64,000 bases of DNA, from positions 124,001-188,000 of the forward strand of contig NZ_BPPB01000005.1 of the NCBI RefSeq assembly GCF_019972835.1, in the 5' to 3' direction. Below the pieces are notes generated by a model. That model ran no database searches, was not told the DNA's origin, and was given only the letters and a program-made list of their open reading frames with translations. The first letter of the stretch is position 1. Each line of letters begins with the position of its first letter. Of the stretch, positions 1 to 64,000 are shown one piece after another. The position numbers and the translations under genes are program-made. The stretch is from Lactobacillus laiwuensis. Lineage in GTDB: Bacteria; Bacillota; Bacilli; Lactobacillales; Lactobacillaceae.

Positions 1-302
1 ACATAACTATTAATGGCTTTTGAAGTGACCTTAACTTGACCATCACGTTTATGAATTAAATTAAAGTTTCTCTGGACTGGCCAAAATAGGATGACAATTA
101 AACTAACAATTAGTATTATAAAAACAATTATACTAATACCAATTAAATACCAGGCAAATATCGGGTTAAGAGTACCTAAATGCGGTATTTTAATCTTTAA
201 ATATTTTTGCCAAAAACTACTGGTTTCCCATATTAAGTAACAAGGCACAGGTAATAGTAATAACATGCCTAATACCAATAGCCATTTTTTACTTCTCTTC
301 AA
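1..302 (-). CDS. AmaP-like alkaline-shock membrane anchor protein (partial, C-terminus off window)
   Basis: An open frame runs off the left edge. It starts at TTG (302-300), and an AGAGG sequence lies about 11 bases upstream. The visible 100 residues hold two hydrophobic segments (about 7-26 and 48-76), followed by the stretch FWPVQRNFNLIHKRDGQVKV and then a polar segment. That layout, and the basic/Gly-Gln-Val segment after the second membrane helix, match the AmaP family, which anchors Asp23-type proteins in Firmicutes. The asp23 partner would lie beyond the edge and is not visible. No ATG is available in frame, so the TTG start is inferred. The family call is moderate. Confidence 0.55.
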   Translation of the reverse strand, partial: MKRSKKWLLVLGMLLLLPVPCYLIWETSSFWQKYLKIKIPHLGTLNPIFAWYLIGISIIVFIILIVSLIVILFWPVQRNFNLIHKRDGQVKVTSKAINSY

Positions 303-408
303 CTTATCACCATCCTCTCATGGTTCATCTTAATAATAATACTGATTATTTTAACAGACTAATAATATGCACCGTATGTATACAATAATAGTTTGTAAAA
401 CTGCACGC

Positions 409-443
409 AAAAAGAGCGGTGTTTTAATGCACCGCCCTTTTTA
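409..443 (-). terminator. Rho-independent terminator after nagB
   Basis: A GC-rich hairpin (arms AGCGGTG and CACCGCC, loop of about 8 bases) is flanked by A- and T-runs on both sides, so it could act in both directions. It sits just past the nagB stop codon. Confidence 0.8.
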
Positions 444-459
444 AATTAATATCAGTTAA

Positions 460-1185
460 TTAATCGTTGTAATTTGTGCTTAACTTGCTTGCTGCAGCTT
501 GATCAACAATCAGGGTAACATTTTTATGCTTTTGCAAGATTGAAGCTGGGACTTCTTCAGTTACTGGCCCTTCAACCATCCTTTGGACAGCATCAGCTTT
601 ATTATCACCAAAGGCCATAATCACAATTTCTTTGGCGGACATGATATTTGCAATACCCATGCAAATTGCTGATTTAGGTACTTCGTCAATATTATTGAAG
701 AAACGAGAATTGGCTTTAATAGTATTCTCTGTTAATTGTACTTCATGAGTAACAGAATCAAATGGTGTACCAGGTTCGTTAAATGCAATGTGGCCATTTT
801 GACCTAAGCCTAATAGCTGAATATCAATTGGATTTTCAGCGATAATTTTATTATAGTCAGCAGCAGTTCCTTCTGGATCTTTGATGGCTCTAATACCATC
901 AGGAACATATGAATGTTTGAATGGCTTTTTATCAAACAGATTCTTTTGCATAAAATAGTGATAACTTTGATCATTATCAGGAGTTAAACCTACATATTCA
1001 TCAAGGTTAATACTAATTAAATCGCTGTTATCTAGATTACTCTCGGTCCATTCTTGGTAAAGATTTACAGGAGTGGAACCAGTTGCTAAACCAATTACTT
1101 TGCTGCCACTGTTAATACTATTCTTAAATATTTCAAAACCTTTTTTACTACCGCTATTCTTGTCACTTGAGATAATAACTTTCAT
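460..1185 (-). CDS. nagB: Glucosamine-6-phosphate deaminase
   Basis: Cytoplasmic isomerase/deaminase converting glucosamine-6-phosphate to fructose-6-phosphate and ammonia, linking amino-sugar use to glycolysis. The 241 residues match the short Gram-positive form. Visible motifs are the phosphate-binding GLATGSTP (32-39), the catalytic-base region NLDEYVG (60-66) and GHIAFNEPG (131-139) with the catalytic His. A strong GGAGGGG ribosome site precedes the ATG. It is monocistronic, with its own promoter carrying an 18-bp palindrome and its own terminator. nagA is not adjacent. Identification is secure. Confidence 0.96.
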   Translation of the reverse strand: MKVIISSDKNSGSKKGFEIFKNSINSGSKVIGLATGSTPVNLYQEWTESNLDNSDLISINLDEYVGLTPDNDQSYHYFMQKNLFDKKPFKHSYVPDGIRAIKDPEGTAADYNKIIAENPIDIQLLGLGQNGHIAFNEPGTPFDSVTHEVQLTENTIKANSRFFNNIDEVPKSAICMGIANIMSAKEIVIMAFGDNKADAVQRMVEGPVTEEVPASILQKHKNVTLIVDQAAASKLSTNYND

Positions 1186-1215
1186 TTTATTTGCCCCTCC
1201 ATAGTTGTTATCTCA

Positions 1216-1245
1216 ATTATAAATTGGTATATGCCAATTTGTCAA
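1216..1245 (-). promoter_or_regulatory. nagB promoter with NagR-like operator in the spacer
   Basis: On the minus strand TTGACA (1245-1240) and TATAAT (1221-1216) are both consensus and 18 bases apart. The whole spacer (1222-1239) is an imperfect palindrome, AATTGGTATATGCCAATT. Its TTGGTATA half resembles sites of GntR/HutC-family amino-sugar repressors (NagR/YvoA). A bound repressor would cover exactly the RNA polymerase contact region. The regulator identity is inferred; the promoter and palindrome are seen directly. Confidence 0.8.
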
Positions 1246-1284
1246 TAAACTTAGTAATAATAGCAGGTATTGTTTTTGGTAAAT

Positions 1285-1337
1285 AAAAAGTTCAACTAAT
1301 GTTTGTTTCACATGTAACATTAATTGGACTTTTTTTA
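1285..1337 (-). terminator. Terminator after the ABC transporter gene
   Basis: A long imperfect hairpin pairs 1285-1303 with 1317-1337 and ends in a T-run on the minus strand, just beyond the ABC gene stop. Its loop contains a degenerate parS-like sequence. Confidence 0.65.
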
Positions 1338-1342
1338 AAATT

Positions 1343-3688
1343 TTATTCGCTTCTTAAAGCAATAGCAGCATCCTTTTTAGCAGCCATACGAGCAGGTAAG
1401 TGCCCACCCAGCATTGTTAAAACTGTTGAAATAAGGATTAGTATTAAAGCATGTATTGGATTAAGTTGGGCAACATTAGCTAAATCTGTGATGGAGTAAA
1501 GAATACTGTTAATAGGGAAGACTAGCAGCCAGGCAACTACTACTCCCAAAATTCCGGAAAAGACACCTAGAATGAATGTTTCAGCATCAAACACTCTGGT
1601 AATATCTTTCTTACGAGCACCCAAAGCCTTTAAAATACCAATTTCTTTTGTTCTTTCAAGAACGGAAGTGTAAGTTAAAATGCCGATCATGATCATTGAA
1701 GTTACTAACGAAATAGCAGCAAATGCAACTAATACGGTAGTAATCCCGTTAAGTAAACCACCAGTCATTGAAGTAACGGCACTTGACATGTCAGTATAAA
1801 TAATTTTATTCTTTCTTTTTTTACCACGATTCCATTTATCTAAATAATCAAGCACTTTATCTTTAGCATCAAAATCGTTGGGATAAATCATTATGCTCGT
1901 TGGAATGGTTGAACCACCAATTGATTGCAGCATCTGTTTCTTTTCTCGAGCATTCATATCTTGTCCGGTCATTACATTTTGTTTTGCCTTCTTCTGGGCT
2001 CGTACTATTTCTGATTTTTTATTTTTCTTGATAATGTTTTGAGTTAGCTGATCGCTGTAAGCAATTCCTGAAGACAGGAGTGCCATAGAATTCTCATCTT
2101 TTGGTCTAATGACACCTACAATTTGCATTTGGGTTTTGCTATTGTCATACATAGAATTACTAATTTTTTGCGGAATAAACATTCCTGTTGGCAATTTTTG
2201 GTAATAGTCATCGTTGTCGACAACTTTAAATTTCTTCCCAACAAATTTTTGATAATTTAACTTCTCACCTGCCTTAGCCTTCAAACCTAAGTTTTTAATA
2301 ATATTAATGTTTAATTTGTTTTCGTTATCTGTAACTAAAACCAAATCTGTAGCCTTATGCGGCCATGCACCAGACAAAAGTTGATAATTTTCTTTAAGGA
2401 AATTGCTTTTACTGGAATTAAGTGTAGTAGGAAACACTGATGAGCCTAAGCCAGTGGCACTAATTGCTTGCATTCGCATTTGTGCAGCTGCCTGAGAGCT
2501 GTCTGAATTAGCTGCAATAGGAGAAAATTGGACACGCTTAATTTTATTTTTGCTGCGAGTGAGCAAATTCAGGTTAATCCCACGCTGATAGGAAATATTG
2601 TTAGCATAATTGGGATTTATTTTTTTGACGTAATTAACGTATTCTTGATTAATCTTATTTTGATGAGTTGATTCCTGCATCTTATCTTTTTCAACGGTTA
2701 AATAGCCCCGGTTTTTAACATTCTTTTCAGATTCATTCCGGTCTGCAACACTGCTGGCATCAGTAGCGGTTTGATTGATGGTTACGGGATATTTAGCCAG
2801 TGCTTTACTCATAGTCGTATCAATTTGCTTTTGAAAGCCATTGGATAATGCTAAGACGACAGCAATAGAAATAATACCGATACTTGAAGCAAAAGCAGTT
2901 AAAGTTGTTCTGCCTTTTTTAGTCATAATATTGGTAAAGCTTAATTTAATAGCATTCCAATATGACATTTTAGTACGCTTTAATTTAAAGGTATCTTTTT
3001 CTTCTTCAGGAATAAAAGGATTGGAATCATTTAAAATTTTTCCATCCTGAAAGTTAACTATTCGGGTAGCATATTCCTGAGCTAGTTTCGAATTGTGCGT
3101 AACCATAACTACCAAGCGGTCTTTTGACAGCTCTTTAATTAACTTCATAATCTGCTCAGAGGTTTCAGTATCAAGGGCGCCAGTGGGTTCGTCACATAGC
3201 AAAATATCGGGATTATTAGCTAAAGCGCGAGCAATAGCTACACGTTGCATTTGACCACCGGATAATTGGTTCGGATTTTTAGAAATATGTTCTTTCAAAC
3301 CGACTTGAGTTAAAGCATCCATTGCTCTTTTGTGTCGTTCTGAGGCAGAAACTCCGGATAAATTCATTCCTAATTCAACATTGGCAATAATTGACAAGTG
3401 TGAGATTAAGTTATAATTTTGAAAAACAAAGCCGACAGAATTATTTCGGTATGCATCCCAATCAGTTTCCTTAAAATTCTTAGTAGATTTACCATTAATA
3501 ATGAGATCACCACTATCATAGCGATCAAGTCCACCGACAACATTTAATAACGTGGTTTTACCGGAACCACTGGGACCTAAAATTGCAACAAATTCTTGGT
3601 TACGAAATGATATAGAAACATCATCAAGTGCATGAGTAACCGTATCACCGACATGGTATGATTTGCGTAAATCTTTTAATTGTAGCAT
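1343..3688 (-). CDS. MacB-type ABC exporter, fused ATPase and FtsX permease
   Basis: 781-residue membrane protein combining a full ATPase domain with an FtsX-type permease. The N-terminal 230 residues show Walker A GPSGSGKTT, signature LSGGQMQRVAIARAL and Walker B LLCDEPTGALD. One membrane helix follows (about 255-285), then a large extracytoplasmic domain (about 290-640) and three C-terminal helices (about 650-775) containing the typical EIGILKALGARKKDI coupling segment. This is the type IV-fold (MacB/FtsX) class, exporting peptides, antibiotics or lipoproteins or transmitting signals across the membrane. The substrate cannot be told. No two-component system or accessory protein lies nearby. 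Confidence 0.9.
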   Translation of the reverse strand: MLQLKDLRKSYHVGDTVTHALDDVSISFRNQEFVAILGPSGSGKTTLLNVVGGLDRYDSGDLIINGKSTKNFKETDWDAYRNNSVGFVFQNYNLISHLSIIANVELGMNLSGVSASERHKRAMDALTQVGLKEHISKNPNQLSGGQMQRVAIARALANNPDILLCDEPTGALDTETSEQIMKLIKELSKDRLVVMVTHNSKLAQEYATRIVNFQDGKILNDSNPFIPEEEKDTFKLKRTKMSYWNAIKLSFTNIMTKKGRTTLTAFASSIGIISIAVVLALSNGFQKQIDTTMSKALAKYPVTINQTATDASSVADRNESEKNVKNRGYLTVEKDKMQESTHQNKINQEYVNYVKKINPNYANNISYQRGINLNLLTRSKNKIKRVQFSPIAANSDSSQAAAQMRMQAISATGLGSSVFPTTLNSSKSNFLKENYQLLSGAWPHKATDLVLVTDNENKLNINIIKNLGLKAKAGEKLNYQKFVGKKFKVVDNDDYYQKLPTGMFIPQKISNSMYDNSKTQMQIVGVIRPKDENSMALLSSGIAYSDQLTQNIIKKNKKSEIVRAQKKAKQNVMTGQDMNAREKKQMLQSIGGSTIPTSIMIYPNDFDAKDKVLDYLDKWNRGKKRKNKIIYTDMSSAVTSMTGGLLNGITTVLVAFAAISLVTSMIMIGILTYTSVLERTKEIGILKALGARKKDITRVFDAETFILGVFSGILGVVVAWLLVFPINSILYSITDLANVAQLNPIHALILILISTVLTMLGGHLPARMAAKKDAAIALRSE

Positions 3689-3885
3689 GTCTGTTTCTCT
3701 TTCTTTTAATAATTAATTAATAACAGATAGTTTATCATTTATATGTTACTAAATCTAAGTTAATTTTTACAATAACCGTTAAATATGTAATTAAATGGAA
3801 TCATGCTATTTTAAATCAGCTAATATAATTATAAAAACAACGTTATTAAAAGTATTAAACGTTAAAATAGCAAAATTTTATTTAG

Positions 3886-4974
3886 TTAACTAATAATACC
3901 AGTTAAATCAAATAATGCATACACCAAGAAAAAGATAATAAGTAATAAGATTGCGATGATATGACGTTTTTTATTTAGAATTAAAACTGCAGCAAATTCA
4001 CGCACAATTGCGTTAGGCAGAAAGTAAAGACGAGTATAGCATCCTACACCATTTGCATTTAGACCAGCTGCTTTCGCGTAGAGAGAAGCTCTAAAAATAT
4101 GGTAATTATTACTAAAAAATTTTGCCTTATAATTTTTACCGCCGAAATCTTTTGTAGCTACTTCGGCTGAAAACTTCATATTTTGGTAGGTATTTTTGGA
4201 ATTATCCTCTAATAAAATATCTTTTGGCTCTATCCCACGAGCTATTGCATATTCGGTCATTGCTTGAGCTTCTGAAACTTTTTCATCTTTTCCTTTACCA
4301 CCCGACATAATTAATTTGGGCATTTTCCGTCCCTTAGTAACTTGCTTTTGAGCATATTGAATAGCACGATTAATACGACCGGCTAATAGTGGGGTGACTT
4401 GTTCACCGTGAGCCAGTCCTGCTCCTAAAACAATTAAATAGTCCTGGTTATATTGTCTAGGAACAATTTGATAAAAAGTTAAATTTACTAAAAAGTTGTA
4501 CGCTACAAAAAGAAGGTAATCCAAGATAGCTGTTGGGGCATATAACAGAATCCTAACCCAAGAAGGTAAATTTCTAAAAGGCCCAACCAGTGCAACTAAC
4601 CAAACAACAATTATGCCAATACCAATAAATAGAGTTAATAAATTTGATAGAGTATGACTTTCACGTTTCCAAACTATATAAGCATTCCATAGAAAAAATA
4701 GCCAGGAAAAAGCTGCTAATAATGTAATTGTTGCCACGAATAGCACTATCAGGATTTCGTATGTCAGAATGAGAGGTCTCAAACTGGTAGCTAAGATCAT
4801 CACAGTCAGCCAAATGCCGAATGTTAACAAAAAAATAGTAAAAAGAATGCCGTTAAGCAATCTTCTAGGTTCTTTTAGCCAAGAAATTAAGAAAACTGCA
4901 AAAGTTGCAAGCATAATAAGTGAAAGAATTATAAATGAACGGTTTTGGTTTAATATTTCAAAAAATCTAATCAT
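3886..4974 (-). CDS. DUF218 (YdcF/SanA-type) membrane protein
   Basis: 362 residues. The first 170 contain about five hydrophobic helices. They are followed by a DUF218 domain beginning DYLIVLGAGL, with conserved RINRAIQYA, LIMSGGKGKDE, SEAQAM and EDNSKNTYQN segments. A final hydrophobic helix lies at about 335-357. DUF218 proteins such as YdcF, SanA and ElyC are linked to envelope functions, but their biochemical reaction is not settled. The gene stands alone with a weak ribosome site. Family membership is clear; the function is not assignable. Confidence 0.85.
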   Translation of the reverse strand: MIRFFEILNQNRSFIILSLIMLATFAVFLISWLKEPRRLLNGILFTIFLLTFGIWLTVMILATSLRPLILTYEILIVLFVATITLLAAFSWLFFLWNAYIVWKRESHTLSNLLTLFIGIGIIVVWLVALVGPFRNLPSWVRILLYAPTAILDYLLFVAYNFLVNLTFYQIVPRQYNQDYLIVLGAGLAHGEQVTPLLAGRINRAIQYAQKQVTKGRKMPKLIMSGGKGKDEKVSEAQAMTEYAIARGIEPKDILLEDNSKNTYQNMKFSAEVATKDFGGKNYKAKFFSNNYHIFRASLYAKAAGLNANGVGCYTRLYFLPNAIVREFAAVLILNKKRHIIAILLLIIFFLVYALFDLTGIIS

Positions 4975-5064
4975 AATATCCTACCTTAGGTTTAAAGCTA
5001 AGTCTATTATAATAAAGATGAATAAAAAGTCATAGTAAATTAAAATATGATAGAATAATAAAGT

Positions 5065-5080
5065 TATTTCCCGGGAAATA
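5065..5080. promoter_or_regulatory. Noc-binding-site-like palindrome
   Basis: TATTTCCCGGGAAATA is a perfect 16-bp palindrome. Its inner 14 bases are identical to the Bacillus subtilis nucleoid-occlusion protein (Noc) binding consensus. It lies between two divergent genes and is not obviously a promoter element. Two further copies occur at 41148 and 51580. Confidence 0.7.
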
Positions 5081-5207
5081 GCTGAACAGCATAAGTGAAA
5101 TATTTGAACTTTAATAGCGAAATCAGATCTGTTCCAGGTTAAGACGATATTTTGTACAAAAACTAATCAAAGTTGCTTTTACTTATAGTTTGAAAAGGGT
5201 GGCATGA

Positions 5208-5885
5208 ATGAAGAAATTTTTCTATTTTTGGGGGAATGTAATTACAATAGTAGTCTCTTTTATAATTTATAGCGTAGTGCAACAGTTTTATTTTTATCCT
5301 TACAGGTTAAGTAAAGAACTGCATTTAGAAAATGTTCCCTTTACACTTCTAACTGCGCTAATTACGATAATAGCCTTATCAATAGTGCTTTATTTATATA
5401 ATCTGCAGTTGCGACATAATAACGAGCGTAATTATAATAGTAGACCGCACTGGCATCTTAAGAAGATATTGCTTTCCCTTTTAGGCGTAATAATGTTGAT
5501 TATAGTCAGTGCAACCATACAACTGGCACTGGGCTTTAATTCGGAGCAGACTTCAACTAATCAGAATCTTTTAGATCAATTTTCTCACCAAGCAGGAAAT
5601 TTTTTTCCAGTAATGGTGATATTTATAGGTCCAATATTTGAAGAATATATTTTTCGCGGATTATTCCTTAACACTTTCTTTTATAAAAATACTAATTTAA
5701 ATAAATGGTTAGGTATTCTTTTTAGTGGACTTATGTTTGGATATGTTCATGATCCTGGATTTACGAAATATATATTGGTTTATTGGGCATTAGGTTGTGT
5801 ATTAGCCTGGGTCTACACAACTACCAAGGATTTGCGTTATTCAATTATATCCCATATGCTTTTTAATGCATTAGGATTCATATAA
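5208..5885 (+). CDS. CPBP family intramembrane metalloprotease
   Basis: 225-residue polytopic membrane protein with hydrophobic stretches at about 8-25, 45-66, 88-110, 131-150, 166-180 and 187-205. The catalytic signature is EEYIFR (145-150, two glutamates and an arginine), His181 in GYVHDPG, and SHMLFN (215-220). These are the conserved residues of CPBP/Abi proteases related to Rce1, which in lactobacilli often act in bacteriocin immunity or signal processing. No bacteriocin gene is adjacent. An AAAGGGTGG ribosome site precedes the chosen ATG. Confidence 0.9.
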   Translation: MKKFFYFWGNVITIVVSFIIYSVVQQFYFYPYRLSKELHLENVPFTLLTALITIIALSIVLYLYNLQLRHNNERNYNSRPHWHLKKILLSLLGVIMLIIVSATIQLALGFNSEQTSTNQNLLDQFSHQAGNFFPVMVIFIGPIFEEYIFRGLFLNTFFYKNTNLNKWLGILFSGLMFGYVHDPGFTKYILVYWALGCVLAWVYTTTKDLRYSIISHMLFNALGFI

Positions 5886-5937
5886 AAAACCTGATAAACT
5901 ACGTTGCTAATCAAACGTCAATTTATCAGGCCTTTAT
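5884..5937. terminator. Terminator between convergent genes
   Basis: CCTGATAAA (5890-5898) pairs with TTTATCAGG (5922-5930), with an inner ACG/CGT pairing. It sits between the converging CPBP and P-type ATPase genes and can serve both. Confidence 0.75.
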
Positions 5938-5955
5938 AGATTTTAACAATTTGGC

Positions 5956-7824
5956 TTATTTTGCAGGACTAATTCCCGTTTGCTGCGGATTTTTAGGAGT
6001 AGTTTTTGCTAAAAGGGCTAGGCTAATCGAAATCATATCAACAACTTCTTGCAAAATGGCACCCCAAAATGCAGGGATAATACCAGTAAATGCAATTAGC
6101 TCGATGATAACTACGATTGTAATAGCAGTTAGCACATCAATATTGGCAACTTTCATAGTATGTTTAGAAATTGCTACAGCATCATTAATTTTGGACAAGT
6201 CGTTTACCATGATAATGGCATCTGCACTTTCACTGGCAGCAGAGGCACCTTTGGCTCCCATAGCAATACCAACATCAGCAGCTGATAAACTAGGAGCGTC
6301 ATTAATGCCGTCACCAGTCATGACTACGGGTCGCTTTTCTTGAGGTACATTTTTAATAGCGGCTATCTTCTCAGCCGGTAATAAACCGTAACGAATATCG
6401 TTGACACCAACAGATGCTCCAATTTTATCAGCTACATCTTTGTGGTCACCAGTCAACATCATAATGTGTGCGCCACTTTGACGTTTCAAGCGTGCAATTG
6501 TCTCAGCACTTTCAGGACGAACTTGATCTTTAAATGTAATATAACCGGCATACTTATCGTCAATTGAAATATAAACTGCTGTAGCATTAACTGTTGCAGC
6601 TTTTTCTTGCGGTTTAACATAGTCTAACTTACCTACTTTGACTAGGTGTCCTTCGACTGTACCGCTAATTCCTTGGCCAGTTGATTCTTTGATATTTGTT
6701 GCCGGTTTTAAAAGATTTTTATCAGCTACATTGACTAGTGAATTGGCAATAATATGGCTTGACTGTTGCTCAACGCTGGTAGCATAACTTTGCATGGTTG
6801 CTGGACTATAACTGCTGTCTCTGGCAGGTACAATTTCATCAATTACCAGCTGATTTTCTGTTAGAGTACCAGTTTTATCAAAAGCAAAAGTTTTTGCTGT
6901 AGCCAGTTTTTCTAAAGTAGGCCCGGACTTAACTATAATATGATGTTTAGACATGGAACTCATGCCGGATACCAGTGCAACAGGCGCTGCAATTAACAAT
7001 GGACAAGGTGAAGCCACAACCATAACTTCTGCAAAGTTGACTGGGTTACCGGAGTGAATCCAGGCAGCAATACCTATCACCAAGGAAATAATGGTAAAAG
7101 GTACAGCGTAACGGTCAGCCATTTTGACAAACTTAGCCGGTTTTGCCTGCGATGATTCAACTAGTGAAACGATTGTCTGGTATTCAGAGTCACTCGCTTT
7201 TTTAGTGACAGCCATTTCTACTGCTACGCTGCCATTAATTGAGCCGGACATTAATTCATCTCCTGCTTTTTTGGTAACTGGAACAGATTCTCCAGTTAAT
7301 GATGACTGGTCAAAACTTGATTCACCACTAACTACTTTGCCATCAACTGGAACTTGTTCTCCAGGTTTAATTAACACGTGATCACCAATTTTTAGTTGTT
7401 CAACGTCAACAGAAACGAGCTCATTGTTCACAATTTTGTTGGCGATAGTTGGGGAATTGCTTAAAAGAGAGCGTAACTCTTTATCTGCTTGTCCAGTGGC
7501 ATAGTCCTCTAATGTTTGACCGCCAGTCATCATAACCAAGATCATCCATTCAGCCCAAATATCACCAATCAGTATAGTAGAAACGACTGCAATAACAGCT
7601 AAAATATCAACACCATAGCGTCCGGATTTAAAATCACTGGCAATTTCGGCAAGTAAGGAAATGGCCATCATGATGCCCACAATGTCGATTAACACTGCTT
7701 GAATAGGAAATTGTAAGTTTCCTATTTGAAAAAGACTTTTGGTCTTTAAGCCGAATTGGCAAAAAAGCCCTACTATCCCAATTGCTAATACAAGAATAAA
7801 TTTCCATTGGCGTTTAAAACTCAT
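5956..7824 (-). CDS. P1B-type heavy-metal ATPase
   Basis: 622-residue metal-exporting P-type ATPase without an N-terminal metal-binding domain. It shows actuator TGES (177-180), membrane metal motif SPCPL (272-276), phosphorylation site DKTGT (316-320), MLTGDH and TGDGINDAP. An SPC rather than CPC motif is typical of the P1B-4 subgroup (cobalt, iron or related export). The HEGG/HEGS element usual in the last helices of that subgroup is not seen; QEVVD stands near that place. The metal is therefore uncertain, and cadmium/zinc annotation would be a guess. A GGAGG ribosome site precedes the ATG. No metal-responsive regulator is adjacent. Confidence 0.9.
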   Translation of the reverse strand: MSFKRQWKFILVLAIGIVGLFCQFGLKTKSLFQIGNLQFPIQAVLIDIVGIMMAISLLAEIASDFKSGRYGVDILAVIAVVSTILIGDIWAEWMILVMMTGGQTLEDYATGQADKELRSLLSNSPTIANKIVNNELVSVDVEQLKIGDHVLIKPGEQVPVDGKVVSGESSFDQSSLTGESVPVTKKAGDELMSGSINGSVAVEMAVTKKASDSEYQTIVSLVESSQAKPAKFVKMADRYAVPFTIISLVIGIAAWIHSGNPVNFAEVMVVASPCPLLIAAPVALVSGMSSMSKHHIIVKSGPTLEKLATAKTFAFDKTGTLTENQLVIDEIVPARDSSYSPATMQSYATSVEQQSSHIIANSLVNVADKNLLKPATNIKESTGQGISGTVEGHLVKVGKLDYVKPQEKAATVNATAVYISIDDKYAGYITFKDQVRPESAETIARLKRQSGAHIMMLTGDHKDVADKIGASVGVNDIRYGLLPAEKIAAIKNVPQEKRPVVMTGDGINDAPSLSAADVGIAMGAKGASAASESADAIIMVNDLSKINDAVAISKHTMKVANIDVLTAITIVVIIELIAFTGIIPAFWGAILQEVVDMISISLALLAKTTPKNPQQTGISPAK

Positions 7825-7926
7825 TAATAGCTGCCTCCCGTAAATTAAACTAATTATTATGTTTTCTATTTTAACACTAAATACTTAATTTTATTTAGAA
7901 TAGGTCTAAATTAGATGTAAAATAAT

Positions 7927-8006
7927 ATAAAAAAAGAAGGCAATTTTGATGTGAACCCTAAAATTAGGACAACTTTGGGGATCAGATCATTTTTTACCTT
8001 CTTTTA
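7927..8006. terminator. Long imperfect hairpin with inner inverted repeat
   Basis: An A-rich AAAGAAGG arm near 7932 pairs with CCTTCTTTT near 7996-8004, giving a T-run on either strand. Inside lies a short inverted pair (GAACCCTAAA and TTTGGGGATC), like the paired ends of a tiny insertion element. It most likely terminates transcription between the two minus-strand genes. Confidence 0.5.
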
Positions 8007-8007
8007 C

Positions 8008-8580
8008 TTAGTGATCTTTTAGTTTAATAATCTTGTTGAACTGAGGTTCAGTTTTTACCGGCTTAGGTTTAGGCATGAATTTAGATTTTTTGAAATTGGG
8101 AGTCTCATTTTCATCCTTGGAGGGTAGAACGTGAAAAATTTTAGTCCGTCCTAAAGAATCTATTATGTCCGTAGAAGACATTGTAATAAAGTTGTCATTG
8201 TCACCATGATCATCGGTTTCAACAAAATAATGGTTAATTTTTGCAATTCCTTTTTCCGAAAAATGTTCTTCATGAGCCAGGTCAAGAAGCAGGGCATGCA
8301 AACGAGTAGCAGATACTAATTCATGTTGCAATATGATAAAGATCCAGGAGAAATTAGAATCCATAGATTTAAAACGCTTAGTAACTTTGTCTTTATAAAA
8401 CGCATCAATGATTTTAGTGGCTTCTTCCATATTATCTGAGTTTTGTGCCAGTTTCTTTAATTGGGACACTAATTCAGATTTCTCTTCAAGTGAAAGCTCT
8501 TGATCATTTGGGTAAGTCCAATTTTTTATAATTGCGCTTATCAAAAATGTCAATTGCGCAGAAATTGTTTTACTTGCCAT
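8008..8580 (-). CDS. Hypothetical protein, 190 residues
   Basis: No family recognised. The protein is soluble, mostly helical in its first 120 residues, and ends in a Lys/Pro-rich tail (KFMPKPKPVKTEP) that looks disordered. Residues about 76-110 (NFSWIFIILQHELVSATRLH) form an amphipathic helical stretch. Possible ribosome-site sequence AAGAAGAG lies upstream of the ATG, and a long hairpin follows the stop. Codon use looks like its neighbours. It stands alone between the metal ATPase and the CBS-domain gene, so context gives no function. Confidence 0.75.
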   Translation of the reverse strand: MASKTISAQLTFLISAIIKNWTYPNDQELSLEEKSELVSQLKKLAQNSDNMEEATKIIDAFYKDKVTKRFKSMDSNFSWIFIILQHELVSATRLHALLLDLAHEEHFSEKGIAKINHYFVETDDHGDNDNFITMSSTDIIDSLGRTKIFHVLPSKDENETPNFKKSKFMPKPKPVKTEPQFNKIIKLKDH

Positions 8581-8863
8581 AATAGTGCTCTTCTTTTCTG
8601 ATTATTTAAGGAATATCCATTGATTTTCGTTAACTAATTCAGCAAAGCGTTATTTAATTTTAAAAGTAAAATGATTAAAATTAATAAATATGTATATATC
8701 AAAAAATAAATATTAAATTGAAATCGAATTTTAACATTGTATTAACCAAATAGCTGGATTACCAAATAAAAGTACTGGTGTTTCCCTATCAATGATTATT
8801 ATAGCTTAATTTGTAATAAAGTACACTAAAAAGGAATAAACAAAAATAAATTTTCAGTATATT

Positions 8864-9349
8864 TTATAATAGCTTATCTTTAGTAATTGGGATCACTTTA
8901 TATTCTTTCTCAAAATTATGAGAAATGTAATTAAAAGCTTTAATCCATTCACGTCTGGTTAAAAGTCCTTGAAAAACACCATAGTCATCAACTACGGGCA
9001 AAAAAGCATTGTCAACTAACAAATGAAGTTGGGTTTCCAAGGTGGTCTGAACAAAGTTGATTTTGTCGAATTTGGTTTGCATCACATCTCGCACTAACAA
9101 TTTGTTTAAGGGTTCGAGTGAAATGTTATCTGTTTCCATCATTTTATCTGTAATCATTGCTAAACTTAATAGACCAACAACGCGATTTTGCCGGTCAAGG
9201 ACTGGAATTTTTGAATATTTAACCCGAGTTAAAATCATAAAAGCATGGTATAAAGGATTGTCGTCTTCAACAAAGGCGATCCGGGAAGCAGGAATAATGA
9301 ATGAACCTGATTTTTCTTCCAGTAAGTGTTTAATTGCGGGTGAGAACAT
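8864..9349 (-). CDS. cbpB: CBS-pair protein of the CbpB/DarB type
   Basis: 161 residues made almost entirely of two CBS motifs, starting MFSPAIKHLLEE, which is typical of YkuL/CbpB/DarB. In Listeria and Bacillus these proteins bind cyclic di-AMP, and in the apo form they activate RelA-type (p)ppGpp synthetase and pyruvate carboxylase. First CBS motif about 15-75 (KIPVLDRQNRVVGLLSL), second about 85-150 (FLPVVDDYGVFQGLLTRREW). The ATG at 9349 is preferred over an in-frame one 69 bases upstream: an AAAGG ribosome site precedes it and the start matches family length. Regulation of partners is inferred from homologues. Confidence 0.8.
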   Translation of the reverse strand: MFSPAIKHLLEEKSGSFIIPASRIAFVEDDNPLYHAFMILTRVKYSKIPVLDRQNRVVGLLSLAMITDKMMETDNISLEPLNKLLVRDVMQTKFDKINFVQTTLETQLHLLVDNAFLPVVDDYGVFQGLLTRREWIKAFNYISHNFEKEYKVIPITKDKLL

Positions 9350-9402
9350 TAGATATAAACCTTTCATAGAGTAATAAGTAGCTAAATTTATACTATAACA
9401 AA

Positions 9403-9430
9403 GAAAAAAGGCCCGCAAGTTGTGCGAGCC
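9403..9430 (-). terminator. Leftward terminator upstream of cbpB
   Basis: GGCCCGCA (9410-9417) pairs with TGCGAGCC (9423-9430), followed on the minus strand by a T-run. It points into the cbpB 5' region, so it would stop a minus-strand transcript arriving from 9431-9800, where no conventional gene exists. Confidence 0.65.
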
Positions 9431-9462
9431 TGTTAGTTTTCATCTACTTTGAAGGAGTAAGA

Positions 9463-9522
9463 ATGAATGAAATAAAAAAGTGGGAGTATGTAGTAAGCTT
9501 GCTATTTGCTTACTACATTTAA
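9463..9522 (+). CDS. Mini-ORF A, 19 codons, ending in a hairpin
   Basis: ATG preceded by GAAGGAG at good spacing; the peptide is MNEIKKWEYVVSLLFAYYI. The second half of the reading frame is an 11-bp perfect stem (9488-9498 with 9508-9518, 9-base loop). A related mini-ORF with the same architecture lies at 9702. Whether it is translated is unknown. It could be a leader peptide, a small toxin, or part of a structured RNA. Confidence 0.35.
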   Translation: MNEIKKWEYVVSLLFAYYI

Positions 9523-9648
9523 AATGATATCTCTAAAATATGAAGTTAAAGTAGAAAAACTCTTATAAAAGAGTAAAGAATTCCTTTAGAACTGTTTAAG
9601 AGCATAGAAAAACTCACGTAACGCACGTGAGTCGAAAGGGATAGATAT

Positions 9649-9680
9649 GAAAATGACCTGTAAAGTCATTTCGGTTTTTT
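9649..9680 (+). terminator. Rightward terminator-like hairpin
   Basis: AAATGAC (9651-9657) pairs with GTCATTT (9665-9671), followed by CGG and six T residues. Upstream lie two more hairpins (ACTC...GAGT near 9569-9583 and ACTCACGT...ACGTGAGT near 9612-9632), each with T-runs on the minus strand. Confidence 0.55.
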
Positions 9681-9701
9681 CATTATTATACTTGGAGGAG
9701 T

Positions 9702-9770
9702 ATGAATGAAAAACAAAAAGTTGAGTGTGATATAAGAAAAATGTATATCTTTCCTATATCACAATTATAG
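9702..9770 (+). CDS. Mini-ORF B, 22 codons, paralogue of mini-ORF A
   Basis: Peptide begins MNEKQKVECDI, aligning without gaps to MNEIKKWEYVV of mini-ORF A. A strong GGAGGAG site lies very close upstream (an alternative ATG at 9706 has better spacing but a different frame). The frame overlaps a stem-loop (9727-9734 with 9755-9762, extended by four pairs). Translation is unproven; the repeated arrangement is the main evidence. Confidence 0.33.
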   Translation: MNEKQKVECDIRKMYIFPISQL

Positions 9771-9909
9771 TATAAATAAAAAATGTGAAAAAAGTATGAC
9801 GAAAATCTCAAAATGCAAATTTTGAGTGACTACAAAATTGTTTGTTACAAAACTCCTTGTTATAATTAGTTTTACTTTATTTAAAAGAATCGAAATTTTA
9901 AGGAGAAAA

Positions 9910-10227
9910 ATGGAAAAACAAGATTATCGTAAAAAGATCGTTTTTTGGCTGCGTTTTTCCGGTTGGCTTTGCCTGCTGCCGGCATCTGCTTGGCTTTGGC
10001 TATACCAGTCCTATAGTCAAAGTGCTTTAGGATACATGCTTTTAGGGGAACTCGTTTTTACAGTCTTATTTGCTGTTTATATCTTGTCAACCGCCCAAAG
10101 TGAACGCTGGCTAAAACCGACAAACATTTTTATCTTATTAATAATCACTGTGCTTTTTGGCTCATTTATAATTCTAATTCCGCTTTGTTTTGCTTATAAC
10201 GATTGTCGTAAGCTGAATAACGGATAA
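9910..10227 (+). CDS. Small membrane protein upstream of dlt
   Basis: 105 residues with three or four hydrophobic segments (about 15-32, 38-62 and 70-95) and a basic cytoplasmic start (MEKQDYRKK). The ATG at 9910 is chosen because AAGGAG lies directly upstream; a longer frame reaching 9826 has no ribosome site. No family recognised. It lies 114 bases before dltX in the same direction with no clear terminator between, so read-through into dlt is possible. Function unknown. Confidence 0.6.
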   Translation: MEKQDYRKKIVFWLRFSGWLCLLPASAWLWLYQSYSQSALGYMLLGELVFTVLFAVYILSTAQSERWLKPTNIFILLIITVLFGSFIILIPLCFAYNDCRKLNNG

Positions 10228-10291
10228 TAAGGAAAAATATTTAAATTTGGTAAAAGTTTAAGAGGATTTTTTTAGTTGCAAATCTTTAGTA

Positions 10292-10310
10292 GTACTATAT
10301 TCGATAGTAC
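10292..10310. promoter_or_regulatory. Inverted repeat upstream of dltX
   Basis: GTACTAT (10292-10298) and ATAGTAC (10304-10310) form a perfect 7-bp dyad with a 5-base spacer in the dlt 5' region. The symmetry suggests a dimeric regulator site. No regulator can be named and the promoter itself is not clear. Confidence 0.45.
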
Positions 10311-10341
10311 ATTTTATTAATATTGAGAAAGATATGAAATT

Positions 10342-10494
10342 ATGGCTAAAAAAGGAAAAACCGATTCACGTGCTAAACGTGTTGGTAAGTTTGTTTTGAC
10401 GACAATTATCTATTGCGTCATTTTAATGGTACTGATTTATTTGTATCAATATAGTGGGTTAACATCTGTTCACTTTATCTACAATGAATTTTAA
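10342..10494 (+). CDS. dltX: DltX, small D-alanylation membrane protein
   Basis: A 50-residue protein read directly: a basic N-terminus (MAKKGKTDSRAKR), one membrane helix (about 17-36) and the C-terminal hallmark SVHFIYNEF. DltX is the single-span subunit of the teichoic-acid D-alanylation machinery. Its conserved C-terminal motif (F-x-Y-N-x-F) has been proposed to carry the D-alanyl group on its Tyr between DltB and DltD. It is first in the operon, 15 bases before dltA. Its length and last residues match the family closely. Confidence 0.9.
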   Translation: MAKKGKTDSRAKRVGKFVLTTIIYCVILMVLIYLYQYSGLTSVHFIYNEF

Positions 10495-10509
10495 AGCTGG
10501 TACAATAAT

Positions 10510-12024
10510 ATGGTTGAAAATATAATTAAAAAAATTGATGAAGTTGCTCAAGCAGAGCCAGAACGCGTTGCATATGATTATTTGGGCAAAACTAATACAT
10601 ATGGTGATTTAAAAAAGCGCTCAGATGAATGGGCTCATAAGATTGTAAGTTTAAATCTTTCTCCTCAGAGTCCAGTGATGATTTGGGGCGGGCAGGATTT
10701 TGAAATGATCGCTAGTTTTCTTGGCTGTGTAAAGTCTGGACATGCATATATTCCTATTGCCAGCTATTCAAATGCTGAAAGAATAGTTATGATTCAGGAA
10801 GTTTCTCATGCTGAAGCAATTTTAGCAATTGATGAATTGCCTGAAATTGATTTACCACCTATTAAAGTAGTGCATCCTGGCGATGTAGAAAGAGGAGATT
10901 TTGAACCTGATCCTGCCAGCTTCGTTCAAGGTGACGACAATTTTTATGTCATTTTTACTTCAGGCACAAGTGGCAAACCTAAAGGCGTGCAAATTAGTCA
11001 TAATAACCTGCTCAGTTTCGTCAATTGGGAAATGGTGGACTTTGATCTGCCGGAACATCCTTCATTTTTATCCCAAGCACCATACTCATTTGACCTCTCA
11101 GTCATGAGTCTTTATCCTGCTTTAGTCGGGGCAGGTAAATTGGTGGCTTTGCCACATGAAGTTACGCAAAACTTTGCTCAACTATTTCAGACTTTGCCTA
11201 AGCTACAATTTAATGTCTGGGTCTCAACGCCGTCATTTGCGCAGATGTGTTTTTTAGATAAAACTTTTACTGCTGCGAATCATCCAGATTTAACTCACTT
11301 TATGTTTTGCGGTGAAGAATTGCCACATAGCGAAGTGGTAACGTTAAAAAAGAAATTCCCTCAGGCGCATATTTTTAACACCTATGGTCCGACTGAAACT
11401 ACAGTCGCAGTCACTCAGGTAGAAATTACTGATGCTGTTTTAAAGAAATATGATCGTCTCCCAATTGGCAAGGTTAAGGCAGATACCAAAATTATTATTG
11501 ATAAATCCAAAGGTGACCAGCCTGATGAAGGCGAAATTATTATTTCTGGACCAAGTACTTCTAAGGGCTATATGAATAACCCTGAAAAAACAGCTAAAGC
11601 ATTCTTTAAAAATCCGGGTGACCAATATATGAGTCACCGTTCAGGTGATGAAGGATTCTTTGACCAAGATATGCTCTTTTACCGCGGCAGAATTGATTTT
11701 CAGATCAAGTTTAATGGCTATCGTATTGAACTGGAAGAAATTAACCACTATATTGGTATGAATAAGTTGGTTGATCACGGCGTAGCTGCACCAAAATATA
11801 ATCAGGATCATACAGTTAAGCAAATTGTTGCCGAAATTAAACTCAAAGATGGGGTAAAAGAGCAATATTCTGAAGCAGAGATTACTAAGATGATCAGAGC
11901 AGATTTAGCTAAAGAACTGATGCCATATATGATTCCACAGCGCTATGTTTACCGTGAAACGTTGCCGGTCTCGCAAAATGGTAAGGTTGATATTAAGGCC
12001 GTCATTAAGGAGGTCAACGAGTAG
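10510..12024 (+). CDS. dltA: D-alanine--D-alanyl carrier protein ligase
   Basis: 504-residue cytoplasmic adenylating enzyme that activates D-Ala with ATP and loads it on DltC. Visible ANL-superfamily motifs: FTSGTSGKPKG (A3) at about 149-159, NTYGPTETTVA (A5), YRGRIDFQIKFNGYRIE (A8) and the catalytic Lys in SQNGKVDIK near the C-terminus. Length equals the family norm. The stop codon shares one base with the GTG start of dltB, indicating translational coupling. D-alanylation lowers surface charge and gives resistance to cationic peptides. Confidence 0.97.
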   Translation: MVENIIKKIDEVAQAEPERVAYDYLGKTNTYGDLKKRSDEWAHKIVSLNLSPQSPVMIWGGQDFEMIASFLGCVKSGHAYIPIASYSNAERIVMIQEVSHAEAILAIDELPEIDLPPIKVVHPGDVERGDFEPDPASFVQGDDNFYVIFTSGTSGKPKGVQISHNNLLSFVNWEMVDFDLPEHPSFLSQAPYSFDLSVMSLYPALVGAGKLVALPHEVTQNFAQLFQTLPKLQFNVWVSTPSFAQMCFLDKTFTAANHPDLTHFMFCGEELPHSEVVTLKKKFPQAHIFNTYGPTETTVAVTQVEITDAVLKKYDRLPIGKVKADTKIIIDKSKGDQPDEGEIIISGPSTSKGYMNNPEKTAKAFFKNPGDQYMSHRSGDEGFFDQDMLFYRGRIDFQIKFNGYRIELEEINHYIGMNKLVDHGVAAPKYNQDHTVKQIVAEIKLKDGVKEQYSEAEITKMIRADLAKELMPYMIPQRYVYRETLPVSQNGKVDIKAVIKEVNE

Positions 12025-13268
12025 TGAACACTAATTTCATTAACTTGCAGCCTTATTCCAATCCGCATTATTTCGTCTATTTGATGATTGGTCTAATACC
12101 CATTATCATTGGACTGTATTGGGGTCACCGCTTAAAAATCTATGAGCTTGTATTCTCATTAATTTTCTTGTTTCTCATTTTTGATGGTGAAAAGTGGCAA
12201 CAGGGCGTTAGTTTAATCATCTATATTTTGTTTCAGTTGCTGGTCACTTATGGCTATCTTTATTATCGCCGTCGTAAGAACAGTCCAAATAGAACCTGGG
12301 TTTTCTACTTAGCTGTAATTTTGGCAATTGTGCCCCTGGTTTTGGTTAAAGTACAGACTGCTTTTCCGCAAGCTAAAATTCCTGGAGTTTTGGCTTTTCT
12401 GGGGATTTCTTATCTGACCTTTAAAACAGTTCAGGTCGTGATGGAGGTCCGCGATGGCGCTATTAAAGAACTTAACTTGGGAACCTATCTTCGTTTTCTC
12501 CTGTTCTTTCCGACCATTTCTTCGGGACCGATCGATCGTTACCGCAGATTTGCCAAAGAATGCGACACGGTGCCAAAGCGTGATCAATATCTAAACGATT
12601 TAGAGCTGGCAACACGTTATTTGTTTCAAGGCTTCTTATATAAATTTGTTCTGGGCTGGTTCTTTGGTACCTATTGGCTGCCACGAATTACCCGAGCAGC
12701 AATGATAACAGGTACAGCTGTGGGCGGCTTAAAACTATCCTGGTGGGTAGTAGCCTACATGTACTGCTACAGCATGTATTTGTTCTTTGACTTTGCCGGC
12801 TATTCTTTATTTGCCGTGTCAATTTCCTATTTTATGGGCATTCACACTCCAATGAACTTTAACAAGCCGTTTATTTCGCAAAACATCAAAGAATTCTGGA
12901 ACCGTTGGCATATGACTTTGTCTTTCTGGTTTCGGGACTACATCTACATGCGTTTTACCTTCTTTGCAATGAAGAAAAAGCTGTTCAAAAACCCAGTCAG
13001 GCTGTCGCAGGCAGCATACCTGCTCTTGTTCTTGGTGATGGGTTTCTGGCATGGACTGACCTGGTATTATATTGTTTATGGTTTGTTCCATGCTTTTGCC
13101 ATCATCATCAATGATTGCTGGCTGCGGTTTAAAAAGAAGCACAAAGATAAGCTGCCATCAAATAAATATACGAAATGGCTGGCAATTTTTGTCACTTTTA
13201 ATGTAGTTTGTTTTAGTTTCCTGATTTTTTCAGGTTTTCTCAGTCAGTTATGGTTTGGCTGGCAATAG
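12024..13268 (+). CDS. dltB: DltB, MBOAT D-alanyl transferase
   Basis: 414-residue polytopic membrane protein of the MBOAT family that takes D-Ala from DltC and passes it outward. About 11 helices are visible. The conserved histidine of the family stands in MGFWHGLTWYY (about 342-352), after the FNKPF...FWNRWHMTLS...RDYIYM region that binds DltC. The start is a GTG overlapping the dltA stop with AAGGAGG just upstream. Identification is secure. Confidence 0.96.
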   Translation: MNTNFINLQPYSNPHYFVYLMIGLIPIIIGLYWGHRLKIYELVFSLIFLFLIFDGEKWQQGVSLIIYILFQLLVTYGYLYYRRRKNSPNRTWVFYLAVILAIVPLVLVKVQTAFPQAKIPGVLAFLGISYLTFKTVQVVMEVRDGAIKELNLGTYLRFLLFFPTISSGPIDRYRRFAKECDTVPKRDQYLNDLELATRYLFQGFLYKFVLGWFFGTYWLPRITRAAMITGTAVGGLKLSWWVVAYMYCYSMYLFFDFAGYSLFAVSISYFMGIHTPMNFNKPFISQNIKEFWNRWHMTLSFWFRDYIYMRFTFFAMKKKLFKNPVRLSQAAYLLLFLVMGFWHGLTWYYIVYGLFHAFAIIINDCWLRFKKKHKDKLPSNKYTKWLAIFVTFNVVCFSFLIFSGFLSQLWFGWQ

Positions 13269-13296
13269 GCAATAATTTTATTTAAGGAGTTTTAAC

Positions 13297-13536
13297 ATGG
13301 ATACCAAAAAAGAAGTTTTAGCAATTTTACAAGATTTAACTGGTGAAGATTTAACAGACAGAATGGATGAAAATATTTTTGCCAACGGTTTAATGGATTC
13401 AATGGCCAGTGTGCAAATGTTGTTAAATTTGCAGGAAAAATTCCAAATTGATGTACCTGTTTCTGAATTTGACAGAAATGAATGGGATACGCCCAATAAA
13501 ATTGTGGCAAAGGTGGAAAATTTAGAAAATGAATAA
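13297..13536 (+). CDS. dltC: D-alanyl carrier protein
   Basis: 79-residue acidic acyl-carrier-like protein. The phosphopantetheine attachment site is Ser35 in [16 protein letters not shown] precedes the ATG. The end of the gene overlaps dltD by 8 bases. It carries activated D-Ala as a thioester from DltA to DltB. Length and motif are those of the family. Confidence 0.97.
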
Positions 13537-14836
13537 CAAACGCCGGCTGTGGCAGATATTCGGCCCAGTGCTCTGCGCTGCAGTCTTGTTACTGGTCATC
13601 TTTCTAATGCCATGGGAGCGGACTTTTTCTAAGGATGCCATCTATCAGGCGGCTAATTCGCAAACTAATACTATTTTTAAGGGCTCTTTAATGAAACAGG
13701 ATGCGTTTAAGGATGGTTATGTGCCTTTTTATGGGTCAAGTGAATTGTCACGGCTTGATCCATTGCATCCCAGTGTAATTGCGCAAAAGTATCACCGCAA
13801 TTACCGGCCATTTTTATTAGGCGGGCCAGGCAGTCAGTCCTTAGCGCATTTTTTGGAAATGCAGGGGACTGCTAAGCAGCTCAAAGGCAAAAAGGCCGTG
13901 GTGATCGTTTCACCGCAGTGGTTTACCAAGAAGGGGCAAAATCCCGATGCCTTCGCACTATATTATTCACCGCTGCAAGCCTGCAATTTTCTCTTAGGAA
14001 TTAAAAAAGATACTGTAACTAACCGCTATGCAGCCAAGCGCTTTTTGCAGATGCCAGAAGTGAAGGGCGTTATCAAATTAGGTATGAAAAGAATTGCCCG
14101 GGGGCAAAAATTAACTGGGTTTCAGCGTTTTTACTTAGAAAATCAGCGGCGCATGCTTAACAATGAAGATAAATTCTTCAGCACTTTCCAATTGCGCGAT
14201 CGCATTAAAAAGATTAACAAACAGGCCAAGTTATTGCCGAATACGTATTCAGTCAAGGCTTTAGACGAAGTAGCAAGTCAGCAGGCTGCACTTAACACCA
14301 ATTCTAATAATTTTGGTATTAACAATCGCTTTTACAAAAGGCGTTTGAATAAACGTTTATTAGCCAAATTAAAACATAGTCAGCGCCATTTTAATTACAC
14401 CAAATCGGTAGAATATAGTGATTTTGAATTGATGTTGCACCAGTTTGCCAAGCAGCATACCAATGTGCTGTTCATTATCCCGCCGATTAATGAAAAATGG
14501 TCTAATTACACGGGCTTATCACAGGAAATGTACCAAAAGGCCGTATCCAAGATTAAGTACCAATTGGCTAGTCAAGGTTTTGATAACGTTACCGATTTAT
14601 CCAAACGCGGTGGTGAAAAGTATTTCATGGAAGATACTATTCACCTGGGCTGGCGCGGCTGGGTAGCTGTTGACCAGGCAGTAAAACCATTCATTGCGCA
14701 AAGTGATCTGCCATGTAATTATAATATTCATAACTATTTTTACAGCAGAAAGTGGCAAAAAAAGCCATATCAGATTAGTTTGACAGATGAAAATCCGGTA
14801 AATGACAATTCAAAAGAATCTTTAAAAGGAAAATAG
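13529..14836 (+). CDS. dltD: DltD, D-alanyl transfer protein
   Basis: 435 residues with one N-terminal membrane anchor (about 9-28) and an extracytoplasmic SGNH-like domain. Active-site elements are YGSSELSR (68-75, catalytic Ser70) and the late [11 protein letters not shown] with the Asp and His. DltD completes transfer of D-Ala to lipoteichoic acid outside the membrane. Overlaps at both ends (8 bases with dltC, 1 base with the next gene) show tight coupling. The C-terminal tail is polar and Ser/Asn-rich. Confidence 0.95.
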
Positions 14837-15810
14837 TGCGCCAGCAAGTTGATGCCCTAGGAATTAAGGGCTCAATCCTAGTCATTAAAAATGGCAAAAT
14901 ACTGCTTAACTATGCTTTAGGCAATAATACTGACACTAGTTATTTAATCAATTCTGTGCAGAAATCTATGACGGCCGCAATCATTATGCGGCTCGTGCAG
15001 GAAGGCAAGTTAAGCCTGCAGGATAAATTAAGTGAATTTTATCCGCAAATTTCTGGAGCACAAAAAGTCAAAATTAAAAATCTCTTAGCCATGACGGCAG
15101 GACTGGACCTCAAACCGGGAACAAAGTTAGGGCGCAAGCATTTTGTTTCTGACTCTGATAATATTCAACATGACGCTGCTAAAACCATTTTTGAACCTAA
15201 TTTATTAAATAAGTGGCATTATAGTTCATTGAATTATGTTTACCTGTGTGGCATTATGAGTAAAATAACTGGTCATAGTTATGAACAGTTATTTCGCAAT
15301 ACATACATCAAGCCCTTAAAGCTGAAACAAACAGAATTCTTGTGGTCAAAGCCAGGCAAAATTATTTCCAGTCATTTAGTACCTGGAATGATTTACCGCA
15401 AAGGCCGCTATGACGTGGTTAAGCATAAGGTTGCATTAAGAGGAGCTCGTAATGAATTAGGAGCTGGTTCAGTAGTGATGTCCAATCATGACCTAGCAAA
15501 AGTAATACGATACCTGCTTTCTGGCAGTTTGTTAACCCAAAAGAGTCGTAAATTGCTTTACCAGTCTGGGCCACCGGCTTATTATAATGGCGGTTTTTAT
15601 AATAATATAAAATTAAAAACTAAAACTGCTAATGGTGCAGGAGAGGGCTATTATACTTTCATGCGCAGTACTAATAATGCCAAAACGATAGTGATTATAC
15701 AGTCTAATAAAACACGTGAAGGTGAATTTAACCAGTTGAAAAGTCAAATTAATCAAATCATGCTCGAACTGCTTGGCCGTAAGGCTGACAGTGCAAATAT
15801 AATTGGTTGA
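14836..15810 (+). CDS. Serine hydrolase of the beta-lactamase/PBP4* family, last gene of dlt operon (DltE-like candidate)
   Basis: 324 residues of the class C beta-lactamase-like fold (Pfam Beta-lactamase). The nucleophile motif is SVQK (40-43), the second motif region is WHYSSLNYVY (YSS instead of the usual YxN), and the third is near TANGAGEGYYTF. The GTG start shares its G with the dltD stop, with AAAGGAAAA upstream, so it is co-translated. In Lactiplantibacillus plantarum a relative in the dlt operon, DltE (PbpX2), removes D-Ala from lipoteichoic acid; a similar role is inferred here. Oddly, no signal peptide or anchor is visible, and the frame cannot be extended to a usable upstream start. 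Confidence 0.75.
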   Translation: MRQQVDALGIKGSILVIKNGKILLNYALGNNTDTSYLINSVQKSMTAAIIMRLVQEGKLSLQDKLSEFYPQISGAQKVKIKNLLAMTAGLDLKPGTKLGRKHFVSDSDNIQHDAAKTIFEPNLLNKWHYSSLNYVYLCGIMSKITGHSYEQLFRNTYIKPLKLKQTEFLWSKPGKIISSHLVPGMIYRKGRYDVVKHKVALRGARNELGAGSVVMSNHDLAKVIRYLLSGSLLTQKSRKLLYQSGPPAYYNGGFYNNIKLKTKTANGAGEGYYTFMRSTNNAKTIVIIQSNKTREGEFNQLKSQINQIMLELLGRKADSANIIG

Positions 15811-15813
15811 AAC

Positions 15814-15842
15814 TTGTTTTTTGGTTAATTGCATGCTAAAAT
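15814..15842 (+). promoter_or_regulatory. Promoter of the small RNA gene
   Basis: TTGTTT (15814-15819), 17-base spacer, and an extended -10 TGCTAAAAT ending at 15842. It lies just after the last dlt-operon gene and would start transcription near 15848, exactly where the structured RNA begins. Confidence 0.65.
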
Positions 15843-15846
15843 TCTG

Positions 15847-15973
15847 TTGTGTCACCATAGGGAAGTAGTCATTTTCTCCGGTAGCGAAAATGTAAGTTTC
15901 TATAATGTGGTCAGTAATGGTGGCACAAACACTGTGTGAGCTTAGTTCCGATGTTGGTGGAACTAGGCTTTTT
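15847..15973 (+). ncRNA. Unclassified structured small RNA, about 126 nt
   Basis: A self-contained unit of promoter, folded RNA and terminator, with no open frame. The outer stem pairs TTGTGTCACCAT (15846-15857) with ATGGTGGCACAA (about 15917-15928), one G-U pair. An inner perfect hairpin pairs CATTTTC with GAAAATG (about 15870-15892). The terminator stem is GCTTAGTTCC with GGAACTAGGC (15940-15967), followed by five T. I could not match it to a known riboswitch or RNA class. It could also be the leader of the gene now at 24113 from before the island arrived. Its last 86 bases recur exactly at 23953-24038. Confidence 0.6.
15888..15973 (+). repeat. 86-bp direct repeat, left copy (attL-like)
   Basis: Bases 15888-15973 and 23953-24038 are identical over 86 bp by direct reading. 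This copy is the 3' two-thirds of the small RNA and joins its intact 5' part. Bases just outside the repeat differ on both sides. Confidence 0.93.
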
Positions 15974-16034
15974 GTATACATGAAAATAATGATAGATACA
16001 TTTATAATGAGCAATAAAAATATAGGGGTTTTAT

Positions 16035-18704
16035 ATGAGCAATTTACGGGAAAAAGTATACACATTTGTAGAAAAAAACACAGAAAATTCTGAAGTCTGG
16101 CATCAAAATAATGCAAAGAAAATATCTGATCACTTTAATTGTAGTAGAAATTTGGTTTCACAATATTTAAATGAGTATTGGGAAAAAGGAGTTTTTGGAA
16201 AAATTGTTTCAAGGCCAGTACTCTTTTTCAAATTGCCACAAGTAGAGATTAATGCTAAAACATTTAAAAGCCTTCATGCGGCCAAAGTGTGGAATAGTAG
16301 CCACTCGGTTAGTCCTTTAGATGCCATTATTGGTAGTGAAAGAAGCTTATATCAAATAATCAGTCAAATTAAAGCGGCTATCCAATATCCCCCTCATGGC
16401 TTACCTATTTTGATAACTGGTGAAACTGGAACAGGAAAAAGCTATTTGGCACAGGTTATATACAAGCATTTACAGAAAATGAAATTTATAGCTAAAACTG
16501 CTAAATTTGTTTCAGTTAATTGTAGTGAATATTCAAACAATCCGGAACTCTTTTTATCAAATTTTTTTGGTTACGTGAAGGGTGCTTTTACTGGTGCTAC
16601 ACAAAATAATAAAGGCTTAGCAGAAATAGCTGATGGAGGGGTTTTATTTCTAGATGAAATTCATTCATTAAGTAAAGAGTGTCAAGAAAAGCTTTTTCAG
16701 TTTATGGATACCGGCAATTTTCATAGGCTTGGTGATAATGAGCACTGGTTTAAATCAAACTGTAGATTTGTGTTTGCTACTTCTGAAAATCCTGAAAGAA
16801 AAATCTTACCGACATTATTGCGTAGAATTCCTGTGAAAGTTTTTCTTCCAGCTTTTAATAAAAGAAGTGAACAAGAAAAGAAAGAATTGATCCAGTTTTT
16901 CTTAAAAAATGAACAAAAAAAGATAGGTAAAAAGCTTAATGTTACTAACAATTTGGTCAATTTTTTAATACATTATACTTTTAAAGGGAATGTAGGCGAT
17001 TTAAAAAACGTAATTCAACTTTCTTGTGCAAATGCTTTAATACAACAAGTTGAAGAAAGTGAATTAAAAATCACATTAATGGAGTTACCTGAAAAAGTGG
17101 GTTTTGAAAATTATAATGAATTAAAAAACACTAATAATTCTCGTTTTATTGCAGTCAGCGACTTAACCAAAAATGATCAAAAGAATTCAATAGAACATAT
17201 AATTACAGATTTATACGCAATAGATATCAAAAAGAAATCCAGTGAAAATCTGTTTGACTGTTATGAGAAGTATTTTAAAAAGCGGTTTATCAATATTTCC
17301 ATTTCTGATAGTGAAACATTAAATAGTTTTTTTGGACTTAAATTTCAACAGTTTACTAGGCATATTGAAGATGACTACAAGATTAGTGTTGATACATTTT
17401 TTTACAAAATTATCTTATATTTATTTGATAAAAATAACTATCATTATGACTTTAAGGAAGTTGATTTTCAGAAGTGGTCTGATTTTAAAAATGATGTTAA
17501 TCAGTATTTGGGATATGAGGTTGGCTTAGTAAGAGAATTCAAAAATGAAGTAGATTTGACGTCAAATGAGGGCGAAGAGTTACTATTTATAATATTGTTC
17601 AAATTGATGGTTGAAGAACATAAGTCTCAAAAAAGATTGTCGCTGATTGTTGCCCATGGTGCTAATACCGCTTCGTCAATTGCACAAACGGTTAATACTA
17701 TGGTTGGTGATTATATTTTTGATGCTATCGACATGTCACTAGATGTTACTAGTAAAGAAATTGCTCTACGTGTCAATAATTATTTGAATAAAAGAAAAAG
17801 TTTTACGGACTTATTGCTTCTAGTTGACATGGGATCGCTTGAAAAAATATCATCACAATTGGAAATAAGTAATAATAAAAATTTTGCTTTAATAACTAAT
17901 GTATCTACTGGAATAGCTTTAGATGTCGCAAACCAGATAAAACTAAAAGTTGATACAGCTTCAATTGTACAGAATGTGAAGAAAAATCAAACAATTGAGG
18001 TATTCTTTCAAAAATCTGTTAAAAAACAAGATATGATCGTTTGTACTTGTGAAAGTGGATTAGGAACAGCCATGAAATTAAAACAGATAATGGTAAAAAG
18101 TTTTCCTAAAAATTCTAAAATAGTAATAGATTCCTTTGATTACTATTCCATTGCTAAAGAGAATTACATTTCGGAGTTACGAAAAAATTATAATATTTTG
18201 TTTATAGTGGGAACATTAGATCCTCAAGTTAAAGGAGTAGCCTTCTTTTCAATAGAAGACTTGATTTTAGGTATAAATGTTAAAAAAATAACTAATAAAT
18301 TAGCTGTTTATTTTGATCAGAAGCAGCTTGAGACTATTAATAATAATATTTTAAGGAATTTTAGTCTTACCAATTTAACGGATCAACTAACAATTTTGAA
18401 TCCAACGAAATTATTAGAACAAGTGACGGATGCAATATATATTTTACAAACGAAACTAAATCTTTCTTTAAAAAACAATACTTGTTTTGGCCTGTATATT
18501 CATATTTGTTGTTTAATTGAAAGATTGGTCATGCAAAAAGGGATGGCAGATGAAATAAACTTAAGTAAAACAAATAGTAATGAATTTAAAAATTTTTATA
18601 AAGCATTTAAGAACTCATTTACTGTCGTTGAACAGTATTATAGTGTCGAAATACCAGAAATAGAAGTAAAATATGTCTATGACTACATCAAAGAAGCTTG
18701 CTAG
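16035..18704 (+). CDS. LevR-family sigma-54-dependent PTS-regulated activator
   Basis: 889 residues. Order: N-terminal helix-turn-helix region (1-65), AAA+ domain with Walker A GETGTGKS (129-136), the sigma-54 contact loop GAFTGA (183-188) and Walker B VLFLDEIH (203-210), a first PRD-like region (about 390-500), an EIIA-Man-like domain with His541 in VAHGANTASS, an EIIB-like domain with CTCESGLGTA (Cys670/Cys672), and a last PRD with His823 in YIHICCLIERL. The PRD and EII-like domains let PTS components control activity by phosphorylation in known LevR proteins. It directly precedes the -24/-12 promoter of the PTS operon it should activate. An AGGGG site precedes the ATG. Confidence 0.92.
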   Translation: MSNLREKVYTFVEKNTENSEVWHQNNAKKISDHFNCSRNLVSQYLNEYWEKGVFGKIVSRPVLFFKLPQVEINAKTFKSLHAAKVWNSSHSVSPLDAIIGSERSLYQIISQIKAAIQYPPHGLPILITGETGTGKSYLAQVIYKHLQKMKFIAKTAKFVSVNCSEYSNNPELFLSNFFGYVKGAFTGATQNNKGLAEIADGGVLFLDEIHSLSKECQEKLFQFMDTGNFHRLGDNEHWFKSNCRFVFATSENPERKILPTLLRRIPVKVFLPAFNKRSEQEKKELIQFFLKNEQKKIGKKLNVTNNLVNFLIHYTFKGNVGDLKNVIQLSCANALIQQVEESELKITLMELPEKVGFENYNELKNTNNSRFIAVSDLTKNDQKNSIEHIITDLYAIDIKKKSSENLFDCYEKYFKKRFINISISDSETLNSFFGLKFQQFTRHIEDDYKISVDTFFYKIILYLFDKNNYHYDFKEVDFQKWSDFKNDVNQYLGYEVGLVREFKNEVDLTSNEGEELLFIILFKLMVEEHKSQKRLSLIVAHGANTASSIAQTVNTMVGDYIFDAIDMSLDVTSKEIALRVNNYLNKRKSFTDLLLLVDMGSLEKISSQLEISNNKNFALITNVSTGIALDVANQIKLKVDTASIVQNVKKNQTIEVFFQKSVKKQDMIVCTCESGLGTAMKLKQIMVKSFPKNSKIVIDSFDYYSIAKENYISELRKNYNILFIVGTLDPQVKGVAFFSIEDLILGINVKKITNKLAVYFDQKQLETINNNILRNFSLTNLTDQLTILNPTKLLEQVTDAIYILQTKLNLSLKNNTCFGLYIHICCLIERLVMQKGMADEINLSKTNSNEFKNFYKAFKNSFTVVEQYYSVEIPEIEVKYVYDYIKEAC

Positions 18705-18722
18705 ATCAAGCTTCTTTTTTTT
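18691..18722 (+). terminator. Terminator of the activator gene
   Basis: AAGAAGCTTG (18691-18700) pairs perfectly with CAAGCTTCTT (18707-18716), followed by T residues. It overlaps the last codons of the activator gene and separates it from the sigma-54 promoter. Confidence 0.85.
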
Positions 18723-18736
18723 GGCACAGTTTTTGC
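18722..18736 (+). promoter_or_regulatory. Sigma-54 (-24/-12) promoter of the PTS operon
   Basis: TGGCAC (18722-18727), five bases, TTGC (18733-18736): an exact match to the sigma-54 consensus. It lies about 35 bases before the first EIIB start, directly behind the activator terminator. Expression should need RpoN and the LevR-type activator. Confidence 0.93.
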
Positions 18737-18771
18737 TTATATAAAAGTGTAACGTCTTTGGAGGTTTTCTT

Positions 18772-19260
18772 ATGACTGTTGTAATGGCGAGAATTGATAA
18801 CAGATTGCTTCATGGAATAATTGTCACACAATGGGCGCCAATTTCTAATGCTAACCGAGTTATGGTAATAGACAATGATATTGCGTCTGATGATATAGCG
18901 AAAGCCAGTATGCGTTTAGCTCGTCCAGTACATATGGCTGTTTCAATTATTTCTGAACAAACTGCTTTAAGAAATTTTACTAATGGACAATATAATCGTG
19001 AAAAAGTATTTGTAATTGTAAAAAAGCCAGATATTATTTTACGTCTCTTAAACGAAGGAATAGAAATCCCTTCATTAACTATTGGGTCAACGATTATAAG
19101 AAAAGATGCTGTCCGGCTTTCTAGTAGAGTATTTGCAACAAAGGAGGAACTTGAAATTTACCAGAAATTAGCACAAAAAGGTGTGGCGATTTCCGTTCAG
19201 TATGTTCCCGCTGATAAGCCTAAAGATATTACCGCAAAAATAAATGAAGAAGGGTTGTGA
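18772..19260 (+). CDS. PTS mannose-family EIIB subunit, first copy
   Basis: 162 residues, cytoplasmic phosphocarrier of a mannose-class PTS. The phosphorylated His is His14 in the start motif MARIDNRLLHGIIVTQW. The rest follows the EIIB-Man fold (VMVIDNDIASDD, AKASMRLARP, VFVIVKKPD). A TGGAGG site precedes the ATG. It is the first gene after the sigma-54 promoter and is separated from the rest of the PTS by the hydrolase gene. It differs substantially from the second EIIB at 21438. Confidence 0.93.
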   Translation: MTVVMARIDNRLLHGIIVTQWAPISNANRVMVIDNDIASDDIAKASMRLARPVHMAVSIISEQTALRNFTNGQYNREKVFVIVKKPDIILRLLNEGIEIPSLTIGSTIIRKDAVRLSSRVFATKEELEIYQKLAQKGVAISVQYVPADKPKDITAKINEEGL

Positions 19261-19312
19261 AATAATAGTTGAATTTGTTAATTAGCTAAATTAATTAAGA
19301 AAGTAGTGATAG

Positions 19313-21436
19313 ATGAAAATGTACTCAAACATAATTAATGAAACCATTAATCCCAATTTTAATATTAGTTTTATAAATAAAAAATTTAAAACAACTAACA
19401 ATTTTAGTTATTTTAAAAACAATTTAAATGAAAGAATAAGCTCTTTCTCTTATGATGTGTCAAATCAAAAAGTTTTAGGAAATATAGATATATATGGAGA
19501 AGTAAAGCAGCTAAATTTTTTTCAAGGAAATTTTTATGTAGAACAAAAGCCAGGTGTATGGGTTCATAAGAAATATACTACATCAAAGAATTTACACTTC
19601 GCAGTAATCATAAACGGAAAACAAATTAAATTTACTGACAAAAATCATAATTTTGATACTGACTTAATTGCGGACTCTTTACCAAGGTTCATTCATAGGT
19701 ATCAGGAATATAACATTGCTCTAATGCCTTTCTGTCCGATTCTGAAGGATAAAAAGCCTAGTATGCTCATATATCAGATATATATTGAGAACTTAACTGA
19801 TCAAGACTTAATTATTAACCAGTTTGAAATACCAAAATATCAAAACAAGTATTCAGATCAGTTTAATGTCATAGTGGCTCAAGACAATCTAGTTAATGAA
19901 AATGTTAAGCCGCATGAATGCAAAACTTTTTCCATTGGACTAATTGATCCCAATGCTTACAGTGAAATCAATATCTTTGAAAAAGCCGATACAGTTAAAT
20001 GGCTAAAAGATACAATTGAATACTATAAGAATATTTACGGGGATTTGCAACTGGAAGATAACAGGTTGCCGCATCTCTTTAATCGTGCAATATATCAAAG
20101 CCTATCGGCTTTTGCAGAGAACCAAAAAGGAGAAAGCGTTGGTAGTCATTGGGGAAGTACACCTGCAACTGAACAAATTTGGAACAAGGATATGTTTTAT
20201 TCGACATTGCCTTCCGTTTTCTTTGATGCTAGATTATGCCAAAAACAGATTTTATGGTTTACCAAATACGGTGTGAGATTCAAGAGTAAGAAATTTAAAG
20301 GTGGGATAGAACATTCTTTAAGTAATTCTATGTCAGCAATTATTCTTGCAGGACTTTATTATGAGTATACTAATGATCTTTCATTTTTTGTAAATCATCC
20401 GGTTATATTACAAAAAGCTCGCCAAATTATAGATACAGAAATCAGCACGAAAGTTCCAGGAGATGTGATGCTCTTTTCCTCTACTTGGATTAGTGATGCT
20501 TATTCATTAGGTAAATATCATACTGGTAGCAATATCTGTTTTTGGAAGGCATGTGATTCCCTAGCAAGAATCTATCAAGGTTTAGGAAAATTAGAACTTG
20601 CAAACTATTATGAAAAAATGGCCCGCAAAGTAAAAAAAGCCATTTTAGAAAATATGACTTTTAAAGGCCATTTTGGGGAACAGTTTTTGGAAGGAATTGG
20701 GGATCAAGAAAAAGAATTTTATGACGTCAATAATTATGATAAGCCGATTTTAAATCAAGGTATGATTTTTCTGACTGACGTTATTAAGGACCAAAAAATA
20801 GATTTAAAAATGCATGATGGTGAAGAATCAGACACTACGATGATTCCTTTTTACGGTTTTTTAGACTTAAAAGATCCGAAATATCAAAATTCTATGAAAT
20901 TTGCTGCAAGTACCTATAATCCAACCTATGGAGCAAATATTAGAGGAATACGTTGGGGAGATAAGTCCGGTGCAACCTTCCCTGGCTTCATCACTGTTCT
21001 TATGGGTTTTATCAATGATAAAGAACAAAGAACAAAGCAACTAAATGAATTATTACATCTGTCTGACCTTGATGGTTCATGGTGGTGGTGGCCATACGCC
21101 ATTAATGGCAAGCCTGGAGATGTTTATAGAGATATTGGCTGTGGTAAATGTGGTTGGGCCTCTGGAACATTCGTTAGCTTATTTGTTACACAATTTTTAG
21201 GCATACAAGTAAAAAACAACACTTTAACTATACAGCCACTGTCGCATTTTAATTATTGTTGGGAAAATGCCCATATAGGCAATATAACAGCAAATATTAG
21301 TTGCCACGATAACGAAATAATAATTACAAATCTTTCAGGCCATGACATAAATATCAGTCAATGTAACGAGAGTGAGCAATATTTGTTGCAATTAAAGGAT
21401 AAAAAAACTGTGAGTTTCAAAAGAAGTGAGAAGTAG
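19313..21436 (+). CDS. Putative six-hairpin glycoside hydrolase, family unassigned
   Basis: 707 residues, no signal peptide, so it should act in the cytoplasm on the sugar delivered by the PTS. Residues 1-230 look like an N-terminal beta-rich domain. Residues about 240-640 have the helical repeat character of an (alpha/alpha)6 barrel: TEQIWNKDMFYST, EHSLSNSMSAIILAGLYYEY, FYDVNNYDKPILNQGM and DLDGSWWWWPY. A small C-terminal beta domain follows. Overall it resembles six-hairpin glycosidases, but I cannot place it in a GH family; Asp/Glu residues in the motifs are catalytic candidates only. Its position between two EIIB genes ties it to this PTS. Confidence 0.65.
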   Translation: MKMYSNIINETINPNFNISFINKKFKTTNNFSYFKNNLNERISSFSYDVSNQKVLGNIDIYGEVKQLNFFQGNFYVEQKPGVWVHKKYTTSKNLHFAVIINGKQIKFTDKNHNFDTDLIADSLPRFIHRYQEYNIALMPFCPILKDKKPSMLIYQIYIENLTDQDLIINQFEIPKYQNKYSDQFNVIVAQDNLVNENVKPHECKTFSIGLIDPNAYSEINIFEKADTVKWLKDTIEYYKNIYGDLQLEDNRLPHLFNRAIYQSLSAFAENQKGESVGSHWGSTPATEQIWNKDMFYSTLPSVFFDARLCQKQILWFTKYGVRFKSKKFKGGIEHSLSNSMSAIILAGLYYEYTNDLSFFVNHPVILQKARQIIDTEISTKVPGDVMLFSSTWISDAYSLGKYHTGSNICFWKACDSLARIYQGLGKLELANYYEKMARKVKKAILENMTFKGHFGEQFLEGIGDQEKEFYDVNNYDKPILNQGMIFLTDVIKDQKIDLKMHDGEESDTTMIPFYGFLDLKDPKYQNSMKFAASTYNPTYGANIRGIRWGDKSGATFPGFITVLMGFINDKEQRTKQLNELLHLSDLDGSWWWWPYAINGKPGDVYRDIGCGKCGWASGTFVSLFVTQFLGIQVKNNTLTIQPLSHFNYCWENAHIGNITANISCHDNEIIITNLSGHDINISQCNESEQYLLQLKDKKTVSFKRSEK

Positions 21437-21437
21437 T

Positions 21438-21917
21438 ATGACAGTAGTATTAGCAAGAGTTGATCAGAGACTGGTTCACGGAGTAATAGTTAATGCTTGG
21501 TATCAGTACTTACAAGTCAACAGATTTATGGTTATTGATGATGAAGTTAGTAAAAATGAAAATATGAAATCAAGCATGAGAATTGTGAAGCCGACTGGTA
21601 CAGGAATGTCAATAATTGACACTGAAAAAGCGCTCAATAATTTCAAAGCTGGAAAATATGATAATCAGCGAGTACTTGTTCTGGTAAAAGAGCCAGAAAC
21701 TATAGTAAAAATGCTTGATGCAGGGATCAAAATACCCAAGGTGAATTTAGGAATAATTTTTAAATCGGAGGATCGTACGCAACTCACTAAATTTATTGCA
21801 TTAAATGAAAAAGAAAAAGCTGATTTAAATAAAATACATGAGTATGGTGTTCCGATAAAATTACAATTTGTTCCTAATGATCCTGAGAAAGATTATTTCG
21901 ATAAAAAAGGAGAATAA
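21438..21917 (+). CDS. PTS mannose-family EIIB subunit, second copy
   Basis: 159 residues starting MTVVLARVDQRLVHGVIVNAW, with phosphorylatable His14. The ATG at 21438, one base after the hydrolase stop, is preferred over an in-frame ATG inside the hydrolase gene because the family starts here. It lies 2 bases before EIIC, so this copy is the natural partner of the EIIC/EIID channel. Confidence 0.93.
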   Translation: MTVVLARVDQRLVHGVIVNAWYQYLQVNRFMVIDDEVSKNENMKSSMRIVKPTGTGMSIIDTEKALNNFKAGKYDNQRVLVLVKEPETIVKMLDAGIKIPKVNLGIIFKSEDRTQLTKFIALNEKEKADLNKIHEYGVPIKLQFVPNDPEKDYFDKKGE

Positions 21918-21919
21918 TA

Positions 21920-22711
21920 ATGGAGATTTTACAAGATATCCTGATCATTATTTTAGCTGGATACATGACTATGGATGAAGATGGGATAGTTTTATTGACC
22001 TATTTTCCCGTGATAGTCGGTTTGGCTACTGGATTAATTATGGGTGATTTACACACAGCTATGGTTGTTGCAGGTACATTCCAGTTAATGATGTTAGGAG
22101 TCGCAGCTTTAGGAGGAGCTTCGGTTCCTAATTATGGGCTAGCAACTATTGTAGGTGCATTTGTCGCCATTAGAACAGGTACAGGTTTAAAAACTGCCAT
22201 CGCTGTCGGCATACCTGTTGGCTTATTAGCAATTCAGTTAGAAGTTTTACGCAGAATTATTGCCAACTTTGTTGCTCATAAAATGCAGTCTCTTAATGAA
22301 GAAAAAAAGTGGAAGCAGATGTTACGTTGGGGATACGCAGGTCCCGTTTTATGTTTTGTAGAGACAGCTTTGCCTACAGCAATAGTAGTTTTAGTTGGAC
22401 CAGCTGCAATTAAAATGATTTTGAAATTTATACCTACTTGGATAACAGACGGATTAACAGTTGCCGGTGGCTTATTACCTGTAGTTGGTATTGCAATGTT
22501 GTTACACTATATGCCAGTCAAAAAGTTTTTACCTTTTCTAGTTGCGGGATTTGTTTTGGCAGCTTTTATCAAAATACCAATAATTGGTATAGCTTTATTA
22601 GGTTTAGCAGCAGCATACTGGTACTTTAATTCTGAGATTGACAAGAATAAATACAGCAAAAACCAAGCAGTAGCTAAAAATGATACAACTGGAGAAGATT
22701 ATGATGAATAA
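21920..22711 (+). CDS. PTS mannose-family EIIC subunit
   Basis: 263-residue membrane channel subunit with about seven to eight hydrophobic segments. Typical EIIC-Man/Sor features include DLHTAMVVAGTFQLMMLGV and GGASVPNYG. An AAGGAG site precedes the ATG. It overlaps EIID by 11 bases. The substrate cannot be told from sequence. Confidence 0.92.
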   Translation: MEILQDILIIILAGYMTMDEDGIVLLTYFPVIVGLATGLIMGDLHTAMVVAGTFQLMMLGVAALGGASVPNYGLATIVGAFVAIRTGTGLKTAIAVGIPVGLLAIQLEVLRRIIANFVAHKMQSLNEEKKWKQMLRWGYAGPVLCFVETALPTAIVVLVGPAAIKMILKFIPTWITDGLTVAGGLLPVVGIAMLLHYMPVKKFLPFLVAGFVLAAFIKIPIIGIALLGLAAAYWYFNSEIDKNKYSKNQAVAKNDTTGEDYDE

Positions 22712-23528
22712 AAATGTTGAAAACAAATCAAGCTACCACGTTACAAAAAAAGATTTGACGTGGGCATCGTTACGATTTAACTGGATATGCGTAAATCTAT
22801 TTAATTATGAGTCACAACTAGGTCCCTCACTAGTATGGTCTATGGCTCCACTATTGCGGAAAATTTATCCGAAAGACTCAGATTACCAGGCCTCACTAAA
22901 AAATCACTTTAACTACTTTAATACTACTCCGTATTTAGCAAATATAGTGCTAGGTACCACGGTAGCTATGGAAGAAAAAGATGGAATCAAGGCATTGCCA
23001 ACAGTTCAATCTTTTAAAACGAGTATTATGGGTCCGTTAGCGGGTATTGGTGATACAATATTCTGGGTACTTTGGCCCACTATTATGGGATCAATTGCTG
23101 GATATATGGCTTTGCAAGGCAATCCGCTTGGAGCAATAATTTGGTTTTTAGTTAATATTTTATTTAATGTCATGAAGGTCTGGCTGTACCATGTTGGCTA
23201 TTCATCTGGAACAAGACTAATTGACACTTTAGGAGATAAGATAAATACTTTTACCGAAGCTGCATCAGTAATGGGGGTCACAGTTATAGGTGCCTTAGTT
23301 GCTACAGTAGTTAAAGTTTCAGTACCATATGTCTTTAAGTTTGGTAAAGTATCAATGAATATTCAAACAGACATTTTAGATAAAATAATGCCAGCATTAT
23401 TACCAGCTCTGTTTACTTTCTTTATTTATAAATTATTGGATAATAAAAAATGGACTCCGACAAAGATTATATTTTTAGTAATTTTAATAGCACTCGGTGG
23501 AACATTTTTAGGAATTTTTAAAGCTTAA
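22701..23528 (+). CDS. PTS mannose-family EIID subunit
   Basis: 275 residues. The conserved N-terminal amphipathic region (LTWASLRFNW, NYESQLGPSLVWSM) and the segment MGPLAGIGDTIFW are diagnostic of EIID. C-terminal membrane helices follow. The start at 22701 is chosen because GGAGAAG lies just upstream. It works with EIIC to form the transporter unique to this PTS class. Confidence 0.92.
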   Translation: MMNKNVENKSSYHVTKKDLTWASLRFNWICVNLFNYESQLGPSLVWSMAPLLRKIYPKDSDYQASLKNHFNYFNTTPYLANIVLGTTVAMEEKDGIKALPTVQSFKTSIMGPLAGIGDTIFWVLWPTIMGSIAGYMALQGNPLGAIIWFLVNILFNVMKVWLYHVGYSSGTRLIDTLGDKINTFTEAASVMGVTVIGALVATVVKVSVPYVFKFGKVSMNIQTDILDKIMPALLPALFTFFIYKLLDNKKWTPTKIIFLVILIALGGTFLGIFKA

Positions 23529-23537
23529 GGTTATTGA

Positions 23538-23954
23538 ATGGATAGAAAAATTGTAATTGCTTCACATCATGCTATGGCTAAGGGTATTGAGGATACTCTA
23601 AAGTATTTGACCCATACAGATCTTGATATTTGTGTATTATGTGCATACATGGAAAACAAAAAAATTGATTCAGAAGTTGCAAATGTAATGAGTAAATTTA
23701 AAAAAGAAGATGAGGTCTTCATTTTTACGGATATTGCATCTGGTAGTGTGAACCAAAAATTTTATAAATATATTAATCGACCGCATACCCACATAATAGC
23801 TGGAATGAATTTGCCTATTATAATGAGTATAGCTTTAAATAGTTCGCAGGAATATTTTAGTGAAGAAGCAATCAAGAAGTTAGTTAACCAAGCAAAAGAC
23901 TCTTTGGTTTATGTTAACCAGAGTAAAAAAAGCCTGGATAAAGAAGACGAATAA
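23538..23954 (+). CDS. PTS mannose-family EIIA subunit
   Basis: 138 residues. The phosphorylated His is His10 in IVIASHHAMAKG. The FIFTDIASGSVNQ segment corresponds to the conserved TD-GGS loop of EIIA-Man. It is the last gene of the operon; its stop codon touches the right 86-bp repeat, whose terminator hairpin now ends the operon. Confidence 0.9.
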   Translation: MDRKIVIASHHAMAKGIEDTLKYLTHTDLDICVLCAYMENKKIDSEVANVMSKFKKEDEVFIFTDIASGSVNQKFYKYINRPHTHIIAGMNLPIIMSIALNSSQEYFSEEAIKKLVNQAKDSLVYVNQSKKSLDKEDE

Positions 23955-24038
23955 ATGTAAGTTTCTATAATGTGGTCAGTAATGGTGGCACAAACACTGT
24001 GTGAGCTTAGTTCCGATGTTGGTGGAACTAGGCTTTTT
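23953..24038 (+). repeat. 86-bp direct repeat, right copy (attR-like), with terminator
   Basis: Exact copy of 15888-15973 lacking the 5' part of the small RNA. It begins within the EIIA stop codon and contains the terminator hairpin (about 24005-24038). That hairpin probably serves the PTS operon and insulates the downstream DUF975 gene. Confidence 0.93.
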
Positions 24039-24112
24039 TAGTGTTTTCTTTGCTATCTGTGATTGCTAGGGGGTAGAATATATTTAATATATACTAGATA
24101 AGGAGATAAGTT

Positions 24113-24820
24113 ATGAACAGAGCAGAACTAAAATTAGAAGCTAAGAATCAACTGCGTCATAACTGGGGCTGGGCTATTAGTATTGGTTTCGTAATGACGC
24201 TATTTGTTGGTTTCTTTTTTGCCAGACCAGTAGTAAATGGTTCGCTTAAGACTGTGAATAGTGTGAATGATGTCATGGGAACTGGCTCAATTGATTCGCT
24301 GTTTAAGCCAGCATTTTGGGCAGGACAATTTGGTCCTGATACGGGATTAACCATTATTGGCAACTTTTTCATGTTGAGTATGGTGGTCACTTTCTTACAC
24401 TTTGCTCGTGGAGAAAGACTAGGCTTTTTTAAAGGTATTTTTTCTGCTTTTACTGATGGCCGGTTTGTACCGGAATTTTTGAATTATCTTTGTGGGTATA
24501 TTTTTCAATTTCTGTGGTCTCTATTATTAGTTATCCCAGGCTTAATTAAGTCTTATTCTTATGCCATGACGCCATATATTGTTAATGACTTAGTAGAAAG
24601 TGGACAAGAAGTTCACGCAACAACAGCGATTACTGCAAGTCGCCAGTTAATGAACGGGCATAAATGGGAATTATTTGTATTAAATTTAAGTTTTATTGGC
24701 TGGTATCTTTTGAGTGTACTAACTTTAGGCATTGGTTATATTTGGTTAGTTCCTTACGAGCAGACAACTAAAGCTAATTTTTACCGCAGGCTAGCCGGCG
24801 ATCGTTATTTAAAAAAATAA
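24113..24820 (+). CDS. DUF975 integral membrane protein
   Basis: 235 residues starting MNRAELKLEAKNQLRHNWGW, the typical opening of DUF975 proteins, with about four to five hydrophobic segments. The core includes LLVIPGLIKSYSYAMTPYIV. Family function is unknown; members are common in lactobacilli and streptococci. AAGGAG precedes the ATG. Before the island arrived this gene probably lay directly behind the small RNA at 15847, so the two may have been linked. Confidence 0.88.
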   Translation: MNRAELKLEAKNQLRHNWGWAISIGFVMTLFVGFFFARPVVNGSLKTVNSVNDVMGTGSIDSLFKPAFWAGQFGPDTGLTIIGNFFMLSMVVTFLHFARGERLGFFKGIFSAFTDGRFVPEFLNYLCGYIFQFLWSLLLVIPGLIKSYSYAMTPYIVNDLVESGQEVHATTAITASRQLMNGHKWELFVLNLSFIGWYLLSVLTLGIGYIWLVPYEQTTKANFYRRLAGDRYLKK

Positions 24821-24834
24821 ATTGAGAATAAACT

Positions 24835-24973
24835 AAAAGAGTCTGGGAAAAAAGTGTTCTTTGCAGTTAAATTAAAAAATTTCACAATTTAAAAAGACCG
24901 ACAAATCAACGTTTTATTGACGTGATTTGTCGGTCTTTTTTAGTTAGGTTAGAGTTTTTTCCCAGACTCTTTT
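24835..24973. repeat. Nested palindromic element with inner terminator
   Basis: Outer arms 24835-24853 and 24955-24973 are a perfect 19-bp inverted repeat (AAAAGAGTCTGGGAAAAAA and its complement). Inside, 24891-24908 pairs perfectly with 24923-24940, flanked by A- and T-runs, forming a bidirectional terminator between the convergent DUF975 and RHH genes. GAGTCTGGGA-type palindromes recur in intergenic regions of Lactobacillales. Confidence 0.85.
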
Positions 24974-24992
24974 TAAGTGTCCATTTAAAAAA

Positions 24993-25226
24993 TTAGTATT
25001 TGTTCAGGTCTTCAATACTCTCCTGAAACCATTTGCCAGCATATGTAGAGTTGAAATCATCGGTCTTTTTAAGGGCTTCTTTGATTTGACTGGAATTCAA
25101 GTGATCCATCAGGTATAGCTTTAATGCCTTGTTAATTAAGTCATTAAAATCGGTATCATTAACTTCTAAATATTTTTCTGTTAACTTTGCTACTTTTTCA
25201 GTTAATTCGATTTTCTTTCTGCTCAT
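24993..25226 (-). CDS. Small ribbon-helix-helix-like protein
   Basis: 77 residues starting MSRKKIELTEK after an AAGGGG site; a longer frame reaching 25250 lacks one. The N-terminal half (KIELTEKVAKLTEKYLEVNDTDFNDLINKALKLYL) resembles a CopG/Arc ribbon-helix-helix with a beta strand and two helices. Such proteins are usually DNA-binding antitoxins or repressors. No toxin gene is adjacent, so a solitary regulator or orphan antitoxin is possible. Confidence 0.6.
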   Translation of the reverse strand: MSRKKIELTEKVAKLTEKYLEVNDTDFNDLINKALKLYLMDHLNSSQIKEALKKTDDFNSTYAGKWFQESIEDLNKY

Positions 25227-25375
25227 TTTTAAACCCCTTAAAATATACATTCATTATACCATTTTATTCATAACTAATAAGAAAAAATAATTAACGGCAT
25301 AAAAAATAGCTAGCAATAAAAAAATAGAGTATTATTTTATTTTAAATACAATATTCAATGTTAGGATCAGAATTA

Positions 25376-26683
25376 ATGAAAGAATTTACTATCGATATCG
25401 TAGCACGTATGCAGGAATTTTCTTTTTTTCGTGCGACAAGGCATACCATGGCAATACTGATGCCGATTGCAGTGGTTGGCTCATATTTTAAGCTGTTTAA
25501 TGATCTGATTTTTACACCCAATGGACTGATTTATAATATTTTTAATTTAGATACAGTTTTATTAGATCACATTTGGTATGGTGGTTCTTTTGTATGTCGC
25601 GGAATGGTAGAAATTACTTTTGGTGTTTTTGGCGTCTATGCCAGTTATTTTATGGCCCGTTATACTGCACGGCTTTACCATAAAGATTCAACCATGGCCG
25701 GCTTAACAGCGGTTTTAATTATGCTTTTTTGTTCATATGCATCTAGTAGTGGTCGTAATGCCCGCATGCCGTTTACTGCCAGTTTGTTACAAATTAATGC
25801 GGTTTTTATAGCCTTAATTATAGGATATTGTGTGGGACAAATATTTCATTTATTAGGGAAAGATTTTTCTTACGTAAAAGATGAAGGCACAAAAGTAATT
25901 CAAAAAAGGGCAGGGGATGCTGTTTTACCTAGTGGTATTTCATTAATGCTGGGCATTCTTTTGGGTATTTTGATATATGAACTACAACTTAAGTTGCTTA
26001 ACTCTGCCAGTTTTAATGAAATTGTCAGTCGAGTTCAGACAACTAATAATTTTGGCGAAGTATTAATACTCTCCGCCGTAATTACCTTTTTAGACTGGCT
26101 TGGGATTGGTTATCCGTTGCGGTCTTTATCGGGAACGGTTAACAATGCTTTCACCGCTGAAAACTTAACTTATACATTAAAACACGGTAATTCTTGGAAT
26201 GTGCCGTATAAATATTTGGGCAGTTCACTCATTAACAGCTATGGCATAATGGGTGGTGCTAGTGTTGCTTTAGCTGTGATTGTGTTGCTTTTGATAAGGC
26301 GAGGTAATAGAGAAAATGAAATAAATGCTAAAATTAATTTATTGCCAGCTGCTTTTGGTTCTACCTTAGGGTTTACAATTGGTTTGCCTTTAATCTTAAA
26401 TCCTGTATTCATATTGCCTAGTGTTTTAATTCCGATTATTAATATGACCTTGGCTGCTTTTGCTATTAGCGTACATATTATTCCTGTTAGTGTTTATCAA
26501 ATATTAAAAGGAACCCCGGGAATTTTAGTTTCATTTTTCGGTACTAATGGTAATTGGCCAACGCTGATTTTTACATTACTGCTGTTTCTGTTAGATATAA
26601 TTTTGCTTTTGCCAGTAATTAGAATTAATGAAAAAATCGGAATAAGAATTGCTTATCAGAAGAAGGAACGATCAGATGCGTAA
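25376..26683 (+). CDS. Orphan PTS EIIC (cellobiose/lactose class)
   Basis: 435 residues with about ten hydrophobic segments and the EIIC cellobiose-family character (FFRATRHTMAILMPIAVVGS at the start, GAFGSTLGFTIGLPLILNP-like segment late). The ATG at 25376 follows AGGAT; the in-frame ATG at 25358 has no ribosome site. No EIIA or EIIB lies nearby, so it must borrow soluble subunits or have another transport role. It overlaps the next gene by 8 bases, forming an operon with a hydrolase and a UvrA-like gene. Confidence 0.85.
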   Translation: MKEFTIDIVARMQEFSFFRATRHTMAILMPIAVVGSYFKLFNDLIFTPNGLIYNIFNLDTVLLDHIWYGGSFVCRGMVEITFGVFGVYASYFMARYTARLYHKDSTMAGLTAVLIMLFCSYASSSGRNARMPFTASLLQINAVFIALIIGYCVGQIFHLLGKDFSYVKDEGTKVIQKRAGDAVLPSGISLMLGILLGILIYELQLKLLNSASFNEIVSRVQTTNNFGEVLILSAVITFLDWLGIGYPLRSLSGTVNNAFTAENLTYTLKHGNSWNVPYKYLGSSLINSYGIMGGASVALAVIVLLLIRRGNRENEINAKINLLPAAFGSTLGFTIGLPLILNPVFILPSVLIPIINMTLAAFAISVHIIPVSVYQILKGTPGILVSFFGTNGNWPTLIFTLLLFLLDIILLLPVIRINEKIGIRIAYQKKERSDA

Positions 26684-27542
26684 AAATCCTAATTATAAAT
26701 GGTTAGTCTTGGTCATAATTGTTTTAATTATGCTGGCTGTCCCCAGTTTCTTTTGGATGAAAAAGGATAATAAATCAAGAGCAGAACTTAGCAAGTCGCT
26801 GCTTTCGCCTGTAATAATGGTACCTGGTTCCAGTGCTACAACTGAACGTTTCAATGATTTAATTGATGAGTTGAATAAAACTACTCTCAATAGACACAGT
26901 GTAATAAAAATTAAAGTTTCACGTGAAGCAAAACTAACTTACAGTGGCTCTATTGGTAAAAACGATTTGGAGCCCTTTATTATTATTGGCTTTGATAACA
27001 ATAAAGACGGTTATACAAATATTAAAAAACAGGCAAAGTGGTTGGATGTGGCATTTGAATCACTAATTCAAAACTATAAGTTTAATAATTTTAAAGCGTT
27101 TGGTCATTCTAATGGTGGTTTAATTTGGACTTATTGGCTGGAACATTATTATTCTGAATATTCTGATAACATTAAGATAAAGAAGTTAATGACTTTAGGA
27201 ACTCCTTATAACTTTACGGAAAGTAATATTAATAATCGGACGCAAATGCTAGCAGATTTTATTAAAAATCGCGAAAAACTACCACCATTTTTAAAAGTTT
27301 ATTCTCTTTCTGGGGGCAAAAATTATGAATCAGATGGGATCGTACCCGAAACAAGTGTCGCGGCCGGAAAATTTATTTTTCAAAATCAGGTCAAGAACTA
27401 TACTGCAATAACAGTTACAGGTGAAAAAGCTGATCATTCAGACTTGCCGCAAAATAAGCAGGTAATTCAAGCAATCAGGCAATACTTGTTGAAGAAACCC
27501 AATAAGCCATTAAAGCCAATTAAAAGAAAGGATAATCATTAA
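26676..27542 (+). CDS. DUF915 alpha/beta hydrolase, membrane-anchored
   Basis: 288 residues. One N-terminal anchor (about 9-26) is followed by an alpha/beta hydrolase domain with nucleophile elbow GHSNGG and VIMVPGSSAT near the oxyanion region. Catalytic Asp and His candidates are SDGIVPE and DHSDLPQ. DUF915 proteins are cell-surface hydrolases of unknown substrate, common in lactobacilli. The start after GAAGGAA overlaps the upstream EIIC gene. A parS-like sequence lies within the coding region. Confidence 0.85.
   Translation: MRKNPNYKWLVLVIIVLIMLAVPSFFWMKKDNKSRAELSKSLLSPVIMVPGSSATTERFNDLIDELNKTTLNRHSVIKIKVSREAKLTYSGSIGKNDLEPFIIIGFDNNKDGYTNIKKQAKWLDVAFESLIQNYKFNNFKAFGHSNGGLIWTYWLEHYYSEYSDNIKIKKLMTLGTPYNFTESNINNRTQMLADFIKNREKLPPFLKVYSLSGGKNYESDGIVPETSVAAGKFIFQNQVKNYTAITVTGEKADHSDLPQNKQVIQAIRQYLLKKPNKPLKPIKRKDNH
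26915..26930. promoter_or_regulatory. parS-like site inside the DUF915 gene
   Basis: AGTTTCACGTGAAGCA matches 14 of 16 bases of the parS consensus TGTTTCACGTGAAACA, including the CACGTG core. It lies within a coding sequence, as many parS sites do. Confidence 0.5.
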
Positions 27543-30073
27543 TGAAGTACCAAGAACAACCGTCAAAAATTGAAGTTATCGGTGGTAGAGTTAATAATCT
27601 CAAAAATATTAACGTTAATATTCCCTTACATAAATTTGTAGCCATCTCTGGCTTAAGCGGTTCTGGAAAATCCAGCTTAGCAATGGGTATTCTTTATTCA
27701 GAAGGTGCTAGACGTTATCTTGACTCTCTAGCAGCCTATACTAGGAGACGAATTAGCCAAGTTGGTCGTGCACAAGTAGATGAAGTCAAGCATATCCCTT
27801 CAGCATTGGCATTAAGGCAGCGACCGGCTGTTCCTGGTGTGCGTTCGACCGTTGGCACAGTGACAGAAGTTTTTAATATCCTACGACTAATTTTTTCCCG
27901 ATTAGGTTCACCCGTATGTCCTAATGGTCACAGAGTTCCACCAACCATAAAAATTGCGGAAGCAATGGATTTAACTGGGAAAGCAATGGGTCGCTTGACG
28001 TGTCCTACATGTGGCATACAATTTTATGCTTTTAGTGCTGAAGACTTTGCGTTTAATTCAGATGGTGCGTGTCAAAAATGCCAGGGTCTAGGAACGGTTG
28101 AGCAGATTGATGATAGTAAGATTATTGCTGATGAAAATTTAACGCTTGAAAAAGGTGCGGTAGCCACTTGGCAAATTCCTGGTCGAAATTGGATGTGGCG
28201 CATTGCCCGTGAATTAGGTGTACGTACTGATATCCCATATAAAGAGTTGAATGCTAAAGAAAAAGACATTGTCCTTCATGGTAAAGAGCGAAAAGTTCCC
28301 ATTGACTTGCCAACTTCAACTGGTCGGGTTTATCACCTTGATGCGCTATATGAGAATGCCTATAATGCGGTGGCTAACTCGCGTAAAACTACGAAGTCGG
28401 AGCGAGGATTGCAAAGAATTAACTCTTTTTATAAATTTAGCACTTGCCCACGCTGTCATGGCTATCGGATTGATCCTAGTCGCTGGCAACAGTTAGTTGC
28501 TGGCAAAAATATTGTTGAAGCTGAGAAACTGACTTTAGGTGAATTAGAGCAATATATGGATGAAATTTTAGCATGTTTGCCACAAGACATGCAGGACTTA
28601 GCAGCAAATTTAACGGGTGAATTGCTGCATCAAGTAAAACCTTTATTAAAATTAGGACTAGATTATTTGAGCATAGATAGACAAGCAAGCAGTCTTTCCA
28701 CTGGGGAACTTCAACGTATCCAGCTTGGTAGAACGCTACGCACCGAAACTACAGGAGTGCTCTATGTTTTAGATGAACCATCGGTCGGCTTACACCCAGA
28801 CAATGTAGCCGGGCTAATTGACGTATTTCATGAATTGGTTAATCAAGGCAATTCTTTAGTTGTTGTTGACCATGAAACTGCCATTATTAATGCGGCTGAT
28901 TGGGTGATTGAAATTGGTCCAGGTTCAGGTAGTCAGGGTGGAAGAATTATTTCCCAGGGAATACCTAAAGAGATAGAACATGACAAAAGATCTTTGATTG
29001 GGCCTTATTTAACAGGTAAGGCACCACTATTTGTTCGCCCCAGGGCTGATAAAAACCAAATTTTTAAACGCGGCAAAGTAGAACTTGATGTTACTGAACG
29101 TTTTAATTTAAGAAACTTGCATGTGCAAATACCTGTCAATCGTTTAACTTCTGTTACTGGATTTTCAGGTGCTGGTAAAACTACTTTAATTCTTGATTCC
29201 TTAATTCCAGCGCTTAAAGCACAGAAAAATCAAAATGATGGGCCTAGTTGGGTTAAGAACTTAAAGAATGGTGACATTAAAAATATAGTTAGTGTTGATT
29301 CTACGCCAGTTGGTAAAAATCAGCGCTCAACTGTTGCAACATATACAGATGTTATGGACAACTTGCGTAAGCTTTTCGCCAAACAACCATTGGCTAAAAA
29401 GTTAAAATATCGCGCATCTCATTTTTCATATAATAATAAAGAAGGTGCATGCCCTGCATGTGGTGGTACAGGTGTGATTGCACTTGATATTCAATATTTA
29501 CCTGACATGGTTGAAACATGCTCTGTCTGTGGAGGCCATCGTTTCAATCAAAAAGTTTTGCAGGTAAAATGGCACAACTTGAGTATTGCTGATGTTTTAG
29601 ATTACTCAGTAGATGATGCCTTAAAAGAAGAAATTTTTCAAGAAGTGCCAAAAATTAATAAAACAATTACAACATTGCGTGACATGGGATTAGGTTATCT
29701 TCATTTAGGAGAATCTACTCCGGCTTTGTCAGGAGGAGAAGCACAGCGCTTAAAATTAACTAGCCATATTCATCAAAGACAAAAAGGTACTTTATTTGTT
29801 TTTGATGAGCCAACAGTAGGTTTGCATGCACAAGATGTTAGAACCCTCTTACAAGTGTTTCAAAGACTGCTTGAACAAGAAGGCACTATTATTACTATTA
29901 CGCATGACCTGGATATTATGGCTAACAGTGACTATATGATTGATATGGGACCTAGAGGAGGACAACAAGGAGGAAAAATTATTGCAAGTGGTGTACCTGT
30001 GGATATTTCTCGAAAATCTAATAGTTTGACTGGTAAATATTTAGCAAAGCAGTTTAATTTATATCAAAAATAG
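27542..30073 (+). CDS. UvrA-like ABC-ATPase (UvrA paralogue)
   Basis: 843 residues, shorter than standard UvrA (about 940). It shows two ATP-binding halves: Walker A GLSGSGKSS near residue 35 and GFSGAGKTT near 540, signatures STGELQRIQLGR and LSGGEAQRLKL, and Walker B VLYVLDEPSVGLHPD and LFVFDEPTVGLHA. Zinc-finger cysteines are at CPTCG/CQKCQG and CPACGGTG/CSVCGG. Such short UvrA paralogues do not normally replace UvrA; some are linked to DNA-binding drug tolerance. ATG overlaps the upstream stop (TAATG), so it is coupled to the hydrolase gene. Confidence 0.85.
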   Translation: MKYQEQPSKIEVIGGRVNNLKNINVNIPLHKFVAISGLSGSGKSSLAMGILYSEGARRYLDSLAAYTRRRISQVGRAQVDEVKHIPSALALRQRPAVPGVRSTVGTVTEVFNILRLIFSRLGSPVCPNGHRVPPTIKIAEAMDLTGKAMGRLTCPTCGIQFYAFSAEDFAFNSDGACQKCQGLGTVEQIDDSKIIADENLTLEKGAVATWQIPGRNWMWRIARELGVRTDIPYKELNAKEKDIVLHGKERKVPIDLPTSTGRVYHLDALYENAYNAVANSRKTTKSERGLQRINSFYKFSTCPRCHGYRIDPSRWQQLVAGKNIVEAEKLTLGELEQYMDEILACLPQDMQDLAANLTGELLHQVKPLLKLGLDYLSIDRQASSLSTGELQRIQLGRTLRTETTGVLYVLDEPSVGLHPDNVAGLIDVFHELVNQGNSLVVVDHETAIINAADWVIEIGPGSGSQGGRIISQGIPKEIEHDKRSLIGPYLTGKAPLFVRPRADKNQIFKRGKVELDVTERFNLRNLHVQIPVNRLTSVTGFSGAGKTTLILDSLIPALKAQKNQNDGPSWVKNLKNGDIKNIVSVDSTPVGKNQRSTVATYTDVMDNLRKLFAKQPLAKKLKYRASHFSYNNKEGACPACGGTGVIALDIQYLPDMVETCSVCGGHRFNQKVLQVKWHNLSIADVLDYSVDDALKEEIFQEVPKINKTITTLRDMGLGYLHLGESTPALSGGEAQRLKLTSHIHQRQKGTLFVFDEPTVGLHAQDVRTLLQVFQRLLEQEGTIITITHDLDIMANSDYMIDMGPRGGQQGGKIIASGVPVDISRKSNSLTGKYLAKQFNLYQK

Positions 30074-30076
30074 AAA

Positions 30077-30124
30077 GCAAAAGTCCTAAAAGTAGCCATT
30101 AATGTAACTTTTAGGGCTTTTTTG
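30077..30124 (+). terminator. Terminator after the UvrA-like gene
   Basis: AAAAGTCCTAAAAGT pairs with ACTTTTAGGGCTTTTTTT around a short loop, ending in a T-run. Confidence 0.8.
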
Positions 30125-30129
30125 CTTCG

Positions 30130-30190
30130 TGTGGAAAAAATTCAAATCCTGTGGAAAAAGTTAATCAAAACTATTGCTTTCTGTGGATAA
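30130..30190. promoter_or_regulatory. Cluster of three DnaA-box-like sequences
   Basis: TGTGGAAAA at 30130 and 30150, and TGTGGATAA at 30182, all in the same orientation. The last is the complement of the consensus DnaA box TTATCCACA; the others are TTTTCCACA variants. Start-to-start spacing is 20 and 32 bases. The third box sits in the spacer of the clpL promoter. Confidence 0.55.
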
Positions 30191-30201
30191 CCTGCTATAA
30201 T
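30174..30201 (+). promoter_or_regulatory. clpL promoter
   Basis: TTGCTT (30174-30179), 16-base spacer, TATAAT (30196-30201). It lies just upstream of the CIRCE element, so a bound HrcA repressor would block early transcription. Confidence 0.8.
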
Positions 30202-30216
30202 ATTATATGTAAGCAA

Positions 30217-30243
30217 TTAGCAGTCGAACGCTACGAGTGCTAA
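30217..30243. promoter_or_regulatory. CIRCE element (HrcA operator)
   Basis: TTAGCAGTC, nine bases, GAGTGCTAA: matches the CIRCE consensus with a single mismatch in the left arm (G for C). It sits between the promoter and the clpL ribosome site and implies heat-shock control by HrcA. Confidence 0.92.
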
Positions 30244-30279
30244 TTACAAATTTATAACCTATCAAAGGGGTGTTTACAT

Positions 30280-32376
30280 ATGGCATATTTTGATAATGAT
30301 TTTGACGATTTATTTAACGAATTAAACAATTCTTTCTTTAATAACACTAATGATAAAGGTGGAGCTATTCCTATTCACTATTCAAGCAGTATGAATATTT
30401 CACCGCAAGACATATCCCAAAACGGACAAATGGGGCAAAAGCAAGGACAAAAGCCAATTGGAGTTGACCTGGTTGAGCAAGCAAAGAAAAATAAATACGA
30501 TCCTGTAATTGGGCGTGATGAACAAATTCAGGAAGTTATAGAGATTCTAAGTCGGCGCAAAAAGAACAATCCAGTTTTAGTTGGAGCAGCAGGTGTAGGT
30601 AAAACTGCCATTGTAGAAGGATTGGCACAAAAGATTGCTGCAGGCGATGTTCCTGACAAGATGAAAGACAAACATATTATTGCAATTAACATTAATGATA
30701 TGGTTGCTGGATCAAGTTTGCGTGGTAGCTTTGAAGAGCGCCTGAAAAAAGTGATTGACGAAGCTAAGAAAAATCCTAATATTATCTTGTTTATTGATGA
30801 ATTACATAATATTGTTGGAGCAGGGTCAACTGACTCTGAAAATAACAATGGTGACGCTGCTAATATTTTGAAACCGGCTTTGGCTAGTGGCGACTTGAAT
30901 CTGATTGGTGCAACGACTACGAGTGAGTACCGCAGGATTGAAAATGATGCGGCATTAGCACGTAGGTTCCAGCCTGTACAAGTTCCAGAACCATCTGCTG
31001 CAGTGACTGTCGAAATTTTGGAGGGTCTCAAAGATAAGTACGAAGCTTTCCATCATGTGAAATATAATGATAGTGCCTTAAAGCTTGCAGTCACGTTGTC
31101 ACAGCGTTATATTCAAGGACGCTATTTACCTGACAAAGCCATTGATTTAATGGATGAAGCAGGTGCCAAAAAGGGTCTCGACACTATTCCTGATGATGAA
31201 GCAACTTTAAAGAAGCGGATTAAAAAGCTGGAAAGTGAAAAAGAAACTGCTGCCAAAAAGGAAGATTACAGTAAAGCAAGTGAGCTGAAAAAGAAGATTG
31301 AAGAGTTGCGCGACAAAGCTGATCATGTAGATGATGAAGCGACTCCACATGTTACTGATAAAGATATCTACGCTTTGATTGAAGCCAAGACCAAAATTCC
31401 AATGAGCGAACTGCATGCAAGTGAGGGACAAAAGAATCTTGATTTAGCTGAAAAATTAAAGAAAGTGGTTATTGATCAGGATAATGCGGTTGATGTCATT
31501 ACTGATGCAATTGCCCGTAAACAAGTTTTCAAAGACAATGATCGTCCTACTGGGACATTCTTGTTAACCGGACCTACTGGTGTAGGTAAAACGGAATTAG
31601 CTAAACAACTGGCCATCCAACTATTTGGTGGTGAAAATCATCTTATTAGACTTGATATGTCTGAATATCAAGATCAAATGGCAGTTAACAAACTAATTGG
31701 TTCTGCTCCAGGTTATGTTGGCTACGGCGAAGGCGGCCAACTAACTGAAAAAGTTCGTCACCAACCATACAGCTTAATTTTGTTCGATGAAATTGAAAAA
31801 GCCAATCCACAAGTATTTAATGCCTTGCTTCAGATTATGGATGATGGCCGTTTAACTGATGCGCAAGGCAGGACTGTTTCCTTTAAGGATACAATTTTAA
31901 TCATGACTTCTAATGCGGGTTATTCCGACCAATTGCTAAAGGATGGTAAAGTAGATCATGATAAGCTGATTAAAGCTCTGGAAGCATACTTCAGACCTGA
32001 ATTTTTGAATAGGCTTGATGCGATCGTGCCGTTTAATTCATTAACTAAAGATGATATGAATAAGATCATTGATATTTACTTAAGTAAAATGGCACATGTT
32101 TTAGCTAAAAAGAATGTGAAAGTTGAAGTATCTGATGAGGCTAAAGCTTATTTGGCTGAAAAAGGTTATGATAAGAAATTTGGTGCAAGACCTTTACGCA
32201 GAGTAGTTGAGCAAGATTTGGAGACACCGATTGCTAAATTATTGATGAAAGAGCCTGACACCAAAGAAGTCAAATTTACTGTAGATGACAAGCATGTTTA
32301 CTTAAATGATGCTGCAGTATTAGACATTAAACCAAAAGAAAAAACTGAAAATAACGAGAAAGTTAAACAAGACTAA
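30280..32376 (+). CDS. clpL: ATP-dependent Clp chaperone ClpL
   Basis: 698-residue HSP100 disaggregase with two AAA+ domains: first Walker A GAAGVGKT (102-109), second GPTGVGKTE near residue 430, separated by a short coiled middle domain (KRIKKLESEKETAAKKEDYSKA). The N-terminus is short and Asn/Gln-rich and has neither the Clp-N repeat nor the ClpE zinc finger, which together identify ClpL. A GGGGTG ribosome site precedes the ATG. The CIRCE element upstream predicts HrcA repression and heat induction. In lactobacilli ClpL supports heat and acid tolerance. Confidence 0.93.
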   Translation: MAYFDNDFDDLFNELNNSFFNNTNDKGGAIPIHYSSSMNISPQDISQNGQMGQKQGQKPIGVDLVEQAKKNKYDPVIGRDEQIQEVIEILSRRKKNNPVLVGAAGVGKTAIVEGLAQKIAAGDVPDKMKDKHIIAININDMVAGSSLRGSFEERLKKVIDEAKKNPNIILFIDELHNIVGAGSTDSENNNGDAANILKPALASGDLNLIGATTTSEYRRIENDAALARRFQPVQVPEPSAAVTVEILEGLKDKYEAFHHVKYNDSALKLAVTLSQRYIQGRYLPDKAIDLMDEAGAKKGLDTIPDDEATLKKRIKKLESEKETAAKKEDYSKASELKKKIEELRDKADHVDDEATPHVTDKDIYALIEAKTKIPMSELHASEGQKNLDLAEKLKKVVIDQDNAVDVITDAIARKQVFKDNDRPTGTFLLTGPTGVGKTELAKQLAIQLFGGENHLIRLDMSEYQDQMAVNKLIGSAPGYVGYGEGGQLTEKVRHQPYSLILFDEIEKANPQVFNALLQIMDDGRLTDAQGRTVSFKDTILIMTSNAGYSDQLLKDGKVDHDKLIKALEAYFRPEFLNRLDAIVPFNSLTKDDMNKIIDIYLSKMAHVLAKKNVKVEVSDEAKAYLAEKGYDKKFGARPLRRVVEQDLETPIAKLLMKEPDTKEVKFTVDDKHVYLNDAAVLDIKPKEKTENNEKVKQD

Positions 32377-32380
32377 TCTC

Positions 32381-32417
32381 AAAAAGGGATCATTCAATAG
32401 AGGATGATTCCTTTTTT
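32381..32417 (+). terminator. clpL terminator
   Basis: AAAAAGGGATCATTC pairs with GATGATTCCTTTTTT across a 7-base loop. Confidence 0.85.
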
Positions 32418-32426
32418 GCTTCTAGT

Positions 32427-32442
32427 TGTTTCATGTGAAACC
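32427..32442. promoter_or_regulatory. parS-like site downstream of clpL
   Basis: TGTTTCATGTGAAACC: parS consensus with the central CG changed to TG and a last-base change. The same 15-mer recurs at 41089 and 45090. Confidence 0.6.
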
Positions 32443-32523
32443 TTCCATACAGTAACAAAATTGAATTTTTGTTTAATTATCAGAAATTCATATTATTTTA
32501 TTAAGATTAATGCAATTTTACTA

Positions 32524-32606
32524 TTGACATCAACAAAAATATGGTTTAAATTAGGTAGCAATTAAATTATTATTAAAAAGCTAAAAATTGTTTTTTAGCT
32601 TTTGTA
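32524..32606 (+). promoter_or_regulatory. bcaT promoter and leader hairpin
   Basis: TTGACA (32524-32529), 17 bases, TAAATT (32547-32552). The leader then folds into a 12-bp A/T-rich stem (32575-32587 with 32591-32603). It ends before the ribosome site and could affect early elongation or mRNA stability; it lacks a long separate T-run, so attenuation is uncertain. Confidence 0.6.
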
Positions 32607-32629
32607 GTTTTATTATAGGGGACAATCAA

Positions 32630-33652
32630 ATGAAACAACGAGTAGAAGACCTGGATTGGAAGAATCTGGGATTTAAGTATCGTGATCTGCCTTATCGATA
32701 TGAGGCGAAATATAAAGATGGTGAATGGCAGGAAGGAAAACTGACCGAAGATTCATCAATGACCTTTTCTGAAGGTGCAGAAGTTCTGCATTATGGTCAG
32801 GAAGTTTTTGAAGGACTGAAGGCTTACCGTAGAAAAGATGGTAAGATCAATCTCTTTAGGCCCGATCAAAACGCTCATCGCTTTACTCTTTCAGCAAAGA
32901 GATTAGCCATGCCACCATTTCCTGAAGATAGATTTGTTGATGCCGTAAAACAAGTTGTTAAGGCTAACGAAGAATTTGTACCACCATATGATAGTGGCGC
33001 AACTCTTTATTTAAGACCACTTATGGTGGGAACAACTAAAGTTTTAGGCGTCGAAGCAGCCAGCGAATATACCTTCCGCGTTTTTGCGGTTCCAGTTGGC
33101 GCATACATTAAAGGATTGAACCCTGCAGATTACGTTGTTAGTGAATACGACCGTGCCGCATATGCTGGTACCGGTCAAGCAAAGACAGCAGGTAACTATG
33201 CCAGCAGTTTGCTTCCGACAGTTGAAGCACACAAAAACGGTTTTGCCGATAGTCTTTACCTAGATCCACGTGAACATAAATATATTGACGAATTTGGTGG
33301 TGCTAACTTCTACGGCATTACCCAAGAAGGACAGTTTGTCACACCAAAATCACAATCGATTTTGGTTTCTATTACTAAGCGCTCACTTTTGGAAGTCGCT
33401 AAGTGGCAAGGTCTAAACCCAGTTGAACGTCAGATCACTTTGGAAGAAGCGTTCAACATGAAAGAAGCTGGTGCGATGGGTACAGCTGCTGTAATTTCTC
33501 CTGTAGGTTCAATTACCTACGAGGGTAAAAAGCATGTCATCTATAGTGAAACAGAAACTGGTCCAGTTACTAAGAAACTTTATAATGAACTAGTTGATAT
33601 TCAGTATGGTAACAAGAAAGGTCCAGAAGGCTGGGTTCAAACATTGGATTAA
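32630..33652 (+). CDS. bcaT: Branched-chain amino acid aminotransferase
   Basis: 340-residue PLP enzyme of the class IV (D-amino-acid/BCAT) fold that interconverts leucine, isoleucine and valine with their keto acids. Visible signatures are EVFEGLKAYRR, NAHRFTLSAKRLAMP, TGQAKTAGNYASSL (containing the PLP lysine) and DEFGGANFYGI. The ATG at 32630 follows an AGGGGA site and matches the family start (MKQRVEDLDWKNLGF); an upstream ATG at 32588 lies within the leader hairpin. Monocistronic. It may supply flavour/keto-acid metabolism rather than biosynthesis, since no ilv genes are nearby. Confidence 0.95.
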   Translation: MKQRVEDLDWKNLGFKYRDLPYRYEAKYKDGEWQEGKLTEDSSMTFSEGAEVLHYGQEVFEGLKAYRRKDGKINLFRPDQNAHRFTLSAKRLAMPPFPEDRFVDAVKQVVKANEEFVPPYDSGATLYLRPLMVGTTKVLGVEAASEYTFRVFAVPVGAYIKGLNPADYVVSEYDRAAYAGTGQAKTAGNYASSLLPTVEAHKNGFADSLYLDPREHKYIDEFGGANFYGITQEGQFVTPKSQSILVSITKRSLLEVAKWQGLNPVERQITLEEAFNMKEAGAMGTAAVISPVGSITYEGKKHVIYSETETGPVTKKLYNELVDIQYGNKKGPEGWVQTLD

Positions 33653-33668
33653 GTTTAAATATCGGGAA

Positions 33669-33700
33669 CAAAAAAGCGAGGCTTAGGACTCGCTTTTTTT
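33669..33700 (+). terminator. bcaT terminator
   Basis: AAAAAGCGAG (33671-33680) pairs with CTCGCTTTTT (33689-33698), loop of 8. Confidence 0.85.
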
Positions 33701-33756
33701 CTGCTCAAAATAAATTGCCACTACTCTTTATCAGTAAAGTGCGGTTTTATGATATG

Positions 33757-34314
33757 TTATTCTGCAATCTGGCGTAGGCTTTGCTTCAGCAATCTACGAA
33801 AACTTTTATCAGCGGGTAAGGATTTATCTGCAAACCAACCCGTACCAACGTTGACAATATCTCCTATTGCTAAATCTCTAATGCACCTGCTTGCCAATAA
33901 TTGCTTTTTAGGGTCAGTGAACTCTGTTGCTATCATTTGATTAAAGATAGATTTTAGTTCATTAAAAGCTGCAGTGGTTTCAGGATAGTTATCAGTGCGT
34001 GGCATTTTTAATACAAATTGAGTTAAGAGAAAATGATTCAGTGCTGTTTCGCGAAATGCCATTACAAAATCAATAATCGCTGTCAGGCCAGCTTTGCCAA
34101 ACAAGTCTTTGCGTAATTGATTTGTTAGCAATTCAACCGTCCAGGCAACTATGGCGTAGTTTAGTGCTATTTGATTGGGAAAGTAATTGTATAGGGCTTG
34201 CGATTGAATGCCAATTTTTCTAGCAACAGTCGCAAAATTATTTTCTTTATTGTCTTCAATTAACTCAATGCTTGTTTTAATAATTATTTCTTTAGACAAA
34301 ATTTGACGTGGCAT
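33757..34314 (-). CDS. TetR-family repressor
   Basis: 185 residues. N-terminal TetR helix-turn-helix (KEIIIKTSIELIEDNKENNFATVARKIGIQSQALYNYFPN) and an all-helical ligand domain. The ATG at 34314 follows AAGGAG; the longer frame to 34410 runs through the operator and is rejected. It is divergent from the TSUP exporter gene, and a 13-bp-arm inverted repeat lies between them, so it likely represses both. Ligand unknown. Confidence 0.88.
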   Translation of the reverse strand: MPRQILSKEIIIKTSIELIEDNKENNFATVARKIGIQSQALYNYFPNQIALNYAIVAWTVELLTNQLRKDLFGKAGLTAIIDFVMAFRETALNHFLLTQFVLKMPRTDNYPETTAAFNELKSIFNQMIATEFTDPKKQLLASRCIRDLAIGDIVNVGTGWFADKSLPADKSFRRLLKQSLRQIAE

Positions 34315-34333
34315 TTTGAACTCCTTACTTGAT

Positions 34334-34373
34334 TTGACTTTTACAATATGTAAACTATAATTACATATTGTAA
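34334..34373. promoter_or_regulatory. Promoter and TetR operator between the divergent genes
   Basis: TTACAATATGTAA (34341-34353) and TTACATATTGTAA (34361-34373) are exact reverse complements, 7 bases apart. The plus-strand promoter TTGACT (34334-34339), 16 bases, TATAAT (34356-34361) is overlapped by the repeat, so repressor binding would block the exporter gene. Confidence 0.82.
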
Positions 34374-34415
34374 CTATACCATATAATATTAAAAAAATTA
34401 AGAAGGTCAAATATC

Positions 34416-35165
34416 ATGAAAATTTTTTTGTTGGGATTAATAGGGTTGATAATAGGAACCTTCGTTATTCTTTTTGGCGGTGGTGGAGCAGCCATTTACC
34501 TGGCAATATTGACCGGTTTATTTGGTCTCAATGCGGCAGCAGCTTCTTCAACTTCCTTAGTGACAGCCTTGCCTTCATTAATTATTGGGGCAATTAGCTA
34601 TTATCATCAAAGGCAAATAAATACTAAAATAGGTAATCAAATGTTAATAACGGCAATTCCTGCTGTGATAATTGGAGCGCTGGTCTCAAAATATATTCCC
34701 GCTAAAATTTATAAATGGCTGATAGGAATCGTTTTGGTAGTTCTTGGCATTAATATGCTAATGAAGAAGAAAACGCAAACTGCCGCAACTGTTAAAAAAA
34801 CGCAATATGCCAGACTAGAAGCAGGGATGTATGGTATTTTAGGGGGCCTAATGGTTGGCGTTGCTGGCATGAGTGGTGGCGCTGTTATTATTGGCGGATT
34901 ATTTTTGCTGGGATTACAAGATTTTCAAGCTACTGCAACTTCAACTTATGTTCTGGTTTTTATGACTATCACGGGTGCGATCTTTCACATTGCAGACGGG
35001 CGAGTAGATTGGACTGCTGGGTTGCCCTTGATGATCGGTGCTATCATTGGAGCTGTTATTGCTCCTAGACTTGCCCAAATTCTAGCTAAAACTAAAATCA
35101 CACGCTACATGAAACCCACAATTGGTTTCTTGCTGGTATTATTAGGCGTTAAGTCGTTGCTCTGA
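34416..35165 (+). CDS. TSUP (TauE/SafE) family membrane exporter
   Basis: 249 residues with about eight hydrophobic helices and the two-fold Gly-rich repeat of the family (FGGGGAAIYLAILTGLFGLN near the start; GVAGMSGGAVIIGGLFLLGL in the second half). TSUP proteins move sulfur-containing or organic anions. The AAGAAGG site precedes the ATG. It is controlled from the operator shared with the divergent TetR gene. Substrate unknown. Confidence 0.9.
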   Translation: MKIFLLGLIGLIIGTFVILFGGGGAAIYLAILTGLFGLNAAAASSTSLVTALPSLIIGAISYYHQRQINTKIGNQMLITAIPAVIIGALVSKYIPAKIYKWLIGIVLVVLGINMLMKKKTQTAATVKKTQYARLEAGMYGILGGLMVGVAGMSGGAVIIGGLFLLGLQDFQATATSTYVLVFMTITGAIFHIADGRVDWTAGLPLMIGAIIGAVIAPRLAQILAKTKITRYMKPTIGFLLVLLGVKSLL

Positions 35166-35193
35166 ATCCTGAAAAATACGGTTTATTAGAATT

Positions 35194-35233
35194 AAAAACG
35201 TGATCCTGCTATAAAAACAGAATCACGTTTTTG
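35194..35233. terminator. Bidirectional terminator
   Basis: AAAAACGTGAT (35194-35204) pairs with ATCACGTTTTT (35222-35232), serving the convergent TSUP and PTS genes. Confidence 0.85.
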
Positions 35234-35248
35234 GTGTATATTTAAATT

Positions 35249-37099
35249 CTATAATTGCACAGACATTATCTTGTCGAAATCTGCGGCCGGTTTATTTGTC
35301 AGTGTGTATTTAACATTCTTAACCTTGTCTTTTGAATTTGTGATTACCACGATGACAGTTGGATCTTTGCCACTATCTTTAACTTGCTTAATATCCATGA
35401 ATGCAATTTTTTGACCGGTGACAACTTCATCGTCCTTTTTAATAAAAAGCTTAAAGGGATTGCCTTTTAGTTCAACTGTATCAATTCCTAAATGTATTAA
35501 AACTTCTAGTCCATTATTTGTGGTGATACCGATACCATGCTTTGTTTCTGCCAACATAGTGACTTTACCTGAAACTGGAGCATAAATGCTGCCTTCAGAA
35601 GGCTTAACTGCAAAACCTTCACCCATCGTTTTGCTGGCAAAAACTGAATCAGCTACATCTTCCAATGGAATTACAACTCCGGCAGCAGGAGTAGAAAAAG
35701 TCATGCTTTGTGTAGAAGTAGTTTTTGTTTCATTTTCCCTAGCAACCTTTCCACCCAAAATTACTGCCACTAGAGCACTAGTTAAGAAAGCTGCTATTAA
35801 GCATATAATCATTAACAAAACATTGGTAAAACCTTGACCCGCCTTGACATAAACAGGCAAAGAAGTGATGCCGGGCATTACAAATGCATAGCACTTAATA
35901 CCAAGTAAAACGGTTAGCATGCCACCAACTCCGGAACCACACATTGCTGCTAACATGGAACTTTTATGAACCACATTAACTGTATAAAGAGCAGGCTCAG
36001 AAATACCTATGAAAGCAGAGAAACTGGTAGATAATCCTGCGGCACGTAATTCTTTATTTTTCATTCTTAAAGAAGTGCCAAAAGCTGCTCCAGATTCAGC
36101 CATATTGTGCACAAAAGAGACGGGTAATAAGTAATCATAACCTAATGTAGCTATGTTTTGAATTTGAATAGGTGAAGTGGATTGATGCATACCTGCCAGA
36201 ACAATTAGTGGCATGAAAAATCCTAATAAAAATCCTGCTAACAAACCAGCTTTTTGGAATAACCATACTATACCGTCAGCTAGATATTGACCTCCGTATG
36301 CTCCTAGTGGTGCCAAAATCCACATTGCAATTGGTACGGCGGTAATTAAAGTTATGGCAGGAACAACCACTAGCTTTAATACATCAGGTACAAAGCGATC
36401 AACAAAGTGATAAATAATAGCCATTAGTCCCACGCCTAAAATAACTGGAAAAACAGAAGTGGCATAGTTAAATACTGGAATATTTAAGCCGAATAATGTC
36501 AATCCAGAACGACCACTTGCTATTTTGGCAACAAACGAAGGATAAAGCAATGCACCCGCCATACAGATACCGAGAAATTCATTTAATTTAAATTTGCGTG
36601 CTGATGAAATTGCCAGTAAGAATGGCAAAAAGTAAAAAGGAACATCAGCGATTAAATTAAATAAAGCCATAGTAGTGTTTTTTTCAAGTCCTGGTGAAAA
36701 CGCTAGGACTATTGCCAAAATACCCTTAAGCATACCTCCTGCAACTAATGCAGGTAAAATTGGTTGGAAAACACCTGAAATGACATCTAGAATTACTTTT
36801 CCAGTGATTTTAAACTTGTGCTTACCTTGATCTTGGCTATTATCATTTTGCTGGGAACCCATAGTTTTCTCAATTTCTGCAAAAACTGAATCCACGTTTG
36901 GACCAATTACTATTTGATATTGATTGCTCTTGATAGTAGTTCCAAGAACACCTTGTAAATTATCAATTTTTTCTAATTTTGCTTTACTAGCATCTTTGAT
37001 TGTAAATCTAAGCCTGGTAACACAATGCCAATAGTTATTGATGTTATTTTTTCCGCCAAGATAATTAATTATACTCTTTGCTAACTCCTTCTTTTCCAT
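35249..37099 (-). CDS. Beta-glucoside PTS EIIBCA
   Basis: 616-residue fused permease of the beta-glucoside (Bgl) class. Domain order: EIIB at about 1-85 with the phosphorylated Cys26 in WHCVTRLRF; EIIC at about 105-455 with membrane helices and GISEPALYTVN; EIIA (Glc-type) at about 475-616 with the His in VLIHLGIDTVEL. It imports and phosphorylates an aryl- or alkyl-beta-glucoside or beta-disaccharide. It lies 30 bases behind the phospho-beta-glucosidase gene in one operon. No antiterminator gene or RAT sequence was found nearby. Exact sugar unknown. Confidence 0.93.
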   Translation of the reverse strand: MEKKELAKSIINYLGGKNNINNYWHCVTRLRFTIKDASKAKLEKIDNLQGVLGTTIKSNQYQIVIGPNVDSVFAEIEKTMGSQQNDNSQDQGKHKFKITGKVILDVISGVFQPILPALVAGGMLKGILAIVLAFSPGLEKNTTMALFNLIADVPFYFLPFLLAISSARKFKLNEFLGICMAGALLYPSFVAKIASGRSGLTLFGLNIPVFNYATSVFPVILGVGLMAIIYHFVDRFVPDVLKLVVVPAITLITAVPIAMWILAPLGAYGGQYLADGIVWLFQKAGLLAGFLLGFFMPLIVLAGMHQSTSPIQIQNIATLGYDYLLPVSFVHNMAESGAAFGTSLRMKNKELRAAGLSTSFSAFIGISEPALYTVNVVHKSSMLAAMCGSGVGGMLTVLLGIKCYAFVMPGITSLPVYVKAGQGFTNVLLMIICLIAAFLTSALVAVILGGKVARENETKTTSTQSMTFSTPAAGVVIPLEDVADSVFASKTMGEGFAVKPSEGSIYAPVSGKVTMLAETKHGIGITTNNGLEVLIHLGIDTVELKGNPFKLFIKKDDEVVTGQKIAFMDIKQVKDSGKDPTVIVVITNSKDKVKNVKYTLTNKPAADFDKIMSVQL

Positions 37100-37129
37100 A
37101 ATAAATTTTCCTTTCTGGTACTAACGAGA

Positions 37130-38593
37130 TTAATTTTTGATATGTTCTTCAATCTTGTTCTTATACCAGTAAAGTGAGTCCTTTTTGTATCTTTTTCCTG
37201 TACCTTTGCCACCATTATCTAAATCGACATAGATTATGCCATATCGTTTATCCATGGTTAACGGACCGCAAGAAACGATGTCGATTATGCCCCACATAGT
37301 GTAAGCGATTAAATTTACGCCATCTTTTACAGCTTCATCTAATTGATCTATATGAGCACTAAGATATGCGATGCGATAATCGTCGTGTACTTTGTGATCT
37401 GAAGTCAATTCGTCATGGGCACCAATACCATTTTCTGCAACAATAATTGGTAGGTGATAGCGATCATATATTTGGTTAAGAGTGAACCTTAAGCCAATAG
37501 GATCGATTTGCCAGCCCCACTCGGATTCCTTTAAATAGGGGTTTTTCTTAGTCATAATCAGATTGCCTGCAGTTTGCTCCCAATTAGCTGCATTAGTTGA
37601 AACCTGTGAAAAGTAGTATGAGAAGGAAACAAAGCCAACAGTTCCGTCTTTTAGCAATTCTTTATCACCGGGTTCAAAATGAATGTGAACGTTGATTTTA
37701 TCAAAATAACGTTTCATGTATTCTGGATAGTAGCCCCTTGCTAAAACATCTAAGTAAAACCAATTTGAATACTGGTCGTCTTGGATGGCTTGCAAGTTGT
37801 CTTCCGGCTTTGAAGTTGCCGGATAGGTGGTAAAGCGGGCAATCATGCCACCAACTAGTTTTCCTGGCACAAGCTTTCGTCCTAGTTGTACTGCTCTAGC
37901 ACTACATAAAAATTGGTGATGTAAGCATTGAAAAATTTCCTGATCCATGTTTTTTTCTGTACCAGGTATTAAGCAAACTCCATCCCAAGGGGAAAACTTA
38001 GCAGCGTTTATTTCATTGAATGGCAACCAGTAATCTACCAAGTCACCTAATCTTTTATATAAAACAGTTACATATTTTTCGAAAAATGAAATAATTTTTC
38101 TGTTTTTCCAGCCACCGTATTTTATGACCAAATTAACAGGGATGTCATAGTGAATCATTGTGGCGAAAACTTTTATGCCGTATTTTTTACATTCAGTGAA
38201 CATATCACGATAATATTTAATTCCTTCTTCATTTGGTTCTTTGTCATCACCATTAGGGAAAATTCTTGACCAACAAATTGAAGTACGAAAAATTTGTAAT
38301 CCCATTTCTGCCAGCATTTTTATATCTTCTTTATAATGATGGTAAAAATCAATGCCTCTTCTGAGGGGATAATATTTTGTTCCCTGATCTTTTAGCGCTT
38401 GATTAAATTCTTCTTGTGAAAAAGGATTATTTTGGTGCTTATCTTCAATTTGCTCAGGTGTCCAGCTAGGATCTAGATAGCGTAAATCTTGTGTAGAAAT
38501 TCCTTTGCCTCCTTCTTGAAAGCCTCCATCTGCTTGAGAACACGCAATTGCTCCTCCAAGTAGGTAATTTTTACTATAGTTAATGTCTTCCAT
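37130..38593 (-). CDS. 6-phospho-beta-glucosidase (GH1)
   Basis: 487-residue cytoplasmic GH1 enzyme that hydrolyses the phosphorylated beta-glucoside from the PTS. It starts with GGAIACSQADGGFQEGGKG. The acid/base Glu is in LPFNEINAAKF and the nucleophile in VAENGIGAHDE. CWSRIFPNGDD and MWGIIDIVS are also family signatures. It is first in the operon with the downstream EIIBCA gene. A weak AAAGG site precedes the ATG. Identification secure; aglycone preference unknown. Confidence 0.95.
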   Translation of the reverse strand: MEDINYSKNYLLGGAIACSQADGGFQEGGKGISTQDLRYLDPSWTPEQIEDKHQNNPFSQEEFNQALKDQGTKYYPLRRGIDFYHHYKEDIKMLAEMGLQIFRTSICWSRIFPNGDDKEPNEEGIKYYRDMFTECKKYGIKVFATMIHYDIPVNLVIKYGGWKNRKIISFFEKYVTVLYKRLGDLVDYWLPFNEINAAKFSPWDGVCLIPGTEKNMDQEIFQCLHHQFLCSARAVQLGRKLVPGKLVGGMIARFTTYPATSKPEDNLQAIQDDQYSNWFYLDVLARGYYPEYMKRYFDKINVHIHFEPGDKELLKDGTVGFVSFSYYFSQVSTNAANWEQTAGNLIMTKKNPYLKESEWGWQIDPIGLRFTLNQIYDRYHLPIIVAENGIGAHDELTSDHKVHDDYRIAYLSAHIDQLDEAVKDGVNLIAYTMWGIIDIVSCGPLTMDKRYGIIYVDLDNGGKGTGKRYKKDSLYWYKNKIEEHIKN

Positions 38594-38892
38594 ATTAGAT
38601 GGCCTTTCTACATAGATAGCAATAATATTTGATTTGAATTTGATAATAAATGTAATAATTATTTAATAACCTTATCATATAGCTTACAAATATACAATGA
38701 ATTTTTAACTAAATGATAAAATACTTACGGAGCCAATGATATGCTCGTTATAACTATTTGTAATAAAGGAACCTAATCAAATAGCATTTTAAGTTGGAAG
38801 CTTTTCAGAGGATAATAAAGAATTAGGGTTTTTCCTGGTAACAATACAAAAAATTAAAAAATTCAGAAATACAAAAGAGAAAAGAGATCGGG
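38594..38892. other. Divergent intergenic region, no gene
   Basis: About 300 AT-rich bases between the beta-glucoside operon and the DUF3737 gene. No open frame, RAT antiterminator site or catabolite-response element was recognised. It presumably holds the two divergent promoters. Confidence 0.6.
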
Positions 38893-39783
38893 ATGAATAT
38901 TATCAAAAATCATTTTTTTGAAGGTGAAAGAATTCTTTTTGGACTAAAAAATTCGCAGCTGGTAGGAATTACTTTTGGTGAAGGTGAGTCACCGCTTAAG
39001 GAAGCCAGTAAAATTGATATCAAGGATTCTATTTTTAAATGGAAATATCCATTATGGTATGACAGGGACATTAATGTGGATAATACTGTATTTGAAACTA
39101 TGGCTCGCAGTGGTATATGGTATACCAAAAATATTTCTATTAAAAATTCGGCTTTGCAGGCTCCAAAATTATTTAGGAGAGCAGAAAAAATAGTCTTAGA
39201 CAATGTTCATTTTGCTAATGCTGCAGAAACGATGTGGACCTGTAAAGATATTAGAATTACCAATAGTCAAGTTAACGGTGACTATTTTGGTAAAGACAGT
39301 CAAAACATCTATCTTGACCACGTTAGTGTTATTGGTAATTATGCTTTTGACGGAGCTAAAAATATTGAAGTACATCATTCCACCTTTATTTCTAAAGATG
39401 CTTTTTGGAATTGTCAAAATGTTACTGTGTATGATTCGATAATAGATGGTGAATATTTGGCATGGAATGGACAAAACATCAAGTTTATCAATTGTAAAAT
39501 TGAAAGCGACCAGGGGCTTAATTACATCGACCATCTGGAATTGAAAAATACCATTTTAATTCATACTGACTTAGCATTTGAATATGTTTCTAATATTAAT
39601 GCTGCAATTTCAAGCAAAATTGACAGTGTGAAAAATCCAATTTCTGGTAAAATTTCTGCTCCTGCAATCGGTAAATTAATTTTGGATCCCCAAAAAATTA
39701 CTCCTAGTGAAACTGAAATTGACTGTGCTAAAATTGATGCGAAAGTTAATCATTCAGATGAAAATCAGAAACCGAAGGATTAG
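38893..39783 (+). CDS. DUF3737 beta-helix protein
   Basis: 296 residues built of short repeating strands (IKDSIFKW, VDNTVFET, IKNSALQA, LDNVHFAN, ITNSQVNG, LDHVSVIG, VHHSTFIS, VYDSIIDG and so on) with about 20-residue spacing, the pattern of a right-handed beta-helix. It belongs to DUF3737, often found beside a PatB-type aminotransferase gene in lactobacilli, as here (5 bases apart). No signal peptide. Function unknown; pentapeptide-like or carbohydrate-related roles are speculative. Confidence 0.85.
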   Translation: MNIIKNHFFEGERILFGLKNSQLVGITFGEGESPLKEASKIDIKDSIFKWKYPLWYDRDINVDNTVFETMARSGIWYTKNISIKNSALQAPKLFRRAEKIVLDNVHFANAAETMWTCKDIRITNSQVNGDYFGKDSQNIYLDHVSVIGNYAFDGAKNIEVHHSTFISKDAFWNCQNVTVYDSIIDGEYLAWNGQNIKFINCKIESDQGLNYIDHLELKNTILIHTDLAFEYVSNINAAISSKIDSVKNPISGKISAPAIGKLILDPQKITPSETEIDCAKIDAKVNHSDENQKPKD

Positions 39784-39788
39784 AAATA

Positions 39789-40955
39789 ATGGATAAGTAT
39801 GATTTTATTAATGCACCAGATAGAAGAGATACAGATTCAGTCAAATGGCATGTCAAGAAGGGCGATTTGCCAATGTCAATTGCTGATATGGATTTTAAAA
39901 CAGCACCTGAAATAATAGCCGCAATGAAAAGGAAAGTTGATCGCGGTGTTTTTGGCTACGAGTGGCCTGAAGATGACTATTTTAAAGCGGTGGCTGACTG
40001 GTACGAAAAAGAACATGGCCATCGGCCTCAGCTGGAATGGCTGATTTTTACTACAGGAGCGGTACCCGCAATTTCTGCAATTGTAAGACGAGTTTCCCAC
40101 ATTGGCGATAACGTTTTAGTCCAAGCTCCTGTATATAATGTTTTCTACAATTCAATTGAAAATAATGGCCGACATGTTTTATCCAATGACTTGCAATTTG
40201 ATGGCGAAAATTATGCAATCAACTGGGATGATCTCGAACAGAAATTAGCCTTACCTTTGACAACACTGATGATTTTTTGTAATCCGCATAATCCTATTGG
40301 TAAGGTATGGACTCAAAAAGAGGTACAAAAAGTTGCAGATCTATGCTATCAGTATCATGTAGTTCTTTTGTCCGATGAAATTCATGGCGACTTAGTGCGC
40401 AAGGGCCCAGACTATACCCCAGCTTTTTCAGTGAATAATTCTGCACGCGAAAACGTTGTTTCATTAGTTTCACCTAGTAAAACTTTTAACGTTGCTGCAC
40501 TACACGCAGCAACAGCGATTGTGCCAAATAGTAATTTGCGTGCTATGGTTAATCGCGGACTTAATAGCGATGAAGTAGCTGAACCAAACTTGCTGGCTAT
40601 TCCTGGAACAATTGCTGCCTATGAACATGGTCACAACTGGCTAGAGGCATTGATTAAGCAATTAAATGTTAATTTCACTTATGCTGAAGAATTCATCAAT
40701 AAGAACCTTCCACAAGTTAAGGTAGTTGCAGGCGCAGCAACATACTTAATTTGGCTTGATGTGGAACAAATTAGTAGCGATTCGCAAAAATTAGCGGAAT
40801 TCTTAGAAAAAACAACTGGGTTGGTTTTGTCACCCGGAAGCATTTATCGTGGAAATGGTCATGACTTTTTGCGTATGAATCTTGCCTGCCCCTTAACAAT
40901 GGTTAAAGATGGCTTAGAACGGTTAAAAGTGGGATTGACAGAATATTTGGCTTGA
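39789..40955 (+). CDS. patB: PatB/MalY-type C-S lyase aminotransferase
   Basis: 388-residue PLP enzyme of fold type I, class II (MalY/PatB). The PLP lysine is in VSPSKTFNVAAL; other marks are MSIADMDFKT at the start, CNPHNPIGKVWT, and LLSDEIHGDL. Members cleave cystathionine or cysteine conjugates to thiol, pyruvate and ammonia. It follows the DUF3737 gene by 5 bases and ends in a terminator. Exact substrate not determinable. Confidence 0.92.
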   Translation: MDKYDFINAPDRRDTDSVKWHVKKGDLPMSIADMDFKTAPEIIAAMKRKVDRGVFGYEWPEDDYFKAVADWYEKEHGHRPQLEWLIFTTGAVPAISAIVRRVSHIGDNVLVQAPVYNVFYNSIENNGRHVLSNDLQFDGENYAINWDDLEQKLALPLTTLMIFCNPHNPIGKVWTQKEVQKVADLCYQYHVVLLSDEIHGDLVRKGPDYTPAFSVNNSARENVVSLVSPSKTFNVAALHAATAIVPNSNLRAMVNRGLNSDEVAEPNLLAIPGTIAAYEHGHNWLEALIKQLNVNFTYAEEFINKNLPQVKVVAGAATYLIWLDVEQISSDSQKLAEFLEKTTGLVLSPGSIYRGNGHDFLRMNLACPLTMVKDGLERLKVGLTEYLA

Positions 40956-40962
40956 GAGTTTT

Positions 40963-41000
40963 AAAAAGGCGACTACGGTAATTATCATAATCGCCTTTTT
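40963..41000 (+). terminator. Terminator after patB
   Basis: AAAAAGGCGA (40963-40972) pairs with TCGCCTTTTT (40991-41000). Confidence 0.82.
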
Positions 41001-41088
41001 ATTGCCTAAAATTGTAGCGGATCAGAAATGTTTCCAGTATTTCATAATCTTTATGCATATTGAAAATATATGATTCTAAAAATCATAT

Positions 41089-41104
41089 TGTTTCATGTGA
41101 AACT
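41089..41104. promoter_or_regulatory. parS-like site
   Basis: TGTTTCATGTGAAACT: parS consensus with central CG to TG and a final-base change. Lies between convergent genes. Confidence 0.6.
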
Positions 41105-41147
41105 GGAAAAGTAACGAACCAAATAGTTAAAGTAGACAATTAAACGG

Positions 41148-41163
41148 TATTTCCCAGGAAATA
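41148..41163. promoter_or_regulatory. Noc-binding-site-like palindrome
   Basis: TATTTCCCAGGAAATA, one base off the perfect palindrome seen at 5065 and 51580. Only 44 bases after a parS-like site. Confidence 0.6.
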
Positions 41164-41430
41164 TTGCTTAATTGGTTAATACCTTGATAAATTGGTTAAA
41201 AGTATTTGCTATCTTGTGATTAGACTCTATCCCTAAGTTCAATCCATGCAGATATGGATTAGCCAGCCTAGATTTAAGTAAATTACTGGTATTTTTAAAA
41301 TTGAATATAATGCCAACAAAACTAAAAAAATAGTTAATCAGGCCTAGTTTCTAAGTTACTGCAGTTGTGCCTTTCAAATTGACTGTGTATAGCTAGTCTT
41401 TCAATTTTTATAAAAATATATGTGGGCAAA

Positions 41431-41475
41431 AAGAAAAAGTCGCTTAAACTAATTGCAGTTATGGCGACTTTTAGC
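41431..41475 (-). terminator. Terminator of the M20/DUF3100 operon
   Basis: AAAAGTCGC (41435-41443) pairs with GCGACTTTT (41464-41472); T-rich on the minus strand. Confidence 0.75.
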
Positions 41476-41491
41476 TTTTCAAAAAATACTT

Positions 41492-41977
41492 TTAACTAAG
41501 ATTAAGAGCAATTTGTGAGATTAAGGTGTCCATAAAGTACATACCAAAGAAAACAAAAATTGCTACGATTAAAATCTTCCAGGATATTTTAGTCAGTTCT
41601 TTCAAACGGTGGGTAACTGATATTCCAGCAAATGCTAGAACAGAGGTTGTTAGTGACAAAAAGTCTACAGCATTGATAACGCGAACGCAGTAGGAACTAA
41701 GCAAACAAAAAATTAGAGAAACAATTGAAACCCAGCCTAAAATAGGGAAGCCCTGAATGATTTTCCAAGGCACTTTTTTCATCAGCATACTAATAACTAT
41801 GCCTAATAGCGAAAAAAGCCATAACATACCTAAACCAATGAGTGTGTCAGTAGTAATTGGTGTGCTTTTGGGATTTCTAATTAATTTAACCCATTGAACA
41901 AATAATACTAAGCTAACACTAAGTAAAAGAATGACAGCATCTTTAAATAATTCATATAAATTGTTTTCTTTAGTCAT
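41492..41977 (-). CDS. Membrane protein of the M20/DUF3100 operon
   Basis: 161 residues with about five hydrophobic segments (about 12-28, 43-62, 70-90, 97-120 and 132-155). No family name recalled with confidence. It overlaps the DUF3100 gene by 8 bases and looks like the second half of a two-component permease. Co-occurrence with the amidohydrolase suggests uptake or export of an acylated amino acid or similar compound; this is inference from context. Confidence 0.7.
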   Translation of the reverse strand: MTKENNLYELFKDAVILLLSVSLVLFVQWVKLIRNPKSTPITTDTLIGLGMLWLFSLLGIVISMLMKKVPWKIIQGFPILGWVSIVSLIFCLLSSYCVRVINAVDFLSLTTSVLAFAGISVTHRLKELTKISWKILIVAIFVFFGMYFMDTLISQIALNLS

Positions 41978-42788
41978 GATCTGGATAAACTTCTTTCTTT
42001 TTGTCTAGCAGGCTAGTGATGTGTGTGTACATGAATCTTTGTAGAGGCACTGCTAGGAAGTACATGATATAAGTGCCAATAAAACTAGTTAGTAACTGAC
42101 TGGCCGCGGCAAAGGACAAAATAGTGTCGCTGTGTTTTGGTACCAAAGCTGCTAAAGACGATGAAGCTGCAGTCATCATTGAACTAGAACCAACACCGGC
42201 ACTCATTGCAACTGCTTTATAGTTAAAGCCCATGCCTAGAAGAAGTGGAGCAAGGATTGAAAAGATAATTGAACCAAAAATGGTACCAATTAAATAAATT
42301 CCAAGTACGCCACGACCTTCAGGGGAATTTAGCGTGTATTTTTCACTAATATATGCTAGTTCACCTTCACGGCCTAAGCCTAAGGTTGAACCTATAGCTT
42401 CTTCTCTTAAGCCAAGTAATAGCGCTACAGGTAAACCGAAGATAATCGTACCTAAATTACCTAATTCGTGGACTAGAAAAACCCACCCAACAGAAATAAT
42501 TTCGTTAATTTTAGGGGCCACATTCGCTCCATAACGTGCCATTAAAGGCAACATGATAAGAATCATGTATTTACCGGCAAATTTCACCCGTTTATCATTG
42601 TAAAGTTTTTTAATAGGCTTTGCTGGGATTAAATAAACTAAAATAGCAATAATTACCGCAAATACTAGAGGTAAGATAGAGATTTCAATTTTGCCGATTT
42701 TAAATACTTGGGTACTGATCATTTCAGAGACTGTATCTATTAACAATACTAAAATGATTAGCGGACCATATGCTTTTAAATATTTCAT
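41970..42788 (-). CDS. DUF3100 transporter-like membrane protein
   Basis: 272 residues with about eight hydrophobic segments and conserved Gly/Ser-rich stretches (VGSSSMMTAASSSLAALVPKH; GLREEAIGSTLGLGREGELA). It matches DUF3100, a membrane family regularly encoded beside M20 peptidases in lactobacilli and related Firmicutes. It ends 8 bases inside the next gene, and 1 base separates it from the amidohydrolase, so the three genes form one operon. Transport role inferred. Confidence 0.8.
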   Translation of the reverse strand: MKYLKAYGPLIILVLLIDTVSEMISTQVFKIGKIEISILPLVFAVIIAILVYLIPAKPIKKLYNDKRVKFAGKYMILIMLPLMARYGANVAPKINEIISVGWVFLVHELGNLGTIIFGLPVALLLGLREEAIGSTLGLGREGELAYISEKYTLNSPEGRGVLGIYLIGTIFGSIIFSILAPLLLGMGFNYKAVAMSAGVGSSSMMTAASSSLAALVPKHSDTILSFAAASQLLTSFIGTYIMYFLAVPLQRFMYTHITSLLDKKKEVYPDHD

Positions 42789-42789
42789 T

Positions 42790-44055
42790 TTATTTTGCCA
42801 TCTTTTCTAATTCAGTAAGATATTCTTCTTTTGTTTTCTTATAAGTTTTTACCTGATCTAAGTTATTTGAAATCTTAAGAATACTGTTAAAGACAAATTC
42901 TGGGAAAATTGCTAGTACAAATTCAGGATCAACTAAAGTAAAATCATCACCATGAATTGTTCCGTTCCAACCACCATAACCGATTTGAATGGTTGGTATT
43001 AAGAAACTAACATCCCCAATATCACCTGCCGCCATTGTGTAGCCCCGGTCTTCTATTAAACCGGGAATTTTTTCATCTGCAGAAAAGACAGCTTTCACAA
43101 TAGCGCTCATACTTTTACTGGAGATCAAAGGTAGGTAGCCAACTTGCCTTTCGCACTCAACTGAGCCACCAAGTGCTGAGGCACAGCCTTCTGCTGCCTG
43201 TTTAAAACGATTCATTAATTTTTGAGCGTTATCTATGTCAAAAAATCTTAAGTCCGTACCCATTTTAATGTGATCAGGAATGACATTAATTGATTCATGA
43301 TTTTCGCCAACAATTACGGGATTAAATCTTATGCGATTGGGATCTTTAACTTGCTGACGCTGCAGAGCTAAAGCGGTATTAAATAATGTTGCTATACTTT
43401 GAGCATTAATACCTGCATCAGGGGCAAAAGCTGCATGACTGGCTTTGCCATAAAAATCAAAATATTCAAAATTAAAGCCTGCGAGATCACAATTAATTTC
43501 GATAGTGCGTTCATCAAAATTTTCGCCAATTGCATGAACTGAAACACAATAGTCAATATCGTCAAAAATGCCAAGTTTAATAGCTTCTTGTTTGCCACCG
43601 AAGTAATCTATTTTGCCTGCCTCTTTTTGCTGTTTTCTCCAAGCAAGATCAACAAATTCTTCGGATGGAGTGAAAATAAATGCTAGATTAGCACCAAAAT
43701 CTTCAAGCCGGTGATTGGTAATTATTTCGTTCATAATTGCTAGTGCGGTAGTGACCTGTGTGTAATGGCCACATGCTTGAGCAGCACCAGTACTCGTATC
43801 TGCTACTTTGTGATTAGGCTGATAGAGTGAATCCATTTCGGCAATAATTCCAATGGTTTTTTGGCTACCATTAGTTAACGTTACTTTTAAACCAGTATCT
43901 AGATAATGTTCGACTTTTAACTCGGTGCTAATTTTGTTAATTTCATCTTCAATCTTTTTAGATGTTTTAAATTCTTTATAACCAAGTTCTGGATTATGAA
44001 GTAAAAAAACAGCAGTTTCAGCTAGTTCAGCATAGTATTTTTGAAAACTTGACAT
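42790..44055 (-). CDS. M20-family amidohydrolase
   Basis: 421-residue cytoplasmic metallopeptidase/amidohydrolase of the AbgB/HipO-like branch. Metal-site regions are GIIAEMDSLY, QACGHYTQVT and FTPSEEFVD; the dimerisation domain includes FYGKASHAAFAPDAGINAQ. A late His is in GTIHGDDFTLVDP. First gene of the operon with the two membrane proteins. Related enzymes cleave N-acyl or aminobenzoyl amino acids, so the operon may import and hydrolyse such conjugates. Confidence 0.88.
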   Translation of the reverse strand: MSSFQKYYAELAETAVFLLHNPELGYKEFKTSKKIEDEINKISTELKVEHYLDTGLKVTLTNGSQKTIGIIAEMDSLYQPNHKVADTSTGAAQACGHYTQVTTALAIMNEIITNHRLEDFGANLAFIFTPSEEFVDLAWRKQQKEAGKIDYFGGKQEAIKLGIFDDIDYCVSVHAIGENFDERTIEINCDLAGFNFEYFDFYGKASHAAFAPDAGINAQSIATLFNTALALQRQQVKDPNRIRFNPVIVGENHESINVIPDHIKMGTDLRFFDIDNAQKLMNRFKQAAEGCASALGGSVECERQVGYLPLISSKSMSAIVKAVFSADEKIPGLIEDRGYTMAAGDIGDVSFLIPTIQIGYGGWNGTIHGDDFTLVDPEFVLAIFPEFVFNSILKISNNLDQVKTYKKTKEEYLTELEKMAK

Positions 44056-44252
44056 TGTATCCTCACTTTTTGTTTTATTATTATCATATGTGACAATAAT
44101 AAGAATAAAATAAAATTAACAACTATGCAAGAACGAAAATATTAGCTTGTGTTATTAAAGTTCGTATTTTATAATTTTTTTATCAAAATATGTTACTAGA
44201 GGGTAGGTATTGATATTTGGACGAAAAGAAAAAATAAATTATTGAAATTACT

Positions 44253-44290
44253 AAAAAAGCAGATAAATCACATTTTGATGATTTATCTGC
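44253..44290 (-). terminator. Terminator after the 88-residue membrane protein gene
   Basis: GCAGATAAATCA (44259-44270) pairs perfectly with TGATTTATCTGC (44279-44290), followed by T residues on the minus strand. Confidence 0.85.
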
Positions 44291-44305
44291 ACCCGAAATT
44301 ATAGT

Positions 44306-44572
44306 TTAAAAGTTGTTTTTAAAACAGAAATAGTTAAGAGCTTTATCTGTAAAAGTAAAAAATATAAAATATATTGCAATACAAATTAAAAATAGCAGAA
44401 GATTCCTACCACTAGCCCAAAATGGCGAACAATTCGGTAAAAATTTTTCAACCAAAATGCTACTTATCATTATGGAGAAAAAGTATGCCAAAAACTGATA
44501 AAGTTTAAAGTGTTTGGGCTTACTTCTTAATCTTTTTTGATTTGCTGTTAGTTTTTGTTTATTTGTTTCCAT
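44306..44572 (-). CDS. Small hypothetical membrane protein
   Basis: 88 residues: a basic N-terminus (METNKQKLTANQKRLRSKPKH) and two hydrophobic segments (about 24-42 and 56-75). No family recognised. Its reality is supported by the perfect terminator just past its stop; the ribosome site is weak. It stands alone. Function unknown. Confidence 0.5.
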   Translation of the reverse strand: METNKQKLTANQKRLRSKPKHFKLYQFLAYFFSIMISSILVEKFLPNCSPFWASGRNLLLFLICIAIYFIFFTFTDKALNYFCFKNNF

Positions 44573-45044
44573 AATTACACTCTATTTTTAAAATATAAAA
44601 ATTGCAACTGGACTTAAAGCTAAAGCAGTCAGTTCTGAGATTGCTATTTTCTTAATTTGAAATTAATCATTCCTTTGCTTTTTAATTTTTGTACCGGTAC
44701 CTTTTAAATTATATAAAAAATTTAATCATAAGCAAGTGATTAATTTAATGTAAATATTATTTATCCTATGATAATTATATCAATATTTTATATACGTTTA
44801 AGATAATGTATATTATAAATATTGAAAAAAGTACTACCAGATCAAGCTGATATTTAAATTAAAGTAAATAATTGAAATGCTTTTATAATAAAAACAATTA
44901 CTAAATTACATATTTATCATTTGACAGAATCAATTTTTCAGTAGATACTGGCAAAAGTTTGGCTTTAAAATGCAGTTAGACTCAGTAATACTCAGCTAAT
45001 TGTTTGCTGGAAAGGTAAAAATATATCAGTTAAAGAATTACAGA
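44573..45044. other. Gene-free AT-rich region
   Basis: About 470 bases with no open frame of note and no recognised RNA. It adjoins the decayed alcohol dehydrogenase and may include more decayed sequence. Confidence 0.55.
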
Positions 45045-45486
45045 TTATACAGACTTTTGTCGTTTGATTGATGCATGATAGTCAATTCTTGTTTCATGTG
45101 AAACATAATTATAATATAGACGTTTCCTCGATATTTTGAGTAATACCCAGTTAGCGTAATGAAAATTAAAATAGTCTGAATGATAATCGCTATTTCTAAA
45201 ATGACCTTTATTGAGACAATTACCATCGAATCCTGCTAAACAGATTGAACATTGACCATGACCATGTGTAAATGATGCAATAATAAAGTCTCCAGCTGAA
45301 TATCAACAACATTTTTGCCCACTTTTTCAACAATGCTCAATGTTTCATGCTTCGTAGTTGAATTTGCAGAAATTTTGATATACCACAGAATCACCATAAA
45401 TCAGATTCGCATACAGAGGAACGAACAACTTTTAAAATTGCATCATTTCCTGGTTGAAGTTTGGGCATAGGACATTCTTTTAATTC
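45045..45486 (-). pseudogene. Decayed zinc-dependent alcohol dehydrogenase
   Basis: Three-frame reading of the minus strand recovers consecutive blocks of a zinc alcohol dehydrogenase: PGNDAILKVVRSSVCESDLW then a stop, then KHETLSIVEKVGKNVVDIQ in another frame, then GDFIIASFTHGHGQCSICLAGF with zinc-ligand-type cysteines, and HYANWVLLKIS. Only the N-terminal third is left; the nucleotide-binding domain is missing. At least one stop and two frameshifts are present. It lies downstream of the oxidoreductase at 45535 in the same direction and may once have shared its MerR-controlled operon. A parS-like site sits within it. Confidence 0.8.
45090..45105. promoter_or_regulatory. parS-like site in the pseudogene
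   Basis: TGTTTCATGTGAAACA: 15 of 16 bases of the parS consensus, differing only in the centre (TG for CG). The best of the TG-centred copies. Confidence 0.65.
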
Positions 45487-45534
45487 ACTCTGCTTAGTTT
45501 AATAAATGCTCCTGCTTTCATTTATACTAGCTCT

Positions 45535-46179
45535 TTAGTAAACAGGCCGATCTTTTCCCTGTGTATCTGGATCGGCAATTCCAATGCTGTCATTATCATA
45601 TAATGCAGGATTGCGAACAATTTTTAAAATTGCGTCTGCAATGCTTTTGCGTGAACCTGAAATACCAATATAAGGTTCATTATGAGTAGTAATAGAATAT
45701 TTGATTTCATTACGATCATTGAGCCAGGGTAAACGTAAAGTAGTATAATGCAAGCCAGATCTTGCTAAAAGTTTGTCCGAGTTAATGGCAGCCTGTAGTC
45801 CCGGCATAACAAATTGGTGATTCCACCGGCCAAATTCACCTCCAACTTCGTTATATATACCCAGAATGTTAGCAAAAATTACACGTGAAACATGGTTAAC
45901 TTTCATTGCTTCAATTACGTTTTTAGTAATGATATTGTCTTTAGTGTGATCTACAACGTCTACGAAAACTATATCTTGTTTATGCATAGCTTTATTAACG
46001 GCCTGATTGTCAGTTAAATCAACTTCCATTATTTGGGCTCTGGATCCCAATGAACATAAGCGATGTGGATTGCGCAAACCCAGAGTCAATTTGATATCTT
46101 TAAAAGTATCTTCAGATAATATTCTGCTTTCAACGATTCGAGCTATTTGACCATTAGCCGCTAAAATTAAGAAATTCAT
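45535..46179 (-). CDS. NAD(P)-binding NmrA-like oxidoreductase
   Basis: 214 residues with a Rossmann start (MNFLILAANGQIARIVESRIL), the glycine pattern being GQIAR rather than GxxGxxG, and an SDR-like DVVDHTKDNIITKNVIEAMK segment. It belongs with atypical SDR/NmrA-type proteins; no clear catalytic YxxxK is seen. It is divergent from a MerR regulator, and its promoter has the 19-base spacer typical of MerR activation, so it is probably induced by reactive electrophiles or similar stress. Confidence 0.82.
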   Translation of the reverse strand: MNFLILAANGQIARIVESRILSEDTFKDIKLTLGLRNPHRLCSLGSRAQIMEVDLTDNQAVNKAMHKQDIVFVDVVDHTKDNIITKNVIEAMKVNHVSRVIFANILGIYNEVGGEFGRWNHQFVMPGLQAAINSDKLLARSGLHYTTLRLPWLNDRNEIKYSITTHNEPYIGISGSRKSIADAILKIVRNPALYDNDSIGIADPDTQGKDRPVY

Positions 46180-46208
46180 AATTACACCCCTTTTTGTAAT
46201 TAATATTC

Positions 46209-46239
46209 AGTATAGTAGGTTCGAGCAACTCTAAGTCAA
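46209..46239 (-). promoter_or_regulatory. MerR-type promoter with 19-base spacer
   Basis: Minus-strand TTGACT (46239-46234) and TATACT (46214-46209) are 19 bases apart, with an imperfect dyad AGAGTT...CGAACCT in the spacer. Overlong spacers with a central dyad are the hallmark of MerR-activated promoters; the MerR gene is divergent and adjacent. Confidence 0.72.
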
Positions 46240-46334
46240 ATTTTAAATAATTGTCGTTTAGTTTAGTTGAAAGTGAAATATAAAAATTAAGTGCTTTATC
46301 CTACCTTGGTGAAGTTGCTAAAAAGGAGATAATA

Positions 46335-46775
46335 ATGAAAAAGTTTAGAATTAAAGATGTAAGCGAATTGCTGGGAATTAGTACATATACTTTACGCTAC
46401 TATGAAAAAATTGGTTTATTAAAATTTGTTAAACGTGACGAAAATGGGATTCGTGAATTTGAACCAAATGATCTGATAGTGATTAGTACAATTATTTATC
46501 TAAGAAAAACGGGAATGCCGCTTAAGGAAATCAAAAAGTATCTTCAACTAGCTGAGAATGGTATTGATACAGTTGAACAACGCAAAGAAATGTTTTTAAA
46601 ACAGAAGCAAAAAGTGATAGAACAAATGAGAGTGTTGCAGAAATCAATGGAAGTAATTAATCGTAAGCTTAATTTTTATGATGAAGCTGCAAAAAAACAT
46701 AGTATGAATGTATGCAGGGATGAGCGCAAAAAGTGGTTAGCGGAAATATTGTCTGGAAAAGAAAAAGTGCAATAA
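46335..46775 (+). CDS. MerR-family activator
   Basis: 146 residues. The N-terminal winged helix is clear (IKDVSELLGISTYTLRYYEKIGLLKF), followed by a helical dimerisation segment (about 80-120). AAGGAG precedes the ATG. No metal-binding cysteine pair is evident, which fits the aldehyde/electrophile-sensing AdhR-like branch better than the metal branch. It likely activates the divergent oxidoreductase from the 19-base-spacer promoter. Confidence 0.9.
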   Translation: MKKFRIKDVSELLGISTYTLRYYEKIGLLKFVKRDENGIREFEPNDLIVISTIIYLRKTGMPLKEIKKYLQLAENGIDTVEQRKEMFLKQKQKVIEQMRVLQKSMEVINRKLNFYDEAAKKHSMNVCRDERKKWLAEILSGKEKVQ

Positions 46776-46868
46776 CTGCACTAAAGGTACATTATTACAC
46801 ATAATTTATATTATTTAAGTTTAAACAAAGCAACTTGGGCAGGTTTAAAGCAAAAGATTAACATTATT

Positions 46869-47234
46869 TTAATCATAATTATTTGCTTTTGACGGCAGTA
46901 GCATTAAGATAATAAACCAAATATCTCCAATTATTGGTATTATCATAATTAGAACCCACCAGCCAGAGCGATTAGTATCATGTAAACGACGAAAACGCAA
47001 AGATAGCATTGCAATCCAAACAACGAAGGAAATAATGAGAGAACTAGTCTTTATACTCCAATCGCCCCAATTATAAATATCATTAATTGAATGGCCTAAT
47101 AAACCTTCAACTAAATGCATTAAAACAAAAGCTAATACCCAGTTAATAATTACTGGCCACCAATATTCAGACCGATTAGCAGTGCCAGAAAAATTAAAAA
47201 TATTCTGCCAGAACTTTTTATATGATTTAAACAT
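46869..47234 (-). CDS. DUF805 membrane protein
   Basis: 121 residues with about four hydrophobic segments and the DUF805 features NFSGTANRSEYWWPV and LRFRRLHDTNRSGWWVLI. The ATG at 47234 follows AGGAGG; the longer frame to 47297 has no such site. Function of the family unknown. Solitary gene. Confidence 0.88.
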   Translation of the reverse strand: MFKSYKKFWQNIFNFSGTANRSEYWWPVIINWVLAFVLMHLVEGLLGHSINDIYNWGDWSIKTSSLIISFVVWIAMLSLRFRRLHDTNRSGWWVLIMIIPIIGDIWFIILMLLPSKANNYD

Positions 47235-47394
47235 TAAATATTTCCTCCTATTTATACCTAATAAACTAATCATAAAGCATTGTATTGGAATGAGCAAAGA
47301 TAATGTTCTTATGTGAATTAATAAGCAATATTTTTGTTTTATTATTATAAAAGCGGTATCTTGAAATTGAATTTATTGAAGGGAGAAAGTACAA

Positions 47395-48282
47395 ATGGAC
47401 AATAAATTATCAGACCCGTTAAAACGTTATCATCATGATGATTTTCCTAAGCAATCACAAGAATATCCTGGACTGCAAAGTAAAATGGATCCAGTACCTG
47501 CTGGAGACATGAATGACTATGAAGGCCACGGCTTATTAAAAGGCCGTCATGCCCTTATCACTGGAGGTGATTCCGGTATTGGTCGTTCTGTAGCAATTGG
47601 CTTTGCCAAAGAAGGAGCCGATGTTGCAATTCAGTATCTGCCAGAAGAAGAATCCGATGCTAAAGATACAGCTGAACTCATTAAAAAGGCTGGACGTAAG
47701 GCAGTTTTGCTGCCAGCTGATTTCCGTAAACGCGGCGAAGCAACAAAAGTTGTTGAAAAAGCTGTCAAAGAATTGGGCAGCTTAGAATTATTGGTAATGA
47801 ACGCAGCTATCCAACAAAATGTTGATGGCATAGAGAATTTATCAATGGATCAAGTTCACGATACTTTTGAAGTTAATATCATCTCAATGTTTGAAATGGC
47901 TAAAGCGGCTGTACCGCATATGAAACCAGGCAGTGTAATTTTGACCTCGACTTCTTTAGAAGGGTTCAGTCCATCACCAATATTGCTTGATTATGCTGCT
48001 ACAAAAGCAGCAATTGTCAGCTTTTCTATTAATTTGGCTCAAAGCCTTGCTCCTAAAGGAATTCGCGTTAACAGCGTTGCTCCTGGTCCGGTTTGGACTC
48101 CTTTGCAGGTTTGTGGTGGTCAGCCAACCGATGCTCTTGCTACATTTGGTCAGCAAGTACTGTTGAAACGCGCAGGACAACCTGATGAAATAGCTCATGT
48201 TTATATTTTCTTGGCTTCAAACTTGGCAAGTTATGTCACTGGTCAAGTCTATGGTGCCACAGGTGGACCAGCTATTAATTAA
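47395..48282 (+). CDS. SDR oxidoreductase of the general-stress type (YdaD/YhdF-like)
   Basis: 295 residues: an N-terminal extension (HHDDFPKQSQEYPG...MNDYEGHGLLKG) typical of the Gsp39-like branch, the nucleotide motif TGGDSGIGR, and the catalytic YAATK in LLDYAATKAAI. C-terminal GATGGPAIN matches the branch. It reduces or oxidises small carbonyl compounds with NAD(P); substrate unknown. AGGGAG precedes the ATG. Monocistronic with its own terminator. Confidence 0.92.
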   Translation: MDNKLSDPLKRYHHDDFPKQSQEYPGLQSKMDPVPAGDMNDYEGHGLLKGRHALITGGDSGIGRSVAIGFAKEGADVAIQYLPEEESDAKDTAELIKKAGRKAVLLPADFRKRGEATKVVEKAVKELGSLELLVMNAAIQQNVDGIENLSMDQVHDTFEVNIISMFEMAKAAVPHMKPGSVILTSTSLEGFSPSPILLDYAATKAAIVSFSINLAQSLAPKGIRVNSVAPGPVWTPLQVCGGQPTDALATFGQQVLLKRAGQPDEIAHVYIFLASNLASYVTGQVYGATGGPAIN

Positions 48283-48306
48283 GGAATAATAAATAAAATT
48301 TAATTT

Positions 48307-48343
48307 CCGTTTTTGCTTCCGTGTATGCAAAAGCGGATTTTTT
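48307..48343 (+). terminator. Terminator after the SDR gene
   Basis: CCGTTTTTGC pairs with GCAAAAGCGG (one G-U) and is followed by six T residues. Confidence 0.82.
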
Positions 48344-48426
48344 ATGCAAAATTTGCTTTTTGGATAGGGCTTCAGTATATTAAATAATTAATTAGTATTT
48401 AATATCCAAAGAATAGGGGTGAAGAA

Positions 48427-48912
48427 ATGAATAAAAGTATTTTTCAAAAAATAGCACTACTGTCGCAAAAAAATGCCAGGATTATCGCAGATGAGTGGCA
48501 TTACGACGGACAATATGCTTTTTACGATATGAAAAATGATCAAGAAGATTATGATGAAATAATTTCTCCCAAAATGCGTAAAAATAACTACTTTCAGGTT
48601 TTGGATAATGATGACAACTTAGTTGCTTTCTTTTGTCTTGATCAAAATGACCAAAGAGAAGAGCAAGTTGAAATAGGATTAGGATTGGCTCCCAAATTGA
48701 CTGGTCATGGGCTAGGCAGTGAATTTATTACTGTTATTGAAAATTTTGTCAAAAATAACTATGACTATAAAGTAATTGTTTTATCCGTTGCTGACTTTAA
48801 TTTGCGTGCAATTAAAGTCTACCAAAGAGCTGGCTATGTCAAAAGAAATACTGAAATGGTACATTCAAATGGTGGCATCTATAAGTTTGATATCATGTCA
48901 AAGAAAATTTGA
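48427..48912 (+). CDS. GNAT-family N-acetyltransferase
   Basis: 161 residues with the acetyl-CoA-binding region VEIGLGLAPKLTGHGLGSEFI and a late LSVADFNLRAIKVYQRAGYV segment typical of GNAT enzymes. Acceptor substrate unknown. AGGGGTG precedes the ATG. It begins a run of three plus-strand small enzymes. Confidence 0.88.
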   Translation: MNKSIFQKIALLSQKNARIIADEWHYDGQYAFYDMKNDQEDYDEIISPKMRKNNYFQVLDNDDNLVAFFCLDQNDQREEQVEIGLGLAPKLTGHGLGSEFITVIENFVKNNYDYKVIVLSVADFNLRAIKVYQRAGYVKRNTEMVHSNGGIYKFDIMSKKI

Positions 48913-48955
48913 GCTAAATTTTATAGCTGGTTTATGAAAGAAATGAAGGAAAAAT

Positions 48956-49342
48956 ATGGATGAAGAATGGCAAAAAATGTATGAAGCAGCTAAGAAAGTA
49001 CAAGGTTTCACCGCAATTGGACCTCATATGGAAGCCGGTGGTGTCGCTGCTGCTGTTTTAGCTGAATCGGGAAAAATTTATACAGGAGTTTGCGTTGACA
49101 CAGCGTGTGGATTAGGCGTTTGTGCAGAACGCAATGCTCTTTTTAATATGATTACCAATGGTGAAACTAAAATTAGTCGGGTTTTAGCACTAATGGCAGA
49201 TGGTAAAAATGGAGCTCCATGTGGTGCTTGTCGCGAATTTATTGTTCAACTCATGGAAAAAGATTATCGACAAGTTGAAATTATGCTGGATTATGAAAAA
49301 GACAAAGTCGCTACAATGGGTGAACTGACTCCAGAATGGTGA
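48956..49342 (+). CDS. Cytidine-deaminase-fold protein
   Basis: 128 residues with the zinc-site signature GLGVCAERNAL and PCGACRE. The sequence is closer to blasticidin-S-deaminase-like small deaminases than to standard CDA, and includes a VDTACGLGVCAE segment. Reaction: hydrolytic deamination of a cytosine-type nucleoside; exact substrate not determinable. AAGGAA precedes the ATG. The next gene starts 5 bases after its stop. Confidence 0.85.
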   Translation: MDEEWQKMYEAAKKVQGFTAIGPHMEAGGVAAAVLAESGKIYTGVCVDTACGLGVCAERNALFNMITNGETKISRVLALMADGKNGAPCGACREFIVQLMEKDYRQVEIMLDYEKDKVATMGELTPEW

Positions 49343-49347
49343 TTATA

Positions 49348-49791
49348 ATGGACGAAAAAGTAAAACAATTCTGGTATAACTTTTGTCTTAAACACAATTT
49401 GGCTCTTGCTACTAAAGTTGATGCCTGGGCTTTTGGTTCTAATAAAGAAGATGCAGATAAATTAGCTAAATTAGTTGACAAGGGAATCAAAACTGCCACA
49501 ACTTCGGAATATGTATCGGGTGATGAAGATATGCCTAAAGTTGGCGATTGGAACATAATTCTCGATGGTCAAGGTAAACCCGTCTGTGTTGTCCAAGACA
49601 AAGTGGTAGAAATTATTCCGTATAATCAAATTTCCGCAGAACATGCTTATCATGAAGGTGAAGGAGACCGTAGTTATCAGTATTGGCGCACAGTTCATGA
49701 TCAATTCTTTGAAGAAGAATTTAAAGCCAATGGTCAAAAATTTTATCCGCAGGCACCAATGGTATGTGAGATTTTTGAAAAAGTTGAATAA
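49348..49791 (+). CDS. ASCH-domain protein
   Basis: 147 residues starting MDEKVKQFWYNF. The ASCH core is VDKGIKTATTSEY...PKVGDWNIILDGQGKPVCVV, with an acidic/aromatic C-terminus (HEGEGDRSYQYWR). ASCH domains bind RNA or modified nucleosides; some hydrolyse N4-acetylcytidine, which would suit the neighbouring deaminase. The ATG at 49348 is chosen by family length; an in-frame ATG at 49336 overlaps the upstream stop. Confidence 0.85.
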   Translation: MDEKVKQFWYNFCLKHNLALATKVDAWAFGSNKEDADKLAKLVDKGIKTATTSEYVSGDEDMPKVGDWNIILDGQGKPVCVVQDKVVEIIPYNQISAEHAYHEGEGDRSYQYWRTVHDQFFEEEFKANGQKFYPQAPMVCEIFEKVE

Positions 49792-49799
49792 TTGGGACG

Positions 49800-50045
49800 T
49801 TGCAAAATGAAAAAAATATGATATAGTTAAAATAATTTAGAGAAAGAGGTCATTGCCAAAATGGAGAATTAATTTCTGGTTTTATTAGTAAGCAAAAAAG
49901 TTTGATAACCAATGCTTTTATCATGCATTTTTGCCGATAATCAGAAATTAGTATTGTTCTCTATTAAGGTGGCGCTTTAATTTCACCGCTTTTTGTGCAC
50001 TGCTAATCAAATTATGGGCAATTTGGTTATCAGTGCTTTTTCTTT
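49800..50045 (+). promoter_or_regulatory. Transcription-attenuation leader of the ABC-F gene
   Basis: Promoter TTGCAA (49800-49805), 16 bases, TATAGT. A GAGGT site leads a three-codon ORF (ATG at 49861, Met-Glu-Asn-stop). Stem 49870-49878 with 49942-49950 is 9 perfect pairs. A terminator pairs 49997-50013 with 50020-50036, followed by TTTTTC. GATAACCAA (49904-49912) is fully complementary to TTGGTTATC (50023-50031) inside the terminator's 3' arm, giving an antiterminator; that segment can also pair locally (49903-49908 with 49918-49923). This is the layout of antibiotic-responsive leaders of ABC-F genes. Confidence 0.75.
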
Positions 50046-50065
50046 AGCAAAAAGCAGGTGCTAGT

Positions 50066-51616
50066 ATGGAATATATTAGAATAACTAACCTCAACGTTGA
50101 AAATCGTGACGAATCTTTATTTTATGCTCCACATTTGAATATTCAGGACAATCAAATAATTGGTTTAATCGGGGATAATGGTGTAGGTAAAACCACATTG
50201 ATTAATACTATTGCCCAAATGCCCACAACTTTCAGAGTAACGGGACAAATACTGCGCCATTGTCGTATTGTTTTGGTACCACAGCTTTTAAATAACGATG
50301 AGCAAAGTGGTGGGGAAAAAGAAAAAGAAGCCATTACTCAGGCAATAATCAGATTGGGTCAAGCCAAAGATTCTTTGCTAATTCTGGATGAACCAACTTC
50401 TAATTTAGATATTGAGCAACAAAGATGGCTAATTAAAGCCTTAAGTAGTTTAAAACAACCAATTTTGATAATTAGTCATGATCAGTCTTTTTTACAGAAA
50501 CTTGTTAATGTTATTTGGCACATTAAAGATCATCAAGTTCATGAATTTAATGGTTCATATAGTGAATATTGTCAATTTCTCATAGCTGAAGAAAAAAGAA
50601 AAAAGATAGAATACCATGAAAAACTAACTAAAATTAAAAAACTAAAGAAAGATCAAAGGCAGGCTGAAATAAAGTCTCAAAATGCTACCAAGAAAAAGAA
50701 AGATATGTCTTGGTCGGATTGGAAAATAAAAGACAGCGGCAAGATTGAGAAAAGGCTTAGCCGAATTAGTACTCAATTAAAAAAACGTATAACAAGCGAG
50801 GAAGCTGCGCTGGAAAAACCACAAGTCCATCATCCAATTACATTTAGTAACGTTAAAACAACAAACTTAGATCTATCACAAAAAAGTAGTTTGGTCAGAT
50901 TAGGCATTCAAGATGTTGTCTTACACGGAAACAAATTGTTTAGTATAACAAAAGAATTGCAAATAAAAGGAAGAGAAAAAATTGCATTAACTGGCAAAAA
51001 TGGTGTCGGAAAATCAGTTTTTTTAGCAAAATTATTTCATCAAAAACTTAACGCTTGGTTTAATCCGCAAGTAAAAATCGGTTATGTTAAACAGAATATT
51101 GCTCAAGAAGCTGCGGTAAGGGAGACATTGATAGAAACAATTTCTAAGATCAGTGTTTTTGATAAAACAACTACCATGCAACTTCTAGGTGATTTACGTT
51201 TAAGAAGATTTTTGAATAACCAAGTCTGTGATTTAAGTGGAGGCCAGCTAGTTTGTTATAAATTGGCAAAGGTGTTATTAGGTGAACACAACTTACTGAT
51301 ACTTGATGAGCCAGATAATTTTTTAGATATTTCAGCTATTAATGCTCTTGAAGAGTTCTTAAAAAATTATCCATTTGCTATTATCCTGGTATCTCATGAT
51401 CAGAACTTGCTGAAAAATTTGAATTTTGCAACCTGGGAAATAAAAAATCATAAATTAATTAAAACCACTGATTTTTCGAGTCATAAGAATACCAATATTG
51501 ATAATCGGATTAATTTGCTTCAATTTAAATTAGATAAACTAATTGCCGACCCCAATGCTTCATTTAAAGAGATAGAAAATATTTCCCGGGAAATAAATAA
51601 TCTCAAAAATAAATAA
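50066..51616 (+). CDS. ABC-F ribosome-protection-type ATPase
   Basis: 516 residues, two ATPase domains and no membrane segments. Domain 1: Walker A GDNGVGKTT (36-44), signature SGGE (81-84), LILDEPTSNLD (105-115). Linker with basic coiled coil (about 170-250). Domain 2: GKNGVGKS (310-317), signature LSGGQ near 397 and LLILDEPDNFLD. The size and lack of a C-terminal extension fit the Vga/Lsa/Msr-like antibiotic-resistance branch rather than the housekeeping Etta or Uup groups, but this needs phylogeny. It lies behind a transcription attenuator, supporting inducible resistance. The Noc-like site at 51580 is within its 3' end. Confidence 0.88.
   Translation: MEYIRITNLNVENRDESLFYAPHLNIQDNQIIGLIGDNGVGKTTLINTIAQMPTTFRVTGQILRHCRIVLVPQLLNNDEQSGGEKEKEAITQAIIRLGQAKDSLLILDEPTSNLDIEQQRWLIKALSSLKQPILIISHDQSFLQKLVNVIWHIKDHQVHEFNGSYSEYCQFLIAEEKRKKIEYHEKLTKIKKLKKDQRQAEIKSQNATKKKKDMSWSDWKIKDSGKIEKRLSRISTQLKKRITSEEAALEKPQVHHPITFSNVKTTNLDLSQKSSLVRLGIQDVVLHGNKLFSITKELQIKGREKIALTGKNGVGKSVFLAKLFHQKLNAWFNPQVKIGYVKQNIAQEAAVRETLIETISKISVFDKTTTMQLLGDLRLRRFLNNQVCDLSGGQLVCYKLAKVLLGEHNLLILDEPDNFLDISAINALEEFLKNYPFAIILVSHDQNLLKNLNFATWEIKNHKLIKTTDFSSHKNTNIDNRINLLQFKLDKLIADPNASFKEIENISREINNLKNK
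51580..51595. promoter_or_regulatory. Noc-binding-site-like palindrome inside the ABC-F gene
   Basis: TATTTCCCGGGAAATA, identical to the site at 5065 and to the Noc consensus over 14 bases. It lies in the last codons of the coding sequence. Confidence 0.7.
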
Positions 51617-52080
51617 AGTCTCTAAAGAGAACCAAGTTTTATTAATTAAGGAAGCAGAAGCATTACTATTCTGACCAGTATGATTAAAAAATAAAGTTGA
51701 TTACCAAAAAGTCAATTAAAACTCGACTGTTACAGATATGTGTCTGTTTTAGAACAGGAAGTGGAGGTGCTGGAATTACAAATCTTGTTAACAAAATTAA
51801 TTAAAAATAATGGAAATGAAACTTTGAAAAATTTAAAGTAGAAAGCTGATAATGATTATAGAGATAGAGGCTCAGTGGGATTAGCGAAAGGAGTAATGTA
51901 CTTCTTAGATTGGCTGCAATTGAGGTTAGTGCCAAAGGAAAAGAAAATAAATTTAGTTTTTTACACTCAAGACTGCGAACTATTGCTATATTTTTTGATA
52001 AAAACAAATGGCACACGTAAATTGCTAATAACTATTATAATGTTAATAACTAGTAGTATAAGTTTAATTAAGGAGAAAAA
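51617..52080. other. Gene-poor region, possible decayed coding sequence
   Basis: About 460 AT-rich bases. A frame through about 51700-51830 reads LEQEVEVLELQILLTKLIKNNGNETLKNLK before a stop, and continues after it (VGLAKGVMYFLDWLQLRLV). That suggests a broken small gene, but no family was recognised. AAGGAG at the right edge belongs to the next gene. Confidence 0.4.
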
Positions 52081-52809
52081 ATGACAAAACCAATTATTGG
52101 CATAGCAGGATCTGAAATGATTGATTCTGCTGGAATGTTTCCAGGATACAGACGTAGTTATGTTAATGAGGACTATGTGGATTCTGTTGTTAAAAATGGC
52201 GGAATTCCCTTTATAATTCCTTTTACTGAAGATAATGAAGTTATTAAAAGCCAGATGGCTCATGTTCAAGGATTGATTTTATCCGGTGGACATGATGTTG
52301 ATCCTCACTTATATGGTGAAGAATTGATGCCTAAGATTGGTCCTATTTGGCCCCAGAGAGATCACTTTGATATGCTTTTATTAAAAATTGCTGAAGAAGC
52401 TAATAAACCTGTTCTGGGAGTTTGCCGCGGAGCACAAATCATTAATGTAGCACATGGTGGCAGTCTTTACCAAGATCTTAGCTATCGTCCAGAACAAACT
52501 GTGAAACATGAGCAGGGTCATACGCCTGATTTACCTACCCATAAAGTAACAATTAAGGAGAACAGCTTGTTGGCTAAAACATTAGGTAAGACTGAATGCA
52601 TGGTTAACTCATTTCATCACCAGTTGATAAAAGATGTTGCTCCAGATTTACTTGAAGTTGCTGATGCAAGTGATGGCGTGCCTGAAGGACTTGAAAATAA
52701 GCAAGGTACGGTTCTAGCAATTCAATGGCACCCCGAAATGTTACATAATAATCCGGACACAGAATATATGAATAATTTATTTAAATTTGTGGTTAAAAAC
52801 GCCAAGTAA
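52081..52809 (+). CDS. Gamma-glutamyl-type C26 hydrolase
   Basis: 242 residues of the class I glutamine amidotransferase-like fold. The nucleophile Cys is in GVCRGAQIINVAHGG and the partner His-Glu in AIQWHPEML. It corresponds to PuuD-like gamma-glutamyl-gamma-aminobutyrate hydrolase/peptidase C26. AAGGAG precedes the ATG. The next gene, an amino-acid permease, follows after 9 bases, suggesting import of a gamma-glutamyl compound or release of its product. Confidence 0.9.
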   Translation: MTKPIIGIAGSEMIDSAGMFPGYRRSYVNEDYVDSVVKNGGIPFIIPFTEDNEVIKSQMAHVQGLILSGGHDVDPHLYGEELMPKIGPIWPQRDHFDMLLLKIAEEANKPVLGVCRGAQIINVAHGGSLYQDLSYRPEQTVKHEQGHTPDLPTHKVTIKENSLLAKTLGKTECMVNSFHHQLIKDVAPDLLEVADASDGVPEGLENKQGTVLAIQWHPEMLHNNPDTEYMNNLFKFVVKNAK

Positions 52810-52818
52810 GGAGTAATA

Positions 52819-54222
52819 ATGACTCAAAATAAAAATGCTGGGGATAAACTAGGTTTCTGGTCAATTGTCTTTTTAGCAATTAATTCGATTATTGGCTCAG
52901 GTATCTTTTTGACGCCTGGGAGTGTGGTAAGTCAGGCAGGGAGCAAGGCCCTAATTGTCTATTTCATCGCTGCAATTTTTGCTTCAATTTTAGCAATTTC
53001 CTTTTCAGCAGCAGCCAAATACGTAACTAAGTCTGGCGCTTCTTATGCTTATTCTAAGGCAGCCTTTGGTGACAATGTTGGCTTTTATGTCGGAATTTTG
53101 CGTTACTTTTCAGCCAGTGTTGCTTGGGGAGTAATGGCTGTTGGTGTAATCAAATCAACTATTTCTATTTTTGGTGGCAATCCTGACAAATTTTTAAATG
53201 TCACCATTGGTTTCATTATATTAATGCTTGCAGTAACTGTAATTAACTTATTTGGACAAAAATTTGTAAAACTTGTGATGAACATGGCTACAGCAGGTAA
53301 ATTAGCTGCATTACTTTTGATCATAGTGGCAGGTGTCATTTTACTTATTACCACTGGTGCCAGCCATAGCCTGTCATCTGTTGACCAAATAACGCAAAAT
53401 GGGCATAAAATAGTACCGGCTTTAACCACTACCGGTCTTGTTATGGCTGTTGTTTCTGCATTTTATGCTTTTACCGGTTTTGAATCAGTTGCATCTGGCT
53501 CCGAAGATATGCAGGAACCGGAAAAGAATTTACCTAAGGCTATTCCACTGGCAATTTTGGTTATCGCTGCTATTTATATTGGAGTAGTCGCTGTAGCGAT
53601 GGTTTTGGATCCTAAGGCATTGATGACGACTAAACAAGTGGTGGCAATCAGTGCGATTTTTAAAAATGATATATTGCGGGATGTAATTTTAGTTGGAGCG
53701 CTCATTTCGATGCTAGGAATAAATGTTGCCTCTAGTTTTAATGCACCACGCATTTTGGAGGCAATGGCCCGTGAACATCAACTGCCAGCTACTTTAACAG
53801 AAAGAACTAAAAATAACTTTCCCATTAAAACTTTCTTTATTTCTGAAGCATTAGCAATCTTAGTGCCCTTAGCTTTTCAATATAACATGACTAACTTGAT
53901 TACGTTGAGTGCTATGGTCAGATTTTTAGGATTCATAATTGTTCCTCTGGCAGTAATCTGCTTTTATTATGGTAAAAATAAGCAGCCAATTTTGCCGGCT
54001 CCTAAAAATGCATTGACTGATATTTTTGTACCAATATTGTCAATTGTTTTGGTAATCTTTTTGCTAGTCAAATATAATTGGCAAGCGCAATTTGGTATTA
54101 TTGAAAATGGCAAAGTCGTTGGCGTTAACTGGTATGCAATTTTTATGATGATCTTTGGCTTCATAATTTTGCCGCTGTTTATGTTTTGGTTTTCCAGAAA
54201 AGAAAGAAGCAATCAGCAATAG
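52819..54222 (+). CDS. APC-family amino-acid permease
   Basis: 467 residues with about twelve hydrophobic helices. The APC start is clear (GFWSIVFLAINSIIGSGIFLTPG), as is FYAFTGFESVASGSEDMQEPEKNLPKAI. Probable amino-acid/proton symporter or antiporter. Operon with the C26 hydrolase and followed by a strong terminator. Substrate unknown. Confidence 0.92.
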   Translation: MTQNKNAGDKLGFWSIVFLAINSIIGSGIFLTPGSVVSQAGSKALIVYFIAAIFASILAISFSAAAKYVTKSGASYAYSKAAFGDNVGFYVGILRYFSASVAWGVMAVGVIKSTISIFGGNPDKFLNVTIGFIILMLAVTVINLFGQKFVKLVMNMATAGKLAALLLIIVAGVILLITTGASHSLSSVDQITQNGHKIVPALTTTGLVMAVVSAFYAFTGFESVASGSEDMQEPEKNLPKAIPLAILVIAAIYIGVVAVAMVLDPKALMTTKQVVAISAIFKNDILRDVILVGALISMLGINVASSFNAPRILEAMAREHQLPATLTERTKNNFPIKTFFISEALAILVPLAFQYNMTNLITLSAMVRFLGFIIVPLAVICFYYGKNKQPILPAPKNALTDIFVPILSIVLVIFLLVKYNWQAQFGIIENGKVVGVNWYAIFMMIFGFIILPLFMFWFSRKERSNQQ

Positions 54223-54240
54223 CTTTAAAAACATACAGTA

Positions 54241-54277
54241 AAAAAACCGGACTAGAAAATACTAGTTCGGCTTTTTT
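54241..54277. terminator. Terminator between convergent genes
   Basis: AAAACCGGACTAG pairs with CTAGTTCGGCTTTTTT (one mismatch), loop of 6. Confidence 0.85.
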
Positions 54278-54282
54278 CACTG

Positions 54283-55179
54283 TTAATTAATGTATTTACG
54301 GAAGAAGTTTAGTTCATCTTCATTACATTTTTTGGCCAAGTCATCCTTTTGATTAACATGAAAAACATGACCTCGTGGATGTTTCTTATCACCATAGAAA
54401 TGAAGTTCATGATAAATATTTTTGGCTTTCAGGTAGCCTGACAACATGTAGGCATTATCACGCAAGAAATCATCTGTGCAGGTCATTAAGAAAAGCGGTG
54501 GCAGTGCTTGAGTCAAAAATTGTTCGGCATTTAATTCTTCATGCTGATTTAAACGAATTTCAGGCCTGAAATAGGCTTCTGGTGCCCCAGTGTATGAGGG
54601 AATTGCGGTTAGGAAGTAGGCGCCACAATTTAAAGCAGCAGCTTTAATTGTTAAATTGGGTACTGAATAACCAAAATACTTGCGGTATTCATTGTTAGTG
54701 TAAGCTGCTAAAATTTGTTCTCCCATTTGGCCACCGGCACTGTCTCCAACAATAAAGACGTTATTTAGATCGAATTGATATTTTGTCGCATTTTCCTCTT
54801 TGGCTACCCAATGAAATACACGGTTGATATCATCCAGTTCTCCGGGATAGGCCACATCTGGTGCTAAGCGATAATTGGCATTAACTACGGCAAATCCTTC
54901 TTTAGCCAGAGCCAAGCAATAAAACTGATAGGTTTCTTTAGTGCCATATATCCAGCCACCACCATGAATATTTACGATTACCGGTAATTTAGCACTGGTT
55001 CTATTCTTTGGTAAATAAACATCAAGTATCTGATACTTAGGATCCTTACCATAGGAAATATTGTCAAACCGTTCTACTTCCGGAATTTGTGTTGGCAATC
55101 CAGCATCGCGCTGATCATCGCCTTTTTTAATTACTTTTCGTGTTTCTTCAACTAATTTTCGATAGTCAGGTTCTGACAT
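54283..55179 (-). CDS. Alpha/beta hydrolase (HSL-like esterase)
   Basis: 298 residues. The HSL/esterase motif HGGGW is followed by the nucleophile elbow GDSAGG; a late LMTCTDDFLRDN and HPRGHVFHV supply candidate Asp and His. No signal peptide. The ATG at 55179 follows AAGGAGAG; the frame extends to 55251 but without a ribosome site. Probable short-acyl esterase; substrate unknown. Confidence 0.9.
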   Translation of the reverse strand: MSEPDYRKLVEETRKVIKKGDDQRDAGLPTQIPEVERFDNISYGKDPKYQILDVYLPKNRTSAKLPVIVNIHGGGWIYGTKETYQFYCLALAKEGFAVVNANYRLAPDVAYPGELDDINRVFHWVAKEENATKYQFDLNNVFIVGDSAGGQMGEQILAAYTNNEYRKYFGYSVPNLTIKAAALNCGAYFLTAIPSYTGAPEAYFRPEIRLNQHEELNAEQFLTQALPPLFLMTCTDDFLRDNAYMLSGYLKAKNIYHELHFYGDKKHPRGHVFHVNQKDDLAKKCNEDELNFFRKYIN

Positions 55180-55307
55180 TTTATAGCTCTCCTTTTTTGT
55201 AATCGCTTTAGTATTATATTTTACTTCATCACGAGTAAAAAAGAAGGTCATAAATTAACTTAAAATCGATTATTGATTAATTTTTAAGAAATAAACGCGA
55301 TCTGTAA

Positions 55308-56225
55308 CTAGTCAATCCAAGTGCTTTTTTCGGATAGTTCCGCATGCTTTAAAGCTGTGAAAACTTGTTGAAAGTATTCCTTTTTTTCATATCCTTTGCG
55401 ATAGGCAATGCCATTGGCAAAAGAAATATTGTAATTCAATAAAATAAAATTCAAATTTTCATTGACCTTGTCGTAAAGAATACTCGGAACGATTCCTAAA
55501 CATCTGTTAGTGGCACAAAATATTTCTAATACTACTTCATCGCTGATACTTTTGAAGTCAAATTCAGGATATTTAAGAGTTAATTCAAATTTAAAGTGAT
55601 TGATTAAAGGTAAAGGTGGAATAGAGTTCCAAATGTAGACTTCTTGTTTTGATAAATCTTTGATTTTTAAAGATTTATTTTTGCTAATCGGGTTCTTTTT
55701 AGAAGCAATAACTGATAGACCAGTTGAAAAAACCGGTTCAAAATTTATTTCCTTTTTGTCTATAAAAAAATCTTTCTGATATAAAACAAAATCATATTTT
55801 CCTTGAATCAATGATGTGGAAATATCATTGCCGTCATTGGGATCAAAAATTTCCAGATTTATTCTGGACTGCAATTTACTGTCTAGGTTTTGAATAAACT
55901 TTGATAAAAATTCAATTTCAAATAGTGATCCTGTGAAAGCGATTGTAATAGGTTCAGTAGCCCTTAAATTGCTGTTTTTAATATCTGTAACTGTTTCATT
56001 GATATCAGCATATATTCTTTTAGCCTTAATATAAAAGAATTCACCACTTGCCGTGAGTTCAATACCACGTCTACCGGGTTTTATTAATTTCATCCCTAAG
56101 AAGGTTTCTAATTTATGAATATTTTTTGAAACTGTTGAAGGGGCCACAAATAACTGATTTGCAGTCTGTGTAATATTTCTGGTTTGAACTAAAGATAGAA
56201 AATATTTAAGTTGATTAGTATTCAT
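55308..56225 (-). CDS. LysR-family regulator, first copy
   Basis: 305 residues with the LysR helix-turn-helix at the start (MNTNQLKYFLSLVQTRNITQTANQLFVAPSTVSKNIHKLE) and a PBP-like ligand domain. It is divergent from the MFS/flavoprotein operon beginning at 56364 and presumably controls it. Effector unknown, likely the substrate of that operon. Confidence 0.92.
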   Translation of the reverse strand: MNTNQLKYFLSLVQTRNITQTANQLFVAPSTVSKNIHKLETFLGMKLIKPGRRGIELTASGEFFYIKAKRIYADINETVTDIKNSNLRATEPITIAFTGSLFEIEFLSKFIQNLDSKLQSRINLEIFDPNDGNDISTSLIQGKYDFVLYQKDFFIDKKEINFEPVFSTGLSVIASKKNPISKNKSLKIKDLSKQEVYIWNSIPPLPLINHFKFELTLKYPEFDFKSISDEVVLEIFCATNRCLGIVPSILYDKVNENLNFILLNYNISFANGIAYRKGYEKKEYFQQVFTALKHAELSEKSTWID

Positions 56226-56363
56226 GTAATTTCCTTATTTCATTAACAAAAATAAATTAGCAGCTTTGCCAAATTGGAAAAGCTGCTTTCTTTATTATCT
56301 GCTGAAAGTGCTTTACACCATGCTACCATAAATTTAATTAAACTAGAGAAGGAGATAGAGGAA

Positions 56364-57617
56364 ATGAGTAAAAAGCAAAAAATATATCCTTGGTTGATGA
56401 TTGTTACTACTGGTTTGCTTTGCGGTGTAGTCTCTGGTGTTTTTACACAAGTAATGGGACTATTTTTAACACCACTGGCTAATTCTATTGGTGGCGGGAA
56501 ATTGGGTTCAGTATCTTACTACTATACTGTTTTAATTTTAGCCACTGCAGTTGGTACAACCCTAGTGGGAAAATTTATTCACAAAGTTAACGTTTCATTA
56601 ATCTTATTAGGTGCTATTGTCGTTACGGCAGCTTCGACTTGGTTATTTTCCATGGCCAATAATGTAATGGCTTTTTATGTTTTGGCAGCAGTTGTAGGTA
56701 TTTGCTGTGGTTTCAGCGGTTATGTAGTTCAAGGAGTTGTTATTAACAATTGGTTTGTTAAACGCAAAAACTTTGCTTTCACTGCTGGGGCATTCTTTAA
56801 TACTATTTTTTTGGCAATTATTACTCCAGTTGCATCTCAAATTATTCAAAGTAATGGTTGGCGCAGAGCTTTTATCATATTAGCAATTATTATGTTGGTT
56901 GTTGGTGTTCCGTGTTCATTGTTTACTAAAGTAGAACCAGCTAAGTTGAATTTATTGCCTTATGGAGTTTCTTCACAGGCTGAACTCGATCAAGTAAATA
57001 ATAATAGTGAAGTGGAAGAAAGTAGTAATTCCAGTACAGGTAAAGTACTTTTATCAGTTTCATTCGTTCTTGTTTTAATTTTCTTCTGCTTCAATGAGTT
57101 TGCCGGCAATATGACATCCCTGTGGCCTTCTTTTGCTGAAGGTGTAGGATTTGGCGCAAATGTGGGTGGTTTAATTGCAACTATCATTACTGTAGCCGAT
57201 TTGATTATGACTCCATTATTTGGGGTTACCAGTGATCACTTTGGTGGAAGAAAAGCTTTGCCTTGGTGGCTATTTTTAACAATTCTAGCTCCAATATTGA
57301 TGATTACTGCAAATCAAACGAGGCTAATTCCATTAGCTTTAGTAGCAGCAGTACCTGCAGATGCTATTTCTGTCATTATGGGCTCAGGAGAACAAATTTT
57401 TGCTAAAGATATTTTAGGTAAAGATTTTGATGCTGGTTATTCTTATGCCAGTTCTATTACGTATGTAGTAAGTGCGTTTGCTACGCCAGTTTTGAGTAAT
57501 ATTGCTGATGCAACACATAATTGGAATATTGTTGTTGGTATTGTAGCAATCTGTGAAGTTATAGTTCTGTTTGCAGTTATTATTGGTGAAAAAAGAGCAG
57601 ATAAATTAGCAAAATAG
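56364..57617 (+). CDS. MFS transporter, first copy
   Basis: 417 residues with about twelve hydrophobic helices, start MSKKQKIYPWLMIVTTGLL. It resembles the OFA/monocarboxylate branch (GICCGFSGYVVQGVVINNWF; a paralogue at 59151 shares GEQIFAKDILGKDF). The ATG at 56364 follows AAGGAG; the longer frame from 56274 is rejected. It lies 9 bases before the flavoprotein gene and probably imports that enzyme's substrate, perhaps exchanging it for product. Confidence 0.9.
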   Translation: MSKKQKIYPWLMIVTTGLLCGVVSGVFTQVMGLFLTPLANSIGGGKLGSVSYYYTVLILATAVGTTLVGKFIHKVNVSLILLGAIVVTAASTWLFSMANNVMAFYVLAAVVGICCGFSGYVVQGVVINNWFVKRKNFAFTAGAFFNTIFLAIITPVASQIIQSNGWRRAFIILAIIMLVVGVPCSLFTKVEPAKLNLLPYGVSSQAELDQVNNNSEVEESSNSSTGKVLLSVSFVLVLIFFCFNEFAGNMTSLWPSFAEGVGFGANVGGLIATIITVADLIMTPLFGVTSDHFGGRKALPWWLFLTILAPILMITANQTRLIPLALVAAVPADAISVIMGSGEQIFAKDILGKDFDAGYSYASSITYVVSAFATPVLSNIADATHNWNIVVGIVAICEVIVLFAVIIGEKRADKLAK

Positions 57618-57626
57618 GAGGAGATT

Positions 57627-59114
57627 ATGAATATGAACGAATATGATGTTATTGTTGTTGGTGCAAGTAATGCTGGCGGTATGGCAGCTTGTGCAGCTGC
57701 TGAAAAAGGCGCTAAAGTTCTAGTCATTGATAAAATGAATAGTACGGGCTTTTTATACCGTTTAAGTATTGCAGCTGTTGGAACAAAGGCTCAGAAAAAA
57801 GCAGGAATTGAAATTGACAAGTATAAGTTAATTAACTATTTGTCAGCATTTGCTCAAGATAATGTAGATCAAAAATTATTGTGGAAGTGGGTTAATAATA
57901 GTGCCGAAACTGTTGATTGGCTCGAAGATAATGTTTTAAAGCCTCATGGTTCACATCTTTATGCACAACCAGATGCTGAATATCATACTTTGATTAACAC
58001 GGCTTTTCCAACTGAACATGATGTTACAAATGATAAGCATGAAGATGTTTTCTATGGTAAGTGGGTCGTTGAAAAAGCCAAGGAACTTGGTGCAGAATTT
58101 TTATGGCAAACTAAGTTAGAACATTTGATTACTGAAAATGGTGTGGTAACCGGTGTGGTAACCAAAAATACCAAAACCTCTGAAGTAAAGAAATTTAGAG
58201 CCAAAAAGGGTGTCATTATTTGTACAGGTGGTTATGGTTCAAATGAAGCCTTAATGGCAAAATGGAATCCGCTAGGCCTAAAAAAGAATGTTTACTCTGA
58301 TAGTCCACGAGATGATGGCTCAGGTCAGGTTGCTGCCTTGGAAATTGGTGCCTGGAGGGATGAAGAACCTGCAGAAATCATATTTGATCGTGGATCAGTT
58401 CCAGTTGGGACTAATACAAATGAATACTATGTTAAGTCTTGGGAAGATGTTGGCTATTTTTGGATGGGAAGCTATCCGTTGTTAAAACTAAACTTAAATG
58501 GTGAACGTGTAGGAAATGAAAGTGCGCCGTATGAGTTTGATATGAATAGGGCAACCAAGCAGCCAGGATATTTACAAGTAGCAATTTGGAATGATGCTAC
58601 AATGGATAATTTGCAAAAATTCCATACTTTAGGTTGTGCCCGCTTAAACTGGCCCGGCTTTTACAATACTGAAGAAAATAAGCAAGAAATCGCAACTAGG
58701 ATTAAAGAAGGCTTCATACAAAAAGCTTCTACGATCGAAGAATTAGCTGAGAAATTGAATCTTCCGGTAGAAAATTTAAAGGCTAGCGTGAATACTTACA
58801 ATAAAATGTGTGCAGAAGGTGAGGACACCCAATTTGGTAAAGAAGATTTCAGACTTTTACCAATTAAAGAAGGTGCCTTTTACGGAGCAGTTTATGGTGG
58901 CCGGTTGTTAGCAACACTTGATGGCTTAAGAGTTAATACTAAGATGCAAGTACTTAATAAAGCAGGTGAAGCGATTCCTCATTTGTACGCAGCTGGTAAT
59001 GCCAGTGGTGGCTTTTTCTGGGGTTCATATCCAGATCATGTTCCAGGTTTAACTTGCAGCCATGCTCAAACTTTTGGCAGACTAGCCGGGCAGCAAGCTG
59101 CTTGCAATAATTAA
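57627..59114 (+). CDS. Fumarate-reductase-like flavoprotein, first copy
   Basis: 495-residue FAD protein. The dinucleotide site is VIVVGASNAGGMAACAAAEKGAKVLVID, with GASNAGG in place of the usual GxGxxG; a second FAD segment is HLYAAGNASGGFFWGSYPDHVPG near the C-terminus. It lacks the FMN-binding/flavinylation domain and has no signal peptide, so it is cytoplasmic. Related enzymes reduce enoates such as fumarate, urocanate or cinnamates, or act as dehydrogenases on ketosteroids. Substrate unknown; the MFS partner should supply it. AGGAGG precedes the start. Confidence 0.85.
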   Translation: MNMNEYDVIVVGASNAGGMAACAAAEKGAKVLVIDKMNSTGFLYRLSIAAVGTKAQKKAGIEIDKYKLINYLSAFAQDNVDQKLLWKWVNNSAETVDWLEDNVLKPHGSHLYAQPDAEYHTLINTAFPTEHDVTNDKHEDVFYGKWVVEKAKELGAEFLWQTKLEHLITENGVVTGVVTKNTKTSEVKKFRAKKGVIICTGGYGSNEALMAKWNPLGLKKNVYSDSPRDDGSGQVAALEIGAWRDEEPAEIIFDRGSVPVGTNTNEYYVKSWEDVGYFWMGSYPLLKLNLNGERVGNESAPYEFDMNRATKQPGYLQVAIWNDATMDNLQKFHTLGCARLNWPGFYNTEENKQEIATRIKEGFIQKASTIEELAEKLNLPVENLKASVNTYNKMCAEGEDTQFGKEDFRLLPIKEGAFYGAVYGGRLLATLDGLRVNTKMQVLNKAGEAIPHLYAAGNASGGFFWGSYPDHVPGLTCSHAQTFGRLAGQQAACNN

Positions 59115-59150
59115 TTAGACTTTTAAAGTTCAATAATGTTTAGTTGAAAA

Positions 59151-60392
59151 ATGACAAAAATAACAAAATTACAAAAAATATACCCGTGGTTAATTATTAT
59201 TGCTTCAGGCTTACTGATGAGTTTGTTGGAATATACCTACACGTTGTTATTTAGCCTTTTCCTAAACCCTTTAGTTCATTCGCTAAATAGTAGAATGTCA
59301 ATTGTGTCACTTTATTATACGTTGATCAGTTTTTCCATTGCGGCAATGCTGCCGTTAATTAATAAAATAATTGCTAAAATCAGTTTAAGTAAAATAACTT
59401 TCACGGCAATAATTATAGGCTCACTCAGTATTTGGTATTTTTCACATATCACTCAAGTTTGGGAATTATATATTCTTGCTGTTATTGTTGGAATTTGTAG
59501 TGCAACGTGTGGAACCGTTGTTCAAGGTATTGTCCTCAATAATTGGTTTGTTAGTAGAAAAAATTTGGCTTTTACAATGGGCTCATTTGTTTCCACCATT
59601 TATTTGTTGATTATGACACCAGTTTTAACTTATCTAATCTCTATTTCAGGTTGGAGACAAACAATGTTTATGTTGTTTTGGTTGACATTAATTATAGGAA
59701 TACCTTGCTCGTTAATAATGAAAGCCAAGCCTCAGGATGTAGGTCTAAAGCCGTACGGCTTTGATGAATGTTTAAAAAGAAATACTAATAGTAAAACAGC
59801 AAATAATTCAAAGCAGCTGAAAAAGCTTTGGCTTTCACAACCATTTATACTCACATTGATTTTCTTCATTGCAATTACTTTTGCTTCAAACATGAATCAG
59901 CTTTTTCCTACTTATGCTGTTAAAGTTGGTTTTGGCGCAGCAATAGGAGGTTTAATGGAAACAATTATGACCGGAATTGATATTCTAGTTACACCAGTGT
60001 TTGCCATCACTACCGAAAAATTTGGTGGAGCCAAGTCTCTGCCAGTTTGGTTATTTTTGGGCTTATGCACATTTCCTCTTCTGATTCTGGCAACAGTTAA
60101 ACACGAGCCAATTTTTGCCCTAGTTAGTGCCATTGGAGCTGACATCTTGACAGATATTTATGGGCCGGGAGAGCAGATCTTTGCAAAAGACATTTTAGGT
60201 AAAGACTTTGCGGCAGGATATTCATATATTAATTCTATTACTTATTTAGTAGGAGCTTTTGCAGTACCTGCAGTTAGTCTAGTTTATGAACTTTCATTAA
60301 ACTGGAACGTGGTTTTTATTTTAGGAATCATTTTGTTAATAATAATGTTATCTGTACTCTTTTGGGGTTATCACAAAGTAGAATATAAGTAG
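59151..60392 (+). CDS. MFS transporter, second copy
   Basis: 413 residues, about twelve helices, clearly paralogous to the transporter at 56364 (shared PWLIIIASGLLMS, GTVVQGIVLNNWFV, GEQIFAKDILGKDFAAGYSY). It lies in the same direction 36 bases after the first flavoprotein and is convergent with the second flavoprotein. Substrate unknown but presumably chemically related to that of the first set. Confidence 0.9.
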   Translation: MTKITKLQKIYPWLIIIASGLLMSLLEYTYTLLFSLFLNPLVHSLNSRMSIVSLYYTLISFSIAAMLPLINKIIAKISLSKITFTAIIIGSLSIWYFSHITQVWELYILAVIVGICSATCGTVVQGIVLNNWFVSRKNLAFTMGSFVSTIYLLIMTPVLTYLISISGWRQTMFMLFWLTLIIGIPCSLIMKAKPQDVGLKPYGFDECLKRNTNSKTANNSKQLKKLWLSQPFILTLIFFIAITFASNMNQLFPTYAVKVGFGAAIGGLMETIMTGIDILVTPVFAITTEKFGGAKSLPVWLFLGLCTFPLLILATVKHEPIFALVSAIGADILTDIYGPGEQIFAKDILGKDFAAGYSYINSITYLVGAFAVPAVSLVYELSLNWNVVFILGIILLIIMLSVLFWGYHKVEYK

Positions 60393-60395
60393 ACT

Positions 60396-60441
60396 AAAAG
60401 GGATTGCTCAGTAATCTACCGTACTGAGCAATCCCTCTTTT
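60396..60441. terminator. Terminator between convergent genes
   Basis: AGGGATTGCTCAGTA (60399-60413) pairs perfectly with TACTGAGCAATCCCT (60422-60436). Confidence 0.88.
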
Positions 60442-60463
60442 GTTAAATTACGTACTTTCTTGT

Positions 60464-61903
60464 TTATTTTGTAATGTCATCAATTGCATTTCTTGCAGAG
60501 TAGACACAGTATCCTGCGTGTGTGCCGCTAACTTCGACTCCATATGTATCACCATAAATAACGCCGGAGCCATCACTTCCGATAGCATATAAGTGCTTTA
60601 TAGCTTTGCCGTTGGTATCAATAACTTCGTTTTTCAGGTTAACTTTTAGACCATCGCCTGTTGTAAAGGCTCCAACTTGCATTTCCAAAGCATAAAATGG
60701 GCCTTCTTTGACAGGTAGTAAATATTCTGCAGGTTTACCAAAATCATTATCACTTCCAATTTCTGAAAAATGATTGTATCTTGCAATACTTCTTTGAAGG
60801 TTAGGGGTATTTAATTTTTCTGCTAAGTCAGATATAGTTTCACTTTTAGTTATAAAACTGAGTTTTTTGTCTAAGGCAGTTTTAATTTCTTTTTTCAAGT
60901 TGGGATAGTTAGGTAATTCATAAAATGGATGCAAATCAAGTGGAAACTGTTTATTAGTAAAATCATCAATTGTTTTTTGATCAAAAATCGCAAAAATACG
61001 ATCTTGACGTAACATAGAATTCCCTTCATTGGCCCAATTTGTTACACATGCATATTCATTAACGAAACGATCGCCATTTTCGTTAACCCATAAAACTGGC
61101 TCATCACAGACAGCACTGCCTAAGTTCCAATCAGATAGTTCGTAAGCGGGCACTTGATTAGTTTCATCATAAATTTGGCCACCAAAATTCATTGTCATTC
61201 CGGTGAAAAATTTACGTGCACCTAGTGACCAGGCCAATTTTAGACCGTCACCTGTACTTTTACCAGAATTGACAGCAACAATTTTTTGAGGATTATATTT
61301 ATGAGCATGCTTCATTAGTTCTTTATTGTTTAAGTAACCTCCAGAAGCCAAAACAATATTTTTAGCTAAAACAGTCTGTTCAGACTTATCGCTAACATTA
61401 ACAAGTTTAAGACTAAATTCTCCTGTTTCTGTCTGAGTTATTTCAGTGGCTTGGGTTAAAGTTTTTATTTCAATACCTTTACTTTTGATATAGGGTTCTA
61501 AGGCGTTATGAATAGCTTTATCACCATATCCTTCAAATAGATGCCATGTGGCAAAACCAGTGCCCATATTAACGACACCTTTGAATTTTACGCCATGTTG
61601 TTGCAGCCAACTGACATTTTCAGCTGATTGTTCAATATACTTTTTCCAGATTAATCCATTAGCTTCATAATGGGAGTAATCTAGTTCGGTTTGGAGAATG
61701 CTTTCAGGCTTAATGCTGATTCCTGCTTCTTTTTGCATCTGTGACTGAACTGCAAAAATCCCTTCAACATAGTTGCCTGTTCCACCAGTAGTATGACCCT
61801 TTTCTACAAGAAGAGTTTTTAAGTTTTTATCAGCCGCTTCAGTTGCTGCAGCAAATCCAGACAGACCACCGCCTACAATGACTACATCATAATTATCCAA
61901 CAT
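60464..61903 (-). CDS. Fumarate-reductase-like flavoprotein, second copy
   Basis: 479-residue FAD protein with a regular dinucleotide site (VVIVGGGLSGFAAATEAADKNLKTLLVE), a GHTTGGTGNYVEG loop, and C-terminal HLYAIGSDGSGVIYGDTYGVEVSG. No signal peptide and no FMN-binding domain. It is divergent from its own LysR gene and convergent with the second MFS transporter. Low identity to the first flavoprotein suggests a different substrate. Reductase versus dehydrogenase direction cannot be told. Confidence 0.85.
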   Translation of the reverse strand: MLDNYDVVIVGGGLSGFAAATEAADKNLKTLLVEKGHTTGGTGNYVEGIFAVQSQMQKEAGISIKPESILQTELDYSHYEANGLIWKKYIEQSAENVSWLQQHGVKFKGVVNMGTGFATWHLFEGYGDKAIHNALEPYIKSKGIEIKTLTQATEITQTETGEFSLKLVNVSDKSEQTVLAKNIVLASGGYLNNKELMKHAHKYNPQKIVAVNSGKSTGDGLKLAWSLGARKFFTGMTMNFGGQIYDETNQVPAYELSDWNLGSAVCDEPVLWVNENGDRFVNEYACVTNWANEGNSMLRQDRIFAIFDQKTIDDFTNKQFPLDLHPFYELPNYPNLKKEIKTALDKKLSFITKSETISDLAEKLNTPNLQRSIARYNHFSEIGSDNDFGKPAEYLLPVKEGPFYALEMQVGAFTTGDGLKVNLKNEVIDTNGKAIKHLYAIGSDGSGVIYGDTYGVEVSGTHAGYCVYSARNAIDDITK

Positions 61904-62005
61904 TTCAAATATCCTTTCTTTTATTCTTTAAGTTAATGATAGACTGCAGAATATAGAACTGACTTTTATAGTTTGGAATAAGTTATCACTAAGAGGAATA
62001 GTAAA

Positions 62006-62896
62006 ATGAATTTTACCCAACTTCGTTGTTTTATCACTGTCAGTGACAATTTAAGTTTCACGATTGCAGCTCGCAAACTTAATTTTTCTCAACCTGCAAT
62101 TTCCAAAAATATCAATGACTTGGAAAAAGAATTAAAAACCCAACTTCTTGTTCGTAATCCCCATCAAATCGCGTTGACAACTGATGGTATCTATTTTTAC
62201 AATGTTGCTCTCAATATTCTCAAGGAAAAAGATGCTGCAATTGCTAATATTAAAAATATTCACAAAGAAAAGTCTTTCCGTGATATTAAAATAGGCTTGG
62301 ATTATTCACCTTTTGAAAGCATCTTTTTAGCAGACTTTTTAAAGGGATTTGAACCAACAAGTTTCAATTTCATTATTAATTATTTAGGAAACTATGTTTC
62401 TCAAATTGCTAATAGTAAAATTGATATGGCCCTACTTTCTAGTGATCTTGTTAATAATGCTGTAGGAATAAGCTTTAACCAATTACTATCGGGAAAGTTT
62501 TTACTGATGTTTAATTCTAATAGCAAATTACATTTTAAAAAAATAGTAAACTTAGATGAACTTAAAAGTTATAGAGTATTAGTTTTATTTACAGATCAAA
62601 CTTATCCTAGCCTTTTTAAGCTTAATCAACTTCTTTATCAAAAACTTGAGAAGAAAAATATTAAAGCAGTTGATAACTACTTTTTGATGTACAATTACGT
62701 CTTGTCAACGGAAAGGGTGGTAGCGATTATTCCTAATTTTGCGATTGATCCTACTCAAAAAGGGATCAGTTACCGGCAACTAAATTACTATGATGATTTT
62801 TCATATGGATTAGCATACTCATCTTTAAGGGAGAACGATCCGTTAGTTAAAAAAATAACGGCAAATTTAAGGCAAAGTATCAAATCTGATATCTAG
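62006..62896 (+). CDS. LysR-family regulator, second copy
   Basis: 296 residues with the LysR helix-turn-helix at the start (MNFTQLRCFITVSDNLSFTIAARKLNFSQPAISKNINDLE) and a ligand domain. AAGAGG precedes the ATG. It is divergent from the second flavoprotein gene with about 100 bases between, the usual arrangement for LysR control. Confidence 0.92.
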   Translation: MNFTQLRCFITVSDNLSFTIAARKLNFSQPAISKNINDLEKELKTQLLVRNPHQIALTTDGIYFYNVALNILKEKDAAIANIKNIHKEKSFRDIKIGLDYSPFESIFLADFLKGFEPTSFNFIINYLGNYVSQIANSKIDMALLSSDLVNNAVGISFNQLLSGKFLLMFNSNSKLHFKKIVNLDELKSYRVLVLFTDQTYPSLFKLNQLLYQKLEKKNIKAVDNYFLMYNYVLSTERVVAIIPNFAIDPTQKGISYRQLNYYDDFSYGLAYSSLRENDPLVKKITANLRQSIKSDI

Positions 62897-63027
62897 ATAC
62901 TATTCTTTAAAGAAAAAGCTCAATTTCAAAAGTTGTCTATGTTCTGATGTTTTTGGTAAAAAATCATAATAAATTATTAATATATTAATCAAAAACCATA
63001 ATAAAATAACTAAAAATATAAGTCATA

Positions 63028-63057
63028 AAAAACCAAACTTGTTTAAGTTTGGTTTTT
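63028..63057. terminator. Terminator before dapF
   Basis: AAAAACCAAACTT pairs perfectly with AAGTTTGGTTTTT around a 4-base loop; can act in both directions between the convergent genes. Confidence 0.85.
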
Positions 63058-63072
63058 AAAATATCAGCTACT

Positions 63073-64000
63073 TTAGTTATTATTCACAGCAATAAAATTC
63101 TGATATGCTTCATTCTCTGAAGTAGTGGTAATCTTAAAATTATTAAAATCAGGCTGCTTCTGGTGCAAGGTACTTTCTGCAACGTCAATGTAATGTGTAA
63201 CTGTCGCATTTCCAATTAATTCGATCCAATAGCTATTGGCGGTGCGATGTACCTTTGTTTGGACAAATCCTCCGGGATTTGAAACAGTCAGCAATTTATC
63301 AAACAGATCCTGTGACTTGTTGGTCAAAGCGTAAATTAAGCTTGCTGCAGACATGCCAGTACCACAAGCGTTGGTAAAACCAACACCGCGCTCAAAAGTG
63401 CGAACGAAAAGGTGGCCAGAAGACAAAACTTGAGCAAAACTGACATTTACTCCATCTGGAAAATAAGGATTTTTATGATTTAATTTTGTTCCTAAATTTG
63501 CTAGTAGGTCACTTTTTAAAACATCATCTGAAACTAAACTAATCAAATGAGGATTGGGAACAGCAACTGCTGAAAAAGTTAACTTGAGTGCAAATTCAGG
63601 TACTGCTTGGTTTAGTAGTTCAGAGCAACCTAAGTTAGTAAAAGGAAGATCTGCAGCTGCAAAACTAACCGGACTAATTTCGACACTGACTGCTTTAACG
63701 TTTTGCGCCCAGTCTGGCTGACAACTAACACGCAAATCACTTTGCATTGTTTCGACTTTGAAAGATTGCTTGTGGTATTTTTGCGCTAGATAACGGCCCA
63801 CAGTCCGTAAGCCATTGCCACACATGGAAGCAAAAGAACCATCAGCATTAATGACCTGCATTTTGCCTAAAACTTGTGGGTGCTGCGAATTGCTGACTAC
63901 TAACAGACCATCAGCTCCGTTTAATAATCCAGTGGTAGAGTTTGTTATTTGCCGAGCCAAATTGACCAATTCGTCTTTAGTTAAAGGGGTTTGCAATTGA
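63073..64000 (-). CDS. dapF: Diaminopimelate epimerase (partial, start off window)
   Basis: At least 309 residues visible. The two active-site cysteines are in SMCGNGLRTVGRY and TNACGTGMSAAS, with GVNVSFAQV between. Converts LL- to meso-diaminopimelate for lysine and peptidoglycan synthesis. The visible TTG at 63996 is an internal Leu codon: the frame stays open to the edge (Q-L-Q-T-P-L) and dapF proteins normally begin about 25 residues earlier, so the true start lies beyond the window. It is probably part of a lysine/DAP operon continuing to the right. Confidence 0.93.
   Translation of the reverse strand, partial: QLQTPLTKDELVNLARQITNSTTGLLNGADGLLVVSNSQHPQVLGKMQVINADGSFASMCGNGLRTVGRYLAQKYHKQSFKVETMQSDLRVSCQPDWAQNVKAVSVEISPVSFAAADLPFTNLGCSELLNQAVPEFALKLTFSAVAVPNPHLISLVSDDVLKSDLLANLGTKLNHKNPYFPDGVNVSFAQVLSSGHLFVRTFERGVGFTNACGTGMSAASLIYALTNKSQDLFDKLLTVSNPGGFVQTKVHRTANSYWIELIGNATVTHYIDVAESTLHQKQPDFNNFKITTTSENEAYQNFIAVNNN

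Follow-up and report, generated by a model that had tools for sequence, protein, structure and literature searches.

A sigma-54-type Man-PTS operon inserted behind a conserved small-RNA gene of Lactobacillus and bounded by a duplicate of the 3' end of that gene

The 64,000-nucleotide stretch of Lactobacillus laiwuensis DNA analysed here (the window) contains a complete sigma-54-type sugar operon, which has been inserted behind the 3' end of a small-RNA gene and is enclosed by two exact, direct copies of the last 86 bp of this gene, spaced 8065 bp apart (Table 1). As the original prediction had described, the RNA gene on the left is intact, with promoter, fold and terminator, and on the right only its 3' part is found, the promoter and the 5' half being missing. 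We consider that the best explanation, and a reasonably probable one, is that the operon was captured once behind the RNA gene, with duplication of the 3' end of the latter. The window comes from a draft assembly of 44 contigs, and the exact repeat might thus be ascribed to an assembly error or to chance; this is refuted by independent genomes, as the same arrangement is present in L. kullabergensis (G030) and relics of it in genomes G019, G028, and G017, and as 86 exact bases are beyond chance, and the probability of such an artefact is negligible.

Table 1. Coordinates of the features of the island and its borders in the window.
Feature	Position	Strand	Basis
Small-RNA promoter: TTGTTT, 17 nt, TAAAAT, extended -10 TG	15814..15842	+	read from sequence
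Intact small-RNA gene, 5' end approximate: long-range stem, CUCC hairpin, terminator hairpin	15846..15973	+	
Left repeat copy, 3' part of small-RNA gene	15888..15973	+	exact repeat
Left insert end, with promoter-like site (15980-16008) ahead of activator gene	15974..16034	+	
Sigma-54-dependent activator: AAA+, EIIA-man-like and PRD domains	16035..18704	+	
Terminator-like hairpin at end of activator gene	18690..18717	+	
Predicted sigma-54 -24/-12 promoter element TTGGCACAGTTTTTGC	18721..18736	+	by reading only
PTS IIB (sorbose subfamily), first copy	18772..19260	+	Pfam
Glycosidase-like protein, 707 aa	19313..21436	+	sub-threshold GH125 match only
PTS IIB, second copy	21426..21917	+	Pfam
PTS IIC	21920..22711	+	Pfam
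PTS IID	22680..23528	+	Pfam
PTS IIA	23538..23954	+	Pfam
Right repeat copy, 3' fragment of small-RNA gene	23953..24038	+	exact repeat
Promoter-like site of DUF975 gene, native right flank	24050..24079	+	
DUF975 gene, direct neighbour of the RNA at empty sites	24113..24820	+	

The genes of the island follow one another in the order activator, IIB, glycosidase-like protein, IIB, IIC, IID, and IIA. The top NCBIfam model for the activator is DagR, which scored far under its cut-off. The element TTGGCAC-N5-TTGC ahead of the first IIB gene we take to be a -24/-12 promoter, by comparison with the sigma-54 consensus, and rpoN is present in this genome. An AAA+/PRD activator, a predicted -24/-12 promoter, the four EII functions and rpoN are the marks of a sigma-54 Man-PTS operon; those controlled by sigma-54/PRD activators are of the LevR/ManR type. 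The present operon resembles this type in its activator gene, its promoter, and its IIA, IIB, IIC, and IID components, but differs in having two IIB genes, an unclassified glycosidase-like protein and a terminator that appears to be derived from an RNA gene. The right repeat copy probably serves as the terminator of the operon, and its first two bases are overlapped by the IIA stop codon; the earlier statement that the repeat starts inside this codon is better expressed as the AA of TAA being common to both copies. The description of the island as an AT-rich block holds in so far as its GC content (31.8%) is below that of the left (39.0%) and right (36.5%) flanks, the whole window having 34.8%, but the contrast is modest.

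The insertion lies at a structured RNA that is well supported within the genus Lactobacillus but missing from Rfam 15, where no family matched it above the gathering cut-off. It is a single-copy gene with strong compensatory pairing, which we accept as credible in 64 of the 75 genomes of the genus (67 genomes with matches to the RNA model minus G006, whose match had an E value of 0.512, G040, and G063), and the window genome copy has a fold z-score of -3.4. In an alignment of 63 of these genes, drawn from 64 matched genomes with the match of about 30 bp in G040 left out, the promoter TGCTAAAAT was exact in 32 and present in a looser form in 57; one comparison was based upon 58 of the 63, excluding the identical rows G025, G051, G020, and G059 and also G045 (N, poor 5' end). 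The RNA is tied to the dlt genes, which function in teichoic-acid alanylation, and its loop, which reads CUCC in 49 of the 63 genes, could pair with ribosome-binding sites. A literature search, mainly of titles and the openings of abstracts, yielded nothing on this small RNA or on this insertion.

Comparison with related genomes bears out that the small-RNA gene is real and that the operon was inserted at its 3' end. Empty sites, which are generally looked for in relatives of genomes with islands and which the original prediction had called for as the small RNA lying directly before the DUF975 gene, were found at 32 of 62 related loci, the DUF975 gene starting about 31–88 bp after the RNA. Among the 75 genus genomes, the whole operon is limited to the window genome (G000) and G030, in which the same island lies between the same RNA and fragment; the glycosidase was otherwise matched only in G032, at just 38%. 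The left end of the insert recurs in G030, G019, and G028, the latter two sharing one internal deletion with the same junction, so that the left end, the last IIA codons and the fragment remain. In G017 there is a heavily decayed relic, first spotted by eye and then tested by shuffling, in which both insert ends are recognisable (local scores of 47 and 44, against maxima of 37 and 33 for 500 shuffles) and the fragment aligns over its full length with the G028 copy (score of 79, against a maximum of 57 for 1000 shuffles). The close sister G025 has a clean site that runs straight into the sequence following the right copy of the window; this is the state expected after removal of the operon by recombination between the copies. 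Genome G066, near to G017 by rpoB (99.0% identity in this region), also has an empty site, and this speaks against simple vertical descent in the case of G017; G066 is 54% complete, and its dlt proteins are more distant.

As full, deleted, decayed and clean states occur across this group, where they can be compared with one another and with empty sites, the insertion must be old. Recent or ongoing movement, as envisaged originally, is not supported, the insertion or its deletion form being common to four genomes and G017 having a decayed relic. The exact repeat is real in the window genome, but its 86/86 identity is particular to it: the two copies are 91.9% identical in G028, 93.0% in G019, and 94.3% in G030, and the copies of the window must therefore have been homogenised later. 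In the left copy of G000 the 5' letters are those seen in the right copies of G019 and G028, and the letters of left copies appear in the right copy of G000, a pattern suggesting that the two were made identical by gene conversion. Their 100% identity is thus no sign of recent integration, and a perfect repeat, which hints at a young insertion, here belongs to an old one.

The absence of a recombinase noted originally is upheld by our searches for tyrosine and serine recombinases. No recombinase was identified by Pfam in the seven genes that fill the space between the copies; the Phage_integrase profile gave four matches in the genome, none of them on the contig of the window, and the Resolvase profile had no match in the whole genome. 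The layout of an intact RNA gene and its 3' fragment is used as a signature of integrases: in the Islander definition (PMC4383910), an intact RNA gene is accompanied by a fragment in the same orientation, the 3' fragment lying downstream at 2–200 kb. The present island has this layout and a distance of more than 2 kb, and the fragment begins at the same position in each of the four genomes whose copies can be recognised, both of which would be accounted for if an integrase-bearing island or satellite, with an attP containing the 86 bp, had targeted the RNA 3' end in the way that others target tRNA or tmRNA genes and its integrase had been lost or acted in trans. However, no integrase or remnant of one was seen between the copies. 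The 86 bp had no match in phage and plasmid records, nor had its 22-nt core in viral contigs, and in the window genome (2.05 Mb) just one 17-nt match (E 0.996) was found beyond the two copies, which also shows that this is not a generic terminator repeat. Moreover, weak matches aside, second copies of the RNA occur in four of the 75 genus genomes and all represent one insertion, so that the genus has a single cassette with such a layout. An origin through an integrase is thus without support, and we regard it as unlikely. The island resembles the tRNA/tmRNA islands (PMC4383910) in its RNA gene and 3' fragment, its clean empty sites and its lower GC content; it differs in that it lacks an integrase, that its target is a small RNA other than tRNA or tmRNA (the window contains neither, and the target belongs to no Rfam family), that its cargo is exactly one operon, that the fragment abuts the last stop codon as a probable terminator, and that the event is old and a single insertion was found. 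A layout that is read as the work of an integrase thus bounds an integrase-free operon.

A capture requiring no recombinase is favoured because of a donor-like operon (L102) from another genus (genome G121) and because of a lineage marker in the fragment. L102 agrees with the island in its seven genes and their order, and has its own hairpin and T-run after IIA; it has no match to the small RNA, and no integrase was found by Pfam in the eight flanking ORFs tested, which also counts against the integrase origin. In the native RNA genes TAATGTGGTCAG is present in six of 63, all within this group, and TAATGTGG is present in all five right copies; the fragment therefore stems from the lineage's own RNA gene, the marker in question being a single nucleotide. 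An outside Man-PTS operon would have entered, once, the gap behind the conserved stand-alone RNA gene in an ancestor of the Lactobacillus group to which L. kullabergensis, a species of the honey-bee gut, belongs. This event would have duplicated the last 86 bp, leaving the intact gene upstream and placing the duplicate directly behind the IIA stop codon, where it would have replaced the original terminator of the operon. Probably this happened as a linear operon fragment was taken up, through template switching or an illegitimate or microhomology-type junction. Subsequently, two genomes would have kept the operon whole, two would have kept its IIA tail after an internal deletion common to both, and one would have retained a decayed relic; in G025 the operon would have been cleanly lost, probably by homologous recombination between the copies to give a single intact RNA gene. 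The copies of the window genome would have been equalised later. Against a one-off capture, an integrase that acted and was then lost would leave the same end structure, an element-borne copy could owe the marker nucleotide to later gene conversion, both junctions lie near functional borders (the IIA stop and the T-run), which is neat for an illegitimate event, and the clean site of G025 could be an imported empty allele.

The trees disagree in a manner that may reflect exchange of alleles between species. In that based upon the rpoB region, G000 grouped with G030 and G019 with G028 and G025, both with support of 1.000; the trees of the dlt, DUF975, and downstream genes disagree with rpoB alone, as does the concatenated tree, where G030 branched with G019 and G028 with G025. 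Between G000 and G030 the island is 95.7% identical, compared with 88–92% for the 750 bases that precede the RNA gene and 90.4% for the downstream genes, so that some transfer may have occurred; from the right copy there starts a high-identity tract in which DUF975 is 99.3% identical, compared with 90.4% for the EIIC-hydrolase genes beyond. These observations would fit a Campbell-type homologous integration or exchange, in which a circle or fragment already bearing the 86-bp end, from a relative with the insert, recombined at the intact RNA gene and species passed on full, deleted and empty alleles. However, the whole dlt side is 94.0% identical, a value that the island exceeds only slightly, the right copies of G000 and G030 differ, and such exchange accounts for spread but not for the first creation of the fragment; we consider this explanation quite improbable. 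There is a small but appreciable probability that the RNA 3' end acts as a reversible, integrase-free docking point, where an operon borrows a terminator copy, recombination between copies removes it, and full, deleted and empty alleles are exchanged. An excised circle with one 86-bp copy would read IIA stop, 86 bp, GTATACATG.

The more general proposal that small-RNA 3' ends are exchange points for PTS cassettes was not supported in the regions covered. Around six other IIA-like matches in the window genome (six 20-kb stretches, pairs of at least 35 nt), no comparable repeat pair was found, Firm-5 genomes holding many more Man operons than these six; a 73-nt exact pair proved to be two tRNA-Gln genes, and of the others (300-nt pairs at 72–83%, a 49-nt family and a 37-nt pair) none combined exactness with a comparable length. 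In G053, an unrelated PTS cluster follows the same small RNA with no repeat, and the Phage_integrase profile had no match after the RNA. Firm-5 lactobacilli are known to gain and lose entire Man-PTS clusters together with their glycosidases and regulators, and at least 15 and at least 16 complete Man operons were reported for L. kullabergensis and L. kimbladii, respectively (Ellegaard et al., 2015; PMC4449606). These involve the same bacteria as G030 and the same transporter class, but an insertion point, an RNA gene, a repeat or a relic is not described in the passages considered; the present analysis locates one such gain to the base, together with its later loss.

Other roles for the RNA and its fragment were also considered. 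The RNA is not a leader of DUF975, because at 26 of 62 loci it is present with no DUF975 within 1.5 kb (one of these contigs ends 894 bp downstream), and DUF975 has its own promoter-like site. Of 18 DUF975-less loci whose next ORFs were viewed, eight begin with a convergent ORF, by eye of one family, which in L062 is an MFS transporter (Pfam). A role of the right fragment as an mRNA decoy for the partners of the RNA is not favoured, because the G017 fragment has drifted at many bases while its terminator hairpin still folds. Outside the genus, four weak matches to the RNA (E 0.0017–0.0099) in 301 family genomes were not credible. Within the genus, the matches in G040, G041, G024, and G008:C13 have no likeness to the RNA except a terminator. 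The extra weak matches in G028, G063, G030, and G019 were rejected as paralogues, as they represent one common sequence, which in G028 and G030 lies within a dehydrogenase-like coding region. The match in G008:C8 represents the small RNA itself in diverged form.

The two copies of the 86-bp repeat are identical and spaced 8065 bp apart. As the original prediction held, the left copy, which forms the 3' two-thirds of a small-RNA gene, completes an intact gene with promoter, terminator and a fold kept across the genus, and the right copy is only a 3' fragment, its promoter and 5' hairpin missing, that begins at the IIA stop codon. The sigma-54-controlled sugar operon between them also proved complete: an activator, a -24/-12 element before the first IIB gene and all of IIA, IIB, IIC and IID are present, with rpoN elsewhere in the genome. 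No third copy of the repeat was found in this genome (best other match 17 nt, E 0.996); the repeat had no match in plasmid and phage collections, nor its 22-nt core an exact match in viral contigs. The 707-aa protein, for which GH125 below threshold was the only family match and no PDB relative was found by sequence, possibly belongs to a Man-PTS-associated glycosidase family that has yet to be described.

Features of the small-RNA gene, the repeat and the inserted operon in the window
Feature	Position	Description
Small-RNA gene	about 15846-15973	TTGTTT / TGCTAAAAT promoter, 13-pair terminator
Left repeat copy	15888-15973	86 bp
Island genes		single direction, in the order sigma-54 activator, IIB, 707-aa glycosidase-like protein, IIB, IIC, IID, IIA
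707-aa glycosidase-like protein	19313-21436	
Right repeat copy	23953-24038	86 bp
DUF975 stretch	24035-24750	99% identical to L. kullabergensis; next 1.5 kb 84-89%

The small RNA is a genuine gene without a family in Rfam. At the DNA level it was matched in 64 of the 75 genomes of the genus, among them G040 over about 30 bp only, and the covariance model at E<=1 matched 67 of 75; matches in G006, G040 and G063 were weak or false and were left out of the credible count, which stands at 64 of 75, including 59 of the 60 genomes of good quality. Among 301 family genomes 19 gave matches, 15 from this genus and four, all weak, from others. In an alignment of 58 sequences, standard pairs occupied 97.9% of pair cells, compared with 35-47% for slid structures, and both-side changes were seen at 15 of 29 pairs; none of 500 shuffles reached any of five covariation measures, although relatedness by itself can beat such shuffles. 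The strongest part of this support is a long-range stem with both-side changes at all seven pairs. A search of Rfam gave nothing at gathering level and otherwise one chance match (E 2.1). The RNA, which is absent from Rfam 15, is single copy, adjoins the dlt genes in the genus Lactobacillus and has a strongly conserved terminator; together with the loci of 62 relatives it is a candidate new RNA family. The loop sequence is CUCC in 49 of 63 genes, with CUAC in another eight, and the CUCC form may pair with ribosome-binding sites. As the RNA remains beside dlt while its right-hand neighbour varies across relatives, it appears to be a gene in its own right rather than a leader of DUF975.

The predicted empty site, with the RNA directly before DUF975, was observed in 32 of the 62 relatives' loci surveyed (distance about 31-88 bp). 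DUF975 lies 373-388 bp after the RNA in three loci (G028, G019 and G017), is separated from it by the whole operon in L. kullabergensis (G030), and was not found within 1.5 kb in 26, one of which ends 894 bp downstream. By reading, G028 and G019 have an identical junction in which the insert's left end is followed by the last IIA codons and the fragment, and they appear to have in common one deletion, about 7.8 kb long, whose junction lies at a short TTTAT match. In G017 the left end is recognisable, the IIA tail has decayed and the fragment's terminator hairpin still folds; this fragment aligns to the G028 copy with a score of 79 (maximum 57 in 1000 shuffles). G025, which rpoB places with G019 and G028 and which shares 98% identity with G028 on the right-hand side of the site, has one intact RNA gene reading directly into native flank. 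This clean site (intact RNA, no operon) would be the expected product of recombination between the repeat copies, by which the operon may have been lost.

No tyrosine or serine recombinase was found near the island, and Pfam named none among its seven genes; in the whole genome Phage_integrase gave four matches, all on contigs C1 and C3, and Resolvase gave none, bearing out the recombinase-free island first described. In the available text on Islander (PMC4383910), an RNA gene plus its fragment defines an island and an integrase is obligatory, whereas the present island has no integrase and its target is neither a tRNA nor a tmRNA gene, placing it outside that definition on both counts. tRNA genes are named as prophage hot spots in the available text of PMC13192938, and a literature search of titles and abstract starts gave nothing on this RNA or insertion. 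Glycosidase matches at E<=1e-40 occurred in four of 397 sampled family genomes, namely this one and three of other genera (61, 41 and 40%); a scan of named genomes added two from Enterococcus (44%) with a different gene order. The 61% operon (L102) has seven identical gene types in the same order (IIC 82%, IID 85%), terminates by reading in its own hairpin and T-run, and has no integrase by Pfam in eight neighbouring ORFs; the captured unit was thus the operon itself. The RNA fragment occupies the position expected for the operon's terminator, and a 1-nt feature of it, present in six of 63 native RNA genes, all from this group, points to the local RNA gene as the source of the duplication. Structure alone cannot tell a vanished integrase from illegitimate capture with duplication of 86 bp. 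Of the site-specific integration originally proposed, the insertion and the 3'-fragment layout stand; that an integrase made the insertion and later vanished is unlikely. The set of genes in the island, the donor-like operon, the derivation of the fragment from the local RNA gene and the failure to find a second cassette with the same ends favour capture by an illegitimate event, which is the probable origin.

In the rpoB-region tree the window's genome pairs with G030, and G019, G028 and G025 form a second group. If inherited, the insertion dates back at least as far as these two groups, and further still if G017 is vertical too. The window and G030 are 95.7% identical in the island, 94.0% on the dlt side and 90.4% in the downstream EIIC-hydrolase genes. 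Left and right copies are 91.9% identical in G028, 93.0% in G019 and 94.3% in G030; the 100% identity in the window thus most likely reflects later homogenisation. Its left copy holds 5' letters of other genomes' right copies, and its right copy letters of their left copies. Several observations count against a purely vertical history: the dlt, DUF975 and downstream trees each group these genomes otherwise; a concatenated dlt, downstream and rpoB tree places G030 with G019 and G028 with G025; DUF975 is 99.3% identical between the window and G030, and the 750 bases immediately left of the RNA only 88-92%; and an empty site is present in G066, an incomplete genome that rpoB puts close to G017. 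The DUF975 region is probably a recombination tract starting at the right repeat. The rpoB regions of G066 (L042) and G017 (L040) are 99.0% identical and their dlt-RNA loci differ, G017 having the relic and G066 the empty site together with dlt proteins that are less closely related, a mismatch that may reflect recombination or a mixed metagenome bin.

The suggestion that small-RNA 3' ends serve as exchange points was not upheld. Another cassette does lie beside the same RNA in G053, where the first genes belong to a sigma-54 Man-PTS cluster unrelated to the window's (37% identity for the activator, 27% for IIA); its far end has neither an RNA fragment nor a Phage_integrase match. Because Firm-5 lactobacilli carry so many Man-PTS clusters (in the available text of PMC4449606, L. 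kullabergensis has at least 15 complete operons and L. kimbladii at least 16), this neighbour says little for a hot spot, and six 20-kb stretches around this genome's other IIA matches held no comparable repeat. The G053 cluster is followed by ORFs about 1800-2800 aa long, which by eye look like surface proteins, so that the conserved downstream block is not reached until about 84 kb from the RNA, and no DUF975 was found in between; very long ORFs and the unrelated Man-PTS/glycosidase cluster take up about 83 kb ahead of that block (L191-L194, L129, L130). In nine relatives' loci (L055, L056, L057, L063, L066, L068, L071, L072 and L073) an additional stretch of about 3-9 kb separates DUF975 from the small minus-strand gene downstream, and variability right of dlt is a general feature of the region.
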